A DNA stretch of 35,772 nt. It comes from a virus. The stretch covers positions 1 through 35,772 of IMG/VR virus record IMGVR_UViG_3300009187_000045. One strand, 5' to 3'. The notes under the pieces were generated by a model. That model saw only the letters and a list, made by a program, of their open reading frames with translations, was not told the origin of the DNA and did not search any database. The position numbers were made by a program, and so were the translations under genes. Positions 1 through 35,772 of the stretch are shown one piece after another (position 1 is the first letter of the stretch; every line of letters begins with the position of its first letter).

Positions 1-363
1 ATTCTGGCCAGACCTTGCCGCATCACTTCGAGCCGCCACCCACCCAGCCTTGAAACTGTTCATGGTCCTGACAATGGCCACATCTTCCATCAGCACCTTC
101 ACGCTGGTAGGTGTCAGCACAATGTCGTCATTGGCCACAATGCACGATGACCAGTCCTTGAGCGCTGCCTCAATCACCTCGTTGTAGTCCTCGCCAAAGT
201 TCCTTGGCTGGCCATAGATTTTGTAATCGGCCTCAAAGTTCTCTAACACCGACTCAGGGCCGCGCAGATAAACCGGACACTCTGGCGCGTATTGCTTGAT
301 CGACTCCAACAATACGGCCAGACCATGGCCTTTGACAGTGGCAATGACAATTGGACAAATCAT
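1..363 (-). CDS. Glycosyltransferase-like protein, N-terminal 121 residues (cut by window edge)
   Basis: The gene starts at an ATG (complement of 361-363) and runs off the left edge, leaving 121 codons. It begins MICPIVIATVKGHG and carries a GQPRNFGEDYNE stretch and a VANDD motif, the type of acidic metal-binding motif seen in GT-A glycosyltransferases. It is a clear allele or paralog of the complete gene at 34995-35687. The first codons are identical in DNA, and similarity falls steadily toward the window edge. The start overlaps the stop of the upstream gene (ATGA). It is either the same gene seen twice across a circular junction, from a different strain, or a true tandem paralog. The sugar donor and the target are unknown. 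Confidence 0.75.
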   Translation of the reverse strand, partial: MICPIVIATVKGHGLAVLLESIKQYAPECPVYLRGPESVLENFEADYKIYGQPRNFGEDYNEVIEAALKDWSSCIVANDDIVLTPTSVKVLMEDVAIVRTMNSFKAGWVAARSDAARSGQN

Positions 364-448
364 TTTTTGGCCTTGTTTCTTGCAGATATTGCAGCCGCCT
401 TGGCTTTGGCATCGGCTTTGGAGCTTGCACCCCATGCCTTCAATGACA
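332..448. repeat. Left copy of 117-bp exact terminal repeat
   Basis: Bases 332-448 are identical to 35656-35772, the last 117 bases of the window. They cover the start of the glycosyltransferase-like gene and the end of the upstream small gene. Bases 1-331 align without gaps to 35325-35655 but with many substitutions (about 12 in the first 60). The repeat therefore marks the overlap of the two ends of a circularly permuted genome, or a tandem gene duplication. Confidence 0.9.
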
Positions 449-656
449 GCAGCAGCCTAGTCGGCTCGCCACCCTTCATCTCAGGCCCAGGCATATTTCC
501 CATGCGCGCCAAGAATGATGCGCGCCTTGGGTTGTCGCCAGACTTAACTGGCGCTTTCAAGTTCATGCCCTCGGCCTTCGCACTGGCACGGCCCTTGGCA
601 TTTAAGCCGCCCGATGGGCTTTTGCCCTCTTTACGCTGCCAAGCTGGTGTCTTCAT
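360..656 (-). CDS. Small conserved phage protein, DUF6321-like (98 aa)
   Basis: This is a 98-residue basic protein, MKTPAWQRKEGKSPSGGLN at the N-terminus. It contains a GDNPRRASFLARMGNMPGPE block, then RLLLSLKAWGAS and a Lys/Ala-rich tail. From memory this pattern matches a small family common in phage head regions (DUF6321). The function is unknown; the high charge suggests nucleic-acid or capsid association, which is inference. Start and stop overlap the neighbouring genes by 4 nt on both sides (ATGA), so it is translationally coupled inside the late operon. A second, truncated copy of its 3' end lies at 35684-35772. Confidence 0.8.
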   Translation of the reverse strand: MKTPAWQRKEGKSPSGGLNAKGRASAKAEGMNLKAPVKSGDNPRRASFLARMGNMPGPEMKGGEPTRLLLSLKAWGASSKADAKAKAAAISARNKAKK

Positions 657-805
657 TTCTTTGGCTTCTTTGCAGTCTTGGCCGCAGCCTTGAAGTCAGC
701 AGCTGATGGCGCGCCTTTGCTACCTGGCTTGCGCATCTTCTCTTTGCTACCCGCCTTGATGCGCTCTTGCTTGGCGTTGATGTTTGCGTATAAACCTTGC
801 TTCAT
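653..805 (-). CDS. Very small conserved phage protein (50 aa, Lys/Ala-rich)
   Basis: A 50-codon gene that starts MKQGLYANINAKQERIKAG, continues KMRKPGSKGAPSAADF and ends in a Lys/Ala tail. The GLYANI...RKPGSKGAP pattern recurs, as far as I recall, in many phage genomes next to structural genes. Its start overlaps the stop of the Cys-rich gene upstream, and its stop overlaps the start of the 98-aa gene downstream, both as ATGA. This supports a real coupled gene despite its size. Function unknown. It is strongly basic and so a plausible nucleic-acid-binding or packaging accessory (inference). Confidence 0.8.
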   Translation of the reverse strand: MKQGLYANINAKQERIKAGSKEKMRKPGSKGAPSAADFKAAAKTAKKPKK

Positions 806-1272
806 GACATATCTCCATCTTGATAATCTTCACCATCTTGCTCACCCGTATTGGGACCACCTACCACCCATGCATCGCATGTTCTACTTGCCGCGCACTT
901 GAAATCAAAAATTTCGCAGTAACCCAGATCGGCCAACTTGATCGTTCCCCATGGGTCAGCTTCCATGCCAATACCCTCTGCAATGCACTGCTTAATCTTG
1001 TCAGACACGTTAAATGCCGCGCAGTTACCGCATAGGCTTTTCTTGGCATCCTCGGCTGAGACATCCCACTGGTCTGCCTTCTTTTGCCAAAACGCGCTGT
1101 TTGGCAGTTTGGGATTCTCAGGACCATAGGCCGCGCTGGTGATTGCCTTGGCGCGGTTTTTCAGATTCAGCGTAATGTCTTGCGTGGGCATGGGGCAGTT
1201 TTCGCCTGCGCTCATGTCTTCGCCAGGCATCTTGTCCATGACTTGACTCATGGTGCGTTGCATGGTGGCCAT
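802..1272 (-). CDS. Cysteine-rich phage protein, possible metal or Fe-S binding (156 aa)
   Basis: The C-terminal half has a regular cysteine pattern: CGNCAAF, then KQCIAEG, LGYCEIFDFKC and RTCDAW, that is six cysteines within about 60 residues. Similar phage proteins near terminase and portal genes have been likened to high-potential iron-sulfur proteins. I see a plausible metal or cluster site but cannot tell zinc from iron-sulfur. The N-terminus is Met-rich (MATMQRTMSQVMDKM). The start overlaps the TAA stop of the upstream gene (TAATG) and the stop overlaps the next start (ATGA). It is part of the late operon between TerL and the head genes. Confidence 0.75.
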   Translation of the reverse strand: MATMQRTMSQVMDKMPGEDMSAGENCPMPTQDITLNLKNRAKAITSAAYGPENPKLPNSAFWQKKADQWDVSAEDAKKSLCGNCAAFNVSDKIKQCIAEGIGMEADPWGTIKLADLGYCEIFDFKCAASRTCDAWVVGGPNTGEQDGEDYQDGDMS

Positions 1273-1445
1273 TATTTCATCCCCTTTTTTGGTTTCTGTT
1301 TGATCTTGGCCTCAGACAATGCAATGGCAATTGCTTGCTGTGGATTCTTCACCACCTTACCAGTGCCACCGCTGTGGAGCTTGCCGGCTTTGTACTCACC
1401 CATCACCTTGCCGACCTTCTTTTGCGCTTTACTCATTGCCTTCAT
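1272..1445 (-). CDS. Small conserved phage protein, DUF6496-like (57 aa)
   Basis: Residues read MKAMSKAQKKVGKVMGEYKA, then LHSGG, VVKNPQQAIAIALSEAK and a Lys-rich end. This matches, from memory, the short DUF6496 family found in phages and bacteria. The ATG at 1445 is preceded by a GGGGGAAA Shine-Dalgarno at proper spacing, so I prefer it over an upstream in-frame ATG at 1520, which would overlap the terminase 3' end. The stop TAA overlaps the next start by one base. It is small, basic and of unknown function, and probably co-expressed with TerL. Confidence 0.75.
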   Translation of the reverse strand: MKAMSKAQKKVGKVMGEYKAGKLHSGGTGKVVKNPQQAIAIALSEAKIKQKPKKGMK

Positions 1446-1477
1446 AGGTTTCCCCCATTGGTTTGTCAATACCCGAA

Positions 1478-2884
1478 TTATGCAACCCGCACAAGGTTTC
1501 TGCGCAGGGGCTGAGACCACTTTCCTGATCCACTTGACCCGTACATCCCTGCCACCGCATCAGACGCAAACGTCAGGACAAAGGCATCGGCCTTGTCAGG
1601 GCTTGGCAGGCCGCGTCTTTTGATCTCGTCTTTCCCCTCGATGGCAATCTTGCCGTTTGAAGTGAATGAGTATCGTACTGTGGCCAGTTCAGCAATCAAG
1701 ACCTCATCCTTTGGCATCTTGCAATCTCTGGCCTCAAGCCAAGCCCTTGCTTTGTACCAAAGCTCTGCCTTCAGATTCCTGTACGTTCCACCCATCGCGG
1801 GTGATTCACTGACATTGATTCCTCTGGCCGGTAGGCCCAGCTCCCGCAGCCGGTCCACCACCCCAGCGCCTAATCCAATAGAATCGACCAGAATCTCTTT
1901 GGGCTGCTGACTCGGTGGCAGCGCCTGGTACTCGGCCACCACCGCGCCAGTCAATTGCATCAAGTCTAAATTTTTCCATGTCCGGATATTCTCTGTCACC
2001 GCATTCCCTTGGCGCTTGCATAGGGCGCTTCGGTCTGATCCAAACCGCGCCACATCCAAGCCCCAGAGCATTGGCGCGTACTCACTTGGCGCCACATCCC
2101 GATTGACCGCGCTCTCAAGCAAGTCCATGGCAATCACAGTGTCATCATCCCCCTTGGGGAATTCACCGATCACCCTGATCCGGTAGACGTTACTTTCCTC
2201 GCCATAGCGCATGGCCATCTCTTTGACGTACTCATCACTCACTCGTGGCGAGTCAGTACACGCCACTTGGAATGTGGTCCACTCATCGGCCAGGCGCGTG
2301 TGGGTGTCGTAGAAAAACCCAGAGCTTCGCACCGGATTCCCCAATAACAGCGTCACCGCGTTGTGGCCAGACATCGAGCCAGCCGCCGCCTCAAACACTT
2401 GCTCTGGCACACCACTGGCCTCATCGGCCACCAGCATGACATTCTCTGAGTGAATACCTTGGAGCGCCTCTGGCTGCTCGGCCCGTGATGTCCTGGCCGA
2501 AATAAACATCTCAGTCGGTGCAGCATTGAATTCAATCCTCTCTTGCTTGACAGTCAGCAGTCCCTGCAAAGGCAAAGGCATCGCGTTGATCCACCTCTTT
2601 AGCTCGGCAAACATCGCGTCATAAAGCTGAGAGCTCGTTGGTGCAGTCACCACCACTTTCACTGGCGACCGCGTCATAAAGTACCAGAGCATGGCCCAGC
2701 TGCTTGCCGTACTCTTTCCCACCCCGTGGCCACTTCTGACACTTATCTTCCGATCCCCACGGGCAATCGCCCCAAGAAACTTCACTTGCCATGGGTCAGG
2801 GTCAACCCCCAGCACCTCTCGCACAAACAAAACGGGGTCCGGCTGATACCGGTCTACCCACTGAGCAAAGACGTTTTCTTTCAC
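1478..2884 (-). CDS. terL: Terminase large subunit (ATPase/nuclease)
   Basis: This 468-residue protein has the two-domain layout of a DNA-packaging motor. The Walker A motif SGHGVGKST is at residues 51-59, with a Walker B/catalytic pair VMLVADEA at 149-156. The C-terminal RNase H-like nuclease has acidic residues in GLDVARFG (D277), VDSIGLGAG (D334) and KADAF (D433). It would bind the portal, translocate DNA into the prohead and cut concatemers. The start is GTG, overlapping the TGA of the 65-aa gene upstream (GTGA). The predicted TerS lies about 0.8 kb upstream at 3712-4200, with three tiny genes and an origin-like segment between them. Confidence 0.97.
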   Translation of the reverse strand: MKENVFAQWVDRYQPDPVLFVREVLGVDPDPWQVKFLGAIARGDRKISVRSGHGVGKSTASSWAMLWYFMTRSPVKVVVTAPTSSQLYDAMFAELKRWINAMPLPLQGLLTVKQERIEFNAAPTEMFISARTSRAEQPEALQGIHSENVMLVADEASGVPEQVFEAAAGSMSGHNAVTLLLGNPVRSSGFFYDTHTRLADEWTTFQVACTDSPRVSDEYVKEMAMRYGEESNVYRIRVIGEFPKGDDDTVIAMDLLESAVNRDVAPSEYAPMLWGLDVARFGSDRSALCKRQGNAVTENIRTWKNLDLMQLTGAVVAEYQALPPSQQPKEILVDSIGLGAGVVDRLRELGLPARGINVSESPAMGGTYRNLKAELWYKARAWLEARDCKMPKDEVLIAELATVRYSFTSNGKIAIEGKDEIKRRGLPSPDKADAFVLTFASDAVAGMYGSSGSGKWSQPLRRNLVRVA

Positions 2885-3078
2885 AAACCCCTCACTTGCT
2901 TTAGATTCCGACCCGTGATCCTATCGGTCCAGCATGATGCACACAACCACCTGGTCGCACTCATCTCAACCCCACCCTCTGGTGGCTTCTCAATCAAACA
3001 AGCATTACATCTCTGCAATTTATTCCCATGACAGTTGCCATTCAATCTGACCGGATTATTTACAAAATTACTTTTCAT
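2881..3078 (-). CDS. Small zinc-ribbon-like protein (65 aa)
   Basis: The protein has two CxxC knuckles, CNAC at about residues 24-27 and CASC at about 47-50, separated by roughly 20 residues. This is the spacing of a small zinc ribbon. The rest is basic with no membrane segment. It sits directly before the terminase gene; its TGA stop overlaps the GTG start of TerL, and its ATG overlaps the stop of the preceding 53-aa gene. Its function is unknown. A role in DNA binding or packaging is only suggested by position and the zinc-binding look. Confidence 0.75.
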   Translation of the reverse strand: MKSNFVNNPVRLNGNCHGNKLQRCNACLIEKPPEGGVEMSATRWLCASCWTDRITGRNLKQVRGL

Positions 3079-3236
3079 TGGATTCTAGTTATTTTATTAT
3101 GTGGGTGCGTTAACCACTTATCACCTAATAATCTAATCGCTTTAATATATTGTTTCTGATTATGTCTATTCGTGCTACGCGGCACATAATCGACATTGAA
3201 TAAATACCTGACTTTAGTTAATAACGTGATATTCAT
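3075..3236 (-). CDS. Small conserved phage protein (53 aa), easily missed
   Basis: A 53-codon frame starts MNITLLTKVRYLFNVDYVP and contains the string AIRLLGDKWL near the C-terminus. I recall the VPR...N..W/Y...LLGDKWLL pattern as widespread in short phage proteins, usually close to terminase or replication genes. Both ends overlap neighbours as ATGA: its start with the stop of the 54-aa gene, and its stop with the start of the 65-aa gene. That fits this genome's style and argues that this is a gene rather than an intergenic gap. It is basic and tryptophan-containing. Function unknown. Confidence 0.75.
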   Translation of the reverse strand: MNITLLTKVRYLFNVDYVPRSTNRHNQKQYIKAIRLLGDKWLTHPHNKITRIQ

Positions 3237-3398
3237 ATTATCCCTACGATTTTGTTAATCTCGACCCAGACATGCAAAACAGTGCTGCCGTCTGGACTCA
3301 TTAAGGTGCAGAAGACTTTGCCGTCTTTTTCCTCATCGCTGTCAATCACGATCCACTCTTGCCCTTTCAGTACCACTGTCGCTAGTTTAGATTTCATT
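3233..3398 (-). CDS. Small hypothetical protein (54 aa)
   Basis: I place the start at the ATG at 3398 (MKSKLATVVLKGQEWIVID) because it has a GGAG Shine-Dalgarno about 8 nt upstream. An upstream ATG at 3436 would have no such site. The product is short and probably beta-rich, with alternating hydrophobic residues and a TVLHVWVEI segment. It is the first gene after the 313-bp non-coding stretch, so it may open the TerL transcript. The stop overlaps the next start (ATGA). I do not recognise a family. Confidence 0.65.
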
Positions 3399-3711
3399 CG
3401 TTTACTCCGTTGTTTGTGGAGTTGACATTTTTGCACAATTTGACTTAGTTGTTACTTTTTTAAAAAATTTTTTTTGTAGGTGTTTAGTGCCGCCACAGTC
3501 GCCCCCGCCAAGCCGGCCACGGGGGGGGTCGCGGCCACCGACCGCCAGCTGGCCACCACCGACTTGTCCCCAGATTTTGGCCAACTTTATCCACAGATTC
3601 CTGTGCATAAGTAGGTCTGTAATACTTTAATGCACTTAATTCTGTGGATAACGAGTTATCCACTTAACATAATGATCGTTGTATAAAGTGACTGAATCAT
3701 TTGGTATTCGT
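3399..3711. other. Non-coding segment with AT tract, GC-rich island and DnaA boxes
   Basis: This 313-bp gap holds no convincing gene. From left to right it has a homopolymeric AT stretch (T and A runs, 3455-3475), a GC-rich island with an 8-G run at 3521-3528 (about 3487-3560), and then DnaA-type boxes at 3587-3664. The juxtaposition of an AT-rich, easily melted tract and DnaA boxes suggests replication initiation or a regulatory region. A 68-codon minus frame (3402-3608) and a shorter frame in the GC-rich island exist, but neither has a ribosome site. The promoter for the TerL transcript probably lies here, but no single hexamer pair stands out. Confidence 0.6.
3587..3664. promoter_or_regulatory. 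Cluster of four DnaA-box-like 9-mers
   Basis: Within 78 bp there are TTATCCACA (3587-3595), TGTGCATAA (3602-3610, reverse of TTATGCACA), TGTGGATAA (3643-3651, reverse of TTATCCACA) and TTATCCACT (3656-3664, one mismatch). Three of these match the bacterial DnaA-box consensus TTATNCACA exactly. The last two face each other around a short spacer. They lie just downstream of TerS in non-coding DNA, near an AT-only stretch. Binding by host DnaA is inference. Confidence 0.7.
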
Positions 3712-4200
3712 TTATGCAGAATCGTCTGGTAGTACGACAGTGCGCTTGCGCAGTGCATCGAGCGCCATGCTTCCAAGGTCGATATTGACCAGGGGTTGCT
3801 GCTTGTCTGAGAACTCTTCAGAGAGCTTAGAGGCCAGCCAGGCGCGCCTGTCACAGCGTAGCTTGGCCAGCTGCACCTCTTGGATGGTGGCCGCGTCTGC
3901 AATGTCGATGGTTTGTTCTGCTAAACTTTGTGCTGCTCGCGTGCGTGCGCGTGCGTATGCGGCCTTGCGTGCCTCACCGCCTCTCTCGACCCATCTGTCA
4001 AACGTGGTGTTCCCCACCCCCAATACCTTGCACAGCGCGGAGATCGTGCCGCCACTGGCAATGAATTCAAGGATGGCATCTTCACCACCAAACTTGTGGA
4101 TGGCCTTGTTAGCCACGCTGATCTCAGCTTTCTTTGCTTGAGCTGCCATGATATTCACAGCGCCTTGGTCGGCTATTTCAGCCAATGTGTTTCGTGCCAT
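3712..4200 (-). CDS. terS: Terminase small subunit-like DNA-binding protein
   Basis: This is a 162-residue protein. An N-terminal helix-turn-helix region (around residues 45-75, with ASGGTISALCKVLGVGNTTF) is followed by a WVERGGEARKAAYARAR helix and a KLRCDRRAWLASKLSEEFSDK segment. That order is typical of one phage small-terminase family, which recognises the packaging site and stimulates TerL. The start is set by a GAGGA upstream. It overlaps the 3' end of the VRR-NUC gene by 23 nt. It is separated from TerL by the DnaA-box segment and three tiny genes, which is unusual but not rare. An alternative is another HTH regulator. Confidence 0.75.
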   Translation of the reverse strand: MARNTLAEIADQGAVNIMAAQAKKAEISVANKAIHKFGGEDAILEFIASGGTISALCKVLGVGNTTFDRWVERGGEARKAAYARARTRAAQSLAEQTIDIADAATIQEVQLAKLRCDRRAWLASKLSEEFSDKQQPLVNIDLGSMALDALRKRTVVLPDDSA

Positions 4201-4561
4201 TCAAGTAATCCTCAATGATTTTGATTGCATCTGGCGCTGATCGTGAGACCAGGCACAGATATCCTTTTGCGTTTAACTGCAAACCCACAGAGCTTTGTTT
4301 GCCTGATACCACTCCGGCCTTGGTCTTCATCTCAATGAAAAGCCCGTGAAAGCCGTTTTTAGGCTCTAAGACGCACAGATCAGGCATCCCTGCTAAAACC
4401 CCTTCAGAATGCAATCTGACGCGCTCTGAAGCGCTTCTATCGCCTCCATTGGGTATTGCTGCAATGATGACCTCCGGATAGAACGCTCGAACGTGTTGCA
4501 CCACCTTGACCTGGTCAATGTGTTCAATGCTTTTGCGCTTGCGCTTTATGTCAACCACCAT
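4178..4561 (-). CDS. VRR-NUC domain nuclease (127 aa)
   Basis: The chain contains the PD-(D/E)XK-type signature of the VRR-NUC family: PNGG at residues 37-40, a GMPDL motif with D61, FIEMKTKAG giving E77 and K79, then the conserved Gln of SGKQSS. Stand-alone phage VRR-NUC proteins cleave branched DNA such as Holliday junctions, so a role in resolving replication or packaging intermediates is likely. I chose the ATG at 4561, where homology begins. An upstream in-frame ATG at 4684 would add 41 residues that overlap the previous gene. It overlaps both neighbours by 16-23 nt. Confidence 0.85.
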   Translation of the reverse strand: MVVDIKRKRKSIEHIDQVKVVQHVRAFYPEVIIAAIPNGGDRSASERVRLHSEGVLAGMPDLCVLEPKNGFHGLFIEMKTKAGVVSGKQSSVGLQLNAKGYLCLVSRSAPDAIKIIEDYLNGTKHIG

Positions 4562-4890
4562 GCCTCGGATTCTACTGCCGTGGCTTTGGTCTGGAACATG
4601 TGGCATCGGTGTTTGACATCGGTTGGGAATGCAGCCAGTCCCGTTTGGCTGCACTGATGTTCGGACCATGTGACTGTTGCCCATCCATTCCTAATCTTTG
4701 CCTGGTCAAACATCCACTGCAATGGCTTTGAGTTGACCTTCCTGTGCCTTTCCATCTGCTCGGCTGGCATGGATTGCTTCATGTCCACTTCTACCGCTTT
4801 ACTGCACTGGTGGCAGAAAACGCGCTCATCTTCGACCCATTTATCAGATTGTGGATAACCTGTGGATAACTGTTCAACTTGTTGGACCAT
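4546..4890 (-). CDS. Small Cys/His-containing hypothetical protein (114 aa)
   Basis: The start at 4890 has a clear GGAG Shine-Dalgarno 8 nt upstream. Cysteine/histidine pairs occur at FCHQC, EHQC and KHRCH, consistent with a zinc-binding fold, though no named domain is recognised. Codons for LSTGYPQ near the N-terminus form two consecutive DnaA-box 9-mers in the DNA, so this gene's 5' end doubles as a possible cis element. It is the first gene downstream of the iteron array and precedes the nuclease. Function unknown; a replication accessory role is suggested only by position. Confidence 0.65.
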   Translation of the reverse strand: MVQQVEQLSTGYPQSDKWVEDERVFCHQCSKAVEVDMKQSMPAEQMERHRKVNSKPLQWMFDQAKIRNGWATVTWSEHQCSQTGLAAFPTDVKHRCHMFQTKATAVESEAWWLT

Positions 4891-5001
4891 TGCTTTTCTC
4901 CAAAAAGGGTCAAAAGTAAACCGGTATGACCAAAGGAAATCTACCGGTTTACCTGTTTACTTTTCACTATCCCAAAACTGACCAGATTGGCCTGTGGATA
5001 A
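4850..5001. promoter_or_regulatory. Second DnaA-box group (three perfect 9-mers)
   Basis: TGTGGATAA (reverse of TTATCCACA) occurs exactly at 4850-4858, 4861-4869 and 4993-5001. The first two are spaced 11 bp start to start and lie inside the 5' coding part of the 114-aa gene. The third lies among the 11-bp iterons. All three point the same way. Together with the group at 3587-3664 they make seven boxes within 1.4 kb. Confidence 0.7.
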
Positions 5002-5096
5002 GTGGGTCTTCGACCCCCACTTATACCAACAGACCTGCCATTATCTAAACCGGTATACCGCTTTACTACCGGTTTACTACCGGTTTACCGGTTTAC
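4916..5096. repeat. 11-bp iteron array (TACCGGTTTAC and its complement)
   Basis: Exact copies of TACCGGTTTAC are at 4942-4952, 5067-5077, 5078-5088 and 5086-5096 (the last overlapping by three bases). An exact inverted copy is at 4916-4926. One-mismatch copies are at 5045-5055 (inverted) and 5056-5066, and a half copy follows at about 4953-4960. The unit contains the palindrome ACCGGT. The array fills the gap between the primase-helicase stop codon and the next gene, and brackets a DnaA box. Iterons beside DnaA boxes and a helicase-primase gene are typical of theta-type origins. Use as an operator cluster is the alternative. Confidence 0.85.
4998..5024. other. Hairpin within origin candidate
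   Basis: The inverted repeat ATAAGTGGGTC (4998-5008) pairs with 5012-5024 around a 3-nt loop, with two extra C residues on the right arm. No T tract follows on either strand, so a rho-independent terminator is unlikely. It sits between the two iteron groups and overlaps the DnaA box at 4993-5001. A cruciform or single-strand initiation structure is possible. Confidence 0.5.
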
Positions 5097-7267
5097 TTTA
5101 TTTGAACCCATCCGCTGTCTGCTTGGCCCATTGCAAAGCGCTGGAATATGGCCGCGCTGACGGCCTTTCTTGCATAGCTTTGGTCGGCCATTGGCACGGC
5201 CTGATAGATGTCAGCCCACTCCAGCTGGTGCATTGATTGCAGTTCTTTTGGGACACTTGGCCGCCCTGACCCTCTTCGCATAATGACCGCGCCTTTGGCG
5301 TTGATGATGGACTGGACAAAGTTGCAGGCAGCGTCACACGCATCTTGGACTTGTTGCTGCTTTTTGTCGTTCTGCCGGTCGTTGGCTGCCTGCCTTCGGT
5401 CATCTTCCGAGGACATGGCTGGCACGACCAGCAGCACCATCTGCTCTTGGATATCCCCGTCTTCATCCAGCACAGTGTCGGCAAAGACATCACTTTGGAA
5501 TTTAATTTCTCTGAAGTTGGGCTGGTAACGGGTTTTGACCAGACGCATATATCGGGTCTTGGTCTCATCTTCAAACAAAATTCCCGTGAGAGTTGCATCA
5601 CCTGTGAATGCAGAAGCTCCACGGGCTGTGGCATCTGAGTCTGACTTTGATATGGTCTTGTTGGTGTGGGTAATGATGCAGACTGGCGTGTCCAGTTGGA
5701 TGTAGATGGTCTGCTTTAAGGCGGCAATATATGCACCCACTTCTGAGTTGTCATTCTCATTATCAATATCCATTGTCGCGTTTGCAGTATCTAATACCAA
5801 TAATGGCCGGACATTATCTATTGTGTGGTGAATCACATTATGTGCGAGCATGAGTAAATCTTTAACATTAGATCTCTTGGCATCGATGATGACAAACCAG
5901 TCTGATAATGCATTGGCACTAATCCCATAATGCCGCGCATAGCCTGTCAGGGTTCTTTCGACTTGGTCCGAGTCTTCAGTGACTATGATTGTTTTGCGTT
6001 TCTTGGTGGCAGTGAGTTCGCAGTCTTTGGCCTTTAGACCGGCCATGACCATGCACAGACTGATGACTGCTGTGGTCTTGCCAATGCCAGGCTGACCGGC
6101 CAGCACCATGAAACTATGCGCCCAAAAGCCTTTGACCATGTAGCGGATGGGTCTGATCTGGCCAATGGATAGCTGGCGTTCTGGCCAGCCTTTGGTCTCT
6201 TTTTGCGCTTCAGTTTGCGCTTCAGTTTGGCCAATCACAGCTGCAAAGTCTTCAACCGCTGACTTGCGCTCGGCCTGTTTGGTTGGAGCTTCCCACCCGC
6301 AGTCCTTGGCGTGCTTGAACAGTGTGCCAATGCCAACACCTTTACCTTGGTGAAAGCTCTTCCAGTGGACTTCAATGTCTTTCGTGCCTTCGTATTTGAT
6401 CCCACCTTGGGACCATGTATCCCATAAGCTACAACCTTGCTCTCCAAATTCTGAATGCAGAGCCTGACCGATCTCAATCCACTGGTCATAGTCACAGTCT
6501 GGGCTAATGTGCTGCAAAGCCTGCGCAGCCTTGGCCATTTCATCTGGCGCGCCTTTGGACAACATAGTTGTGAAGTCAAATGGTTTTGTAGCTACAACTT
6601 GCGGCTTTGGCTCTTGCAGCTGATGCTGCTCAATGATGCCCCAGTCCATTAACAATTCATGCAAATTGACGGCCTCTTGGAATTCACCGACCAATTGCTT
6701 GCCACTGAGTAAGACTGACTTGCCGGCACTGTTTGGCAGGCCAAATACCTCAAGCTCTTGGCCACCACCGAGTTTGTACTTCGGCAGCACTTGGTCAGAT
6801 TCTTTGGGTGGTTGGACCCACAAGAAGACATGACGACCACGGCCTGAGACAGAAACCTCGGTCAGCATCTGCTTTTGTTTCACATACTTGGCCATGCGCT
6901 GAATGGCCACATTGGTGGGTCCTGATGCGTGCTTCATGTCCACATCAAGGCAAACCAAATAGTTCCCTGATGGGCTGATGATGGGGCGCTGCTGGACTAA
7001 GCCAAGATATTGGCCATGTGGGGCCTCTTCCATGGTCCAGACATCTTCAGCGCTGTACAGATCGCTTGGGTCTGTATCCCGTGCCACACCTTGGCCAGAT
7101 CGCTTGTAGGGGATTTTTTTGGAGCCTTGCAGGGCAAAGGTGCAGAAGACGGCATCGGGGGCCACAGCGCCTATTTTGCAGGCGACAGACTGGGACTGAG
7201 AGAACGTGTCGTTTTGGGGTGTTTCAGTTATGATTGGCACTGAAATTCCTTTTGTTGGGGGTTTCAT
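5093..7267 (-). CDS. Bifunctional primase (AEP)-helicase replication protein
   Basis: This 724-residue multidomain protein starts with an N-terminal archaeo-eukaryotic primase/polymerase fold: the catalytic DVD at 108-110 and SGRGRH at 141-146. A PriCT-2-type segment follows (about 242-325, with YDQWIEIGQALH). The C-terminal RepA/RecA-like AAA ATPase has GQPGIGKTT at 391-399, Walker B LLVLDT at 489-494 and THTNK at 533-537. It would unwind DNA and lay primers at the phage fork. Its stop codon lies inside the iteron array. A hairpin sits just ahead of its ribosome site. No family-B or family-A DNA polymerase is visible in the window, so host polymerase is presumably recruited. Confidence 0.92.
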   Translation of the reverse strand: MKPPTKGISVPIITETPQNDTFSQSQSVACKIGAVAPDAVFCTFALQGSKKIPYKRSGQGVARDTDPSDLYSAEDVWTMEEAPHGQYLGLVQQRPIISPSGNYLVCLDVDMKHASGPTNVAIQRMAKYVKQKQMLTEVSVSGRGRHVFLWVQPPKESDQVLPKYKLGGGQELEVFGLPNSAGKSVLLSGKQLVGEFQEAVNLHELLMDWGIIEQHQLQEPKPQVVATKPFDFTTMLSKGAPDEMAKAAQALQHISPDCDYDQWIEIGQALHSEFGEQGCSLWDTWSQGGIKYEGTKDIEVHWKSFHQGKGVGIGTLFKHAKDCGWEAPTKQAERKSAVEDFAAVIGQTEAQTEAQKETKGWPERQLSIGQIRPIRYMVKGFWAHSFMVLAGQPGIGKTTAVISLCMVMAGLKAKDCELTATKKRKTIIVTEDSDQVERTLTGYARHYGISANALSDWFVIIDAKRSNVKDLLMLAHNVIHHTIDNVRPLLVLDTANATMDIDNENDNSEVGAYIAALKQTIYIQLDTPVCIITHTNKTISKSDSDATARGASAFTGDATLTGILFEDETKTRYMRLVKTRYQPNFREIKFQSDVFADTVLDEDGDIQEQMVLLVVPAMSSEDDRRQAANDRQNDKKQQQVQDACDAACNFVQSIINAKGAVIMRRGSGRPSVPKELQSMHQLEWADIYQAVPMADQSYARKAVSAAIFQRFAMGQADSGWVQIK

Positions 7268-7295
7268 TTGTTAGTTGCCATGAGAGTTGACCTTT

Positions 7296-7325
7296 AGCCT
7301 GGTAGCGTTTACGCGCTATCAGGCT
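7296..7325 (-). other. Strong stem-loop upstream of primase-helicase start
   Basis: A 12-bp stem (7296-7307 with 7314-7325, one G-U type pair) closes a 6-nt loop. Read on the minus strand, the stem ends directly before an AAAGG Shine-Dalgarno-like stretch and a 5-codon mini-ORF (MATNK). That mini-ORF's TGA overlaps the primase ATG. This suggests an intercistronic RNA structure that affects processing or translation. Read on the plus strand it is followed by TTTTCTTTT and would look like a terminator, but no plus-strand gene leads into it. Confidence 0.6.
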
Positions 7326-7349
7326 TTTCTTTTGGCAGGGATGTGAATT

Positions 7350-8363
7350 CTATTCCTTCGCCTTTTCTTTGACTAGAGAAGATGCAGCCACCTTCTCACC
7401 GACTAGGTCTTCGCTGACCTCGACACCAAGTTTTAAGACTGCACTGGGCGACTTCAGCTCCCAGACCTTCAAGTTGTCTTTGAATGCTTCCATGACCAGC
7501 GCCTCGTCTTTCCAAAATTTTGTTTTACGGCCTGCGCGCATGGTCCAGCCGGAAATGGCCGCGCCATTGGTCAATTGCTCTTTGGCAGCAGCCTGCACTG
7601 CATCGGCCCATGCGGCCATCAGGACTGCGTTGTCTAGCATCTCAGGGGTAACAGTCATGTCAGGCTTGAAATCGCTTCTAGCGACCTCTTGGACCTTCTC
7701 ACGCATACTGGGGCAAATGGTCTTGGCCTTGCAGTACCGGCAGGCATCGGGGCTTGGTCTTGTGGGTGCATCGCCTGAAAGCGCCAGCTCGGCTGCCGAC
7801 AGTAATCGCCTGCCATGCAGCTCTAAGTAGTTGCCAGACACTGTCCACTTGCTGTGGCCAACACGCGGCTGGAATATGTGCATGGTGCATTCGATGGTGT
7901 TTGGGGCTTTGAATTGACGCATCGCACCAAGGGCATAGGTCAGCAGCTGCTTGTTGTCTGTGGCATCCACGGCCACTCGGCCCGTCTTCAGATCAATGAC
8001 ATGAAGATGATTGCCATCAACTAGGACTGCATCGGCTGTGCCACCAAGCGCTGGGTGCAGAGACTTCAAGCCCTCATCGAGATTGACCTCGATCAGCTTT
8101 TTTCGGGGATTCTCGACCAAGTTGTTGACAAAGTCGGCATAGCTTTGGGCCATAGACAGGTGATCTGGGTCAGTGCCAGCTGGCACTTCTTTGCCAGACA
8201 GAATGATCTCAGACAGCTCATGGATGGCAGTGCCAATGGCAGCCGCCTCGCCTGCTGGCTCCCATGGCATGAGGGATTCGAGGCGATAACTGCCTGGGCA
8301 TTGCATGAATCTGTCTGTGCGTGATGCTGAGAGGCGAGCGTGTTTTCTGGTTTCGTGTTGCAT
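7350..8363 (-). CDS. PD-(D/E)XK nuclease, DUF2800/Cas4-RecB-like
   Basis: The 337 residues show the RecB/Cas4-like order: QCPGS (C22), GTAIHEL (H48), GGTADAV (D111), VIDLKTGR (D124, K126) and NKQLLTYAL (Q139). A cysteine set CRYCKAKTIC (C208, C211, C217) with C22 could hold a 4Fe-4S cluster. This matches DUF2800, usually found with a DUF2815 ssDNA-binding protein in phage recombination or replication modules, as here (9722-10288). It probably acts as a 5' or 3' exonuclease feeding strand annealing or repair. It lies 12 nt downstream of the SNF2-like gene in the same transcript. Confidence 0.88.
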   Translation of the reverse strand: MQHETRKHARLSASRTDRFMQCPGSYRLESLMPWEPAGEAAAIGTAIHELSEIILSGKEVPAGTDPDHLSMAQSYADFVNNLVENPRKKLIEVNLDEGLKSLHPALGGTADAVLVDGNHLHVIDLKTGRVAVDATDNKQLLTYALGAMRQFKAPNTIECTMHIFQPRVGHSKWTVSGNYLELHGRRLLSAAELALSGDAPTRPSPDACRYCKAKTICPSMREKVQEVARSDFKPDMTVTPEMLDNAVLMAAWADAVQAAAKEQLTNGAAISGWTMRAGRKTKFWKDEALVMEAFKDNLKVWELKSPSAVLKLGVEVSEDLVGEKVAASSLVKEKAKE

Positions 8364-8375
8364 GGTTTCTCCTGG

Positions 8376-9602
8376 TTAAATAATTTGATTGACAACATTG
8401 AGCTTCTTTAGGACCTTGGCCAGCACATTGTGGTCTAGGCTTGCTTTGATGGTCAGAATGTAGATGACGGGTGGAATGCCTGACTTGTTGATGTTCTCCA
8501 CTCGGCTGGATGCCTGCTCCAGTGCTGATGTGGACCAAGTGCATTCAACAAAGACAATCGTGTCGGCAGCGGATAGGTCCACACCTTCAGACATGGCGGC
8601 AATATTCCCGATGATGCATTTGGTCTGGCCGGACTGAAAGTCTGCAATGGCTTTGTCGCGCTTGGCCCGTGACGTTTCACCCGTAATAACTACGGGTTTG
8701 TGAACAAATAAGAGTTTCTCCAGCTCGGCCACCACATCCTTATGGTGCGCAAAGACCACCACCGGCTCATTAGCCTGGAGCAAGTCATCAATGAATTCAC
8801 TGGCCGCCTTGACCTTGCGCATACCGGCTTCCCGCATGATCTCTGCCAAGCCTTCAAAGGCCATCAAGGCATTGGGGTTGGCCATCAAGGCATCGGCATC
8901 AAACGATTGCTCCCGCTTGTCATTTGGCAGATCAAAGGTGATCAGTGAGACCTGTGGGTCTTTGTAGTCTTTGAAAATGTTTTCTTTTTTGCGTCTCAGC
9001 ACATGGGGCAGCATGAGCGCCTTAAGTTCTGGCAAGTTACTGGCCCCAGAGGCATCCATGCCCCATGGTGCAGAAAAAAGTCGGGCATATCTGGCCGCAA
9101 AGTCGTACCAGCCGCCTCTATAGATACCAAGGCCGTGCAAGATGGGCCACAGCTCAATCGGCCTATTTGGAATTGGTGTGCCAGATAATGCATAGACATG
9201 GCCTACTTTCTTCATGGCCAGCATTGCAGCCTTCGTTCTTTGGGCCTTTGGATTCTTGATTCTGTGGCACTCATCCAAAACTAGGGTCTTATATCTGTCC
9301 ACTTGCGTAACACCATACTGCAACACATCGTAGTTGATGATGGTGACATCGGCTGAATTTACCTCTGAAGCCTCATGTTTCCCATTAACCACATGGACTG
9401 AGACGTTGGGGGCCAGCCTAGCAAATGCAGACTCCCAAACTGTCTTAGCGATAGCTGGGCAAACGATCAGGGCTGGGAGGTTTTCAAGTGCAGCAGCTGC
9501 TGTGGGGAGAGTCTTACCAACACGGGGCTGGTCGGCCAGTATGGCCCTGCGCCTGGACAGTAAGAAGAGCTTGGCCTCTTGCTGATGGGGGAATAACTGC
9601 AT
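8376..9602 (-). CDS. SNF2-family DEAD-like helicase/translocase
   Basis: This 408-residue protein has two RecA-like lobes. Motif I, ADQPRVGKT (24-31), follows the PHQQEA Q-motif-like start. Motif II is DECH at 110-113 and motif III SGTPIPN at 140-146. Lobe 2 has ITGETS, NIAAMSEGVDL and a QASSRVENINKSG motif VI. It is compact, lacking insertions of cellular SNF2 enzymes, as in other phage homologs. The likely role is dsDNA translocation or fork remodelling with the downstream nuclease. The ATG has a GAGGA site at good spacing and the gene is the first after a strong promoter at 9631-9659. Confidence 0.9.
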   Translation of the reverse strand: MQLFPHQQEAKLFLLSRRRAILADQPRVGKTLPTAAAALENLPALIVCPAIAKTVWESAFARLAPNVSVHVVNGKHEASEVNSADVTIINYDVLQYGVTQVDRYKTLVLDECHRIKNPKAQRTKAAMLAMKKVGHVYALSGTPIPNRPIELWPILHGLGIYRGGWYDFAARYARLFSAPWGMDASGASNLPELKALMLPHVLRRKKENIFKDYKDPQVSLITFDLPNDKREQSFDADALMANPNALMAFEGLAEIMREAGMRKVKAASEFIDDLLQANEPVVVFAHHKDVVAELEKLLFVHKPVVITGETSRAKRDKAIADFQSGQTKCIIGNIAAMSEGVDLSAADTIVFVECTWSTSALEQASSRVENINKSGIPPVIYILTIKASLDHNVLAKVLKKLNVVNQII

Positions 9603-9630
9603 GATCGTTTCCTCGTTTTAAGTTGTTGCG

Positions 9631-9659
9631 ATCATATCTGCATTTGTGCTAAAGTGCAA
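9631..9659 (-). promoter_or_regulatory. Sigma70-like promoter for the replication operon
   Basis: On the minus strand TTGCAC (complement of 9654-9659) is followed after exactly 17 bp by TATGAT (complement of 9631-9636). The predicted start lies just before the GAGGA site and ATG of the SNF2-like gene at 9602. The -10 matches the consensus at five of six positions; the -35 is moderate. Palindromes at 9660-9691 abut the -35 element. Confidence 0.7.
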
Positions 9660-9691
9660 TTTCTGCAATCGCAGAAAACGATTTAATCGTT
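9660..9691. promoter_or_regulatory. Two perfect inverted repeats (operator candidates) in divergent promoter region
   Basis: TTTCTGC (9660-9666) and GCAGAAA (9671-9677) form one palindrome with a 4-nt centre. AACGATT (9677-9683) and AATCGTT (9685-9691) form a second with a 1-nt centre. They touch each other and sit between the divergent SNF2-like and ssDNA-binding genes, next to the minus-strand -35. They are the right size for dimeric regulators such as the Cro-like protein at 10268-10468; that pairing is inference. Confidence 0.6.
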
Positions 9692-9721
9692 AAAACGTGT
9701 AAACCTTAAAAGGAAAAAACC

Positions 9722-10288
9722 ATGACCAGAGTCGTAACCGGCAAAGTTCGTTTCTCATATTTCTCAGCATTGACTGCTCGCAAGAATGAGATGAACGGCA
9801 AAGAAGAGTTCTCTACTCAAGTGCTTGTCCCCAAGACAGACCTTGACACTGTGAACCAATTGAAAGCGGCAGCCAAGGCCGCATTGACCGCCAAATTTGG
9901 GGACAAAATCCCAAAGACTGTGCGCAATCCCTTGCGTGATGGCGATACAGAAGTCAAATCAGATGGATCACCACTGGGGCCAGAGTATGCAGGGCATTAC
10001 TTTTTCAATACCAAAAGCACCAACAAGCCTGGTGCAGTGGATGCCCATGGCCATGACATTCTTGGATCACAAGATATTGTCTCTGGCGACTATGGCCGCG
10101 TGTCTTTGAATGCTTATGCTTATGACCAGGCAGGCAACAAAGGCGTGTCGTATGGTTTGAACAACATCATGCTTTTGTCTAAGGGTGACTCGCTGGGTGG
10201 TGCAAAGCCATCGGCTGCCAGTGACTTTGGCGTGGTGGCCGGTAAGAGCGCGCCAGCTGCTGCCGAGTCAGTCGATAACGACTGGTGA
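9722..10288 (+). CDS. Single-stranded DNA-binding protein, DUF2815 type
   Basis: This 188-residue protein starts MTRVVTGKVRFSYFSAL and contains LVPKTDLDTVNQLKAAAK, NPLRDGD and DIVSGDYGRVSLNAYAYD. It ends in an acidic VDNDW tail, like the C-terminal tip by which SSBs recruit partners. The pattern matches DUF2815, an OB-fold ssDNA-binding family often paired with DUF2800 nucleases. An AAGGA site precedes the ATG. It opens the plus-strand cassette and is divergent from the SNF2-like gene, so the replication and recombination genes share a control region. Its 3' end overlaps the antisense HTH gene by 21 nt. Confidence 0.88.
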   Translation: MTRVVTGKVRFSYFSALTARKNEMNGKEEFSTQVLVPKTDLDTVNQLKAAAKAALTAKFGDKIPKTVRNPLRDGDTEVKSDGSPLGPEYAGHYFFNTKSTNKPGAVDAHGHDILGSQDIVSGDYGRVSLNAYAYDQAGNKGVSYGLNNIMLLSKGDSLGGAKPSAASDFGVVAGKSAPAAAESVDNDW

Positions 10289-10468
10289 TTTGTCGATCAG
10301 TTTATTAAGCGCCAAGTGCAATTGATTGACTGATGTCCACAGAGGCTCCACAGTTCCAGACAGCCACCGGCTTACCTGGGACTGTTGGATGCCAGCCTCA
10401 TCGCACACCGCAGACATGGTTATCTTGTGAGCCTTGGCCCTTGCGCGTATTGTGTGAATTGATTCCAT
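10268..10468 (-). CDS. Cro/CI-like helix-turn-helix regulator (66 aa)
   Basis: The small protein has a clear HTH (about residues 16-40): ITMSAVCDEAGIQQSQ followed by VSRWLSG. A short helical tail completes a Cro-like fold. It is encoded antisense to the plus-strand cassette, convergent with the SSB gene, and its last 21 nt overlap that gene's 3' end. No strong Shine-Dalgarno is seen; a weak promoter (TTGTTT, 18 bp, TAGAAT on the minus strand) lies just upstream. It may repress the divergent promoters through the palindromes at 9660-9691. Lysogeny control cannot be claimed because no integrase is seen. Confidence 0.75.
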   Translation of the reverse strand: MESIHTIRARAKAHKITMSAVCDEAGIQQSQVSRWLSGTVEPLWTSVNQLHLALNKLIDKSPVVID

Positions 10469-10522
10469 GAGCGCATTCTAATTGCGGTATATGTAAAAAA
10501 ACAACATGGACAGAATTACTTC

Positions 10523-10551
10523 TTGCAAGATAATTTAATTGTGTCTACCAT
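10523..10551 (+). promoter_or_regulatory. Candidate promoter for downstream plus-strand genes
   Basis: TTGCAA (10523-10528) and TACCAT (10546-10551) are separated by 17 bp in an AT-rich stretch, upstream of the small gene at 10586. It would restart transcription after the SSB gene, opposite to the HTH gene. The hexamers are moderate matches only. Confidence 0.4.
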
Positions 10552-10585
10552 TGTTACACCTATTCAACTTAAACGAAAGAAACCT

Positions 10586-10681
10586 ATGAAACCCTCAAAC
10601 GAAACCCTCATGGATTTGTTGACCGCCTTGGCCATTGGCGTTGGCTTGGCTGCACTCTTGGTGGCATGGTGGTCAGCGTGA
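10586..10681 (+). CDS. Tiny single-pass membrane protein (31 aa)
   Basis: A 31-codon frame begins MKPSNETLMDLLTALAI and continues with an uninterrupted hydrophobic stretch GVGLAALLVAWW, a good single transmembrane helix. Its TGA overlaps a GTG that begins the next gene (GTGA), the coupling style used all over this genome. The ribosome site is weak. Possible roles include superinfection exclusion or signalling, but nothing in the sequence decides between them. Confidence 0.6.
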   Translation: MKPSNETLMDLLTALAIGVGLAALLVAWWSA

Positions 10682-10959
10682 AATACAATCCAACCCCATT
10701 TTGCCCTGTGGACCTTTTGCTGTTTGTCTGCTGCATTGAAGATGTTGAACTGGTTTGCTTCTTGGAATACAGCCCAGAAGAAAAGGGATCAGTTGATTCT
10801 TATGGCGCACCTTATGAGCCAAATATTGATGAGTGCATGACGCTGAATAACGCATACATCGCTGGCACTGATGTGGATATTGCCCACATGATTTTGCAAA
10901 GCATGGTGGACCACATTGAGGTGACTGCGCTGGAGAAGTTTAAGGATGGTGATGAATGA
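10678..10959 (+). CDS. Hypothetical phage protein (93 aa)
   Basis: The product begins at GTG (VKYNPTPFCPVDLLLF) if the GTGA overlap with the preceding gene is used. An ATG at 10666 in the same frame is the alternative and would add four residues. It contains CFLEYSPEEKGSVDSYG, DECMTLNNAYIAGTDV and a C-terminal EALEKF-like helix, features I recall from short phage proteins of unknown function encoded near replication genes. It is acidic. Its stop overlaps both downstream starts at 10952 and 10956. Confidence 0.7.
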   Translation: MKYNPTPFCPVDLLLFVCCIEDVELVCFLEYSPEEKGSVDSYGAPYEPNIDECMTLNNAYIAGTDVDIAHMILQSMVDHIEVTALEKFKDGDE

Positions 10960-11749
10960 GCTGGCTCTTTTCGCAGGCGCTGGTGGTGGAATACTTGGGG
11001 GAAAACTTCTCGGATGGCGCACAGTCTGCGCAGTCGAATGGGAGCCATACCCAGCAAGCGTATTGTGCGCCAGACAAAATGACGGCATTCTTGCGCCTTT
11101 CCCGATTTGGGATGACGTACAAACCTTTGACGGCCACCCATGGCGAGGCATTGTTGATGTCGTATCTGGCGGCTTTCCCTGCCAAGACATCTCAGCCGCG
11201 GGGGGGGGGGCTGGAATTGATGGTGCAAAAAGCTCAATGTGGAAACACATGGCCAGAATCATTAGCGAAGTGGGACCAAGATTCGTGTTCGTGGAAAACA
11301 GCCCAATGCTCACTTCTCGGGGACTTGGAGTTGTTCTCGGGGACTTGGCCCAAATGGGGTTTGATGCGAAATGGGGAGTCTTGGGCGCAGACCTCACTGG
11401 TGCAGCGCATAGGCGGGACAGAATTTGGCTGGTTGCCTACGCCAACAGCATCCGACTGGATGACTGGGAAAGTGAATGGAATCGAACACCGAAACAGAAG
11501 ATTCATTCGGACCAGTCTGACAAGTGGGACAGAATTTGGAGCAAATCTAAGGGATGCGTTTCGTTTGATGACTGGAAAAGCCTTGCCACCGAATTTCTCA
11601 GAATGGATGATGGGATGGCCAATAGGATGGACCGACTTAAAGCCATTGGAAATGGACAAGTGCCAGTAGTGGCAGAAAAAGCATGGAAAACATTAAATGA
11701 ATCAAGACCTACCCCCCGCCATCGATGCCTGCCTCGACCTAATCAATGA
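10952..11749 (+). CDS. C5-cytosine DNA methyltransferase (265 aa)
   Basis: Ordered m5C-methyltransferase motifs are present: motif I LFAGAGGG (near residues 6-13), motif IV GGFPCQDIS with the catalytic Cys (about 77), motif VI VENSP (about 114), motif VIII AHRRDRIW (about 153) and motif X AIGNGQVPVV (about 231). It would methylate phage DNA, probably against host restriction or at regulatory sites. The region between VIII and X is short, so the target-recognition domain is minimal. Codons just after motif IV lie in an 11-G tract; the frame is intact as read. A second 237-codon ORF overlaps it in another frame. The start is ATG 10952 or 10946. Confidence 0.9.
   Translation: MNELALFAGAGGGILGGKLLGWRTVCAVEWEPYPASVLCARQNDGILAPFPIWDDVQTFDGHPWRGIVDVVSGGFPCQDISAAGGGAGIDGAKSSMWKHMARIISEVGPRFVFVENSPMLTSRGLGVVLGDLAQMGFDAKWGVLGADLTGAAHRRDRIWLVAYANSIRLDDWESEWNRTPKQKIHSDQSDKWDRIWSKSKGCVSFDDWKSLATEFLRMDDGMANRMDRLKAIGNGQVPVVAEKAWKTLNESRPTPRHRCLPRPNQ
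10956..11669 (+). CDS. Overlapping-frame protein inside the methyltransferase gene (237 aa)
   Basis: An open frame of 237 codons lies fully within the methyltransferase, shifted by one base. It starts MSWLFSQALVVEYLGENFSD and ends with LPTPTASDW and a GWPIGWTDLKPLEMDKCQ terminus. As I recall, proteins with this N-terminus and the MGWPxGWTDL C-terminus are annotated in many phages and prophages, so this frame seems conserved in its own right. Its ATG overlaps the TGA of the preceding gene (ATGA), exactly the coupled start used elsewhere here. Function unknown. It could be a dual-coded product, or become the C-terminus of the methyltransferase through slippage at the 11-G tract. Confidence 0.6.
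   Translation: MSWLFSQALVVEYLGENFSDGAQSAQSNGSHTQQAYCAPDKMTAFLRLSRFGMTYKPLTATHGEALLMSYLAAFPAKTSQPRGGGLELMVQKAQCGNTWPESLAKWDQDSCSWKTAQCSLLGDLELFSGTWPKWGLMRNGESWAQTSLVQRIGGTEFGWLPTPTASDWMTGKVNGIEHRNRRFIRTSLTSGTEFGANLRDAFRLMTGKALPPNFSEWMMGWPIGWTDLKPLEMDKCQ
11200..11210 (+). repeat. 11-G homopolymer tract inside both overlapping frames
   Basis: Eleven consecutive G residues follow the motif IV codons of the methyltransferase. They encode Gly-Gly-Gly in that frame and are also inside the overlapping frame. Tracts this long are prone to replication or transcription slippage and to sequencing error. In relatives, as far as I recall, this spot reads AGKGAG rather than AGGGAG. Confidence 0.85.
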
Positions 11750-11876
11750 CTTACTTCACCCAGAAGTCTTTGGCCATGCAATCCCCAATGAAGTTAAAAC
11801 CCGTGCATTCGTTGTCAAAACAATGCTGGAGCGTTTGAAAACCCGAATGGAGACCGACACATGGCCAGAGGCTTGA
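11697..11876 (+). CDS. Small helical hypothetical protein (59 aa)
   Basis: A 59-codon frame starts MNQDLPPAIDACLDLINDLL within the 3' end of the methyltransferase, after a GGAAAA site. It continues with a predicted long helix (VKTRAFVVKTMLERLKTRM) and ends WPEA. Its last 16 nt overlap the start of the 128-aa gene. The tight packing with both neighbours and the protein-like composition support it. No family is recognised; it could be an alpha-helical DNA- or protein-binding adaptor. Confidence 0.65.
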   Translation: MNQDLPPAIDACLDLINDLLHPEVFGHAIPNEVKTRAFVVKTMLERLKTRMETDTWPEA

Positions 11877-12247
11877 AACCCCGTGTAGGCCCTGCCATTG
11901 AGGCGGCACTACAAAAGAAAGGCAATCTGTCAGACCTTGATCTGGCCAAGATTTGTTTTTGTGCCAGACGCAGTGCAGCCAGAGAGTTGTTTGACCTTCA
12001 CTGCAATGAATTGGTATATATCAGTGGATATACCAGAGTCAGCAACAATGGCCAGTGGCGGCCTCTGTGGTCTTGGGGTGATGAAGAAGATGCCATTGCA
12101 CCTGGTCCCGTGCCAGGCGCTGATCGGATTCGGAAATACCGCGACAAAAAGAGTGCAGACGATAAAGACTTTGACGCTGCCAGACGCAGGCAGCAAAGAC
12201 GGGTTGTGAAACGCGACCCACTTGTGGCCGCGTTTTTTGGGTCTTAG
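11861..12247 (+). CDS. Putative winged-helix DNA-binding protein (128 aa)
   Basis: Residues about 8-65 (GPAIEAALQKKGNLSDLDLA through a SGYTRVSNNGQWRPLWSWG wing-like hairpin) resemble the small wHTH proteins common in phage early regions. The C-terminal half is strongly basic (RIRKYRDKKS, ARRRQQRRVVKRD). It ends the plus-strand cassette and is immediately convergent with the internal-protein gene at 12248, with no intergenic base. A terminator hairpin is encoded inside its last codons. It may be a transcription regulator of late genes; that is inference. Confidence 0.65.
   Translation: MARGLKPRVGPAIEAALQKKGNLSDLDLAKICFCARRSAARELFDLHCNELVYISGYTRVSNNGQWRPLWSWGDEEDAIAPGPVPGADRIRKYRDKKSADDKDFDAARRRQQRRVVKRDPLVAAFFGS
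12210..12238 (+). terminator. Rho-independent terminator embedded in coding 3' end
   Basis: AACGCG (12210-12215) pairs with CGCGTT (12229-12234). Inside it CCAC (12218-12221) pairs with GTGG (12224-12227) around TT. A run of six T residues (12233-12238) follows on the plus strand. The hairpin lies within the last codons of the 128-aa gene. On the minus strand the same hairpin is followed only by a short T run, so it may also act weakly on the convergent late transcript. Confidence 0.75.
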
Positions 12248-14350
12248 TTATGGTGCTGGGTTATCACTCAGCATTCCACCGATCTGTCCAGCGCCTCGGC
12301 CTGCAACACCAGCAGCCCTTGCGCGAGACTCGTTCAGTTTCCTGATAATTTCGGCCAGCTGGTCCAATTGCTTCGGATCACGCGAAAGCAAAATCTTTCC
12401 AATTTCATTTCGCACGGCCTCTGGTGTTTGAGTCTGACGGGCCAGATTGGCAGCGCTTGTGACAATGGCAGCAGGGTTTAAAGATGCCAGCGCGCCAGCT
12501 GTTTGGACCACTGGTGCAACATCAAGATCAGCCTGTCCGGCCAATCTAGCAGCAGTTTGTGAACCACGGCCAGCTGATTCCAGTTTTTTAAGTTGCTCTT
12601 CTTTCAGCACAGTCGCTGTGTATGCCTTGTAGTCATCGCCAAATGCAGCCTTTAATCGGGCTTGAGTTGCAGGCTCTTTGTAAAACTTGAGCAATGATGT
12701 TTGACCAGCCTCTGTGCCGGTCTTTTCACGCAAACCTTGCAACACGCCAATTCTGAATGCGTCAATCTCTGATGGAGCCATTCCCCTTGTGGCTTGCTGA
12801 ATGTCCAGAATGTCGCCCTTCATCACACTCCTACCAATTTCAGCAGCATCCATCATTTGGGATGGTCCGGCCCATGTCTTCATGGCCAATGTATATGCAG
12901 ACTGGTTTCCCACCTTGGGTGACTTAGCCTCAAGCACACTAACTAATTTCTTACGCACCTCATCGTATGCATTGGCTTGTGAATTTTGTCCGGCTTTTCT
13001 CAATTCTTTTGATGCGTCATATAAAGATTGCTTCAACGTATCTAAGACATTCATTGGCACTTGCTCACCATACTTGAGCTTTGACAAGTCAATTGTTTGG
13101 CCAGTCTTCGTCTGAAATAACAATTCAGAAGCACCTTGAACACCTTTAGATTTATTAAATACATCAGTTAAAGAATTGTCAACTTGCAAAACCGCTTTAT
13201 CTATGGCCGCATAGTAGGGGCGTGAGTCAGCAAACCTTTGAGCATTGAAATTATCCAAAGTCTGTAAAAACTGAGCGCCACCAGTTCCAAGTGTTTCGTC
13301 AGCACCAGTCATCAACCGACCAGCACGGCCAACTTGGCGTTCACGAATGGCACGCTCTGTAGCAGCTGCCGTTGTGCCAGGCAATGTGGCCTGCACATCA
13401 AGCAAGTTACGCATTGACTTGTCACCCACATCGGCAATTCGAGCCTCTGGGCCTAACTTCAAAAGTCTGGCTTGCGCTCTGCTCAATGCGCTTTCACCTG
13501 TCAGTGGTGCTGGCACATCACGAATCAAAGCCTCTGCCACCTTTTGCCCAGCATAAGTATTGGCAGAAGTGGGAGACACACGCGCCATGACCTGACGGCC
13601 ACCAGCGCCAAGCACACTCATTACTGGTTGCGAGACAACACCAAGGCCGCCACTTATCAATGCACTTTTGCCTGCCTCTTTCAGCATCTCTATTGCGTCA
13701 TCTTCGTATGAGCCACCAAGACCGCTGACAAACCCGTAGCCAGCGCCAGAGCCTCCGGCTTGGGCCGTGCGCTGACCTAAACCCATTACTTTGCCAGCAG
13801 TAGGTGCGGTGGTCATGTATCTGCCTGCCGCTTGAATTGATGGTGCAACACTTGGTGCGACCCGTTGAATTGCAGGCAATGTAGCGCCACCAACATTTCT
13901 GACGATAGTGCTAGGCAAGTTGCCAAGGACTAGGGGCAAACTAGCCACCAGTTGGCCACCGGCTGCTTTGTATGGGGATTCTTGCTCGTAAGACTCGGCA
14001 GCACCGCGCATGATGTCTAGGCCTTGCGTATAGGCTTCAGACAGTGGGATGCCCTGCTCAAGCGCTGCAAATGGAGCGCCAACAGCTCCCACAATTCTAG
14101 GGAATGTGTTGAATGTCGGGCCTTTCATGGCGCTGACAAATCCGCGAAATGCCGTTGGCAGTTCTGTGCCTTCTCGATAAGCCGGAGACTGGCCCAAGAA
14201 TTTTAGGATTTCGCCTGGCTTGTATTGACCCTCAAGAGCTGCCGTGACTTGTGGTCCGACAGTAGGCAATTGAGCTAAAAACTGGATGATCTCATCATCC
14301 TTGTAACCGGCCTTCTGTGCTTCTTTGATTTTCTCTTTAATGCCATCCAT
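12248..14350 (-). CDS. Large internal virion/ejection-type protein (700 aa)
   Basis: A long, Ala/Gly-rich protein. The N-terminus is helical (MDGIKEKIKEAQKAGYKDDE) and is followed by Gly/Ala stretches that could be membrane-active (around residues 80-270). An extended helical C-terminal half follows with repeated Gln/Lys/Glu. No enzyme motif is seen. It is the last gene of the late operon and follows other internal-type proteins, the position held by ejection proteins in podoviruses. ATG 14350 has an AGGAG site 7 nt upstream; a TTG at 14356 is too close to it. Assignment as an ejection protein is inference. Confidence 0.6.
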   Translation of the reverse strand: MDGIKEKIKEAQKAGYKDDEIIQFLAQLPTVGPQVTAALEGQYKPGEILKFLGQSPAYREGTELPTAFRGFVSAMKGPTFNTFPRIVGAVGAPFAALEQGIPLSEAYTQGLDIMRGAAESYEQESPYKAAGGQLVASLPLVLGNLPSTIVRNVGGATLPAIQRVAPSVAPSIQAAGRYMTTAPTAGKVMGLGQRTAQAGGSGAGYGFVSGLGGSYEDDAIEMLKEAGKSALISGGLGVVSQPVMSVLGAGGRQVMARVSPTSANTYAGQKVAEALIRDVPAPLTGESALSRAQARLLKLGPEARIADVGDKSMRNLLDVQATLPGTTAAATERAIRERQVGRAGRLMTGADETLGTGGAQFLQTLDNFNAQRFADSRPYYAAIDKAVLQVDNSLTDVFNKSKGVQGASELLFQTKTGQTIDLSKLKYGEQVPMNVLDTLKQSLYDASKELRKAGQNSQANAYDEVRKKLVSVLEAKSPKVGNQSAYTLAMKTWAGPSQMMDAAEIGRSVMKGDILDIQQATRGMAPSEIDAFRIGVLQGLREKTGTEAGQTSLLKFYKEPATQARLKAAFGDDYKAYTATVLKEEQLKKLESAGRGSQTAARLAGQADLDVAPVVQTAGALASLNPAAIVTSAANLARQTQTPEAVRNEIGKILLSRDPKQLDQLAEIIRKLNESRARAAGVAGRGAGQIGGMLSDNPAP

Positions 14351-14352
14351 GA

Positions 14353-15759
14353 TCAAACTCCTGGTGTTCCAAAGATATTGTTAAGGGATGGTCTTGCTGC
14401 ACCACCACCGCCACCGCCCTGCACTGGCGGCACAGCGCCACTCATAGTGCCAGCAGATATCCTTGCGGCTTCCATCAAGTTTTTGCGTCGTAATTCTTTT
14501 TCTGCAATTGTTGCTGCATCATCGCCAAATTTCGGGAAATAGCTTTGCATTGCACCCTTTAACTGGAATTCTGTATAGGCAGCGCCAGTGGCCAGTGTCA
14601 ATGCCGCATCCAAGAAATCAAGTTGCGCGTCTTCTACCCTCTTACGCTCTTCTGGTAATCCGACCCTTGGGGTTATTGAAGTGAAAAAGCCTGGCATTCC
14701 TGGTTTGCCTTGATCCATTTGCGTTTGAGCAAGTTGCATCCTAGAAAGCAATGTTGCCGCCTTGCGCTCACCCTCTGTCGGCTTACCGCCAGAGACACCT
14801 TTAAGTTGTTCACCGCCAGCGCCCATAATTGGCACAGTAGCACCAGGTACTTTTGGCACATAGACCAAACCTTCTGGCGTTTCTTTGATGTCAAAAGCGC
14901 CACGCAAAAATTCTTGCTGACGCAGTGCCAAGCCACCTTGGGCCACACCTAAATTGGCTCTGGCAACACCAAGGTTGGCAATCTCACTTGGTGTCATCGT
15001 TTGGGCAAATGTTTCTCCACCTTTTAATGAAGACTTGTTAACAGCCACAGTCTGACCGCCAAGGTTTGTCAAAACAACATCACGTTTTGGACCATAGCCA
15101 GTCATTGTCTTAGTTGTGCCATCTTTGTATTGCTGGACCAATATGGGGTTGCCTTTAGGGTCAGTTACCTCAAATGGTTGGCCAATAACTTCAGCCCTTG
15201 GGTTGAGTTCTTTGGCAATGTCCATGTATCTTTTCGCATCTTCAGCCTTGCCTGCACTTGTTGATATTTGCGCGGCTCTGCGATATTGTGAAGCCAATAT
15301 TTCATCAGCAGATGGTGGCTGAATGGTTGCAGCCAGTTCAGCGCGAGCCACTTTGGGGCCAAATGGACCAGCTTCAGAAACTGGGGCCATCAATGCTTGT
15401 TGCTCTGGTGACAAGGCTGTAGGTGGTGCTGCAAATACACCAGCAATTTGTTTTTGTAAATCTTGAGCGCTTTTAGCTTCTTGGAGTTTTGCATTCAAAA
15501 GCAAATCTTGAAAAGAACTGGCACGGCCTTTCTCATAAGCGCCTTGACCAGCCTGCAAAGCTCCACCAAGTGCTTGGCCCAAGCTGATTGGCACTGCACT
15601 TCGGCCACTGGCTTGCAATAGTGCAGCGGCTGCTGACAGTGTCGCATTACGGCCTAAGAGCTTGCGTTGGTCTTCTGACAGCAATGCGTCAAGACCCGTT
15701 GGCACACCACCACCGCCAAATATATTGCCTAAACTTGCAAAATCAAATTGAGTAGCCAT
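14353..15759 (-). CDS. Putative internal/ejection protein (468 aa)
   Basis: The protein is Ala/Gly/Gln-rich. The N-terminus reads MATQFDFASLGNIFGGGG and the C-terminal third contains TEFQLKGAMQSYFPKFGDD, then IAEKELRRKNLMEAARISAG and a poly-Gly linker. The F/YFPxxGDD...IAxKxxxR...A...AG pattern recurs, as I recall, at the C-terminus of internal proteins of podoviruses and related phages. A good AAGGTGG ribosome site precedes the ATG. Its stop is two bases before the start of the 700-aa gene. It probably leaves the virion with the DNA; no catalytic motif is evident. Confidence 0.6.
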   Translation of the reverse strand: MATQFDFASLGNIFGGGGVPTGLDALLSEDQRKLLGRNATLSAAAALLQASGRSAVPISLGQALGGALQAGQGAYEKGRASSFQDLLLNAKLQEAKSAQDLQKQIAGVFAAPPTALSPEQQALMAPVSEAGPFGPKVARAELAATIQPPSADEILASQYRRAAQISTSAGKAEDAKRYMDIAKELNPRAEVIGQPFEVTDPKGNPILVQQYKDGTTKTMTGYGPKRDVVLTNLGGQTVAVNKSSLKGGETFAQTMTPSEIANLGVARANLGVAQGGLALRQQEFLRGAFDIKETPEGLVYVPKVPGATVPIMGAGGEQLKGVSGGKPTEGERKAATLLSRMQLAQTQMDQGKPGMPGFFTSITPRVGLPEERKRVEDAQLDFLDAALTLATGAAYTEFQLKGAMQSYFPKFGDDAATIAEKELRRKNLMEAARISAGTMSGAVPPVQGGGGGGAARPSLNNIFGTPGV

Positions 15760-15768
15760 ATTTCCACC

Positions 15769-16218
15769 TTAATCCAATAAACCTTTGAGACGGGTATTGA
15801 CCACATCGCCTCTGCTCATCATGTTAGTTGATCCTGTATCTGGTGCAAGCAAAGATGCAGCCCTCATGGCCCGTCTTTCTTGACCAGGCTTGATGGCCAG
15901 TTCTGCCACCGGAGTTCCAGCTCGATCCATGGCCACCGCCACATTGTCAAAGCCCTTGGCCTGATCGTATGCATAGCCAAACAGTGCCATGCCCACATCT
16001 TTCTCAGACCCTTGGTCAATGATCCTGACCTTTGCAGGGTCACTGGTGATCACAATGCCTCGGCTTGTCTGGGCCACTGTTAACCCATCAGGGATGCGAG
16101 ATGGCATCGGTGATCCAGGCGTGATCAGGATGGTGTCACGCTTGCTTGATGGATCAAGCAAAGCCATCAGCTGCGCATCAGCGTAGCGTTGTGGCTCTGG
16201 TGTCGGGGTGTTGGGCAT
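15769..16218 (-). CDS. Hypothetical virion-region protein (149 aa)
   Basis: A soluble 149-residue protein beginning MPNTPTPEPQRYADAQLMA. It has an IVITSDPAKVRIIDQGSEKD segment split by beta-like stretches and a C-terminus with MMSRGDVVNTRLKGLLD. It is packed between two putative internal proteins, with 1 nt between its start and the preceding stop (TAATATG) and no clear Shine-Dalgarno, so translation is likely coupled. I do not recognise a domain. Its place suggests a minor virion protein. Confidence 0.6.
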   Translation of the reverse strand: MPNTPTPEPQRYADAQLMALLDPSSKRDTILITPGSPMPSRIPDGLTVAQTSRGIVITSDPAKVRIIDQGSEKDVGMALFGYAYDQAKGFDNVAVAMDRAGTPVAELAIKPGQERRAMRAASLLAPDTGSTNMMSRGDVVNTRLKGLLD

Positions 16219-16219
16219 A

Positions 16220-17188
16220 TTAGATCAGACCAAGCAATGCACCAAGTCCAGCGCCACCGGCAGCTGTCAATCCAGTTGCTGAAGCAATTGCCGGAATGCC
16301 AGCTAATTGCGATCCAGCCAATGCACCACCAAGAATGCCAGCACCGACATTCTGGCTGTATGGAGTCTGAGCCACCATCCCAAGATTGGCAGGCTGCGCA
16401 CCGAGTGAAGACTGGACCACACCAAGACGCTGCAAACCAATGTTGCGGATTGCATCCATTTGTTGCTGGTCCAGAGCCTGACGCGCACCGCCAGCGCCCA
16501 TGACAGCTTGAGCGCCACTAAGACGCAATGCTTGTTGCTGTGCAGCCAAATTACCTAGTTGGCTTGCACCGCCTAGCCTTAATTGCGCACCTTGCAAGCC
16601 TGCTTGCTGATTGGCAATGTCGGCTGCTGATCTGCGAGCAATGTCAGCCTGCTGCGCGGCCATAGCCTGATTGAATGCCTGCTCGTTTAATGTTGTGCCT
16701 AATGTGGCGGCCTGCTTGGCAAACCCTTGGTTAGTCAAAGCCTCGGCCACACCTTGGCGTGATCCACCAAATGCTCGCGCAGCGTTTGCGCGCTCACCGG
16801 TCTGCTGAATAGCAGCGCGTCTTGCAGACTCCAAATCACCCAATGCGTTTTCACGCACCATGCTTGTATAAGGATTCATGTAACTGCCAATTGATCCTGG
16901 TCCAGTCATGCCTAGATTGGTTTGCTGCGCTGTGATCTGACCAGGTTGATAGACACCGCCATACGCGGCCATTTGGGCGGCCAAGTCAGTGCCAGTGATG
17001 CCTGGGCCAGCGAGGGCCGTGTTGACCAGAGCTTCCTCGCCTGCCTGATACAAAGGGTTGTAGCCAGCAAACTGCTGAGTCGGCAAAGCGCCAGCGACCC
17101 CTTGGGCCTGCTGAAAGTTCGCCAAGAATGCTTCTTTGATTTGCGGATCAATAGAGCTTGTTGAGGTTGATGTTCCACCTTTTGACAT
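16220..17188 (-). CDS. Ala/Gln-rich structural or internal protein (322 aa)
   Basis: The protein opens MSKGGTSTSTSSIDPQIKE. It contains the phrase SYMNPYTSMVRENALGDLES and a long helical AQQQ-rich middle with SRQGVAEALTNQGFAKQAA, and ends in a hydrophobic Gly/Ala tail (LTAAGGAGLGALLGLI). The NPY..MV...L.dle..R motif is, to my memory, frequent in podovirus internal or tail-associated proteins of unknown function. The hydrophobic tail could contact membrane during ejection. AAGGTGG ribosome site. Part of the run of virion genes 12248-20831. Confidence 0.6.
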   Translation of the reverse strand: MSKGGTSTSTSSIDPQIKEAFLANFQQAQGVAGALPTQQFAGYNPLYQAGEEALVNTALAGPGITGTDLAAQMAAYGGVYQPGQITAQQTNLGMTGPGSIGSYMNPYTSMVRENALGDLESARRAAIQQTGERANAARAFGGSRQGVAEALTNQGFAKQAATLGTTLNEQAFNQAMAAQQADIARRSAADIANQQAGLQGAQLRLGGASQLGNLAAQQQALRLSGAQAVMGAGGARQALDQQQMDAIRNIGLQRLGVVQSSLGAQPANLGMVAQTPYSQNVGAGILGGALAGSQLAGIPAIASATGLTAAGGAGLGALLGLI

Positions 17189-17197
17189 ATTGCCACC

Positions 17198-18319
17198 TTA
17201 TCCGAGTAAAGATTTCATTTTCTTGGCAGACACTTTGCCTTCGTTGATCATGCCCAAGAGTCCACGGCCATACTTATCGACTGAAGACTTCTTGATCACA
17301 TATTCGCCCATATCAAGATTGACAGCGCCATCATCTGGACCAGGAGGGTTTGCACCAAACATTAGGCCACCATGGACCATGCCGCCTTTGGCCATGCCAC
17401 CAGTGCTGCTTTGCTCAAGTCCTGTTTGCGTTGCTGCTGCCGTTGCTGCTGCCGTATCTGCTGCCGCAGCCCTTGCCGCATTACCAGCCGCAATTTGCTC
17501 ATACAGTGCTGGGTCATAGCCACCCATGCTCAGATTGCCCACTACGCCAGCGTAGGGGTTGCCCACTGGTCTCATCTGGCCCATGATCTGTGAATACGGG
17601 GATGCACCACCAGCTGTCACAGCAGGGTTGTATTGAGAGCCAATGGGGATTGACTGGTAATTGTTGAAGTTTTGGGCAAACCCTTGTGTGGCATTTGAAA
17701 ATGGTGCAGTCGCATTGAATCGAGTCTGCACATCATTTTGCGACACACCAGTCAGATTGGCCACTTGACTGTTTGTAATGCCAAGACGATTCATCTCAGC
17801 TGCAATCTGCCTGTCAGTCAAGCCTGGTGTTTGCAGAAAGGTCGTAAATGCTGGCATATTGTTGACGGGTGGTGGAGTCACCACGGGTGGCCTGACCACA
17901 GCGGGTGGAGTTACCACGGGTGGTGGAGTTACCACTGGGGGTCTGACCACCGCGGGTGGAGTTACCACCGCGGGTGGAATCACCACGGGTGCAGCGGCAG
18001 TCAATCTGGACTGAATATCTGCCACTGGCACACCAGTCAGTTGTGACACCTCTTGGGGTGTGACACCCAAACGGCCAATTTCAGCTGCAATCTGCTGGTC
18101 AGTTAAATTAGGGGTTTGCAAGTAATTGAACAATTGCTGCGTAGGGGCTGCCACTGGTGCGACAGCAGTCAATCTAGACTGCACATCTGCCACTGGTACA
18201 CCAGTCAGCTGCGACACCTCTTGAGCTGTAACACCCAAACGGCCAATCTCAGCTGCAATCTGCTGGTCCGTCAGACCAGGGGTTTGTAAGTAATTAAAGA
18301 GTTCGTCAACACGCGCCAT
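17198..18319 (-). CDS. Modular repeat protein with Pro-rich linker (373 aa)
   Basis: Three homologous 44-residue modules are visible at residues 7-50, 63-106 and 158-201. Each has the form LFNYLQTPGLTDQQIAAEI...GVT..EVSQLTGV...VQSRL, predicted three-helix units. A Pro/Val linker (about 111-152) built from VVTPPAVVRPP units joins modules two and three. The C-terminus has Gly/Met-rich GGMAKGGMVHGG and then DGAVNLDMGEYVIKKSS, a phrase I recall from phage virion proteins. It is probably a virion or internal protein that recruits partners through its repeated modules. AGGGG ribosome site; it follows the GNAT-like gene. Confidence 0.65.
   Translation of the reverse strand: MARVDELFNYLQTPGLTDQQIAAEIGRLGVTAQEVSQLTGVPVADVQSRLTAVAPVAAPTQQLFNYLQTPNLTDQQIAAEIGRLGVTPQEVSQLTGVPVADIQSRLTAAAPVVIPPAVVTPPAVVRPPVVTPPPVVTPPAVVRPPVVTPPPVNNMPAFTTFLQTPGLTDRQIAAEMNRLGITNSQVANLTGVSQNDVQTRFNATAPFSNATQGFAQNFNNYQSIPIGSQYNPAVTAGGASPYSQIMGQMRPVGNPYAGVVGNLSMGGYDPALYEQIAAGNAARAAAADTAAATAAATQTGLEQSSTGGMAKGGMVHGGLMFGANPPGPDDGAVNLDMGEYVIKKSSVDKYGRGLLGMINEGKVSAKKMKSLLG
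17867..17992. repeat. Short tandem DNA repeats encoding the Pro/Val linker
   Basis: GGTGGAGTTACCAC-type units with small variants (GGCCTGACCAC, GGAATCACCAC) repeat about seven to eight times. They form a minisatellite in the coding strand complement and encode VVTPP and VVRPP units. Such a tract can change length by slippage. Confidence 0.75.
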
Positions 18320-18328
18320 ATTTATCCC

Positions 18329-18697
18329 CTAAAGTTCCTTTGCCATTACAGACCATTGTGAACTGTAACCTTCGTCTTTCAAAAATGTCTTTGACCAGCC
18401 TCTTCGGCCTGCCAAGGTCACTCTGGTGCAGCCGACAGACTTGCCCCAGGATTCGATCAATGGTCTCATCCGTGAGAGTTCATCTAGGTCGCCACCAGCC
18501 AGAAAATAGTGCAAATTCTTTAGCCTGGGATAGACAATGATCTCTGTCAATACCACCGAGTCCTTGGCCGGCCACAGCTGTAATCTGTGACCCTCGACCA
18601 TCTCAGCGACATCGTCAAAATTATGTGTGCCTCCACTGTATTCTAAGGCAGCCTCCACATGGTGGCGTAGCCTGTCCAAATGTTCTTGGTCACTCAT
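18329..18697 (-). CDS. GNAT-like phage protein (122 aa)
   Basis: The protein has the look of a reduced GNAT acetyltransferase as seen in many phages. An N-terminal helix (HLDRLRHHVEAALEY) is followed by strands VVLTEIIVYPRLKNLHYFLA, an acidic helix (DELSRMRPLIESWGKSVGC) and the end GRRGWSKTFLKDEGY. The usual acetyl-CoA loop (Q/RxxGxG/A) is not obvious, so enzymatic activity is uncertain. Its start overlaps the stop of the 492-aa gene (ATGA). It sits inside the virion gene run, so it may be structural or modify a virion protein. Confidence 0.65.
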   Translation of the reverse strand: MSDQEHLDRLRHHVEAALEYSGGTHNFDDVAEMVEGHRLQLWPAKDSVVLTEIIVYPRLKNLHYFLAGGDLDELSRMRPLIESWGKSVGCTRVTLAGRRGWSKTFLKDEGYSSQWSVMAKEL

Positions 18698-20172
18698 CGC
18701 TTGCCACTTGGGACTGCATCAAGCCGCATCACCCCAATTCGCCAGTCGGCCAAAGTGTTGCCAGTCACCTTCATGTTGACTTGGCGCGCTGCAAACCGGA
18801 CATCGGTCGGGTTGGCTGCCGTGTATGGTCCAAATGTGGATTGTGTGCCAGTCGGGTAATTGCGGGTTTTGAATGAAACCACCGCCTCACCCAGAGTCTG
18901 CTCGTCTGGGACAACTTGCCTGACAGACATGATGTTGTCGCCATTGCCCAATTGCACTGGCCCAGACTCGGCATAGAGACTGGCGCTGTCATAAGCAAAA
19001 CCGACTTCATGCTCATAGATAAACCCGTCAGTTGAAACTGCCAAGGGGTTGGCAAACACGCCAGCATCAGTGCCAGCAGTTCTGGCCAATGTGCCTATGT
19101 TCCAGTGGTTTTCTCTGTAATTGAAAGTGACATAGCTGTCATTTTCATTACTTGCACTGCTTGGGTAATACCACCAGATTTCACCAAATTTACTGTTATG
19201 GACCGCATAGACTTTGGATGCCTGGTTAAAGTTGATATTGCCAAAGACATAGTCCGACACATCGCTTGGCAGTGGCTTGACATATCCGTCATAAATCCAA
19301 AAGCCAGACTTGCTCATCCAAATGGCAGCAGTGTCAATGGCAGCCACAGACTGGGCTGAAATGAGACCGCAGCCAGAGCCAGCCTTCTCAAAGCCATAGA
19401 CAAATGGCGCGCCAACATATTGCGCTGTATGCACATCCACATCTGTAAACAGTAGATTGACACCCTTAACGCGCTTACCGGCCAAAAGTGTGCCAGGCGT
19501 GGCCAGCTCATAGTCGCCTGCCTGATTGTCGCCAGCTGGTGTCCAAAGGGTATTGTTCTCTTGGTCGCACCACTGCACTTTGCGTGGGTTTCCACCAGCG
19601 CCAAGGGCAAACAGAATTCGCTCGGCAGTCACCAAAATAGCCTTGTTACTCGTTGGGGCATTGGTAATTGCTGCTGCCAATGTGGGCGTTGTGAAGCCCA
19701 ATTGCCACTCATATATTTTGCCATCGGCATTGGAGCAAGCAATCAAATACTCGCCCCATGTGTCCATGGACCATGTGGTGGCTGGGGTGATCAAGCCAGT
19801 GTCTGGCCGTGCCGTGCCATAGGCCAGAGTGCCATAGGTGCTGTAGCCATAGCCGGTCTTTGACAATGAATCCGCAATGCCAGCTGTAAAGCCAGTGGGC
19901 GTGATTTCTTTGAGTGTCCCAGCCTCATTCATGGCATAGAGCTTTGTGTGCGTTCCAGCAGCAATCCATCGGTTGGCACTGTTATCGCGCCAAGTGATGA
20001 AGCCTCGGCACAGACCAGACATCTGGCCAGAAGCTCGTTTTCTCCAGCCACCCATGGGCCGCAGAGTGTTCTCGTACCAGCGCACAAGGTTTGCGTCATA
20101 CCACCGGCCTGCTGCCTGGTACTCAGTGCCGTTTCTGTAAATGCCTGGGGGTAATTTGAGTGGTAAGTACAT
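18694..20172 (-). CDS. Virion-associated beta-rich protein (492 aa), possible tail hub/propeller
   Basis: The protein begins MYLPLKLPPGIYRNGTEY, then WYDANLVRWYENTLRPMGG. It continues as a series of short strands with Trp/Gly turns (TKLYAMNEAGTLKEIT, TWGEYLIACSNADGKIYEW, KSGFWIYDG), suggesting a beta-propeller. I recall the LPPGIYRNGTxYQ...RW..G..RP.GGW start from many podovirus virion proteins, sometimes called phage stabilisation proteins. The likely place is the tail tip or tail tube. The stop overlaps the GNAT-like start. Confidence 0.7.
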   Translation of the reverse strand: MYLPLKLPPGIYRNGTEYQAAGRWYDANLVRWYENTLRPMGGWRKRASGQMSGLCRGFITWRDNSANRWIAAGTHTKLYAMNEAGTLKEITPTGFTAGIADSLSKTGYGYSTYGTLAYGTARPDTGLITPATTWSMDTWGEYLIACSNADGKIYEWQLGFTTPTLAAAITNAPTSNKAILVTAERILFALGAGGNPRKVQWCDQENNTLWTPAGDNQAGDYELATPGTLLAGKRVKGVNLLFTDVDVHTAQYVGAPFVYGFEKAGSGCGLISAQSVAAIDTAAIWMSKSGFWIYDGYVKPLPSDVSDYVFGNINFNQASKVYAVHNSKFGEIWWYYPSSASNENDSYVTFNYRENHWNIGTLARTAGTDAGVFANPLAVSTDGFIYEHEVGFAYDSASLYAESGPVQLGNGDNIMSVRQVVPDEQTLGEAVVSFKTRNYPTGTQSTFGPYTAANPTDVRFAARQVNMKVTGNTLADWRIGVMRLDAVPSGKR

Positions 20173-20174
20173 GG

Positions 20175-20831
20175 CTATATTGTTGGTAAGTTGGACACAA
20201 AGCTCATTGTGACAATGGCTGATGGTACTGCTGGGCGTGTTGGGCTTGCACTAGCGGCATATTGCTCAATAGTGACACCGACATCAGTTGGCCTCCACAT
20301 GATCTCAACATAATCAGTTGCATTCAAGCTCACAAAGTAGTTTATGGCTGCAATGGTGTGATAAGGATCTCCAGCACCTTTTCTTGGTGCAAATCCAAAT
20401 CTGCTGTTTGAGTTAGCCACATTTGTACCATTGACCCGAAACCAAACATCGACATCTTGAGACGAATTTGTCGTATTTGTAAACTGAATGGAAAACTGCA
20501 AGTTCCAGATTCCGGCATCGGCCACAGTGATCCGAGAGTTGCTGGCTATTGTCACGCCATTGGAAAAGTCTGTCGTGTTGAATGTGACCGCATAGGCCGT
20601 GGTGGTGTTGGCAGCCACTTGGTCGGTTGAGTCTTGAAAAGCCCCATGGGGGTTATTCATAAACTTACCGCCCTTTGGTCCAAACAAAGACCCCAGCACT
20701 GTGGTCAGTTTTCTGAAGTAATTGTTTAAAGCGCCATAGTTCTCATTTAAGTGCCTGCGCTCATACGCCTCTGGCGGGAAACCCAGACTCGGTATAGATG
20801 GGGACTCTAATTGTTGCTTGACATTGGCCAT
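20175..20831 (-). CDS. C1q/TNF-like jelly-roll virion protein (218 aa)
   Basis: N-terminal residues (about 1-55) are helical and may trimerise or dock. After a GAFQDSTDQ turn the rest is a beta-rich domain with alternating strands: YAVTFNTTDFSNGVTI, AGIWNLQFSIQFTNT, DVDVWFRVNGTNV, DYVEIMWRPTDVGVTI, as in C1q-like trimers. Similar domains occur on phage fibres and head decorations, where they bind surface ligands. It is the first gene of the 20831-12248 block. A receptor-binding or decoration role is inference. Confidence 0.7.
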   Translation of the reverse strand: MANVKQQLESPSIPSLGFPPEAYERRHLNENYGALNNYFRKLTTVLGSLFGPKGGKFMNNPHGAFQDSTDQVAANTTTAYAVTFNTTDFSNGVTIASNSRITVADAGIWNLQFSIQFTNTTNSSQDVDVWFRVNGTNVANSNSRFGFAPRKGAGDPYHTIAAINYFVSLNATDYVEIMWRPTDVGVTIEQYAASASPTRPAVPSAIVTMSFVSNLPTI

Positions 20832-20876
20832 GGCTTGATTTTGCCCTAAACAGCCCCCAATGGATAAGACTTTTCA

Positions 20877-20904
20877 TTGACACAAAATCGGACTACGATA
20901 ATTT
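20877..20904 (+). promoter_or_regulatory. Promoter for the orphan plus-strand gene, with downstream hairpin
   Basis: A consensus -35 TTGACA (20877-20882) is followed after 16 bp by TAATTT (20899-20904), or after 14 bp by GATAAT. An inverted repeat GCAGC/GCTGC (20906-20910 and 20916-20920) sits near the start site, and GGGGA precedes the ATG at 20938. The gene lies against the direction of all neighbours, so a private promoter is expected. Confidence 0.65.
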
Positions 20905-20937
20905 TGCAGCAATCGGCTGCTTTAACTGGGGAATGTC

Positions 20938-21135
20938 ATGAAATTTGAAATGGAATTAGGTTTTCACGAAAGTGAGAAAATTACGATTGAAACGTGGGAT
21001 TTCGACAAAATTGAGATCATCAAAGATTTCATTGCTTTTCAAGAAGAACACGGCTGGGCAGTTGAATATGAAGCAATTGACCTTGATGAAGAAGAATTTG
21101 AAGACACTGAAGAAGAAGAAACCACAGAAGTTTGA
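20938..21135 (+). CDS. Small highly acidic protein, possible DNA mimic (65 aa)
   Basis: The 65 residues contain about 25 Asp/Glu and only four Lys and no Arg, giving a net charge near -21. The tail is a nearly continuous acidic run. The front half (MKFEMELGFHESEKITIE) is probably a small alpha/beta fold. The gene stands alone on the plus strand among minus-strand virion and lysis genes. It has a TTGACA promoter, a leader hairpin, a GGGGA ribosome site and a hairpin after the stop, which is the layout of an independently expressed cargo gene. DNA mimicry against restriction, CRISPR or nucleoid proteins is a hypothesis from charge only. Confidence 0.75.
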   Translation: MKFEMELGFHESEKITIETWDFDKIEIIKDFIAFQEEHGWAVEYEAIDLDEEEFEDTEEEETTEV

Positions 21136-21142
21136 TTCCTGA

Positions 21143-21174
21143 TGGGGCTTACTTGGCCATCAAGTACAGCCCCA
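21143..21174 (+). terminator. Hairpin behind the acidic gene
   Basis: TGGGGCTTACTTG (21143-21155) pairs with CAAGTACAGCCCCA (21161-21174) around a 5-nt loop, with one bulged base. It begins 8 nt after the acidic gene's stop. A strong T run is missing (CATTTG follows), so termination may be weak. On the minus strand it covers the end of the 47-aa gene and could close that transcript. Confidence 0.5.
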
Positions 21175-21292
21175 CATTTGAAAATGCGTAGCCTGCATAG
21201 ACCACTGCCATAGATGGATTGCCTCTGTAGAGCTGTTCAGCAGCAATGTAGGCATAGATCGCGCCAGTCAGAATGATCAGCCAGGCGCTCAA
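21149..21292 (-). CDS. Small membrane protein (47 aa, TTG start)
   Basis: A 47-codon frame reads LSAWLIILTGAIYAYIAAEQ, then a short polar turn (YRGNPSM), then a second hydrophobic stretch AVVYAGYAFSNVGLYL. That is two short transmembrane helices. The start TTG overlaps the TGA of the metallophosphoesterase (TTGA), in line with the ATGA/GTGA coupling used elsewhere. I recall similar two-helix proteins (YAGYA.SN.GLYL) in phages. Function unknown; a holin-like or exclusion role is possible. Confidence 0.65.
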   Translation of the reverse strand: MSAWLIILTGAIYAYIAAEQLYRGNPSMAVVYAGYAFSNVGLYLMAK

Positions 21293-22275
21293 AATGCACC
21301 TACATCGATGACCTCACCCCTAAACTGGACCATGTCTTCGTCAAATTTATGGACCAGCTCTGGCCATAAAAGTGTTCCATTAAAGAAGTTCAAAATCGCA
21401 AAGCCTGATCTGTGGTTGTTAGGATTTATCTCAGCATAAGTAAATTGTGGGCCATCAGTCTCAGCAAGTGTTCCAGTATCTACTCCGTATCTACACCCGT
21501 TATAGTCACTGAATGGCGTGACTTTTAATGAATGCAAATGACCGGTTATTATGCTGACACCAGCGTTGACAGTGTTGTTGTGGGTGGCATGAATTCCCCC
21601 CTTGTATCGGTGTTTGATGATGCACTGCTCAGTGGGCCACACTGCCCAGCAGAAGTCCCAGTCTGGGATGTGGTCTGTGAGCTTAAAGCCTTTGACCTCT
21701 TTGAATTGTGGCGCGTGCTGGGCCAGTCGGTTGCCAAACCGAATGTCATGATTGCCCCATGTGAAGAGGAGCTTTACATTGTGCCTGGCTGCCTTGGCCA
21801 CTTCCTCGATCTCACCCAACGCACCTTGCGTAGCTTTGAGTTCTTGGATGACAGAAGTTTGTGGTTGGTCAGTTACATCGTGGCGGCTTATGGTAGACCC
21901 ATCAAACGCATCCCCGTTACAGATTATCGCTTTGGGCTTGAATTCTTGGATGGCCCACAGTAATCCTTTAAAGGCCGTGGACCTTTGACCAGGTATAAAG
22001 TGCGCGTCAGAGAAAACAATCACAGTCCCATCCAACATCCCAAGTTCTACCTGTTTTAGCGGAGAGAATGACTTAGGCTTGGTTTTATCGTATTTAACAC
22101 CACGATGGTCACTTGCATGAAGTGCCATGTTGTAAGTTTTTTCAATCCATCTTCTACGCAAATGAACTGCCCTATTTGCAATGCCAAGATGATCAGCTAT
22201 TTTTTGAGCAGATTGAAGTTGACCCCATAGTTGGATGAACTCGGTATCAGTACACGTTTCGTTAGAACTGCCCAT
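21289..22275 (-). CDS. Calcineurin-like metallophosphoesterase with N-terminal HTH
   Basis: All five metal-binding blocks are visible: SDAH (D90, H92), NGDAFDG (D122), GNHD (174-177), a GIHATHNN histidine (about 229) and GHLH (245-248). The first 45 residues form a possible helix-turn-helix (SAQKIADHLGIANRAVHLRR), so the enzyme may be directed to DNA. Phage relatives hydrolyse nucleotides or cyclic phosphodiesters or act in DNA repair; the substrate here is unknown. AAGGA site before the ATG. It overlaps the HExxH gene by 14 nt. Confidence 0.88.
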   Translation of the reverse strand: MGSSNETCTDTEFIQLWGQLQSAQKIADHLGIANRAVHLRRRWIEKTYNMALHASDHRGVKYDKTKPKSFSPLKQVELGMLDGTVIVFSDAHFIPGQRSTAFKGLLWAIQEFKPKAIICNGDAFDGSTISRHDVTDQPQTSVIQELKATQGALGEIEEVAKAARHNVKLLFTWGNHDIRFGNRLAQHAPQFKEVKGFKLTDHIPDWDFCWAVWPTEQCIIKHRYKGGIHATHNNTVNAGVSIITGHLHSLKVTPFSDYNGCRYGVDTGTLAETDGPQFTYAEINPNNHRSGFAILNFFNGTLLWPELVHKFDEDMVQFRGEVIDVGAF

Positions 22276-22636
22276 TGAAATCCTTAGAGAGTAATTTTTC
22301 TAGCAAATTGACCACCCTATGCTCTTGAGCTTCAATCTCATCCTGAGATGATTTAGGGTCTTGGGCCACTGTCATAAGGTCATGCAAAAAGACATGAAGC
22401 AATTCATGCAGGGCTGTTTGGTCTAAAGATTCTGGGGTGATCTTTTCAGCACCAAAGTCACCCAAACGATATGTGGCCAGTCTGGCCCCCTCATTGAATT
22501 CCACTGAAGCCATGGCATTCTTTGCCGGCTTCAAACCCTTCTCGATACGCCAGTCGCCAAGATTGAGCAGTTGCTGCCACTTCCGCACACTTTGTGCAAA
22601 AAGCGCTGAGTCTTCTGGTGTAGGAATATTTGACAT
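22262..22636 (-). CDS. HExxH putative metallopeptidase-like protein (124 aa)
   Basis: The motif HELLH (77-81) with another His at 85 lies in a helix TALHELLHVFLHDL, followed by a Glu-rich helix EAQEHRVVNLLEKLL that may give the third metal ligand. This is the layout of small zincin-like phage proteins. The N-terminal half holds a WQQLLNLGDWRI segment often seen with them. The role may be processing of a virion or host protein, or only structural zinc binding. AAGGTG site; it lies between endolysin and metallophosphoesterase. Confidence 0.75.
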   Translation of the reverse strand: MSNIPTPEDSALFAQSVRKWQQLLNLGDWRIEKGLKPAKNAMASVEFNEGARLATYRLGDFGAEKITPESLDQTALHELLHVFLHDLMTVAQDPKSSQDEIEAQEHRVVNLLEKLLSKDFNGQF

Positions 22637-22666
22637 ATCAACACCTTATATGACTTTTATGTCAAT

Positions 22667-23110
22667 TTAATTTAAGAGCAAGCACTCAGCTTTTCTGCGC
22701 TTCAATAAACCAGGTAAAACTTTACCCCCACCCTTGGTCCAGAGCATGAGCTGCTCTTGAGCGCCTTCCCAGTCTTGGGCATTGATTTTTCGCTTTAAGG
22801 TGGATGTCTGGAGTCTGCCAACCCCGAGGTTGTAGCAGAAGTCCACAATTGCATTGCACTTACGCTCGTCTGTCAGAAGTATGGGACAGTTTCTGAGAAC
22901 GCCTTGTAGGTAGGTATGCTCTAGTTCGTGCATTAGTAAGGCACTAGCAGTAGGCTCGTCAGTAGGGCTATCTTGAAGCGTTACCTTACGCCCATCAGCG
23001 TAGTAGGTCGAGCCATAGCCAATGGTGGCCACATTGGCTGGGCAGAGATAGGGTTTACTTCTAAACCCTTCAAACTGCTTGCAGAGTGCTGCGGCCAGTT
23101 CTAAGTTCAT
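22667..23110 (-). CDS. GH24 endolysin (T4-lysozyme type) with Cys at the Asp position
   Basis: The 147-residue protein has the GH24 core: catalytic E14 in FEGFRSKPYL, then C23, then T29 in ATIGYGST. In T4 lysozyme the equivalent triad is E11-D20-T26. Spacing (9 and 6) is preserved, so C23 replaces the Asp. From the literature I recall that T4 lysozyme D20C keeps activity and that other phage lysozymes use this variant. No signal peptide is seen, so release depends on a holin. The start overlaps the stop of the 3TM holin-like gene (ATGA). Confidence 0.92.
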   Translation of the reverse strand: MNLELAAALCKQFEGFRSKPYLCPANVATIGYGSTYYADGRKVTLQDSPTDEPTASALLMHELEHTYLQGVLRNCPILLTDERKCNAIVDFCYNLGVGRLQTSTLKRKINAQDWEGAQEQLMLWTKGGGKVLPGLLKRRKAECLLLN

Positions 23111-23601
23111 AACCCGCGCTTGGCCAATGTGCGATCAAGAAACCAGAAGTTGATTGTCCCAGCCAGTAATGCCGAGAAGTCTGGAGTCATCATTGTCTTG
23201 AACACTTCAATGGCTGGCGCGCCACCAAGCCATGCGTTATACGCAAACCAGACATGAATGAAGCTCCACACAAACAAAACCCAGTATGTGACCACGGGCC
23301 TGACTGATGCGGATAAAGATGCGGCCCATCCACCAGCTGCTTTGACCATCTCGGCCTGCTGCTGAATGGCGCTGTTAAAAGCATCCATGACACCCACATC
23401 AATGGCAGCCTCTCTTTGTGCGCCTATTTCTGCGAGTTTCATTTGCCCACGCATTTGCTCCAGTTCGCACTGGCGAGAGAAAAGTGCCAATTCGTGTTGG
23501 CGCTCATTAGCTTTATCGAAATATTTGAGGACCTCTGGGGCCATGCGGAAAATACCGCCAAAGATGGAGCCTAAAAGGCCACCAGAAAGAATATCAAACA
23601 T
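23107..23601 (-). CDS. GTA-type three-TM holin-like protein (164 aa)
   Basis: I place the start at ATG 23601 (MFDILSGGLLGSIFGGIFRM), which has an AAGGA site. The N-terminal Gly-rich helix is followed by an amphipathic coiled region (about 25-80) and hydrophobic segments near SVRPVVTYWVLFVWSFIHVW and a C-terminal FSALLAGTINFWFLDR. This matches the layout of the GTA_holin_3TM family. It lies directly before the endolysin gene, overlapping it by 4 nt. It likely forms the membrane lesion or anchors lysis timing. Confidence 0.75.
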   Translation of the reverse strand: MFDILSGGLLGSIFGGIFRMAPEVLKYFDKANERQHELALFSRQCELEQMRGQMKLAEIGAQREAAIDVGVMDAFNSAIQQQAEMVKAAGGWAASLSASVRPVVTYWVLFVWSFIHVWFAYNAWLGGAPAIEVFKTMMTPDFSALLAGTINFWFLDRTLAKRGL

Positions 23602-23836
23602 CGCATTCCTTACATTTGTTTTTGGTTGACATTTTGACCCCTGCCAAGACTCCGACAGACGCACCGAGGATAGTCATTAAAGCGGGACTGAGCATCTTAA
23701 ATATTTCTGCATTTTCAACTTCTTTTGACCACAGACCGACAAGCAATGCACCGACCATGGCCAACAAGCAAAGGCACAAAGTTATTGCTACCATAATGGT
23801 CACAATAAACGTAAGTTTTTCTTTCATGTCAATCAT
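23594..23836 (-). CDS. Two-TM small membrane protein, holin/lysis cassette (80 aa)
   Basis: Two hydrophobic segments are clear: FIVTIMVAITLCLCLLAMVG (about 10-30) and ALMTILGASVGVLAGV (about 52-67), with a basic Cys-containing tail (KNKCKECDV). ATG 23836 follows AAGGA. The stop lies 8 nt inside the start of the 3TM holin-like gene. Possible roles are a class II holin or antiholin. It is one of four or five membrane proteins clustered at 23107-24678. Confidence 0.7.
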   Translation of the reverse strand: MIDMKEKLTFIVTIMVAITLCLCLLAMVGALLVGLWSKEVENAEIFKMLSPALMTILGASVGVLAGVKMSTKNKCKECDV

Positions 23837-23844
23837 GCAAATCC

Positions 23845-24081
23845 TTATGCGTACAAGTCTAGTTTGCGGTTAGTGAATATCTCCATGCGGAGTCGCTCTT
23901 GAACTACTTTTTTAGTGTAAATCTCAAACTCTAAGTCTTGTAACTGAGTCTGTTTTTGCTTTGCTAACTCATTTGCCTTATTCATTTCATGTTGCTTCTC
24001 TAGCTTGACTTGAGCAAGATCGTGCCTGTCTGGATACCCAGAAGGCTGAACAGTAGGAAATAATTTGATTGTGTCGATCAT
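23845..24081 (-). CDS. Coiled-coil hypothetical protein (78 aa)
   Basis: Residues about 20-60 are a charged heptad-like helix (HEMNKANELAKQKQTQLQDL) with no membrane segment. The N-terminus MIDTIKLFPTVQPSGYP is short and proline-containing. The start overlaps the previous stop (ATGA). It sits in the lysis cassette, so a spanin-like or holin-regulating role is possible, but it has no signal peptide or lipobox. No family recognised. Confidence 0.65.
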   Translation of the reverse strand: MIDTIKLFPTVQPSGYPDRHDLAQVKLEKQHEMNKANELAKQKQTQLQDLEFEIYTKKVVQERLRMEIFTNRKLDLYA

Positions 24082-24365
24082 TTCTTCTCCCTCTCAAGTG
24101 CCTCTTTATATCCAAGAACCACCAATCCCCTTAACTGATGCGAATCAGCATTTCCCGCCCACTCACTCAAGTTATTCCAGATTACTTTAAAGTCGGAACT
24201 TTTGCATAAGTATTGATGTCTTGTAAGCCAATCAGCCATCTGTTTGTATCTCTCAGTCGGGTCATGTACGCCCCAAGCAATAGAGTAAAACTCACGCACA
24301 CTACATAGGTCTTTGCCTGTGGATTGAAGTGAGAGGGTTAAAACAAGTGCTATTAGCCATCTCAC
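24078..24365 (-). CDS. Putative secreted lysis-cassette protein with signal peptide (95 aa)
   Basis: Starting at GTG 24365 the protein begins with a basic residue and a hydrophobic core, RWLIALVLTLSLQSTGKDLC, which reads as a Sec signal peptide. The mature part is helical with two cysteines (LCSVREFYSIAWGVHD and RHQYLCKSS). The GTG overlaps the TGA of the 30-aa gene (GTGA). A longer reading from ATG 24482 exists but would overlap two genes. Position and export signal suggest a periplasmic lysis or spanin-type factor; this is inference. Confidence 0.65.
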   Translation of the reverse strand: MRWLIALVLTLSLQSTGKDLCSVREFYSIAWGVHDPTERYKQMADWLTRHQYLCKSSDFKVIWNNLSEWAGNADSHQLRGLVVLGYKEALEREKK

Positions 24366-24454
24366 GACATAGCCCAGATGATGATGTAAAAACACCAGAC
24401 GACAGTAATGCAAAAAAGGGCTGCGCTTGTAACAGCGAAAGCCCAATCTTTCAT
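24362..24454 (-). CDS. Tiny transmembrane protein (30 aa)
   Basis: A 30-codon frame reads MKDWAFAVTSAALFCITVVW, followed by CFYIIIWAMS, one hydrophobic helix through nearly the whole chain. Its ATG overlaps the TGA of the preceding gene (ATGA) and its TGA overlaps the GTG of the next (GTGA). Being locked between two coupled genes in a lysis cassette argues strongly for translation. It could be a holin regulator or a pinholin-like peptide; nothing proves it. Confidence 0.65.
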   Translation of the reverse strand: MKDWAFAVTSAALFCITVVWCFYIIIWAMS

Positions 24455-24678
24455 TTTTTAATCCAAGTCTGCCAGACAGCACCAGCCGCCATGATTAGAC
24501 CCGCCACCCACAGAATAGGCTTGGCAGCAGAAGCAATCCACCCCAAGACTTTAAAAGCACTCTGCAAGGCATCAAAAGCCTCTACAAGCCCTTTGGTGTT
24601 CTTGTCTATGCTATCTACCTTGGCTTCAACTTCAATCAGCCTGTCGTAGATTTGCTTATGGGTGACTTCGTTTTCCAT
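24451..24678 (-). CDS. XhlA-like single-TM holin/haemolysin-type protein (75 aa)
   Basis: An N-terminal coiled region (MENEVTHKQIYDRLIEVEAK to about residue 40) is followed by a C-terminal transmembrane helix (PILWVAGLIMAAGAVWQTW) and a Lys-Lys end. This topology is that of XhlA-like or similar phage holin-associated proteins. It heads the lysis cassette and is coupled to the tiny membrane gene. It probably regulates or supports the holin. Confidence 0.7.
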   Translation of the reverse strand: MENEVTHKQIYDRLIEVEAKVDSIDKNTKGLVEAFDALQSAFKVLGWIASAAKPILWVAGLIMAAGAVWQTWIKK

Positions 24679-24681
24679 AAC

Positions 24682-24828
24682 TCACTCCGTTGGTGCGTCT
24701 TTAGGTAACTGAGTTTCTGCTTGCTCTTTAATCTTCAAAATTAAAGGCCATACACCAGACTTGCTTGGCAATTCACCAAGGGTCTGCAATACAAAGTTAA
24801 TCTCGTTAACGTCTAACTCTAATTTCAT
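24682..24828 (-). CDS. Small conserved phage protein (48 aa)
   Basis: A 48-codon frame starts MKLELDVNEINFVLQTLGEL, continues PSKSGVWPLILKIKEQ and ends with a Pro/Glu tail. Short proteins of the pattern NFVLQ.LGELP.KSG.WPL..KI..Q are, from memory, very common near phage tail-fibre and lysis genes. The start overlaps the 101-aa gene's stop (ATGA), and the stop is 3 nt before the holin-like start. Function unknown; the family is short, helical and soluble. Confidence 0.75.
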   Translation of the reverse strand: MKLELDVNEINFVLQTLGELPSKSGVWPLILKIKEQAETQLPKDAPTE

Positions 24829-25130
24829 GCTTGACCCCAAGGTGTGCCAGTAGCAGTAACAGGGTTCTTCTGCAAAGCAATGTTAGCTGCCAGAGCATCT
24901 TCTGTGGCTTGCTTATCAACACCATTAGCCCACACCCAACCAAGGACTGTTTCTTGTGTCAGGTCTGCATAGGGAATCGTTGGTGTGCCATCAGCCCATG
25001 AGCAAGTTGAATAGATAGAGGCTGTGTAGTCTCCATCTACTGCTGTGGCTCTCCAATGTGCAGTCGTTACAAAGCCGTTTGAGGTTTCACGCTCAAGAGT
25101 TGAGATTGTCCAGTTTGTAGAAATAGTCAT
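24825..25130 (-). CDS. Conserved fibre-region protein, DUF7936-like (101 aa)
   Basis: The protein reads MTISTNWTISTLERETSNGF, then VTTAHWRATAVDGDYTASIY, an IPYADLTQETVLGWVWANG helix and an ALQKNP end. I recall this WTI..LERET.DGFV.TAHWR pattern as a family next to phage fibres (DUF7936). A compact beta domain with a helix is likely. AAGGA ribosome site. It lies just behind the S74 fibre gene and may be part of the fibre tip or its assembly. Confidence 0.75.
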   Translation of the reverse strand: MTISTNWTISTLERETSNGFVTTAHWRATAVDGDYTASIYSTCSWADGTPTIPYADLTQETVLGWVWANGVDKQATEDALAANIALQKNPVTATGTPWGQA

Positions 25131-25142
25131 TTTGATTTCCTT

Positions 25143-27125
25143 TTAAAGATTAGCGGCAGAAAGACGCTGACGTAGTGATTGAATTTCAGCCCACATTACA
25201 GGGATAAGTGCAGAGGCATCCATTTGCTGATAAACAGGATTCCCATCTTTATCTACTGCATCTTTTTCACCAGTATGAGCATAATTGGGTGTTTCGTGAG
25301 CAAGGAACATTGGGCGTTCTTGCGTTGCATCTTTCATCTTACCCATGTAAACAGGCACAGAATCAATCAATGCACCGCTATTAGTTACAGGGCCACTAAT
25401 GTCTTTTGCTCTGTAATCAGAAGTTGTGTTGAAAGAAGTTAAGCCAGCGGCTCGGTTGTAAGTGATTCCCCCTCGCTGTGTTCCACCAGTTTCAGTTAAA
25501 AAGCTAAGAAAGTTGTTATCACCACTGGTTGCACTGTTCCAAAATGCGCCAGCAAAATTTGCTGAACTATTAGTGGCTTTGGCACTGATACCAGAATTAC
25601 CCACAAAACCAGCTATCTCATCCCCTGAAACAACAGCAGTTGTTGTATTTACCAACAGTCGACCGCTAGAGTCTATTCTGGCTCGTTCTGTGGCATTAGT
25701 GTTAAATCGCAGATAGCCGTTGGCATCATTTGCCAAGGTCATGTCTGTCCCGTCATGGAAGGTATACCCTTTGGCCGTGCCACCAACTTGCAACGCATAA
25801 ACAGCACTGGTAGACCCGCCAACAGTGATGTTTCCACGGCTACCAGCAGTAAATGATGGTGATGTTGTACCGACAGACAAATTCCCACTTGCATCCAGAG
25901 TCATCGCCTGAGTTTCGGTGATAGCGTTTCCTGCTGTGCCTGATGCGGTTGAAACAGTCCAAACGTGTTGACCTGATGTTTGGTAATATCGGTTTGCGTA
26001 TCCAGTACCAATAAACTTATAAGCACCATCATAGAAAACATTGTTGCCCATCTGCATTGACGCAGATGTAGCCATCAAAGCACCTTGAGCATTTATTTGT
26101 AATGCTTTAAAAACACTACTATTCCAAGCACTCGGAGTAACTCCCAAGCCTAGATTGCCTGCGGAATTAAGGCGTAAATTCTCTTGAAATGTTCCAGCAT
26201 TTCTATTGACTACTACAAAATCTGCTGACCCCGAAGCGGCAGTCTGTACACCATAGAGATTTACAATGCCACCACTTCCCGAACCTTGCGCACCAAGCCT
26301 AATACTAGCAAATGTTCCATCTGTAGTGCTTGAATTAAAAAGATTGAGATTGTTAGCATTATCTGCCGCAGAGTAAGTTGTATTACTTGAAACAACAACA
26401 TCAAGTTTTCGGGATGGCGAACTTGTACCAATACCCAACCCTGTTGAGGTAAATCGAGCTATCTCACTTGTATCAATTACATATTGAAGGCTTGAGCCTT
26501 GCGTTATCAATGGATAAAAAGCACTTTCAGCCGCATTTAATGCCGCAATCTTTGCCGCACCACCATCTTGAGGAAGAAAGCGGATGTTACTGGTTGCCGC
26601 TTTAAACTTAACGCCAACTGTATTGTCTGCAACTGTTGTTGATAAAAGACTGCCATCCCAAGTCAGCGCAGACCCAGTAGCCAATGCACTAGAACTAGAT
26701 GCGTAAACCACACCGCCTGATGTGAATGATGTTAAGTTTGTACCGCCATTGGCAGTTGGTAGTGTTCCTGTCACTCCAGTTGTCAAGGGTAGGCCAGTTA
26801 GATTCGTTGCTACTCCAGATGTAGGTGTACCCAATAAAGGTGTCACCAATGTCGGAGAAGTTGCAAAGACCAAAGCACCAGAGCCTGTCTCACCCGTAAC
26901 TGCTGCCGCCAAGTTTGCACTGCTTGGTGTTCCCAAGAATGTGGCAACACCAGTCCCAAAACTTGAAATGCCTGTGCCGCCCTTTGCGACCTTTAGCACT
27001 GGGCCTGCATCAAACAATGCGTCAATGGTGTCCAGATCGGTATTGATCTTTGTTCCCCATGTGTCTGTGGATGCACCAACCTCTGGTTTGGTCAGCAATA
27101 AATTTGTGGTGGTTGAATCTGCCAT
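25143..27125 (-). CDS. Tail fibre with C-terminal S74 intramolecular chaperone (660 aa)
   Basis: I place the start at ATG 27125 ([17 protein letters not shown]), which has an AGGGG site, rather than the frame's upstream limit. The N-terminal [17 protein letters not shown] segment is a common fibre anchor. The middle is Ser/Thr/Gly-rich with repeated GNLGLG.TPS and [13 protein letters not shown] units, typical of trimeric beta-fibres. Residues 569-660 form the peptidase S74 chaperone: SDYRAKDI (S569, K574, the self-cleavage pair spacing), MFLAHE and [14 protein letters not shown]. After trimerisation the chaperone should cut itself off. Receptor binding is expected. Confidence 0.9.
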
Positions 27126-27133
27126 ATTTACCC

Positions 27134-27895
27134 CTATGCGGCTATTTGCCAAGTTTCGCTATTATCCGCAATTGCAGTCCAAGTTTCACTGCTGTCAGCA
27201 ATTGCATTCCATGTTTCTGATGTGTCTGTGATCGGTGTCCAGGTCTCTGAGTTGTCAGAGATCGCATTCCATGTTTCTGCCGTGTCCGACTCAGGGACCC
27301 ATTTTAGATTGCCAGCTATCGTCATGGATGACTGGCAAGTGAAATTGATGGCAGCGCTTTGTCGTCTGGTCGCGTTAATGCTCACACTAGATGTGGCCGC
27401 CATCAGCACCGAGCCGCGCAAGACCACCTTGGTGGCCACAGTCATGGTGGCAAAGTCTTGGATCAGAATCTGAATCAGTGGGACCCTGACAGCCGCCACA
27501 GACATGGTGCTTGTATCGACTGAGGCAAATGCCCCAATGGCCACTCGCCTGGCTGCAAAGCTGGCGCTAGATGTGGCCGCAAAGGTCGATGCACCTATGG
27601 CATAGCGCTTTGCGCTGACCGACATGGAGCTGGCGCTTGTGGCCGTGGCCGCGCCAATGGCAATGCGTTGTGCAGCAGCTGTCGCAGTGCTAGACGCTGA
27701 AACCGCGAATGATGCCGTCTTGACGACATTGGCCGATACTGTCTCTGTGCTAGAAGCTGAAACAGAAAACGCACCTATACAGATGCGTCTTGCGTCAAAT
27801 GCAGCCGTGCTGGTGGCTGCAAGGGTAACTGCCCCAAGGCTTACGCCATAGGAATAATTCCCTTGTCCATACGGGCCAAGACCATAGGCTGCCAT
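27134..27895 (-). CDS. Repeat-built virion protein (nine 20-aa and five 10-aa repeats)
   Basis: After a Tyr/Gly-rich head ([17 protein letters not shown]) residues 17-196 can be cut into nine consecutive 20-residue units, such as [20 protein letters not shown] and [20 protein letters not shown]. These are Ser/Thr/Ala-rich strands, probably a stacked beta structure. Residues 203-250 are five 10-residue units of the form [20 protein letters not shown]. It lies directly upstream of the S74 fibre (start 8 nt after this stop), so it may be a fibre shaft, adaptor or second fibre. No enzyme motif. Confidence 0.7.
27146..27289. repeat. 30-bp tandem repeats encoding SETW units
   Basis: Five consecutive 30-bp units in the 3' part of the gene at 27134-27895 each encode a 10-residue block with (S/A)ETW. 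The units differ at several silent and coding positions, so they are old rather than freshly expanded, but they remain in register. Confidence 0.8.
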
Positions 27896-27896
27896 G

Positions 27897-28295
27897 TCAT
27901 GTCAATGTGACATCAAGGTCGCCAGCTGGAATGCGCAGCACATCGCCATCATTGATGGTGCGAGCTGTAGTGAGCGCTGCCCAGGCCAATAGATTGCCAC
28001 TGGTGCTTGCATCAAAGATGCCGGCCCAGCCAATTGATCCCCAGTTTCCACCAGAGGCAGCTGCAAACTCGATGGCCGCTGCGTTTGTTGCGTTTGTGGG
28101 GCTTGTGCCGGAGACAGTGATCGTGCCAGTCACCACCCGCGCATAGGCATTGCCAGACACCTCAGTGCCGCCACCAGTGTCACTGGGTGCAGCCGTGAAT
28201 AGGCCAACATACCAAGCCGTTGGGCGTGTGGCAGAGCCTGTGGTCAGCAAGTAGGTTAATACTAGGTTTTCGGTGTAGTCGGTAAAAGATGACAT
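27897..28295 (-). CDS. Small beta-rich virion protein (132 aa)
   Basis: The protein reads MSSFTDYTENLVLTYLLTTG, then TAWYVGLFTAAPSDTGGGTE and an AYARVVTGTITVSG strand, AIEFAAASGGNWGSIGWAGI and a LLAWAALTTARTINDGD end. I recall the WYVGLFTA.P.D.G.GTEVSG.AYAR pattern from phage tail-fibre or capsid-decoration proteins. AAGGA ribosome site. It is next to the repeat protein and the adaptor, so a tail-tip or fibre-linked role is likely. Confidence 0.7.
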   Translation of the reverse strand: MSSFTDYTENLVLTYLLTTGSATRPTAWYVGLFTAAPSDTGGGTEVSGNAYARVVTGTITVSGTSPTNATNAAAIEFAAASGGNWGSIGWAGIFDASTSGNLLAWAALTTARTINDGDVLRIPAGDLDVTLT

Positions 28296-28303
28296 ATCAG
28301 TCC

Positions 28304-28927
28304 TTATCCAAAAGTCTTTGCACGGGTCAGCAATGCACCACCAGAAGATGCACTTCGATCATCGGCAGTTTGTGAATCATTCAAGGCGCGCTCATAGAGT
28401 GTTGCCCATGTCTGGATTCTCGCATCATCTTGCAAGTATGGTGCAGCCTGGAGCAATGCACCATACAGATAAATGTCGGGGTTTGATGTCAAAAGCCAGT
28501 TGGTCGTGTTGCTAGTTGATAACTTTGACAACTTCGCGTAATAAGTTAGCTCGGTGGTGTAGTTACTGTCTGGTGTTGGAACCAATCTAAACTGGCCACC
28601 AACAACACCAAAAAATTTTGGTCTGCCACTGGCGGTGAATTTAGTCATCTCATTGTCTAAGGCATCAATGCTTAAAAACGTCAATGGAGTCTGGGGATTG
28701 GTACTGGTGAGCTTCAGAGATTTGGTTTCCAAAAAGTCAGCAGGCACAGCGCCATACTGCGCATCAAAATACGCATTGGCCCTGACAATCATCTGCCTGG
28801 TGCGCAGTGTTCTCTCGATTTGTGCCTCGGCCAGAGAGATAAAGTCAGGGATGACAGTGGTCAGGTCTGACCGATTAAGCCAATCGCCAATGGATGTCTT
28901 TAATTCTGCGTATGTAGTCAGTGCCAT
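28304..28927 (-). CDS. Head-tail adaptor protein, gp4-like (207 aa)
   Basis: The start is ATG 28927 (MALTTYAELKTSIGDWLNRS), overlapping the TAA of the preceding glycosyltransferase by one base (TAATG). The N-terminal helix, the IPDFISLAEAQIERTLRTRQ helix and the mid-chain YYAKLSKLS with LLTSNPDIYLYGALLQAAPY match the family of podovirus adaptor proteins that extend the portal. The C-terminus is a Ser/Gly tail. It would connect portal and tail hub. Upstream in-frame codons are ignored because homology begins here. Confidence 0.8.
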   Translation of the reverse strand: MALTTYAELKTSIGDWLNRSDLTTVIPDFISLAEAQIERTLRTRQMIVRANAYFDAQYGAVPADFLETKSLKLTSTNPQTPLTFLSIDALDNEMTKFTASGRPKFFGVVGGQFRLVPTPDSNYTTELTYYAKLSKLSTSNTTNWLLTSNPDIYLYGALLQAAPYLQDDARIQTWATLYERALNDSQTADDRSASSGGALLTRAKTFG

Positions 28928-29577
28928 TATTGGGCCTCTTTTTCCATCTCTTCTTTCACAATCCAAGTGTGTTCATGGCGAAATTCAAACGTGCCAATGT
29001 GGCCAATTTCTTTTGAAACGTCATGGTCGATGTAGACCTTGTAACCTAGCTCTTGAGCTTTCTTACAAAAGAACACATCCTCACCCATGTAGCCCCTGGT
29101 GGTCTGCCACGGCATATCAAACCATGGCTCGCTCATGCCCTCAAACACCTCGCGCTTGATCAGCATTATGCCAGTGCCAATGCTTCCCACCTCTTCTAAT
29201 CCAGTGGATTCTGGCATGGTGTAGACCGCCTGGCGCTTGCCATTCTCGTCATAGTTCTGGGCCGTTGGGCCAGTGGGCATTCTTCTCCTGGCACAGTTGG
29301 CAGCCACAATCTCTTTGTCGTGCTTTAAGAGCCGCTGGACCATGTCCTGTGGAAAGGTCATGTCCGAGTCAATGAAAAGGATATGGGTGCAGCCTTCTTT
29401 CATGGCATCCAAGCAAAGATCAGCTCTTTGGTTTTGGATGATTGTGCCTTGCATCAATTTCAGACTGATAGCGTCTTCAGTGTTGAGTGTGTGATAAGCC
29501 ACCATATTCACCATGCAATAGGTGTAGTTGGTGTGGACCTGATCACGGGCCGGTGTGCAGACTGCAATGTAATTCAT
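28927..29577 (-). CDS. Glycosyltransferase family 2-like protein (216 aa)
   Basis: This single GT-A-like domain has a nucleotide-binding start (MNYIAVCTPARDQVHTNYTY), a FIDSDM motif (DSD at 70-72) that would hold the metal and sugar-nucleotide, then a GTGIMLIKREVFEGM helix and GEDVFFCKKAQELGY, the acidic catalytic region. Related genes sit in many phage head modules. The acceptor is unknown (virion protein, DNA base or host surface). It overlaps the 105-aa gene by 4 nt (ATGA) and the adaptor by one base. Confidence 0.85.
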   Translation of the reverse strand: MNYIAVCTPARDQVHTNYTYCMVNMVAYHTLNTEDAISLKLMQGTIIQNQRADLCLDAMKEGCTHILFIDSDMTFPQDMVQRLLKHDKEIVAANCARRRMPTGPTAQNYDENGKRQAVYTMPESTGLEEVGSIGTGIMLIKREVFEGMSEPWFDMPWQTTRGYMGEDVFFCKKAQELGYKVYIDHDVSKEIGHIGTFEFRHEHTWIVKEEMEKEAQ

Positions 29578-29891
29578 ACTTTCCCAGGTCTAGTTCTAAA
29601 AAATTGGTTGTCAGAATCGTTGAGCCATTTTTTCATGTACTCCTGGTCATCGATCTTGCCCTCGGCCTTCATCTTGTAATAAAGGGATTCGGGGATGGAT
29701 GCCACCAAGTGCCACTCACCATTCCAGCTAGCCTTCTCGTCTGTGGCGTTATAGAGCGCCTTATTGGCCTCTACCACCGCAGTCACATCTTGCTGGGTCT
29801 CAATGGTCACATCACCGGTCTCAGCATTCTCATGCCAGTAGCGGGTAATGCCTTGGTCTTTGTTTTCGCTAAATAGTCTTTTGTGAATCAT
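29574..29891 (-). CDS. Conserved head-region protein (105 aa)
   Basis: The protein begins MIHKRLFSENKDQGITRYWH and has a C-terminal block ASIPESLYYKMKAEG followed by WLNDSDNQFFRTRPGKV. The IP.S.Y.....G...D....WLND.DN.FFRTRPG.V ending is, as I recall, common beside phage major capsid genes. It is the first gene after the terminator behind the capsid gene, so it receives read-through or its own promoter. Function unknown; DNA- or head-completion roles are possible. Confidence 0.7.
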   Translation of the reverse strand: MIHKRLFSENKDQGITRYWHENAETGDVTIETQQDVTAVVEANKALYNATDEKASWNGEWHLVASIPESLYYKMKAEGKIDDQEYMKKWLNDSDNQFFRTRPGKV

Positions 29892-29894
29892 GTT

Positions 29895-29924
29895 GAAAAA
29901 AGGGCCAAGTTTCCCTGGCCCTTT
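29895..29924 (-). terminator. Rho-independent terminator behind the major capsid gene
   Basis: AAAGGGCCA (29899-29907) pairs with TGGCCCTTT (29916-29924) around an 8-nt loop. On the minus strand the stem is followed by a run of six T residues (complement of 29896-29901), about 15 nt after the capsid stop codon. It likely produces abundant capsid-ended mRNA while letting some transcription continue. Confidence 0.85.
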
Positions 29925-29939
29925 CAGTTTACCTTCCGA

Positions 29940-30902
29940 TTAGGAAGTAATCAGGTCTGCTGCCAAACCATGGGCATTTTCAGCCAACACTTTGTGACCC
30001 CATTCCACGATCAGCATACGCTTTTCAGCGTCACCAGTCTTGGCCAATTCGACTTGCTGGTAAGGGCGCAGCACTGTCATCTTGGCGTAGTCAGGGTCGA
30101 TCACCCATGCATCGCGCTCACGCTGGAAGCGGTTGGCGATAACTTGGACATTACCAAAGTCAGAAACATAAATGTCAACTGCACCGACCAATGTGGCAGG
30201 CTTTGCTCCTCCATCAATGTTGAAACGGCTTGAGGCAATACCAGAGAAACCTGACACGCGCTGCTTGTTAACAGGACCGCACATCAAAATCTTAGGTGTA
30301 CCACCTTGTGTCCACACTTTTTGAATCACATTCTTGAGAATGGTTTCAGTGAATGTGCGCACTGTGCCATCTGTACGGGCGCTGTTTGGCAGCGTTGTAT
30401 AAGATGGATCAGCACCAGTGGAGCCTTTGTCGGTGTTTGTTTTCACAAACGCGCCCAAAGAGGCAGTCACACGGGCAGTTGTCGAATCACCAGCAACAGC
30501 AACACCGCCATTCAACATCACGAATTCTTGGTCGCGACGTAATTCCGCGCCACGCTTCGCAATTTGGTAGGCCAGTTCACTGCGACGACCTGCCTTGTTG
30601 ACCACTTCTTCAGTGGCTGACAAGATGATTGTCTTGCGTGAAATCTGTGCGTAGTTTTGCAAACGTACAGTAGCAGTCACAGAGTCAAATGATGCAACAT
30701 CATCACCCTCTAACTGGGCATTGGCAGCAGCTGCGGCCAATGTATCGGTCTGATATTCAAACAATGCGTTGGACACGTTTTCACGGCCAATGTTTGACAT
30801 ATAAGGCGTTTCTTCGGGTGCAATATTTGTGATGATATTGCTCAAGTCTTCGCGGATGCCCTTGGCCGAATAGGTCAAGAACGTGTTACTTACGATAGCC
30901 AT
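29940..30902 (-). CDS. Major capsid protein, DUF5309/SU10-type (320 aa)
   Basis: The protein reads MAIVSNTFLTYSAKGIREDL, then APEETPYMSNIGRENVSN, an E-loop-like region (TATVRLQNYAQISRKTI), RRDQEFVMLNG, and a C-terminal half with PKILMCGPVNKQRVSGF and LRPYQQVELAKTGDAEKRM. This matches the SU10/DUF5309 group of HK97-fold capsids. The GAGGAAA ribosome site is strong and the gene is followed by a terminator, both as expected for the most abundant virion protein. The scaffold gene lies 7 nt upstream. Confidence 0.92.
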   Translation of the reverse strand: MAIVSNTFLTYSAKGIREDLSNIITNIAPEETPYMSNIGRENVSNALFEYQTDTLAAAAANAQLEGDDVASFDSVTATVRLQNYAQISRKTIILSATEEVVNKAGRRSELAYQIAKRGAELRRDQEFVMLNGGVAVAGDSTTARVTASLGAFVKTNTDKGSTGADPSYTTLPNSARTDGTVRTFTETILKNVIQKVWTQGGTPKILMCGPVNKQRVSGFSGIASSRFNIDGGAKPATLVGAVDIYVSDFGNVQVIANRFQRERDAWVIDPDYAKMTVLRPYQQVELAKTGDAEKRMLIVEWGHKVLAENAHGLAADLITS

Positions 30903-30909
30903 AATTTCC

Positions 30910-31890
30910 TCATTTCAATAAATGTTCAATTGCAGAAGCCGCATCATCGATGCGACCAGTTTTTGCAAGACGCTGCTTTGCTCGCACACTCTCAGTTGTT
31001 GTCGAAACCCGACCAGCTGCACCAGGCTTGGCTGTTCGTGGGCCATTGTTCACCACAGGCTTAATGCCTTGGCGTTTACTTACCATCTGGTCAAACAGTG
31101 CTGCTTTACGCAGCAGTAAAACCAGTCGGTGGTCGTAAACGCTCTTCAAGTCTTCATCGGTAAAGCCTGCTGCCTTCGCAGACTCAATCACCAGCGCCTT
31201 TTCGGCCTTTGCCTTCTTGGGGTCTTTCCAATCAGGTAAAGCTGCCAAGAGAGCTTCTTGCTGGCTTGCAAGTTGGGCTTCCATGGCGCGCTGCTGCTCA
31301 TACTGGGACACTTGAGATAATCGTTGCTGCTCGGACTGAATAGCACCAAGTTTCTCTTGTCTCTCCCGCATGACTTCCTTTTGCCTCACCCACTCAATTG
31401 GGTCTTCGTGATACAGACGTTCCAAATCGATTTGAGGCTCTGAAGACTGAAGTTGGGCTTGCAATGCTCCCAACAATTGAGCATATTGCTCACGTTCGGC
31501 TCGGACTGCTTGCGTTTCTTGCTCGGCCTGCTTTCGCACTTCGGCAATCTGCTGCGTTTTCCGAGTGTAGTCCTGAGTCCTGGAGTAGCCCTTCTGTAGT
31601 TCGTCTAGCGTGACAGAAACTTCCTTGCCGTCAACTTTGACAGTGAAAGTCTGTGGCTGTTCGCCCTCTTCAGTCTCTTCCTCTTCCCCTGACTGTTCCT
31701 CTAATGACTCTTCGTCTGACGCGTCTTCCACATCAGAGTCATTGTCATCAGAAGCCGCTGTCTCAGAATCCTCATCGGATTCCTCGACTGGCTGCGTCTC
31801 ATCAATTTCTGCTTGTCCCTGTTCGGGGGCTAACATTGCTGAGATAGCACTGGCCGCATCGGCCATATTCATTGATTGTATTTCTGCCAT
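30910..31890 (-). CDS. Capsid scaffolding protein (326 aa)
   Basis: The N-terminus (about 28-80) is extremely acidic (SDDNDSDVEDASDEESLEE is typical), followed by a KVDGKEVSVTLDELQKGYSR domain and a long Gln/Glu/Arg coiled coil (about 110-235). The basic, flexible C-terminus would bind the capsid shell. It lies between the portal block and the major capsid gene, as scaffolds do. It is non-enzymatic and expected to leave the prohead. The ribosome site is weak (AAGAAT), so its level may be held below that of the capsid. Confidence 0.88.
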   Translation of the reverse strand: MAEIQSMNMADAASAISAMLAPEQGQAEIDETQPVEESDEDSETAASDDNDSDVEDASDEESLEEQSGEEEETEEGEQPQTFTVKVDGKEVSVTLDELQKGYSRTQDYTRKTQQIAEVRKQAEQETQAVRAEREQYAQLLGALQAQLQSSEPQIDLERLYHEDPIEWVRQKEVMRERQEKLGAIQSEQQRLSQVSQYEQQRAMEAQLASQQEALLAALPDWKDPKKAKAEKALVIESAKAAGFTDEDLKSVYDHRLVLLLRKAALFDQMVSKRQGIKPVVNNGPRTAKPGAAGRVSTTTESVRAKQRLAKTGRIDDAASAIEHLLK

Positions 31891-31897
31891 AGTATTC

Positions 31898-32164
31898 TTA
31901 AATTAGATTTCTCTGTGATTTGTCAATAGCATTCTGTGCAATTTTTCCGTTGTCCATTACTTTGGTCAACTCTTGTCTTAGGCCATCAATGGCCTGCAAC
32001 ATGCACCATGCCGCTTCACGCTTCGCAGACTCTTCGGGTTTAGATGACTTAAATGCCCAAAGTTGGTCGCCTTCTAATTTTGCAATTGCATTATTGAGGG
32101 TTTCATCCTCAAGTAGCTGCTTGGCCTTTCGGCCTTTGTTTACCTGGTCTTCGTTTGTACTCAC
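31898..32164 (-). CDS. Small head-region protein (88 aa)
   Basis: A helical, charged protein, MSTNEDQVNKGRKAKQLLED at the N-terminus, with a WAFKSSKPEESAKREAAWCM segment and LRQELTKVMDNGKIAQNAI. Its start overlaps the portal stop (ATGA) and its stop precedes the scaffold start by 7 nt. Proteins of this length and place often assist portal or scaffold assembly in SU10-like phages, but no named domain is recognised. No membrane segment or enzyme motif. Confidence 0.7.
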   Translation of the reverse strand: MSTNEDQVNKGRKAKQLLEDETLNNAIAKLEGDQLWAFKSSKPEESAKREAAWCMLQAIDGLRQELTKVMDNGKIAQNAIDKSQRNLI

Positions 32165-34377
32165 TGAGCCATTCCTTGAAAGGTTGATGGGGGCATCATT
32201 TCAGGCACTGGTGGCTGCGGCTGGGACACAAACTGTGCCGCCTGCTGCTGGGCCAACAATGCCTGCTGACGCATTGCTTCACGATCAATATTCTGCGCAG
32301 CGTCAATTTCCGCTGTGCTGATCTGTGATTTGTACTTTAACTCAATTTCATACTTTTTGAGATACAAATCTTGAGCCATTTTGTCGCGGGTCAGATCGTC
32401 ATCCATGATCATCTGCTGGCGCTTTAGCTCAAGCTCGGCTGCTTTCTTCTGGATATCTGCCTTGATCGACTCGGCCTGCACCTGGGCCAGCACCTCTTCG
32501 GGGCTTGGCTTTTGTTGTGGCGCGGGTGGCACATAGTCGGCAGGGATATTCTGGAAAAAGCTCGTTGAGTCTTTGAAGCCAGATAACTCTACGATTTTGC
32601 GTAGGGTATTACTAAACTGCTGGGGCGTGACCAAGGGATTGGTCGGGCCAAGTTGCTGCAAGATTTGCTCTTGCTTGGACATGATCATCATCAGCGCTTG
32701 CAGTTTCTCGTTGGTGTCGCCATTGCCCAAAGCAATGTTGATGTTGGCATCCATGGACACATCCCAGAACCTTGGATCGATCTGTACCCACTCATTGCGC
32801 ATACGCACCATTCGGGCTTTGTCCTGGTGCGTTGTGGCCAAGAACAAAATTCCTTTGAATAGCTTTTTCATGCCTTCAGCCAAAATTCGAGCTGTCAGCT
32901 CAATGCGGCCTTGACTAGCGTTAATCGTCGCATTTACTGCGGCCTTTGTGCTTGACTGCAATGCGTCAGCGTTCAGTCCCATGGCCGCCTTGCTCATGCC
33001 GGTGCGATCTTCTTTGATCTGGTCCATGTATTCCATCATTGGAAACGCGGCCTGACCCACAAATGGAGTCGTCAAAGGCTGAACCATGCCAGGCGCTCGC
33101 ATTCTGATAATCGCGCCCGTCTCGTTGTTCAAGACATCATCGATGTTGACTTGGCCTTCGACCACCGCTGTGCGCGGGTGAATGCTCTGGGCCAGACTGT
33201 CCAGTGTGTTGCGGAGTATTTCCGACTTGATCTCTTGCAAATCGCGGGTGATGTCAAAAATCGACATCGCCTCAAGTGGGCTTGTGTGTGGCTCTGGGTC
33301 GCAGGGAAAGTCAGCAAAGGGAATGTAGCTTGCTGGCAGATTACGCACCACCTTATAGCCACCACCCATGCAGCAGACCTTGCGCAGCTCTGCAATGCCG
33401 TCACCATCAAAGTCAACGCGGGAATAAGCCTCGATGTACAGCACTCTGCGCATCATGGGATTGGCCGCGTCATTTGTGCCAAATGTCGTGGACAGTGGCT
33501 GGCGCGCTAAATACTCGTCATTGCTGTCCAAGTCAGTCGATGACATATTCTCTTCAATCTCATCCTGGTCATAACCCATGGCCAACAAATCAGCCATGGT
33601 GGCCATTTGCCGGTGGGCAATGATGGTGGAGTCGTCAAAAGACCTAGCGCGCCTGTCAAGTAATAGCTCTTCGGGTGGCACGGCCATGATCCTGATCCGG
33701 CCATCCTTTGTGATGCGCTTAATTTGCACATCATGGACCATAGCGGGTGGCGCCATAACTGGCTGGCCAGTCATCGGGTCAATGGTAGATATCTGCATTT
33801 CGTCAATGGCAGGGTCAGGATAAGAGACCACGATCTTGACTTCTGCACCAGGCTCTTGCATCAGCATTTCTAGCGTCTGGTCATCTAGGCCCGTGTACTC
33901 TTCGATTCGGACCTTCTCTTCGTCTTCCCACCAGAATTTGGCAATGCCGCATTTCCTGACCAATGCATCTTTGAAAATGGCATAACTGGTCAGAAACCCG
34001 TTGTTGTCGTTCTGGAATACATAGTTGGCATAGTCAGTCGCCTGCTGGGCCATCTTCACATCTTCTGGGCCACGGGGTGCAAACTCGACCACATTCTCAG
34101 AACTAAAGAAAACGCGCATCAGGCTTGGCAGCATGGCCGAGACAGTGTCGCGCACTTCCATGGCCACCACCTTGCTGTTGCCTTCGACCTCATTGCCGAA
34201 TAAATCACCGCGATAGTATTCAGTCCCCTTGGCGCGTGTGGGTGACAGATCACTGTCAACATAGCTCACCGCATCGGTCAGGTCCTGCGTGATGATGGCT
34301 TGCAGTTCCATCTCATCCATTGGCTCAGTGGCTGCAATGTCGGTATTGATGGCGCTGGTGATGTCTTGCTCGTTCAT
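32161..34377 (-). CDS. Portal protein (738 aa)
   Basis: ATG 34377 (MNEQDITSAINTDIAATEPM) follows an AAGGA site and is preferred over an earlier in-frame codon. The chain has the long podovirus portal layout: DLSPTRAKGTEYYRGDLFG near the N-terminus, a MLPSLMRVFFSS helix, a central beta wing, IFDITRDLQEIKSEILRNTL (clip and stem helices) and a Gln-rich helical C-terminus (about 620-720) forming a barrel. It would make the dodecameric DNA gate bound by TerL. It is the largest head gene, coupled to the 88-aa gene. Confidence 0.93.
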   Translation of the reverse strand: MNEQDITSAINTDIAATEPMDEMELQAIITQDLTDAVSYVDSDLSPTRAKGTEYYRGDLFGNEVEGNSKVVAMEVRDTVSAMLPSLMRVFFSSENVVEFAPRGPEDVKMAQQATDYANYVFQNDNNGFLTSYAIFKDALVRKCGIAKFWWEDEEKVRIEEYTGLDDQTLEMLMQEPGAEVKIVVSYPDPAIDEMQISTIDPMTGQPVMAPPAMVHDVQIKRITKDGRIRIMAVPPEELLLDRRARSFDDSTIIAHRQMATMADLLAMGYDQDEIEENMSSTDLDSNDEYLARQPLSTTFGTNDAANPMMRRVLYIEAYSRVDFDGDGIAELRKVCCMGGGYKVVRNLPASYIPFADFPCDPEPHTSPLEAMSIFDITRDLQEIKSEILRNTLDSLAQSIHPRTAVVEGQVNIDDVLNNETGAIIRMRAPGMVQPLTTPFVGQAAFPMMEYMDQIKEDRTGMSKAAMGLNADALQSSTKAAVNATINASQGRIELTARILAEGMKKLFKGILFLATTHQDKARMVRMRNEWVQIDPRFWDVSMDANINIALGNGDTNEKLQALMMIMSKQEQILQQLGPTNPLVTPQQFSNTLRKIVELSGFKDSTSFFQNIPADYVPPAPQQKPSPEEVLAQVQAESIKADIQKKAAELELKRQQMIMDDDLTRDKMAQDLYLKKYEIELKYKSQISTAEIDAAQNIDREAMRQQALLAQQQAAQFVSQPQPPVPEMMPPSTFQGMAQ

Positions 34378-34408
34378 GGGGAATCCTTTTGTATGGCTCA
34401 AATCAATT

Positions 34409-35017
34409 CTAATTGTGAACGAACAAGATATGCGGTAGTTTTACCACCAAAATATTTTGGTCATCTAACAAGATATCTTCAAAATAGCTTGCATCTCCAG
34501 CATAGCCTTTGTCTCGAAATCCAACCCTTTTAGCTCTGTCTGTCTTCACAATTGCAGCGCTTATATCAATTGAATTGCGCCTATAACTTGTTTCAAAGTA
34601 AGAATAAGGGGGCAAATCTCTACCGCCAGGCCGGTTGTGGGAATGCACCATGTCAAACAAAATAACATCAGGCTGCCCAGTGGCCACGTTCAAAATCTCT
34701 ACCGCCCTGGGGATAAAGTAATTATCCGCATTGGTCAGCAGCAAATAATCGCCCGTGGCCTGCTCAATCCCAATCTGCCTCAAAGAATGCCCGTAGTCGT
34801 TGAATCTAGACTCTGTGCAAAAATACTTGATTTTCTCTGGCATCTGTTTGGCCAGTGGCCGCATTGCCTGCTCAAACTCAGTGCTTGGCCCATCGTGAAT
34901 GACTGTAAGTCGCCAGTTGTCTGCGCTCTGATTTATCCAAGACTGGACAAACACCCGCATTTCATTGGTGCGCTCATAGGCCACCGCGAATACATCAATC
35001 AAACCATGCCTTCGCAT
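34409..35017 (-). CDS. Glycosyltransferase-like protein (202 aa)
   Basis: I choose ATG 35017 (MRRHGLIDVFAVAYERTNEM), where the GT-A-like fold begins; the frame extends upstream but would overlap the preceding gene further. Motifs are LTVIHDGPS, then an acidic TNADNYF segment (N96-D98), which would hold the metal/sugar-nucleotide, and a later DDQNILVVKLPHILF end. Its first 23 nt overlap the stop of the neighbouring glycosyltransferase. The two genes form a pair ahead of the portal. Target and donor unknown. Confidence 0.75.
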   Translation of the reverse strand: MRRHGLIDVFAVAYERTNEMRVFVQSWINQSADNWRLTVIHDGPSTEFEQAMRPLAKQMPEKIKYFCTESRFNDYGHSLRQIGIEQATGDYLLLTNADNYFIPRAVEILNVATGQPDVILFDMVHSHNRPGGRDLPPYSYFETSYRRNSIDISAAIVKTDRAKRVGFRDKGYAGDASYFEDILLDDQNILVVKLPHILFVHN

Positions 35018-35687
35018 ATTCTGGTCGATTCTCTTTGAGCCATGGCATTGCATCCTCATGTAGTTTTTGGAATTCCATGCCAATGGTATTGCTGCCAATG
35101 TGGTGGACATAACTGGCTGACACAAAATGTGCATAGCCTTTTTTTATCAAATCCATACAATGCACATCATCTGAGTACCAATTCAGAGGGGGAAACTTTT
35201 CCTCCGAAAAAGCATCACTTGATATCCATGCAAATATTGGGCTGACCACTTGGCTCATTCTGATGTAGTTTTCAGACGGGAATTTATAGCCACTGAGCTT
35301 CTCACCCTCTTTGCTAATTCGCACATTCTGGATAGGCCGTGCCGCATCGCACCTTGCCGCCACCCAGCCAGGCTTGACACTGTTCATGCTTTTCACGATC
35401 TGAACATCTTCCATCAGCACCTTCACACTGGTAGGTGTCAGCACTACATCATCATTGGCCACAATGCATGAAGACCAGTCTTTCATGGCCGCCTCAATGA
35501 TCTCGTTGTAATCCTCGCCAAAGTTCCTTGGCTGGCCAAAGATTTTGAAGTCAGCATCAAAATGCTCGATGACAGACTCAGGGCCGCGCAGATAGACCGG
35601 ACACTCTGGTGCGTATTGCCTGATACTTTCCAGCAATACGGCCAGACCATGGCCCTTGACAGTGGCAATGACAATTGGACAAATCAT
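34995..35687 (-). CDS. Glycosyltransferase-like protein, complete copy (230 aa)
   Basis: The true start is ATG 35687 (MICPIVIATVKGHGLAVLLE), overlapping the stop of the DUF6321-like gene as in the left copy. Motifs include GQPRNFGEDYNE, VANDD (N78-D80), a RISKEGEKLSGYKFPSENY loop and WYSDDVHCMDL...VHHIGS, where acidic and His residues could complete a GT active site. The left copy (1-363) is the same gene's N-terminal half with many substitutions. The region shows strong sequence drift between copies, so the product may be under diversifying selection or the copies derive from different strains. Confidence 0.8.
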   Translation of the reverse strand: MICPIVIATVKGHGLAVLLESIRQYAPECPVYLRGPESVIEHFDADFKIFGQPRNFGEDYNEIIEAAMKDWSSCIVANDDVVLTPTSVKVLMEDVQIVKSMNSVKPGWVAARCDAARPIQNVRISKEGEKLSGYKFPSENYIRMSQVVSPIFAWISSDAFSEEKFPPLNWYSDDVHCMDLIKKGYAHFVSASYVHHIGSNTIGMEFQKLHEDAMPWLKENRPEYAKAWFD

Positions 35688-35772
35688 TTTTTGGCCTTGT
35701 TTCTTGCAGATATTGCAGCCGCCTTGGCTTTGGCATCGGCTTTGGAGCTTGCACCCCATGCCTTCAATGACA
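35656..35772. repeat. Right copy of 117-bp exact terminal repeat
   Basis: Identical to 332-448. Upstream of 35656 the match continues base for base in register with 1-331 but at lower identity. In a circular genome the window end would continue at 449. Confidence 0.9.
35684..35772 (-). CDS. DUF6321-like protein, C-terminal fragment at window edge
   Basis: Only the last 28 codons and stop are present, identical to the end of the gene at 360-656 (SLKAWGASSKADAK region and Lys tail). It is cut by the window edge, not broken by mutation. It supports the view that the right end overlaps the left end of the same genome. Confidence 0.85.
   Translation of the reverse strand, partial: SLKAWGASSKADAKAKAAAISARNKAKK

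Follow-up and report, generated by a model that had tools for sequence, protein, structure and literature searches.

At the 3' end of a primase-helicase gene, an 11-bp unit recurs several times within 181 bp in an uncultured virus (IMG/VR record IMGVR_UViG_3300009187_000045, whose whole stretch of 35,772 nucleotides is referred to here as the window), raising the question of what this array does for the phage and which protein reads it. An original prediction, made from the letters alone, proposed an iteron array with embedded DnaA boxes serving as a replication origin. The features of the locus are as follows, with offsets counted from the start of unit 1.

5093-7267, minus strand: primase-helicase gene (724 aa), the proposed initiator, with PriCT_2 (residues 248-320) and AAA_25 (361-538) domains found by Pfam
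5093-5455, minus strand: last ~120 codons of this gene, the proposed origin-recognition domain, based on covariation and a structure model
5086-5096, minus strand: unit 1, GTAAACCGGTA, exact, including the primase-helicase stop codon TAA (5093-5095)
5078-5088, minus strand: unit 2, exact, offset 8
5067-5077, minus strand: unit 3, exact, offset 19
5056-5066, minus strand: unit 4, GTAAAGCGGTA, one mismatch, offset 30
5045-5055, plus strand: inverted unit closing block 1, one mismatch, forming a palindrome with unit 4
4998-5024, minus strand: hairpin between the blocks, an inverted repeat whose minus-strand 3' arm enters the DnaA box at 4993-5001
4993-5001, minus strand: DnaA box TTATCCACA inside the array, exact
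4950-4960, minus strand: block 2 unit, GTAAACAGGTA, one mismatch, offset 136
4942-4952, minus strand: block 2 unit, exact, offset 144
4916-4926, plus strand: block 2 inverted unit, exact, offset 171
4861-4869, minus strand: DnaA box TTATCCACA, exact, in the first codons of ORF 4546-4890
4850-4858, minus strand: DnaA box TTATCCACA, exact, likewise in the first codons of ORF 4546-4890
4792-4802, minus strand: unit GTAAAGCGGTA within ORF 4546-4890, one mismatch, offset 294
4546-4890, minus strand: ORF of 114 aa beside the array, whose sequence does not track unit class

The five exact copies of the unit, TACCGGTTTAC (reverse complement GTAAACCGGTA), all lie within 4916-5096 and none occurs elsewhere in the record; read as TACCGGTTTAC, the copy at 4916-4926 is on the minus strand and the other four are on the plus strand. 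One-mismatch copies are found at 4950-4960, 5045-5055 (minus strand in the same reading) and 5056-5066, and one more at 4792-4802 within the next gene. Allowing up to two mismatches, we counted 15 matches against 3.3 expected, a number reached in 0 of 100 shuffles, and 60 Markov simulations of the window produced no five-copy 11-mer cluster, the best being two copies in 59 of them and four in one. The predicted content of at least five exact copies with near-exact ones in both orientations is thus borne out, as is the abutting and overlapping tandem trio at 5067-5096, where the overlap is 3 bp. The array had been placed in the gap behind the primase-helicase and does lie there, but it begins inside the gene, since it overlaps the stop codon. 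By eye, no AT-rich melting element is evident in 4890-5100, an AT-rich stretch being at about 3440-3480, and an Rfam scan of 3000-5600 gave no matches. The 11-mer AGCAATGCACC occurs four times in the late region, scattered at 16233, 23742, 28329 and 28452.

The primase-helicase has homologues in some hundred viral contigs, mostly at 70-95% identity, and in one MAG contig labelled Acidimicrobium, the sole match in genome_contigs, which may be a stray viral contig. Clade C homologues, which include the Manatee Spring record MW202879, are at about 52% identity. We found no close cultured phage, and a megablast search with 24 kb matched a methyltransferase gene only. A C-5 cytosine methyltransferase gene (10946-11749) is found in only some relatives, and its first part shows 82% DNA identity to one in two Manatee Spring phage records. 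In the window (5453-7267) and its relatives, the primase-helicase gene is a mosaic: two sharply different versions exist of residues about 200-300 and two of residues about 350-600, and those of one segment combine freely with those of the other.

Wherever the region downstream of the primase-helicase is readable in the relatives, the layout is kept and the letters differ. Rewriting of the unit has produced at least TAATGCGGTA, CTAATGCGGAA, TAATCCGGTT and TCGGAGATACC, and the units of an array change in concert from one class to another:

Class A/G: GTAAACCGGTA with CC, GC or CA in the centre
Class T: GTAATGCGGTA
Class B: CTAATGCGGAA
Relatives L134 and L195: TAATCCGGTT
Relative L235: TAATCCGGTA
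Class C: TCGGAGATACC, with variants of the form TCGNNGNNACC

Looking for the repeat in relatives, a check suggested along with the original prediction, gave a twofold answer, in that its position is conserved and its sequence covaries with the primase-helicase C terminus. When 2.9 million viral contigs were searched at the DNA level alone, a 30-nt segment of the array matched 37 of them, 32 of which were already in the sets of primase homologues, while the other 5 have the same C terminus directly upstream. Beside the distant PriCT-2 proteins of Shewanella plasmid p1 and Caulobacter phage GB2A, we found two-copy or scattered repeats only, and no similar array.

Among 33 distinct representatives of these relatives, a lag scan blind to unit sequence gave strong peaks only at 8, 11, 19, 22 and 30 nt, each present in 24-33 of the 33 representatives against a shuffled mean of about 1. 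Unit starts in block 1 fall at 0, 8, 19 and 30, followed by an inverted unit at 40-42 (at 40 or 42 in 23/33). Block 2 starts fall at 136/137 and 144/145, with an inverted unit at 167-172 and, in clade C, another at 181; the second block begins at 136 or 137 in 30 of the 33, a distance (136 bp) that would amount to about 13 helical turns. A further unit often lies within the next gene, at offset 281-295. One representative (L048) carries one extra unit, with all later units displaced by exactly 11 bp, and another (L157) apparently also has one extra unit. This frozen geometry and the covariation of the units with the C terminus are the two elements that go beyond the original prediction.

A phage protein that reads the units would be expected to vary along with them in the part that sets its specificity. 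We measured the association between sequence and unit class along the region as ANOSIM R in 73 genomes; because these genomes are related, the counts below lack independence and permutation values serve as a rough guide only. R starts at about 0 over the 5' half of the primase gene, is about 0.8 in the helicase part, reaches 0.96-1.0 over the last 300 nt of the gene and the array, and past the array falls to 0.45 at +200 and to 0.1 or less from +300. Classes T and B are separated by 45 fixed residue differences, all within residues 601-724 of the primase-helicase, and classes A/G and T by 16, of which 14 are within 629-718; in both contrasts (T against B, and A/G against T), only the C-terminal domain covaries with the origin, and not the rest of the protein. 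Natural recombinants narrow the class-tracking part to the last ~100 residues: class T units are paired with A-type helicase domains in four relatives (L028, L042, L043, L050) and with B-type helicase domains in four others (L057, L059, L061, L062), and the kind of C terminus is the same in all of them. Among about 30 proteins common to 14 near-complete genomes, a comparison of classes A/G and B gave R = 1.00 for the 3' half of the primase-helicase alone, all other values being 0.41 or less.

Given that the C terminus abuts the array, part of this association is physical linkage. The gene equally close on the other side of the array shows no association with unit class, and its product (ORF 4546-4890), considered as a unit-binding protein, was rejected on that ground. 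The unit inside this gene at 4792-4802, which lies outside the linked segment, nevertheless follows the class change: it has the TAATGCGG form in 7/8 T genomes and in 0/27 of the A/G genomes possessing it (Fisher p = 1e-6, a value that ignores kinship). Since the unit is absent from 12/39 A/G genomes, it is dispensable. Linkage alone is disfavored by the helicase recombinants, by this unit within the downstream gene and by how sharply the association drops beyond the array.

In a model of the last 120 residues, a small winged-helix-like domain comes after a long helix, at medium confidence (pLDDT 75.6), with helices at 16-54, 80-86, 88-91 and 93-107 and strands at 57-61, 76-78 and 115-119 of the fragment. 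Foldseek and VIA-align returned weak matches only, which include CRP, CodY, ScpA and FOXO1 (Z 2.7-3.6) alongside glutaredoxins, and because the matches are weak and mixed, the winged-helix-like fold is a suggestion only. The full-length model is poor (pLDDT 45). Pfam searches with 22 C-terminal fragments gave nothing of note, and no RepA_N domain was found there or in the full protein, a remote relation being possible; a PDB sequence search gave spurious pentatricopeptide matches only.

The predicted DnaA boxes are present, one exact box inside the array and two beside it, out of five exact boxes in the record. Some relatives deviate at the box, with TTGTCCACA in L025 and GTATCCACA in L168. 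Folded in 38 distinct versions, the hairpin between the blocks is predicted to pair, with a mean z of -4.1 against composition shuffles, and by eye, with no covariation score, the pairing is kept by two-sided changes in L025, L028, L055 and L083. Clade C has, at the unchanged position, a stem of unrelated sequence (CCTGTGGAGTTATCCACAGG or CTTGGGGATTTTTCCCCAAG). We also considered a rho-independent terminator and rejected it: neither strand has a T run after the hairpin, which is therefore not an ordinary intrinsic terminator. By analogy with the ssi sites of RSF1010 or with pRN1, the hairpin may be a priming or extrusion site (PMC4234260).

Contigs of the group (G001-G019, W01) begin at differing points of an apparent circular map of 33-39 kb, and three of them (G004, G007, G018) have direct terminal repeats of 91-127 bp, which would fit circular assembly or permuted ends. 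In the window, the detrended cumulative GC skew is lowest at 5293, in line with the skew change near 5 kb by which the prediction could be checked. In 19/19 near-complete genomes, which are related and thus not independent counts, the skew minimum is separated from the anchor box by 114-474 bp and from the array by less than 0.5 kb (G016 and G008 after re-anchoring), even though the position of the array on the contig varies from about 1 to 34 kb. Fourfold sites of co-directional genes have a skew of -0.37 ahead of the array, where 0/19 genomes are positive, then -0.08 and -0.04 in the next 2 kb past the array, and then +0.35; in the window alone, the third-codon skew of two downstream genes stays negative. 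The switch thus starts at the array and is completed further on, near a second region with DnaA boxes, so that skew does not separate the array from this region at 3.4-3.7 kb. The second region (3400-3680) is non-coding, is flanked by the gene for the small terminase subunit on one side and by the genes that lead to the large subunit on the other, and contains a run of eight C. Its exact boxes, at 3587 and 3643, are 56 bp apart, an arrangement found in most relatives.

Based on the skew minimum, the conserved position and a covariation that is exclusive, among the shared phage proteins, to the primase-helicase C terminus, we conclude that the array is very probably a theta-type replication origin recognized by the C-terminal domain of the phage's own primase-helicase, in support of the origin that had been predicted. 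The likeness to iteron-controlled plasmid origins holds for the layout, with short direct repeats at fixed spacing, DnaA boxes and a covarying initiator gene nearby, but not for the initiator: no plasmid-type Rep protein was found, and the likely initiator is the primase-helicase.

The fourfold skew becomes clearly positive only past the second region, 2 kb downstream of the array, and that region, which hardly varies among 12 genomes of classes A/G, T and B (the pattern was not recovered in G006, G015 and class C), combines an AT-rich stretch with inverted pairs of DnaA-like boxes, a poly-C tract and AAAAAAAATTTTTTAAAAAA. Replication could accordingly start there, the iteron array being an accessory site (an enhancer or a copy-control site such as P4 crr), a scenario that we consider unlikely: the exact inverted box pair is absent from the class C genomes searched, where the array and the skew minimum remain, and the region is unchanged with initiator class. 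It also sits between the terminase genes and may for that reason be a packaging site; a second origin, a melting site and a pac site are all possible roles for it.

Replication might start elsewhere if the array were an operator, bound by the primase-helicase C terminus or another phage protein for downstream regulation or autoregulation. Operator arrays, too, have fixed spacing and covary with their repressor, and the array lies between two co-directional genes, ahead of the start of ORF 4546-4890. We nevertheless hold an operator to be quite improbable, given that sigma-70-like promoters in 4400-5500 do not exceed chance (one, at 5257-5284 on the other strand, against 0.8 expected), that the covarying protein is a primase-helicase rather than a repressor, that the skew minimum falls at the array, and that unit copies extend into coding sequence. 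Packaging (pac) and partition (centromere-like) sites are likewise repeat arrays bound by dedicated proteins. Such a role for the array is very improbable: neither terminase subunit tracks unit class (R -0.06 for the small and 0.17 for the large subunit), no partition protein was found among the proteins scanned, and the binder predicted by covariation is a replication protein.

The proposed recognition of the array by the primase-helicase tail has several parallels. In P4, the alpha protein combines primase, helicase and a winged helix that binds origin repeats (PMC4234260). Primase and helicase are joined in one polypeptide here as well, as for P4 alpha with its ori and crr iterons, and the present system may work like P4, with repeat recognition, unwinding and priming by one protein. 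P4 alpha has a Toprim primase and an SF3 helicase, whereas Pfam finds only PriCT_2 and AAA_25 in the phage protein; by domain content, with neither Toprim nor SF3 found, the latter is not a member of the P4 alpha family. Unlike in P4, DnaA boxes and a hairpin lie inside the array, and the unit is rewritten between relatives. For the RepA_N protein and ori of the PLE satellite of Vibrio cholerae, experiments have shown that covariation of the DNA-binding domain with the origin reflects functional pairing (PMC8263062). There, too, the DNA-binding domain covaries with the origin while the remaining protein does not, and modules are swapped; PLE uses the N-terminal domain of a RepA_N protein and three ~30-bp semi-palindromic iterons, in contrast to the C-terminal domain of a phage primase-helicase, units of 10-11 bp and a fixed 8/11/136 geometry.

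The primase-helicases of pRN1 (ORF904) and Bordetella phage BIP-1 have a C-terminal winged helix, the latter also a PriCT-2 domain (PMC4234260), and their proposed origin, as at the present locus, contains a stem-loop and lies immediately 3' of the gene. They differ in having an SF3 helicase and a large stem-loop without iterons, and specific binding was not detected for pRN1. At oriV of the IncQ plasmid RSF1010, iterons and hairpins are used by the plasmid's own primase and helicase (PMC4234260), but three separate proteins (RepA, RepB' and RepC) are involved, of which RepC binds the iterons; with primase and helicase in one 724-aa polypeptide, the system described here is not IncQ. The iteron plasmids RK2, F and P1 combine direct repeats with DnaA boxes, and cooperative Rep binding depends on helical phase (PMC4980987). 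Their iterons measure 17-22 bp, against 11-bp units here, and lie in origins with an AT-rich element; they have dedicated winged-helix Rep initiators that recruit the host helicase, whereas the likely initiator here is the primase-helicase.

From these results we infer protein binding, looping, DnaA use, melting, priming, direction and initiation at the array. The C-terminal ~100 residues of the primase-helicase would bind the ~10-11 bp units, and several protein copies would assemble on the two blocks, whose starts are 136 bp apart and which are presumably brought together. This assembly, probably with host DnaA at its boxes, would open the DNA, upon which the helicase part would be loaded and the primase part would make the first primer, possibly on the extruded hairpin, before the process is handed over to host or phage replication proteins. 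The initiator domain would form one exchangeable cassette with the array, so that specificity could be switched with the geometry unchanged; the repeats and the primase-helicase tail look like a lock and key swapped as a unit. We tentatively propose, at somewhat less than even likelihood, that the unit classes are mutually exclusive (orthogonal) initiator-origin pairs. Co-circulating phages of one group would exchange them as the last ~100 codons plus the array, driven by superinfection with relatives, by satellites or by nucleases directed at origins, and the initiation complex would keep its frozen geometry.

Taken together, these results point to a likely origin in about a hundred contigs of uncultured freshwater phages and add a primase/helicase combination to the P4-like start of replication. 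In a phage group known here only from metagenomes, they provide a natural series of matched origin and initiator variants of constant geometry, which allows one to ask how an initiator can acquire a new target while the initiation complex stays intact, to predict which phages or satellites share replication machinery, and to test specificity residues.

Follow-up and report, generated by a model that had tools for sequence, protein, structure and literature searches.

Two long open reading frames share the + strand of the window, the whole stretch of 35,772 bases from a virus record that was analysed. The first, MT (10952-11749), fully overlaps the second, ALT (10956-11669), which is read in the +1 frame. 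The MT reading frame is open from 10946 to 11749 and its conserved start is the ATG at 10952 (MNELALFAGAGGG); ALT encodes 237 amino acids (MSWLFSQALVV...MGWPIGWTDLKPLEMDKCQ). An upstream frame (10666-10959) terminates at a TGA (10957-10959) that is overlapped by the ALT ATG at 10956. An earlier note on this DNA had described two same-strand frames overlapping by more than 700 bases, and a second product of 237 residues that begins MSWLFSQAL at an ATG overlapping the upstream TGA, and both descriptions hold. The sequence ATGAATG at 10952-10958 (+ strand) contains both start codons, with a spacing of 4 nt. The ALT ATG is kept in 125 of 126 distinct relatives, and the MT start is variable, being ATG, TTG, GTG or an upstream start. 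The MT asparagine codon that overlaps the ALT ATG is AAT in 124 of 125 relatives; across these genes asparagine is encoded 667 times by AAT and 686 times by AAC. Shine-Dalgarno-like matches occur in 76 of the 125 relatives, with a spacing peak 6-8 nt from the ALT ATG, and are best placed for ALT. At 11640-11749 in the window, ALT stops before the consensus end and does not carry the QQQHGxS tail, and MT extends 80 nt beyond the ALT stop, unlike most relatives. Neighbouring genes in the window encode an Enc34-type ssDNA-binding protein, an SNF2-type helicase, a primase/helicase, a PD-(D/E)XK nuclease and an SU10-type portal.

MT has the features expected of the large subunit of a C5-cytosine methyltransferase, with motifs I-VIII and X. 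It matches PF00145 (4.4e-28 in a Pfam search, covering profile positions 4-181 of 324), phrog_363 (2.1e-61) and M.HhaI (1.7e-11 across residues 4-173, phmmer). Tested as a PF00145 enzyme, it possesses the catalytic motifs I, IV, VI and VIII together with motif X, all on the + strand: motif I, LALFAGAGGG (10961-10990), is near-invariant in A2; motif IV, GGFPCQ (11168-11185), which harbours the catalytic cysteine, is invariant in A2, as are E115 and N116 of motif VI, ENSPM (11294-11308), R155, R157 and W159 of motif VIII, HRRDRIW (11408-11428), and G233, N234 and Q236 of motif X, AIGNGQVP (11642-11665). Motif IX and a conserved target-recognition domain (TRD) are both absent from this frame, and MT, judged by its motifs, is for that reason not a complete methyltransferase by itself; the earlier view of it as a full m5C enzyme with all main motifs was mistaken.

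Both missing elements are carried by ALT (PTPTASD...NFSEWMMGWPIGW), a candidate small subunit. PTPTASD (11436-11456, + strand) marks the start of a TRD-like region, its T162 and P163 being near-invariant in A1, and single-chain homologues hold an LPTPxxxD element in frame. Motif IX, NFSEWMMGWPIGWTDL (11592-11639, + strand), with E216, M219, W225 and T226 invariant in A1, is likewise in frame in the single-chain homologues. The N-terminal region of ALT, approximately 100 residues overprinted on MT motifs I-IV, is conserved and has no counterpart in single-chain enzymes. ALT matches phrog_1008 (1.3e-22), phrog_26627 and phrog_35493, in keeping with its earlier recognition as a recurring phage protein. 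Searches of Pfam and NCBIfam gave no match, and comparison of the ALT profile with PDB sequences gave chance-level matches only. An AlphaFold2 model of ALT alone was poor (mean pLDDT 52), too poor for a structure search.

The two frames are conserved together. When viral contigs were scanned separately with MT and with ALT, all 155 loci matched both proteins. After removal of duplicates, no ALT stop was found across the whole overlap in any of 125 distinct relatives, although permutation of synonymous MT codons predicts a mean of 5.1 per gene, and an open ALT frame arising by chance is thereby excluded. The permutation gave P<0.05 in all 125, and in 57 of them zero stops were never reached in 2000 permutations; the other + frame contains 16.7 stops on average. 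None of 615 MT methionines is followed by I, M, T, N or K, any of which would force a stop in ALT. Since the window sequence by itself yields a P of only 0.0085, the evidence for dual coding lies in conservation and not in one sequence. To avoid a bias towards ALT, loci were also picked solely by the MT motif-IV pattern: ALT was recognisable in 112 of 112, extended at least 55 residues upstream of motif IV in 99 of the 99 scored, and in 91 of these 99 ended within 60 nt of the MT stop or past it. The conserved dual coding proposed in the earlier note is thus confirmed, and the stops in most close relatives that would have spoken against it do not occur.

Selection was assessed in 39 independent close pairs by sorting substitutions according to their effect in each frame, the two omega values given for each region representing the two classes compared. 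Overall, omega was 0.27 (CI 0.24-0.31) or 0.43 (0.37-0.51) for ALT and 0.15 or 0.23 for MT. Sites synonymous in MT are constrained, and the free evolution of synonymous sites that the earlier note would have counted against dual coding is likewise not seen. Constraint on ALT is uneven, being strong at codons 163-205 and motif IX and less clear in the N-terminal 100 codons. Within the TRD (codons 163-205), ALT is constrained (0.16/0.09) whereas MT is not (1.10/0.65), which identifies ALT as the frame that matters there; this result holds when transitions and transversions are separated. Over the first 100 codons constraint is strong in MT (0.05/0.16), whereas ALT gives 0.30/1.02, the second of these values being its NN/NS estimate (CI 0.83-1.26). 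As one of these ALT estimates is close to 1, its first 100 codons may have little function. Pairwise identity of ALT exceeds an MT-preserving null in every region, a saturating null that ignores shared ancestry. At four-fold sites of MT, divergence is 0.36-0.38 compared with 0.52 in flanking genes at equal protein identity of 75-85%; it is lower than in the flanking genes at 65-85% identity, and the difference is small above 85%.

Relatives display three arrangements of these motifs. In 188 distinct loci, and in a further 19 where motif X was not detected in MT, motif IX lies in the +1 frame inside the open MT frame. In 23 distinct loci it lies in the catalytic frame itself, forming a single chain, and in eight, exemplified by Corndogvirus gp6/gp5 and Streptomyces phage Samy, motifs IX and X occur together in the +1 frame after the end of MT. 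This survey used a strict motif IX pattern that left 112 distinct loci unmatched; many of these are closely related and have a variant motif. Many single-chain homologues match the ALT profile in their MT frame, in the TRD-IX part only (ALT positions ~157-227), with modest best E-values of 7e-6 and 1.9e-5. The predicted structure of one single-chain homologue, L421, superposes on M.HhaI along its full length (Z 22.6, rmsd 3.3, 254 residues). Because this protein, with its ALT-like elements in one frame, is predicted to fold like M.HhaI, the model connects ALT with the enzyme's small domain. The Actinobacteriophage 'DNA methylase' gene pairs Firecracker gp6/gp5, Samy 49/50 and Scamp 79/78 (L157, L162 and L171), in which the ALT-like frame runs on beyond the MT end, each have the appearance of one C5 methyltransferase split between overlapping frames, not of two enzymes. 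Mycobacteriophage-type single-chain enzymes (L170, L404 and L390) carry up to six LPTPxxxD repeats between motifs VIII and IX, possibly representing multiple recognition modules.

Given that the TRD and motif IX lie in ALT, that the remaining motifs lie in MT, and that the same elements are joined in single-chain relatives, the locus very probably encodes a two-subunit, naturally split C5 DNA methyltransferase expressed from two fully overlapping frames. The TRD and motif IX make up the small DNA-binding domain of enzymes that consist of one chain, M.HhaI for example. MT would supply the catalytic, AdoMet-binding domain (motifs I-VIII) and motif X, and ALT the target-recognition region and motif IX. 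Translation of the subunits would begin at the two closely spaced starts, and the products would come together as one active enzyme, which would methylate phage DNA, presumably as protection against host restriction. The likely route to this arrangement is two changes of frame: a +1 shift separating the TRD from motif VIII, of which Corndogvirus gp6/gp5 is an example, and a further one separating motif X from motif IX.

Both frames are also crossed, in the region coding for the catalytic loop, by a tract of 11 G (11200-11210, + strand), which recurs at this site and varies in length among relatives. In 112 relatives the longest G run at the site is either 2-5 (91 loci) or 9-15 (21 loci), with 6-8 in none. 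A pattern scan that ignored frame recovered many more tract loci. Across the window, L084 and the tract-bearing loci numbered from L465 upwards, the tract measures 9-17 G. Among tract-bearing loci scored, 74 of 104 are in frame and 30 (29%) are frame-shifted, compared with 0 of 112 loci that have no tract. Of 31 shifted loci, 29 have both frames open on either side of the site; among 19 clusters of near-identical sequences, 7 contain tract lengths that differ modulo 3. As in simple-sequence phase-variable loci, a homopolymer of at least 9 recurs and varies in length between intact flanking frames. The pattern suggests slippage or phase switching, with the reservation that differences in tract length produced by in vivo slippage and by amplification, sequencing or assembly error are indistinguishable here. 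The tract can tentatively be regarded as a phage-borne contingency site in a dual-coding gene, at which a single slip would put both subunits out of frame, a reading somewhat short of an even chance. If it is correct, phage populations would be a mix of methylating and non-methylating members, and if the tract does switch, phase-variable methylation would be added to phages. A literature search for poly-G phase variation of phage methyltransferases, judged on titles and the opening parts of abstracts, listed no matching case. A second recurrent G-run site, of 10-14 G, is present in five loci (L125, L127, L337, L350 and L367), seemingly just after the ALT PTP motif.

Other explanations of the second frame account for parts of this evidence. 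ALT could be a shadow of MT, whose codon constraints would keep the +1 frame open and similar in sequence although no functional protein is made from it. An NN/NS near 1 over the N-terminal 100 codons of ALT is what such a shadow would give, and gene finders often retain one frame only. Nevertheless, MT codon usage alone predicts 5.1 stops in each of the 125 relatives that have none, and it offers no account of a TRD where ALT is constrained and MT is not. An ALT-like frame that outlasts MT in Firecracker, Samy and Scamp, and single-chain forms that hold the same elements in the catalytic frame, make this explanation most unlikely. The frames could instead be joined into one chain if the ribosome or the RNA polymerase slipped in a programmed way, at the G tract for instance: two frame changes would restore the order I-VIII, TRD, IX, X, and some loci do contain the tract. 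However, MT and ALT each begin at a conserved start of their own and run without interruption, and 91 of the 112 scored relatives have no run of six or more G at the site. Moreover, as the tract precedes motifs VI-VIII, a slip there would lose them, and frameshift fusion is consequently very improbable.

The earlier note had proposed ALT as an unknown partner or regulator of the methyltransferase. An independent protein of this kind, such as an inhibitor or an anti-restriction protein unrelated to the TRD of the enzyme, would be compatible with the conserved N-terminal part of ALT that single-chain enzymes lack, and with the failure of ALT alone to match Pfam. It would not explain why ALT carries exactly the motif IX and TRD that MT is missing, and is improbable. 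The idea of a partner is likely to be right; that of a separate regulator gives way to ALT probably being the missing TRD and motif IX part.

A split C5 methyltransferase is known in principle; the arrangement described here is set apart by whole-gene overlap, starts 4 nt apart and a wide spread among phages. Lee, Kam and Shaw reportedly found in 1995 that the small subunit of M.EcoHK31I is encoded in an alternative frame within the large one. This two-polypeptide enzyme (YGGCCR) shows the same split as MT and ALT, its large subunit containing motifs I-VIII and X together with the predicted TRD, and its small subunit motif IX (PMC3404938). In the window locus, by contrast, the TRD region is constrained in the frame of the small subunit, ALT spans nearly the whole gene from a start 4 nt after that of MT, and no restriction enzyme was recognised beside the genes. 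Because of this placement of the TRD, the locus looks like a variant of the M.EcoHK31I type and not a member of it, the likeness drawn here being one of motif division. M.AquI (CYCGRG) is also a C5 methyltransferase split between two polypeptides, an N-terminal part with motifs I-VIII and a C-terminal part with the distal variable region and motif IX (PMC3404938). Its motif X accompanies motif IX, whereas the window locus has motif X in MT; Corndogvirus gp6/gp5 is of the M.AquI kind. The single-chain phage enzymes Babsiella gp54, Gudmit gp58 and L421 share the motifs, LPTPxxxD and EWMMGWPxGW-like elements with the window locus but, unlike it, hold everything in one frame, with motif X after IX. 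An HNH endonuclease encoded out of frame inside a phage methylase gene is another case of a concealed second frame (PMC11855218); that HNH is an inserted homing element, whereas ALT overlaps the methylase itself, with no insertion. In the full-text literature searched, with its coverage of few subscription journals, no report of this arrangement in phages was found.

Long same-strand overlaps in which both frames are conserved and explained are rare, and a specific role is likely for ALT. The locus and its relatives allow the step from one chain to a split enzyme, and from there to complete overlap, to be traced; they also provide a case in which the division of selection between two frames can be tested. 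Of 50,697 phage records, 69 contain a relative of ALT; relatives were also identified in at least 498 stretches of viral contigs and in 78 bacterial-genome loci, mostly from Pseudomonadota with some from other phyla; a DNA match was found in 4 of 5426 E. coli genomes. As records keep one frame, the second is often lost in annotation. In three public phage records (L156, L158 and L159) one of the two frames is annotated, and in phPA-G the methyltransferase was missed because ALT, listed as hypothetical, is the sole annotated frame.
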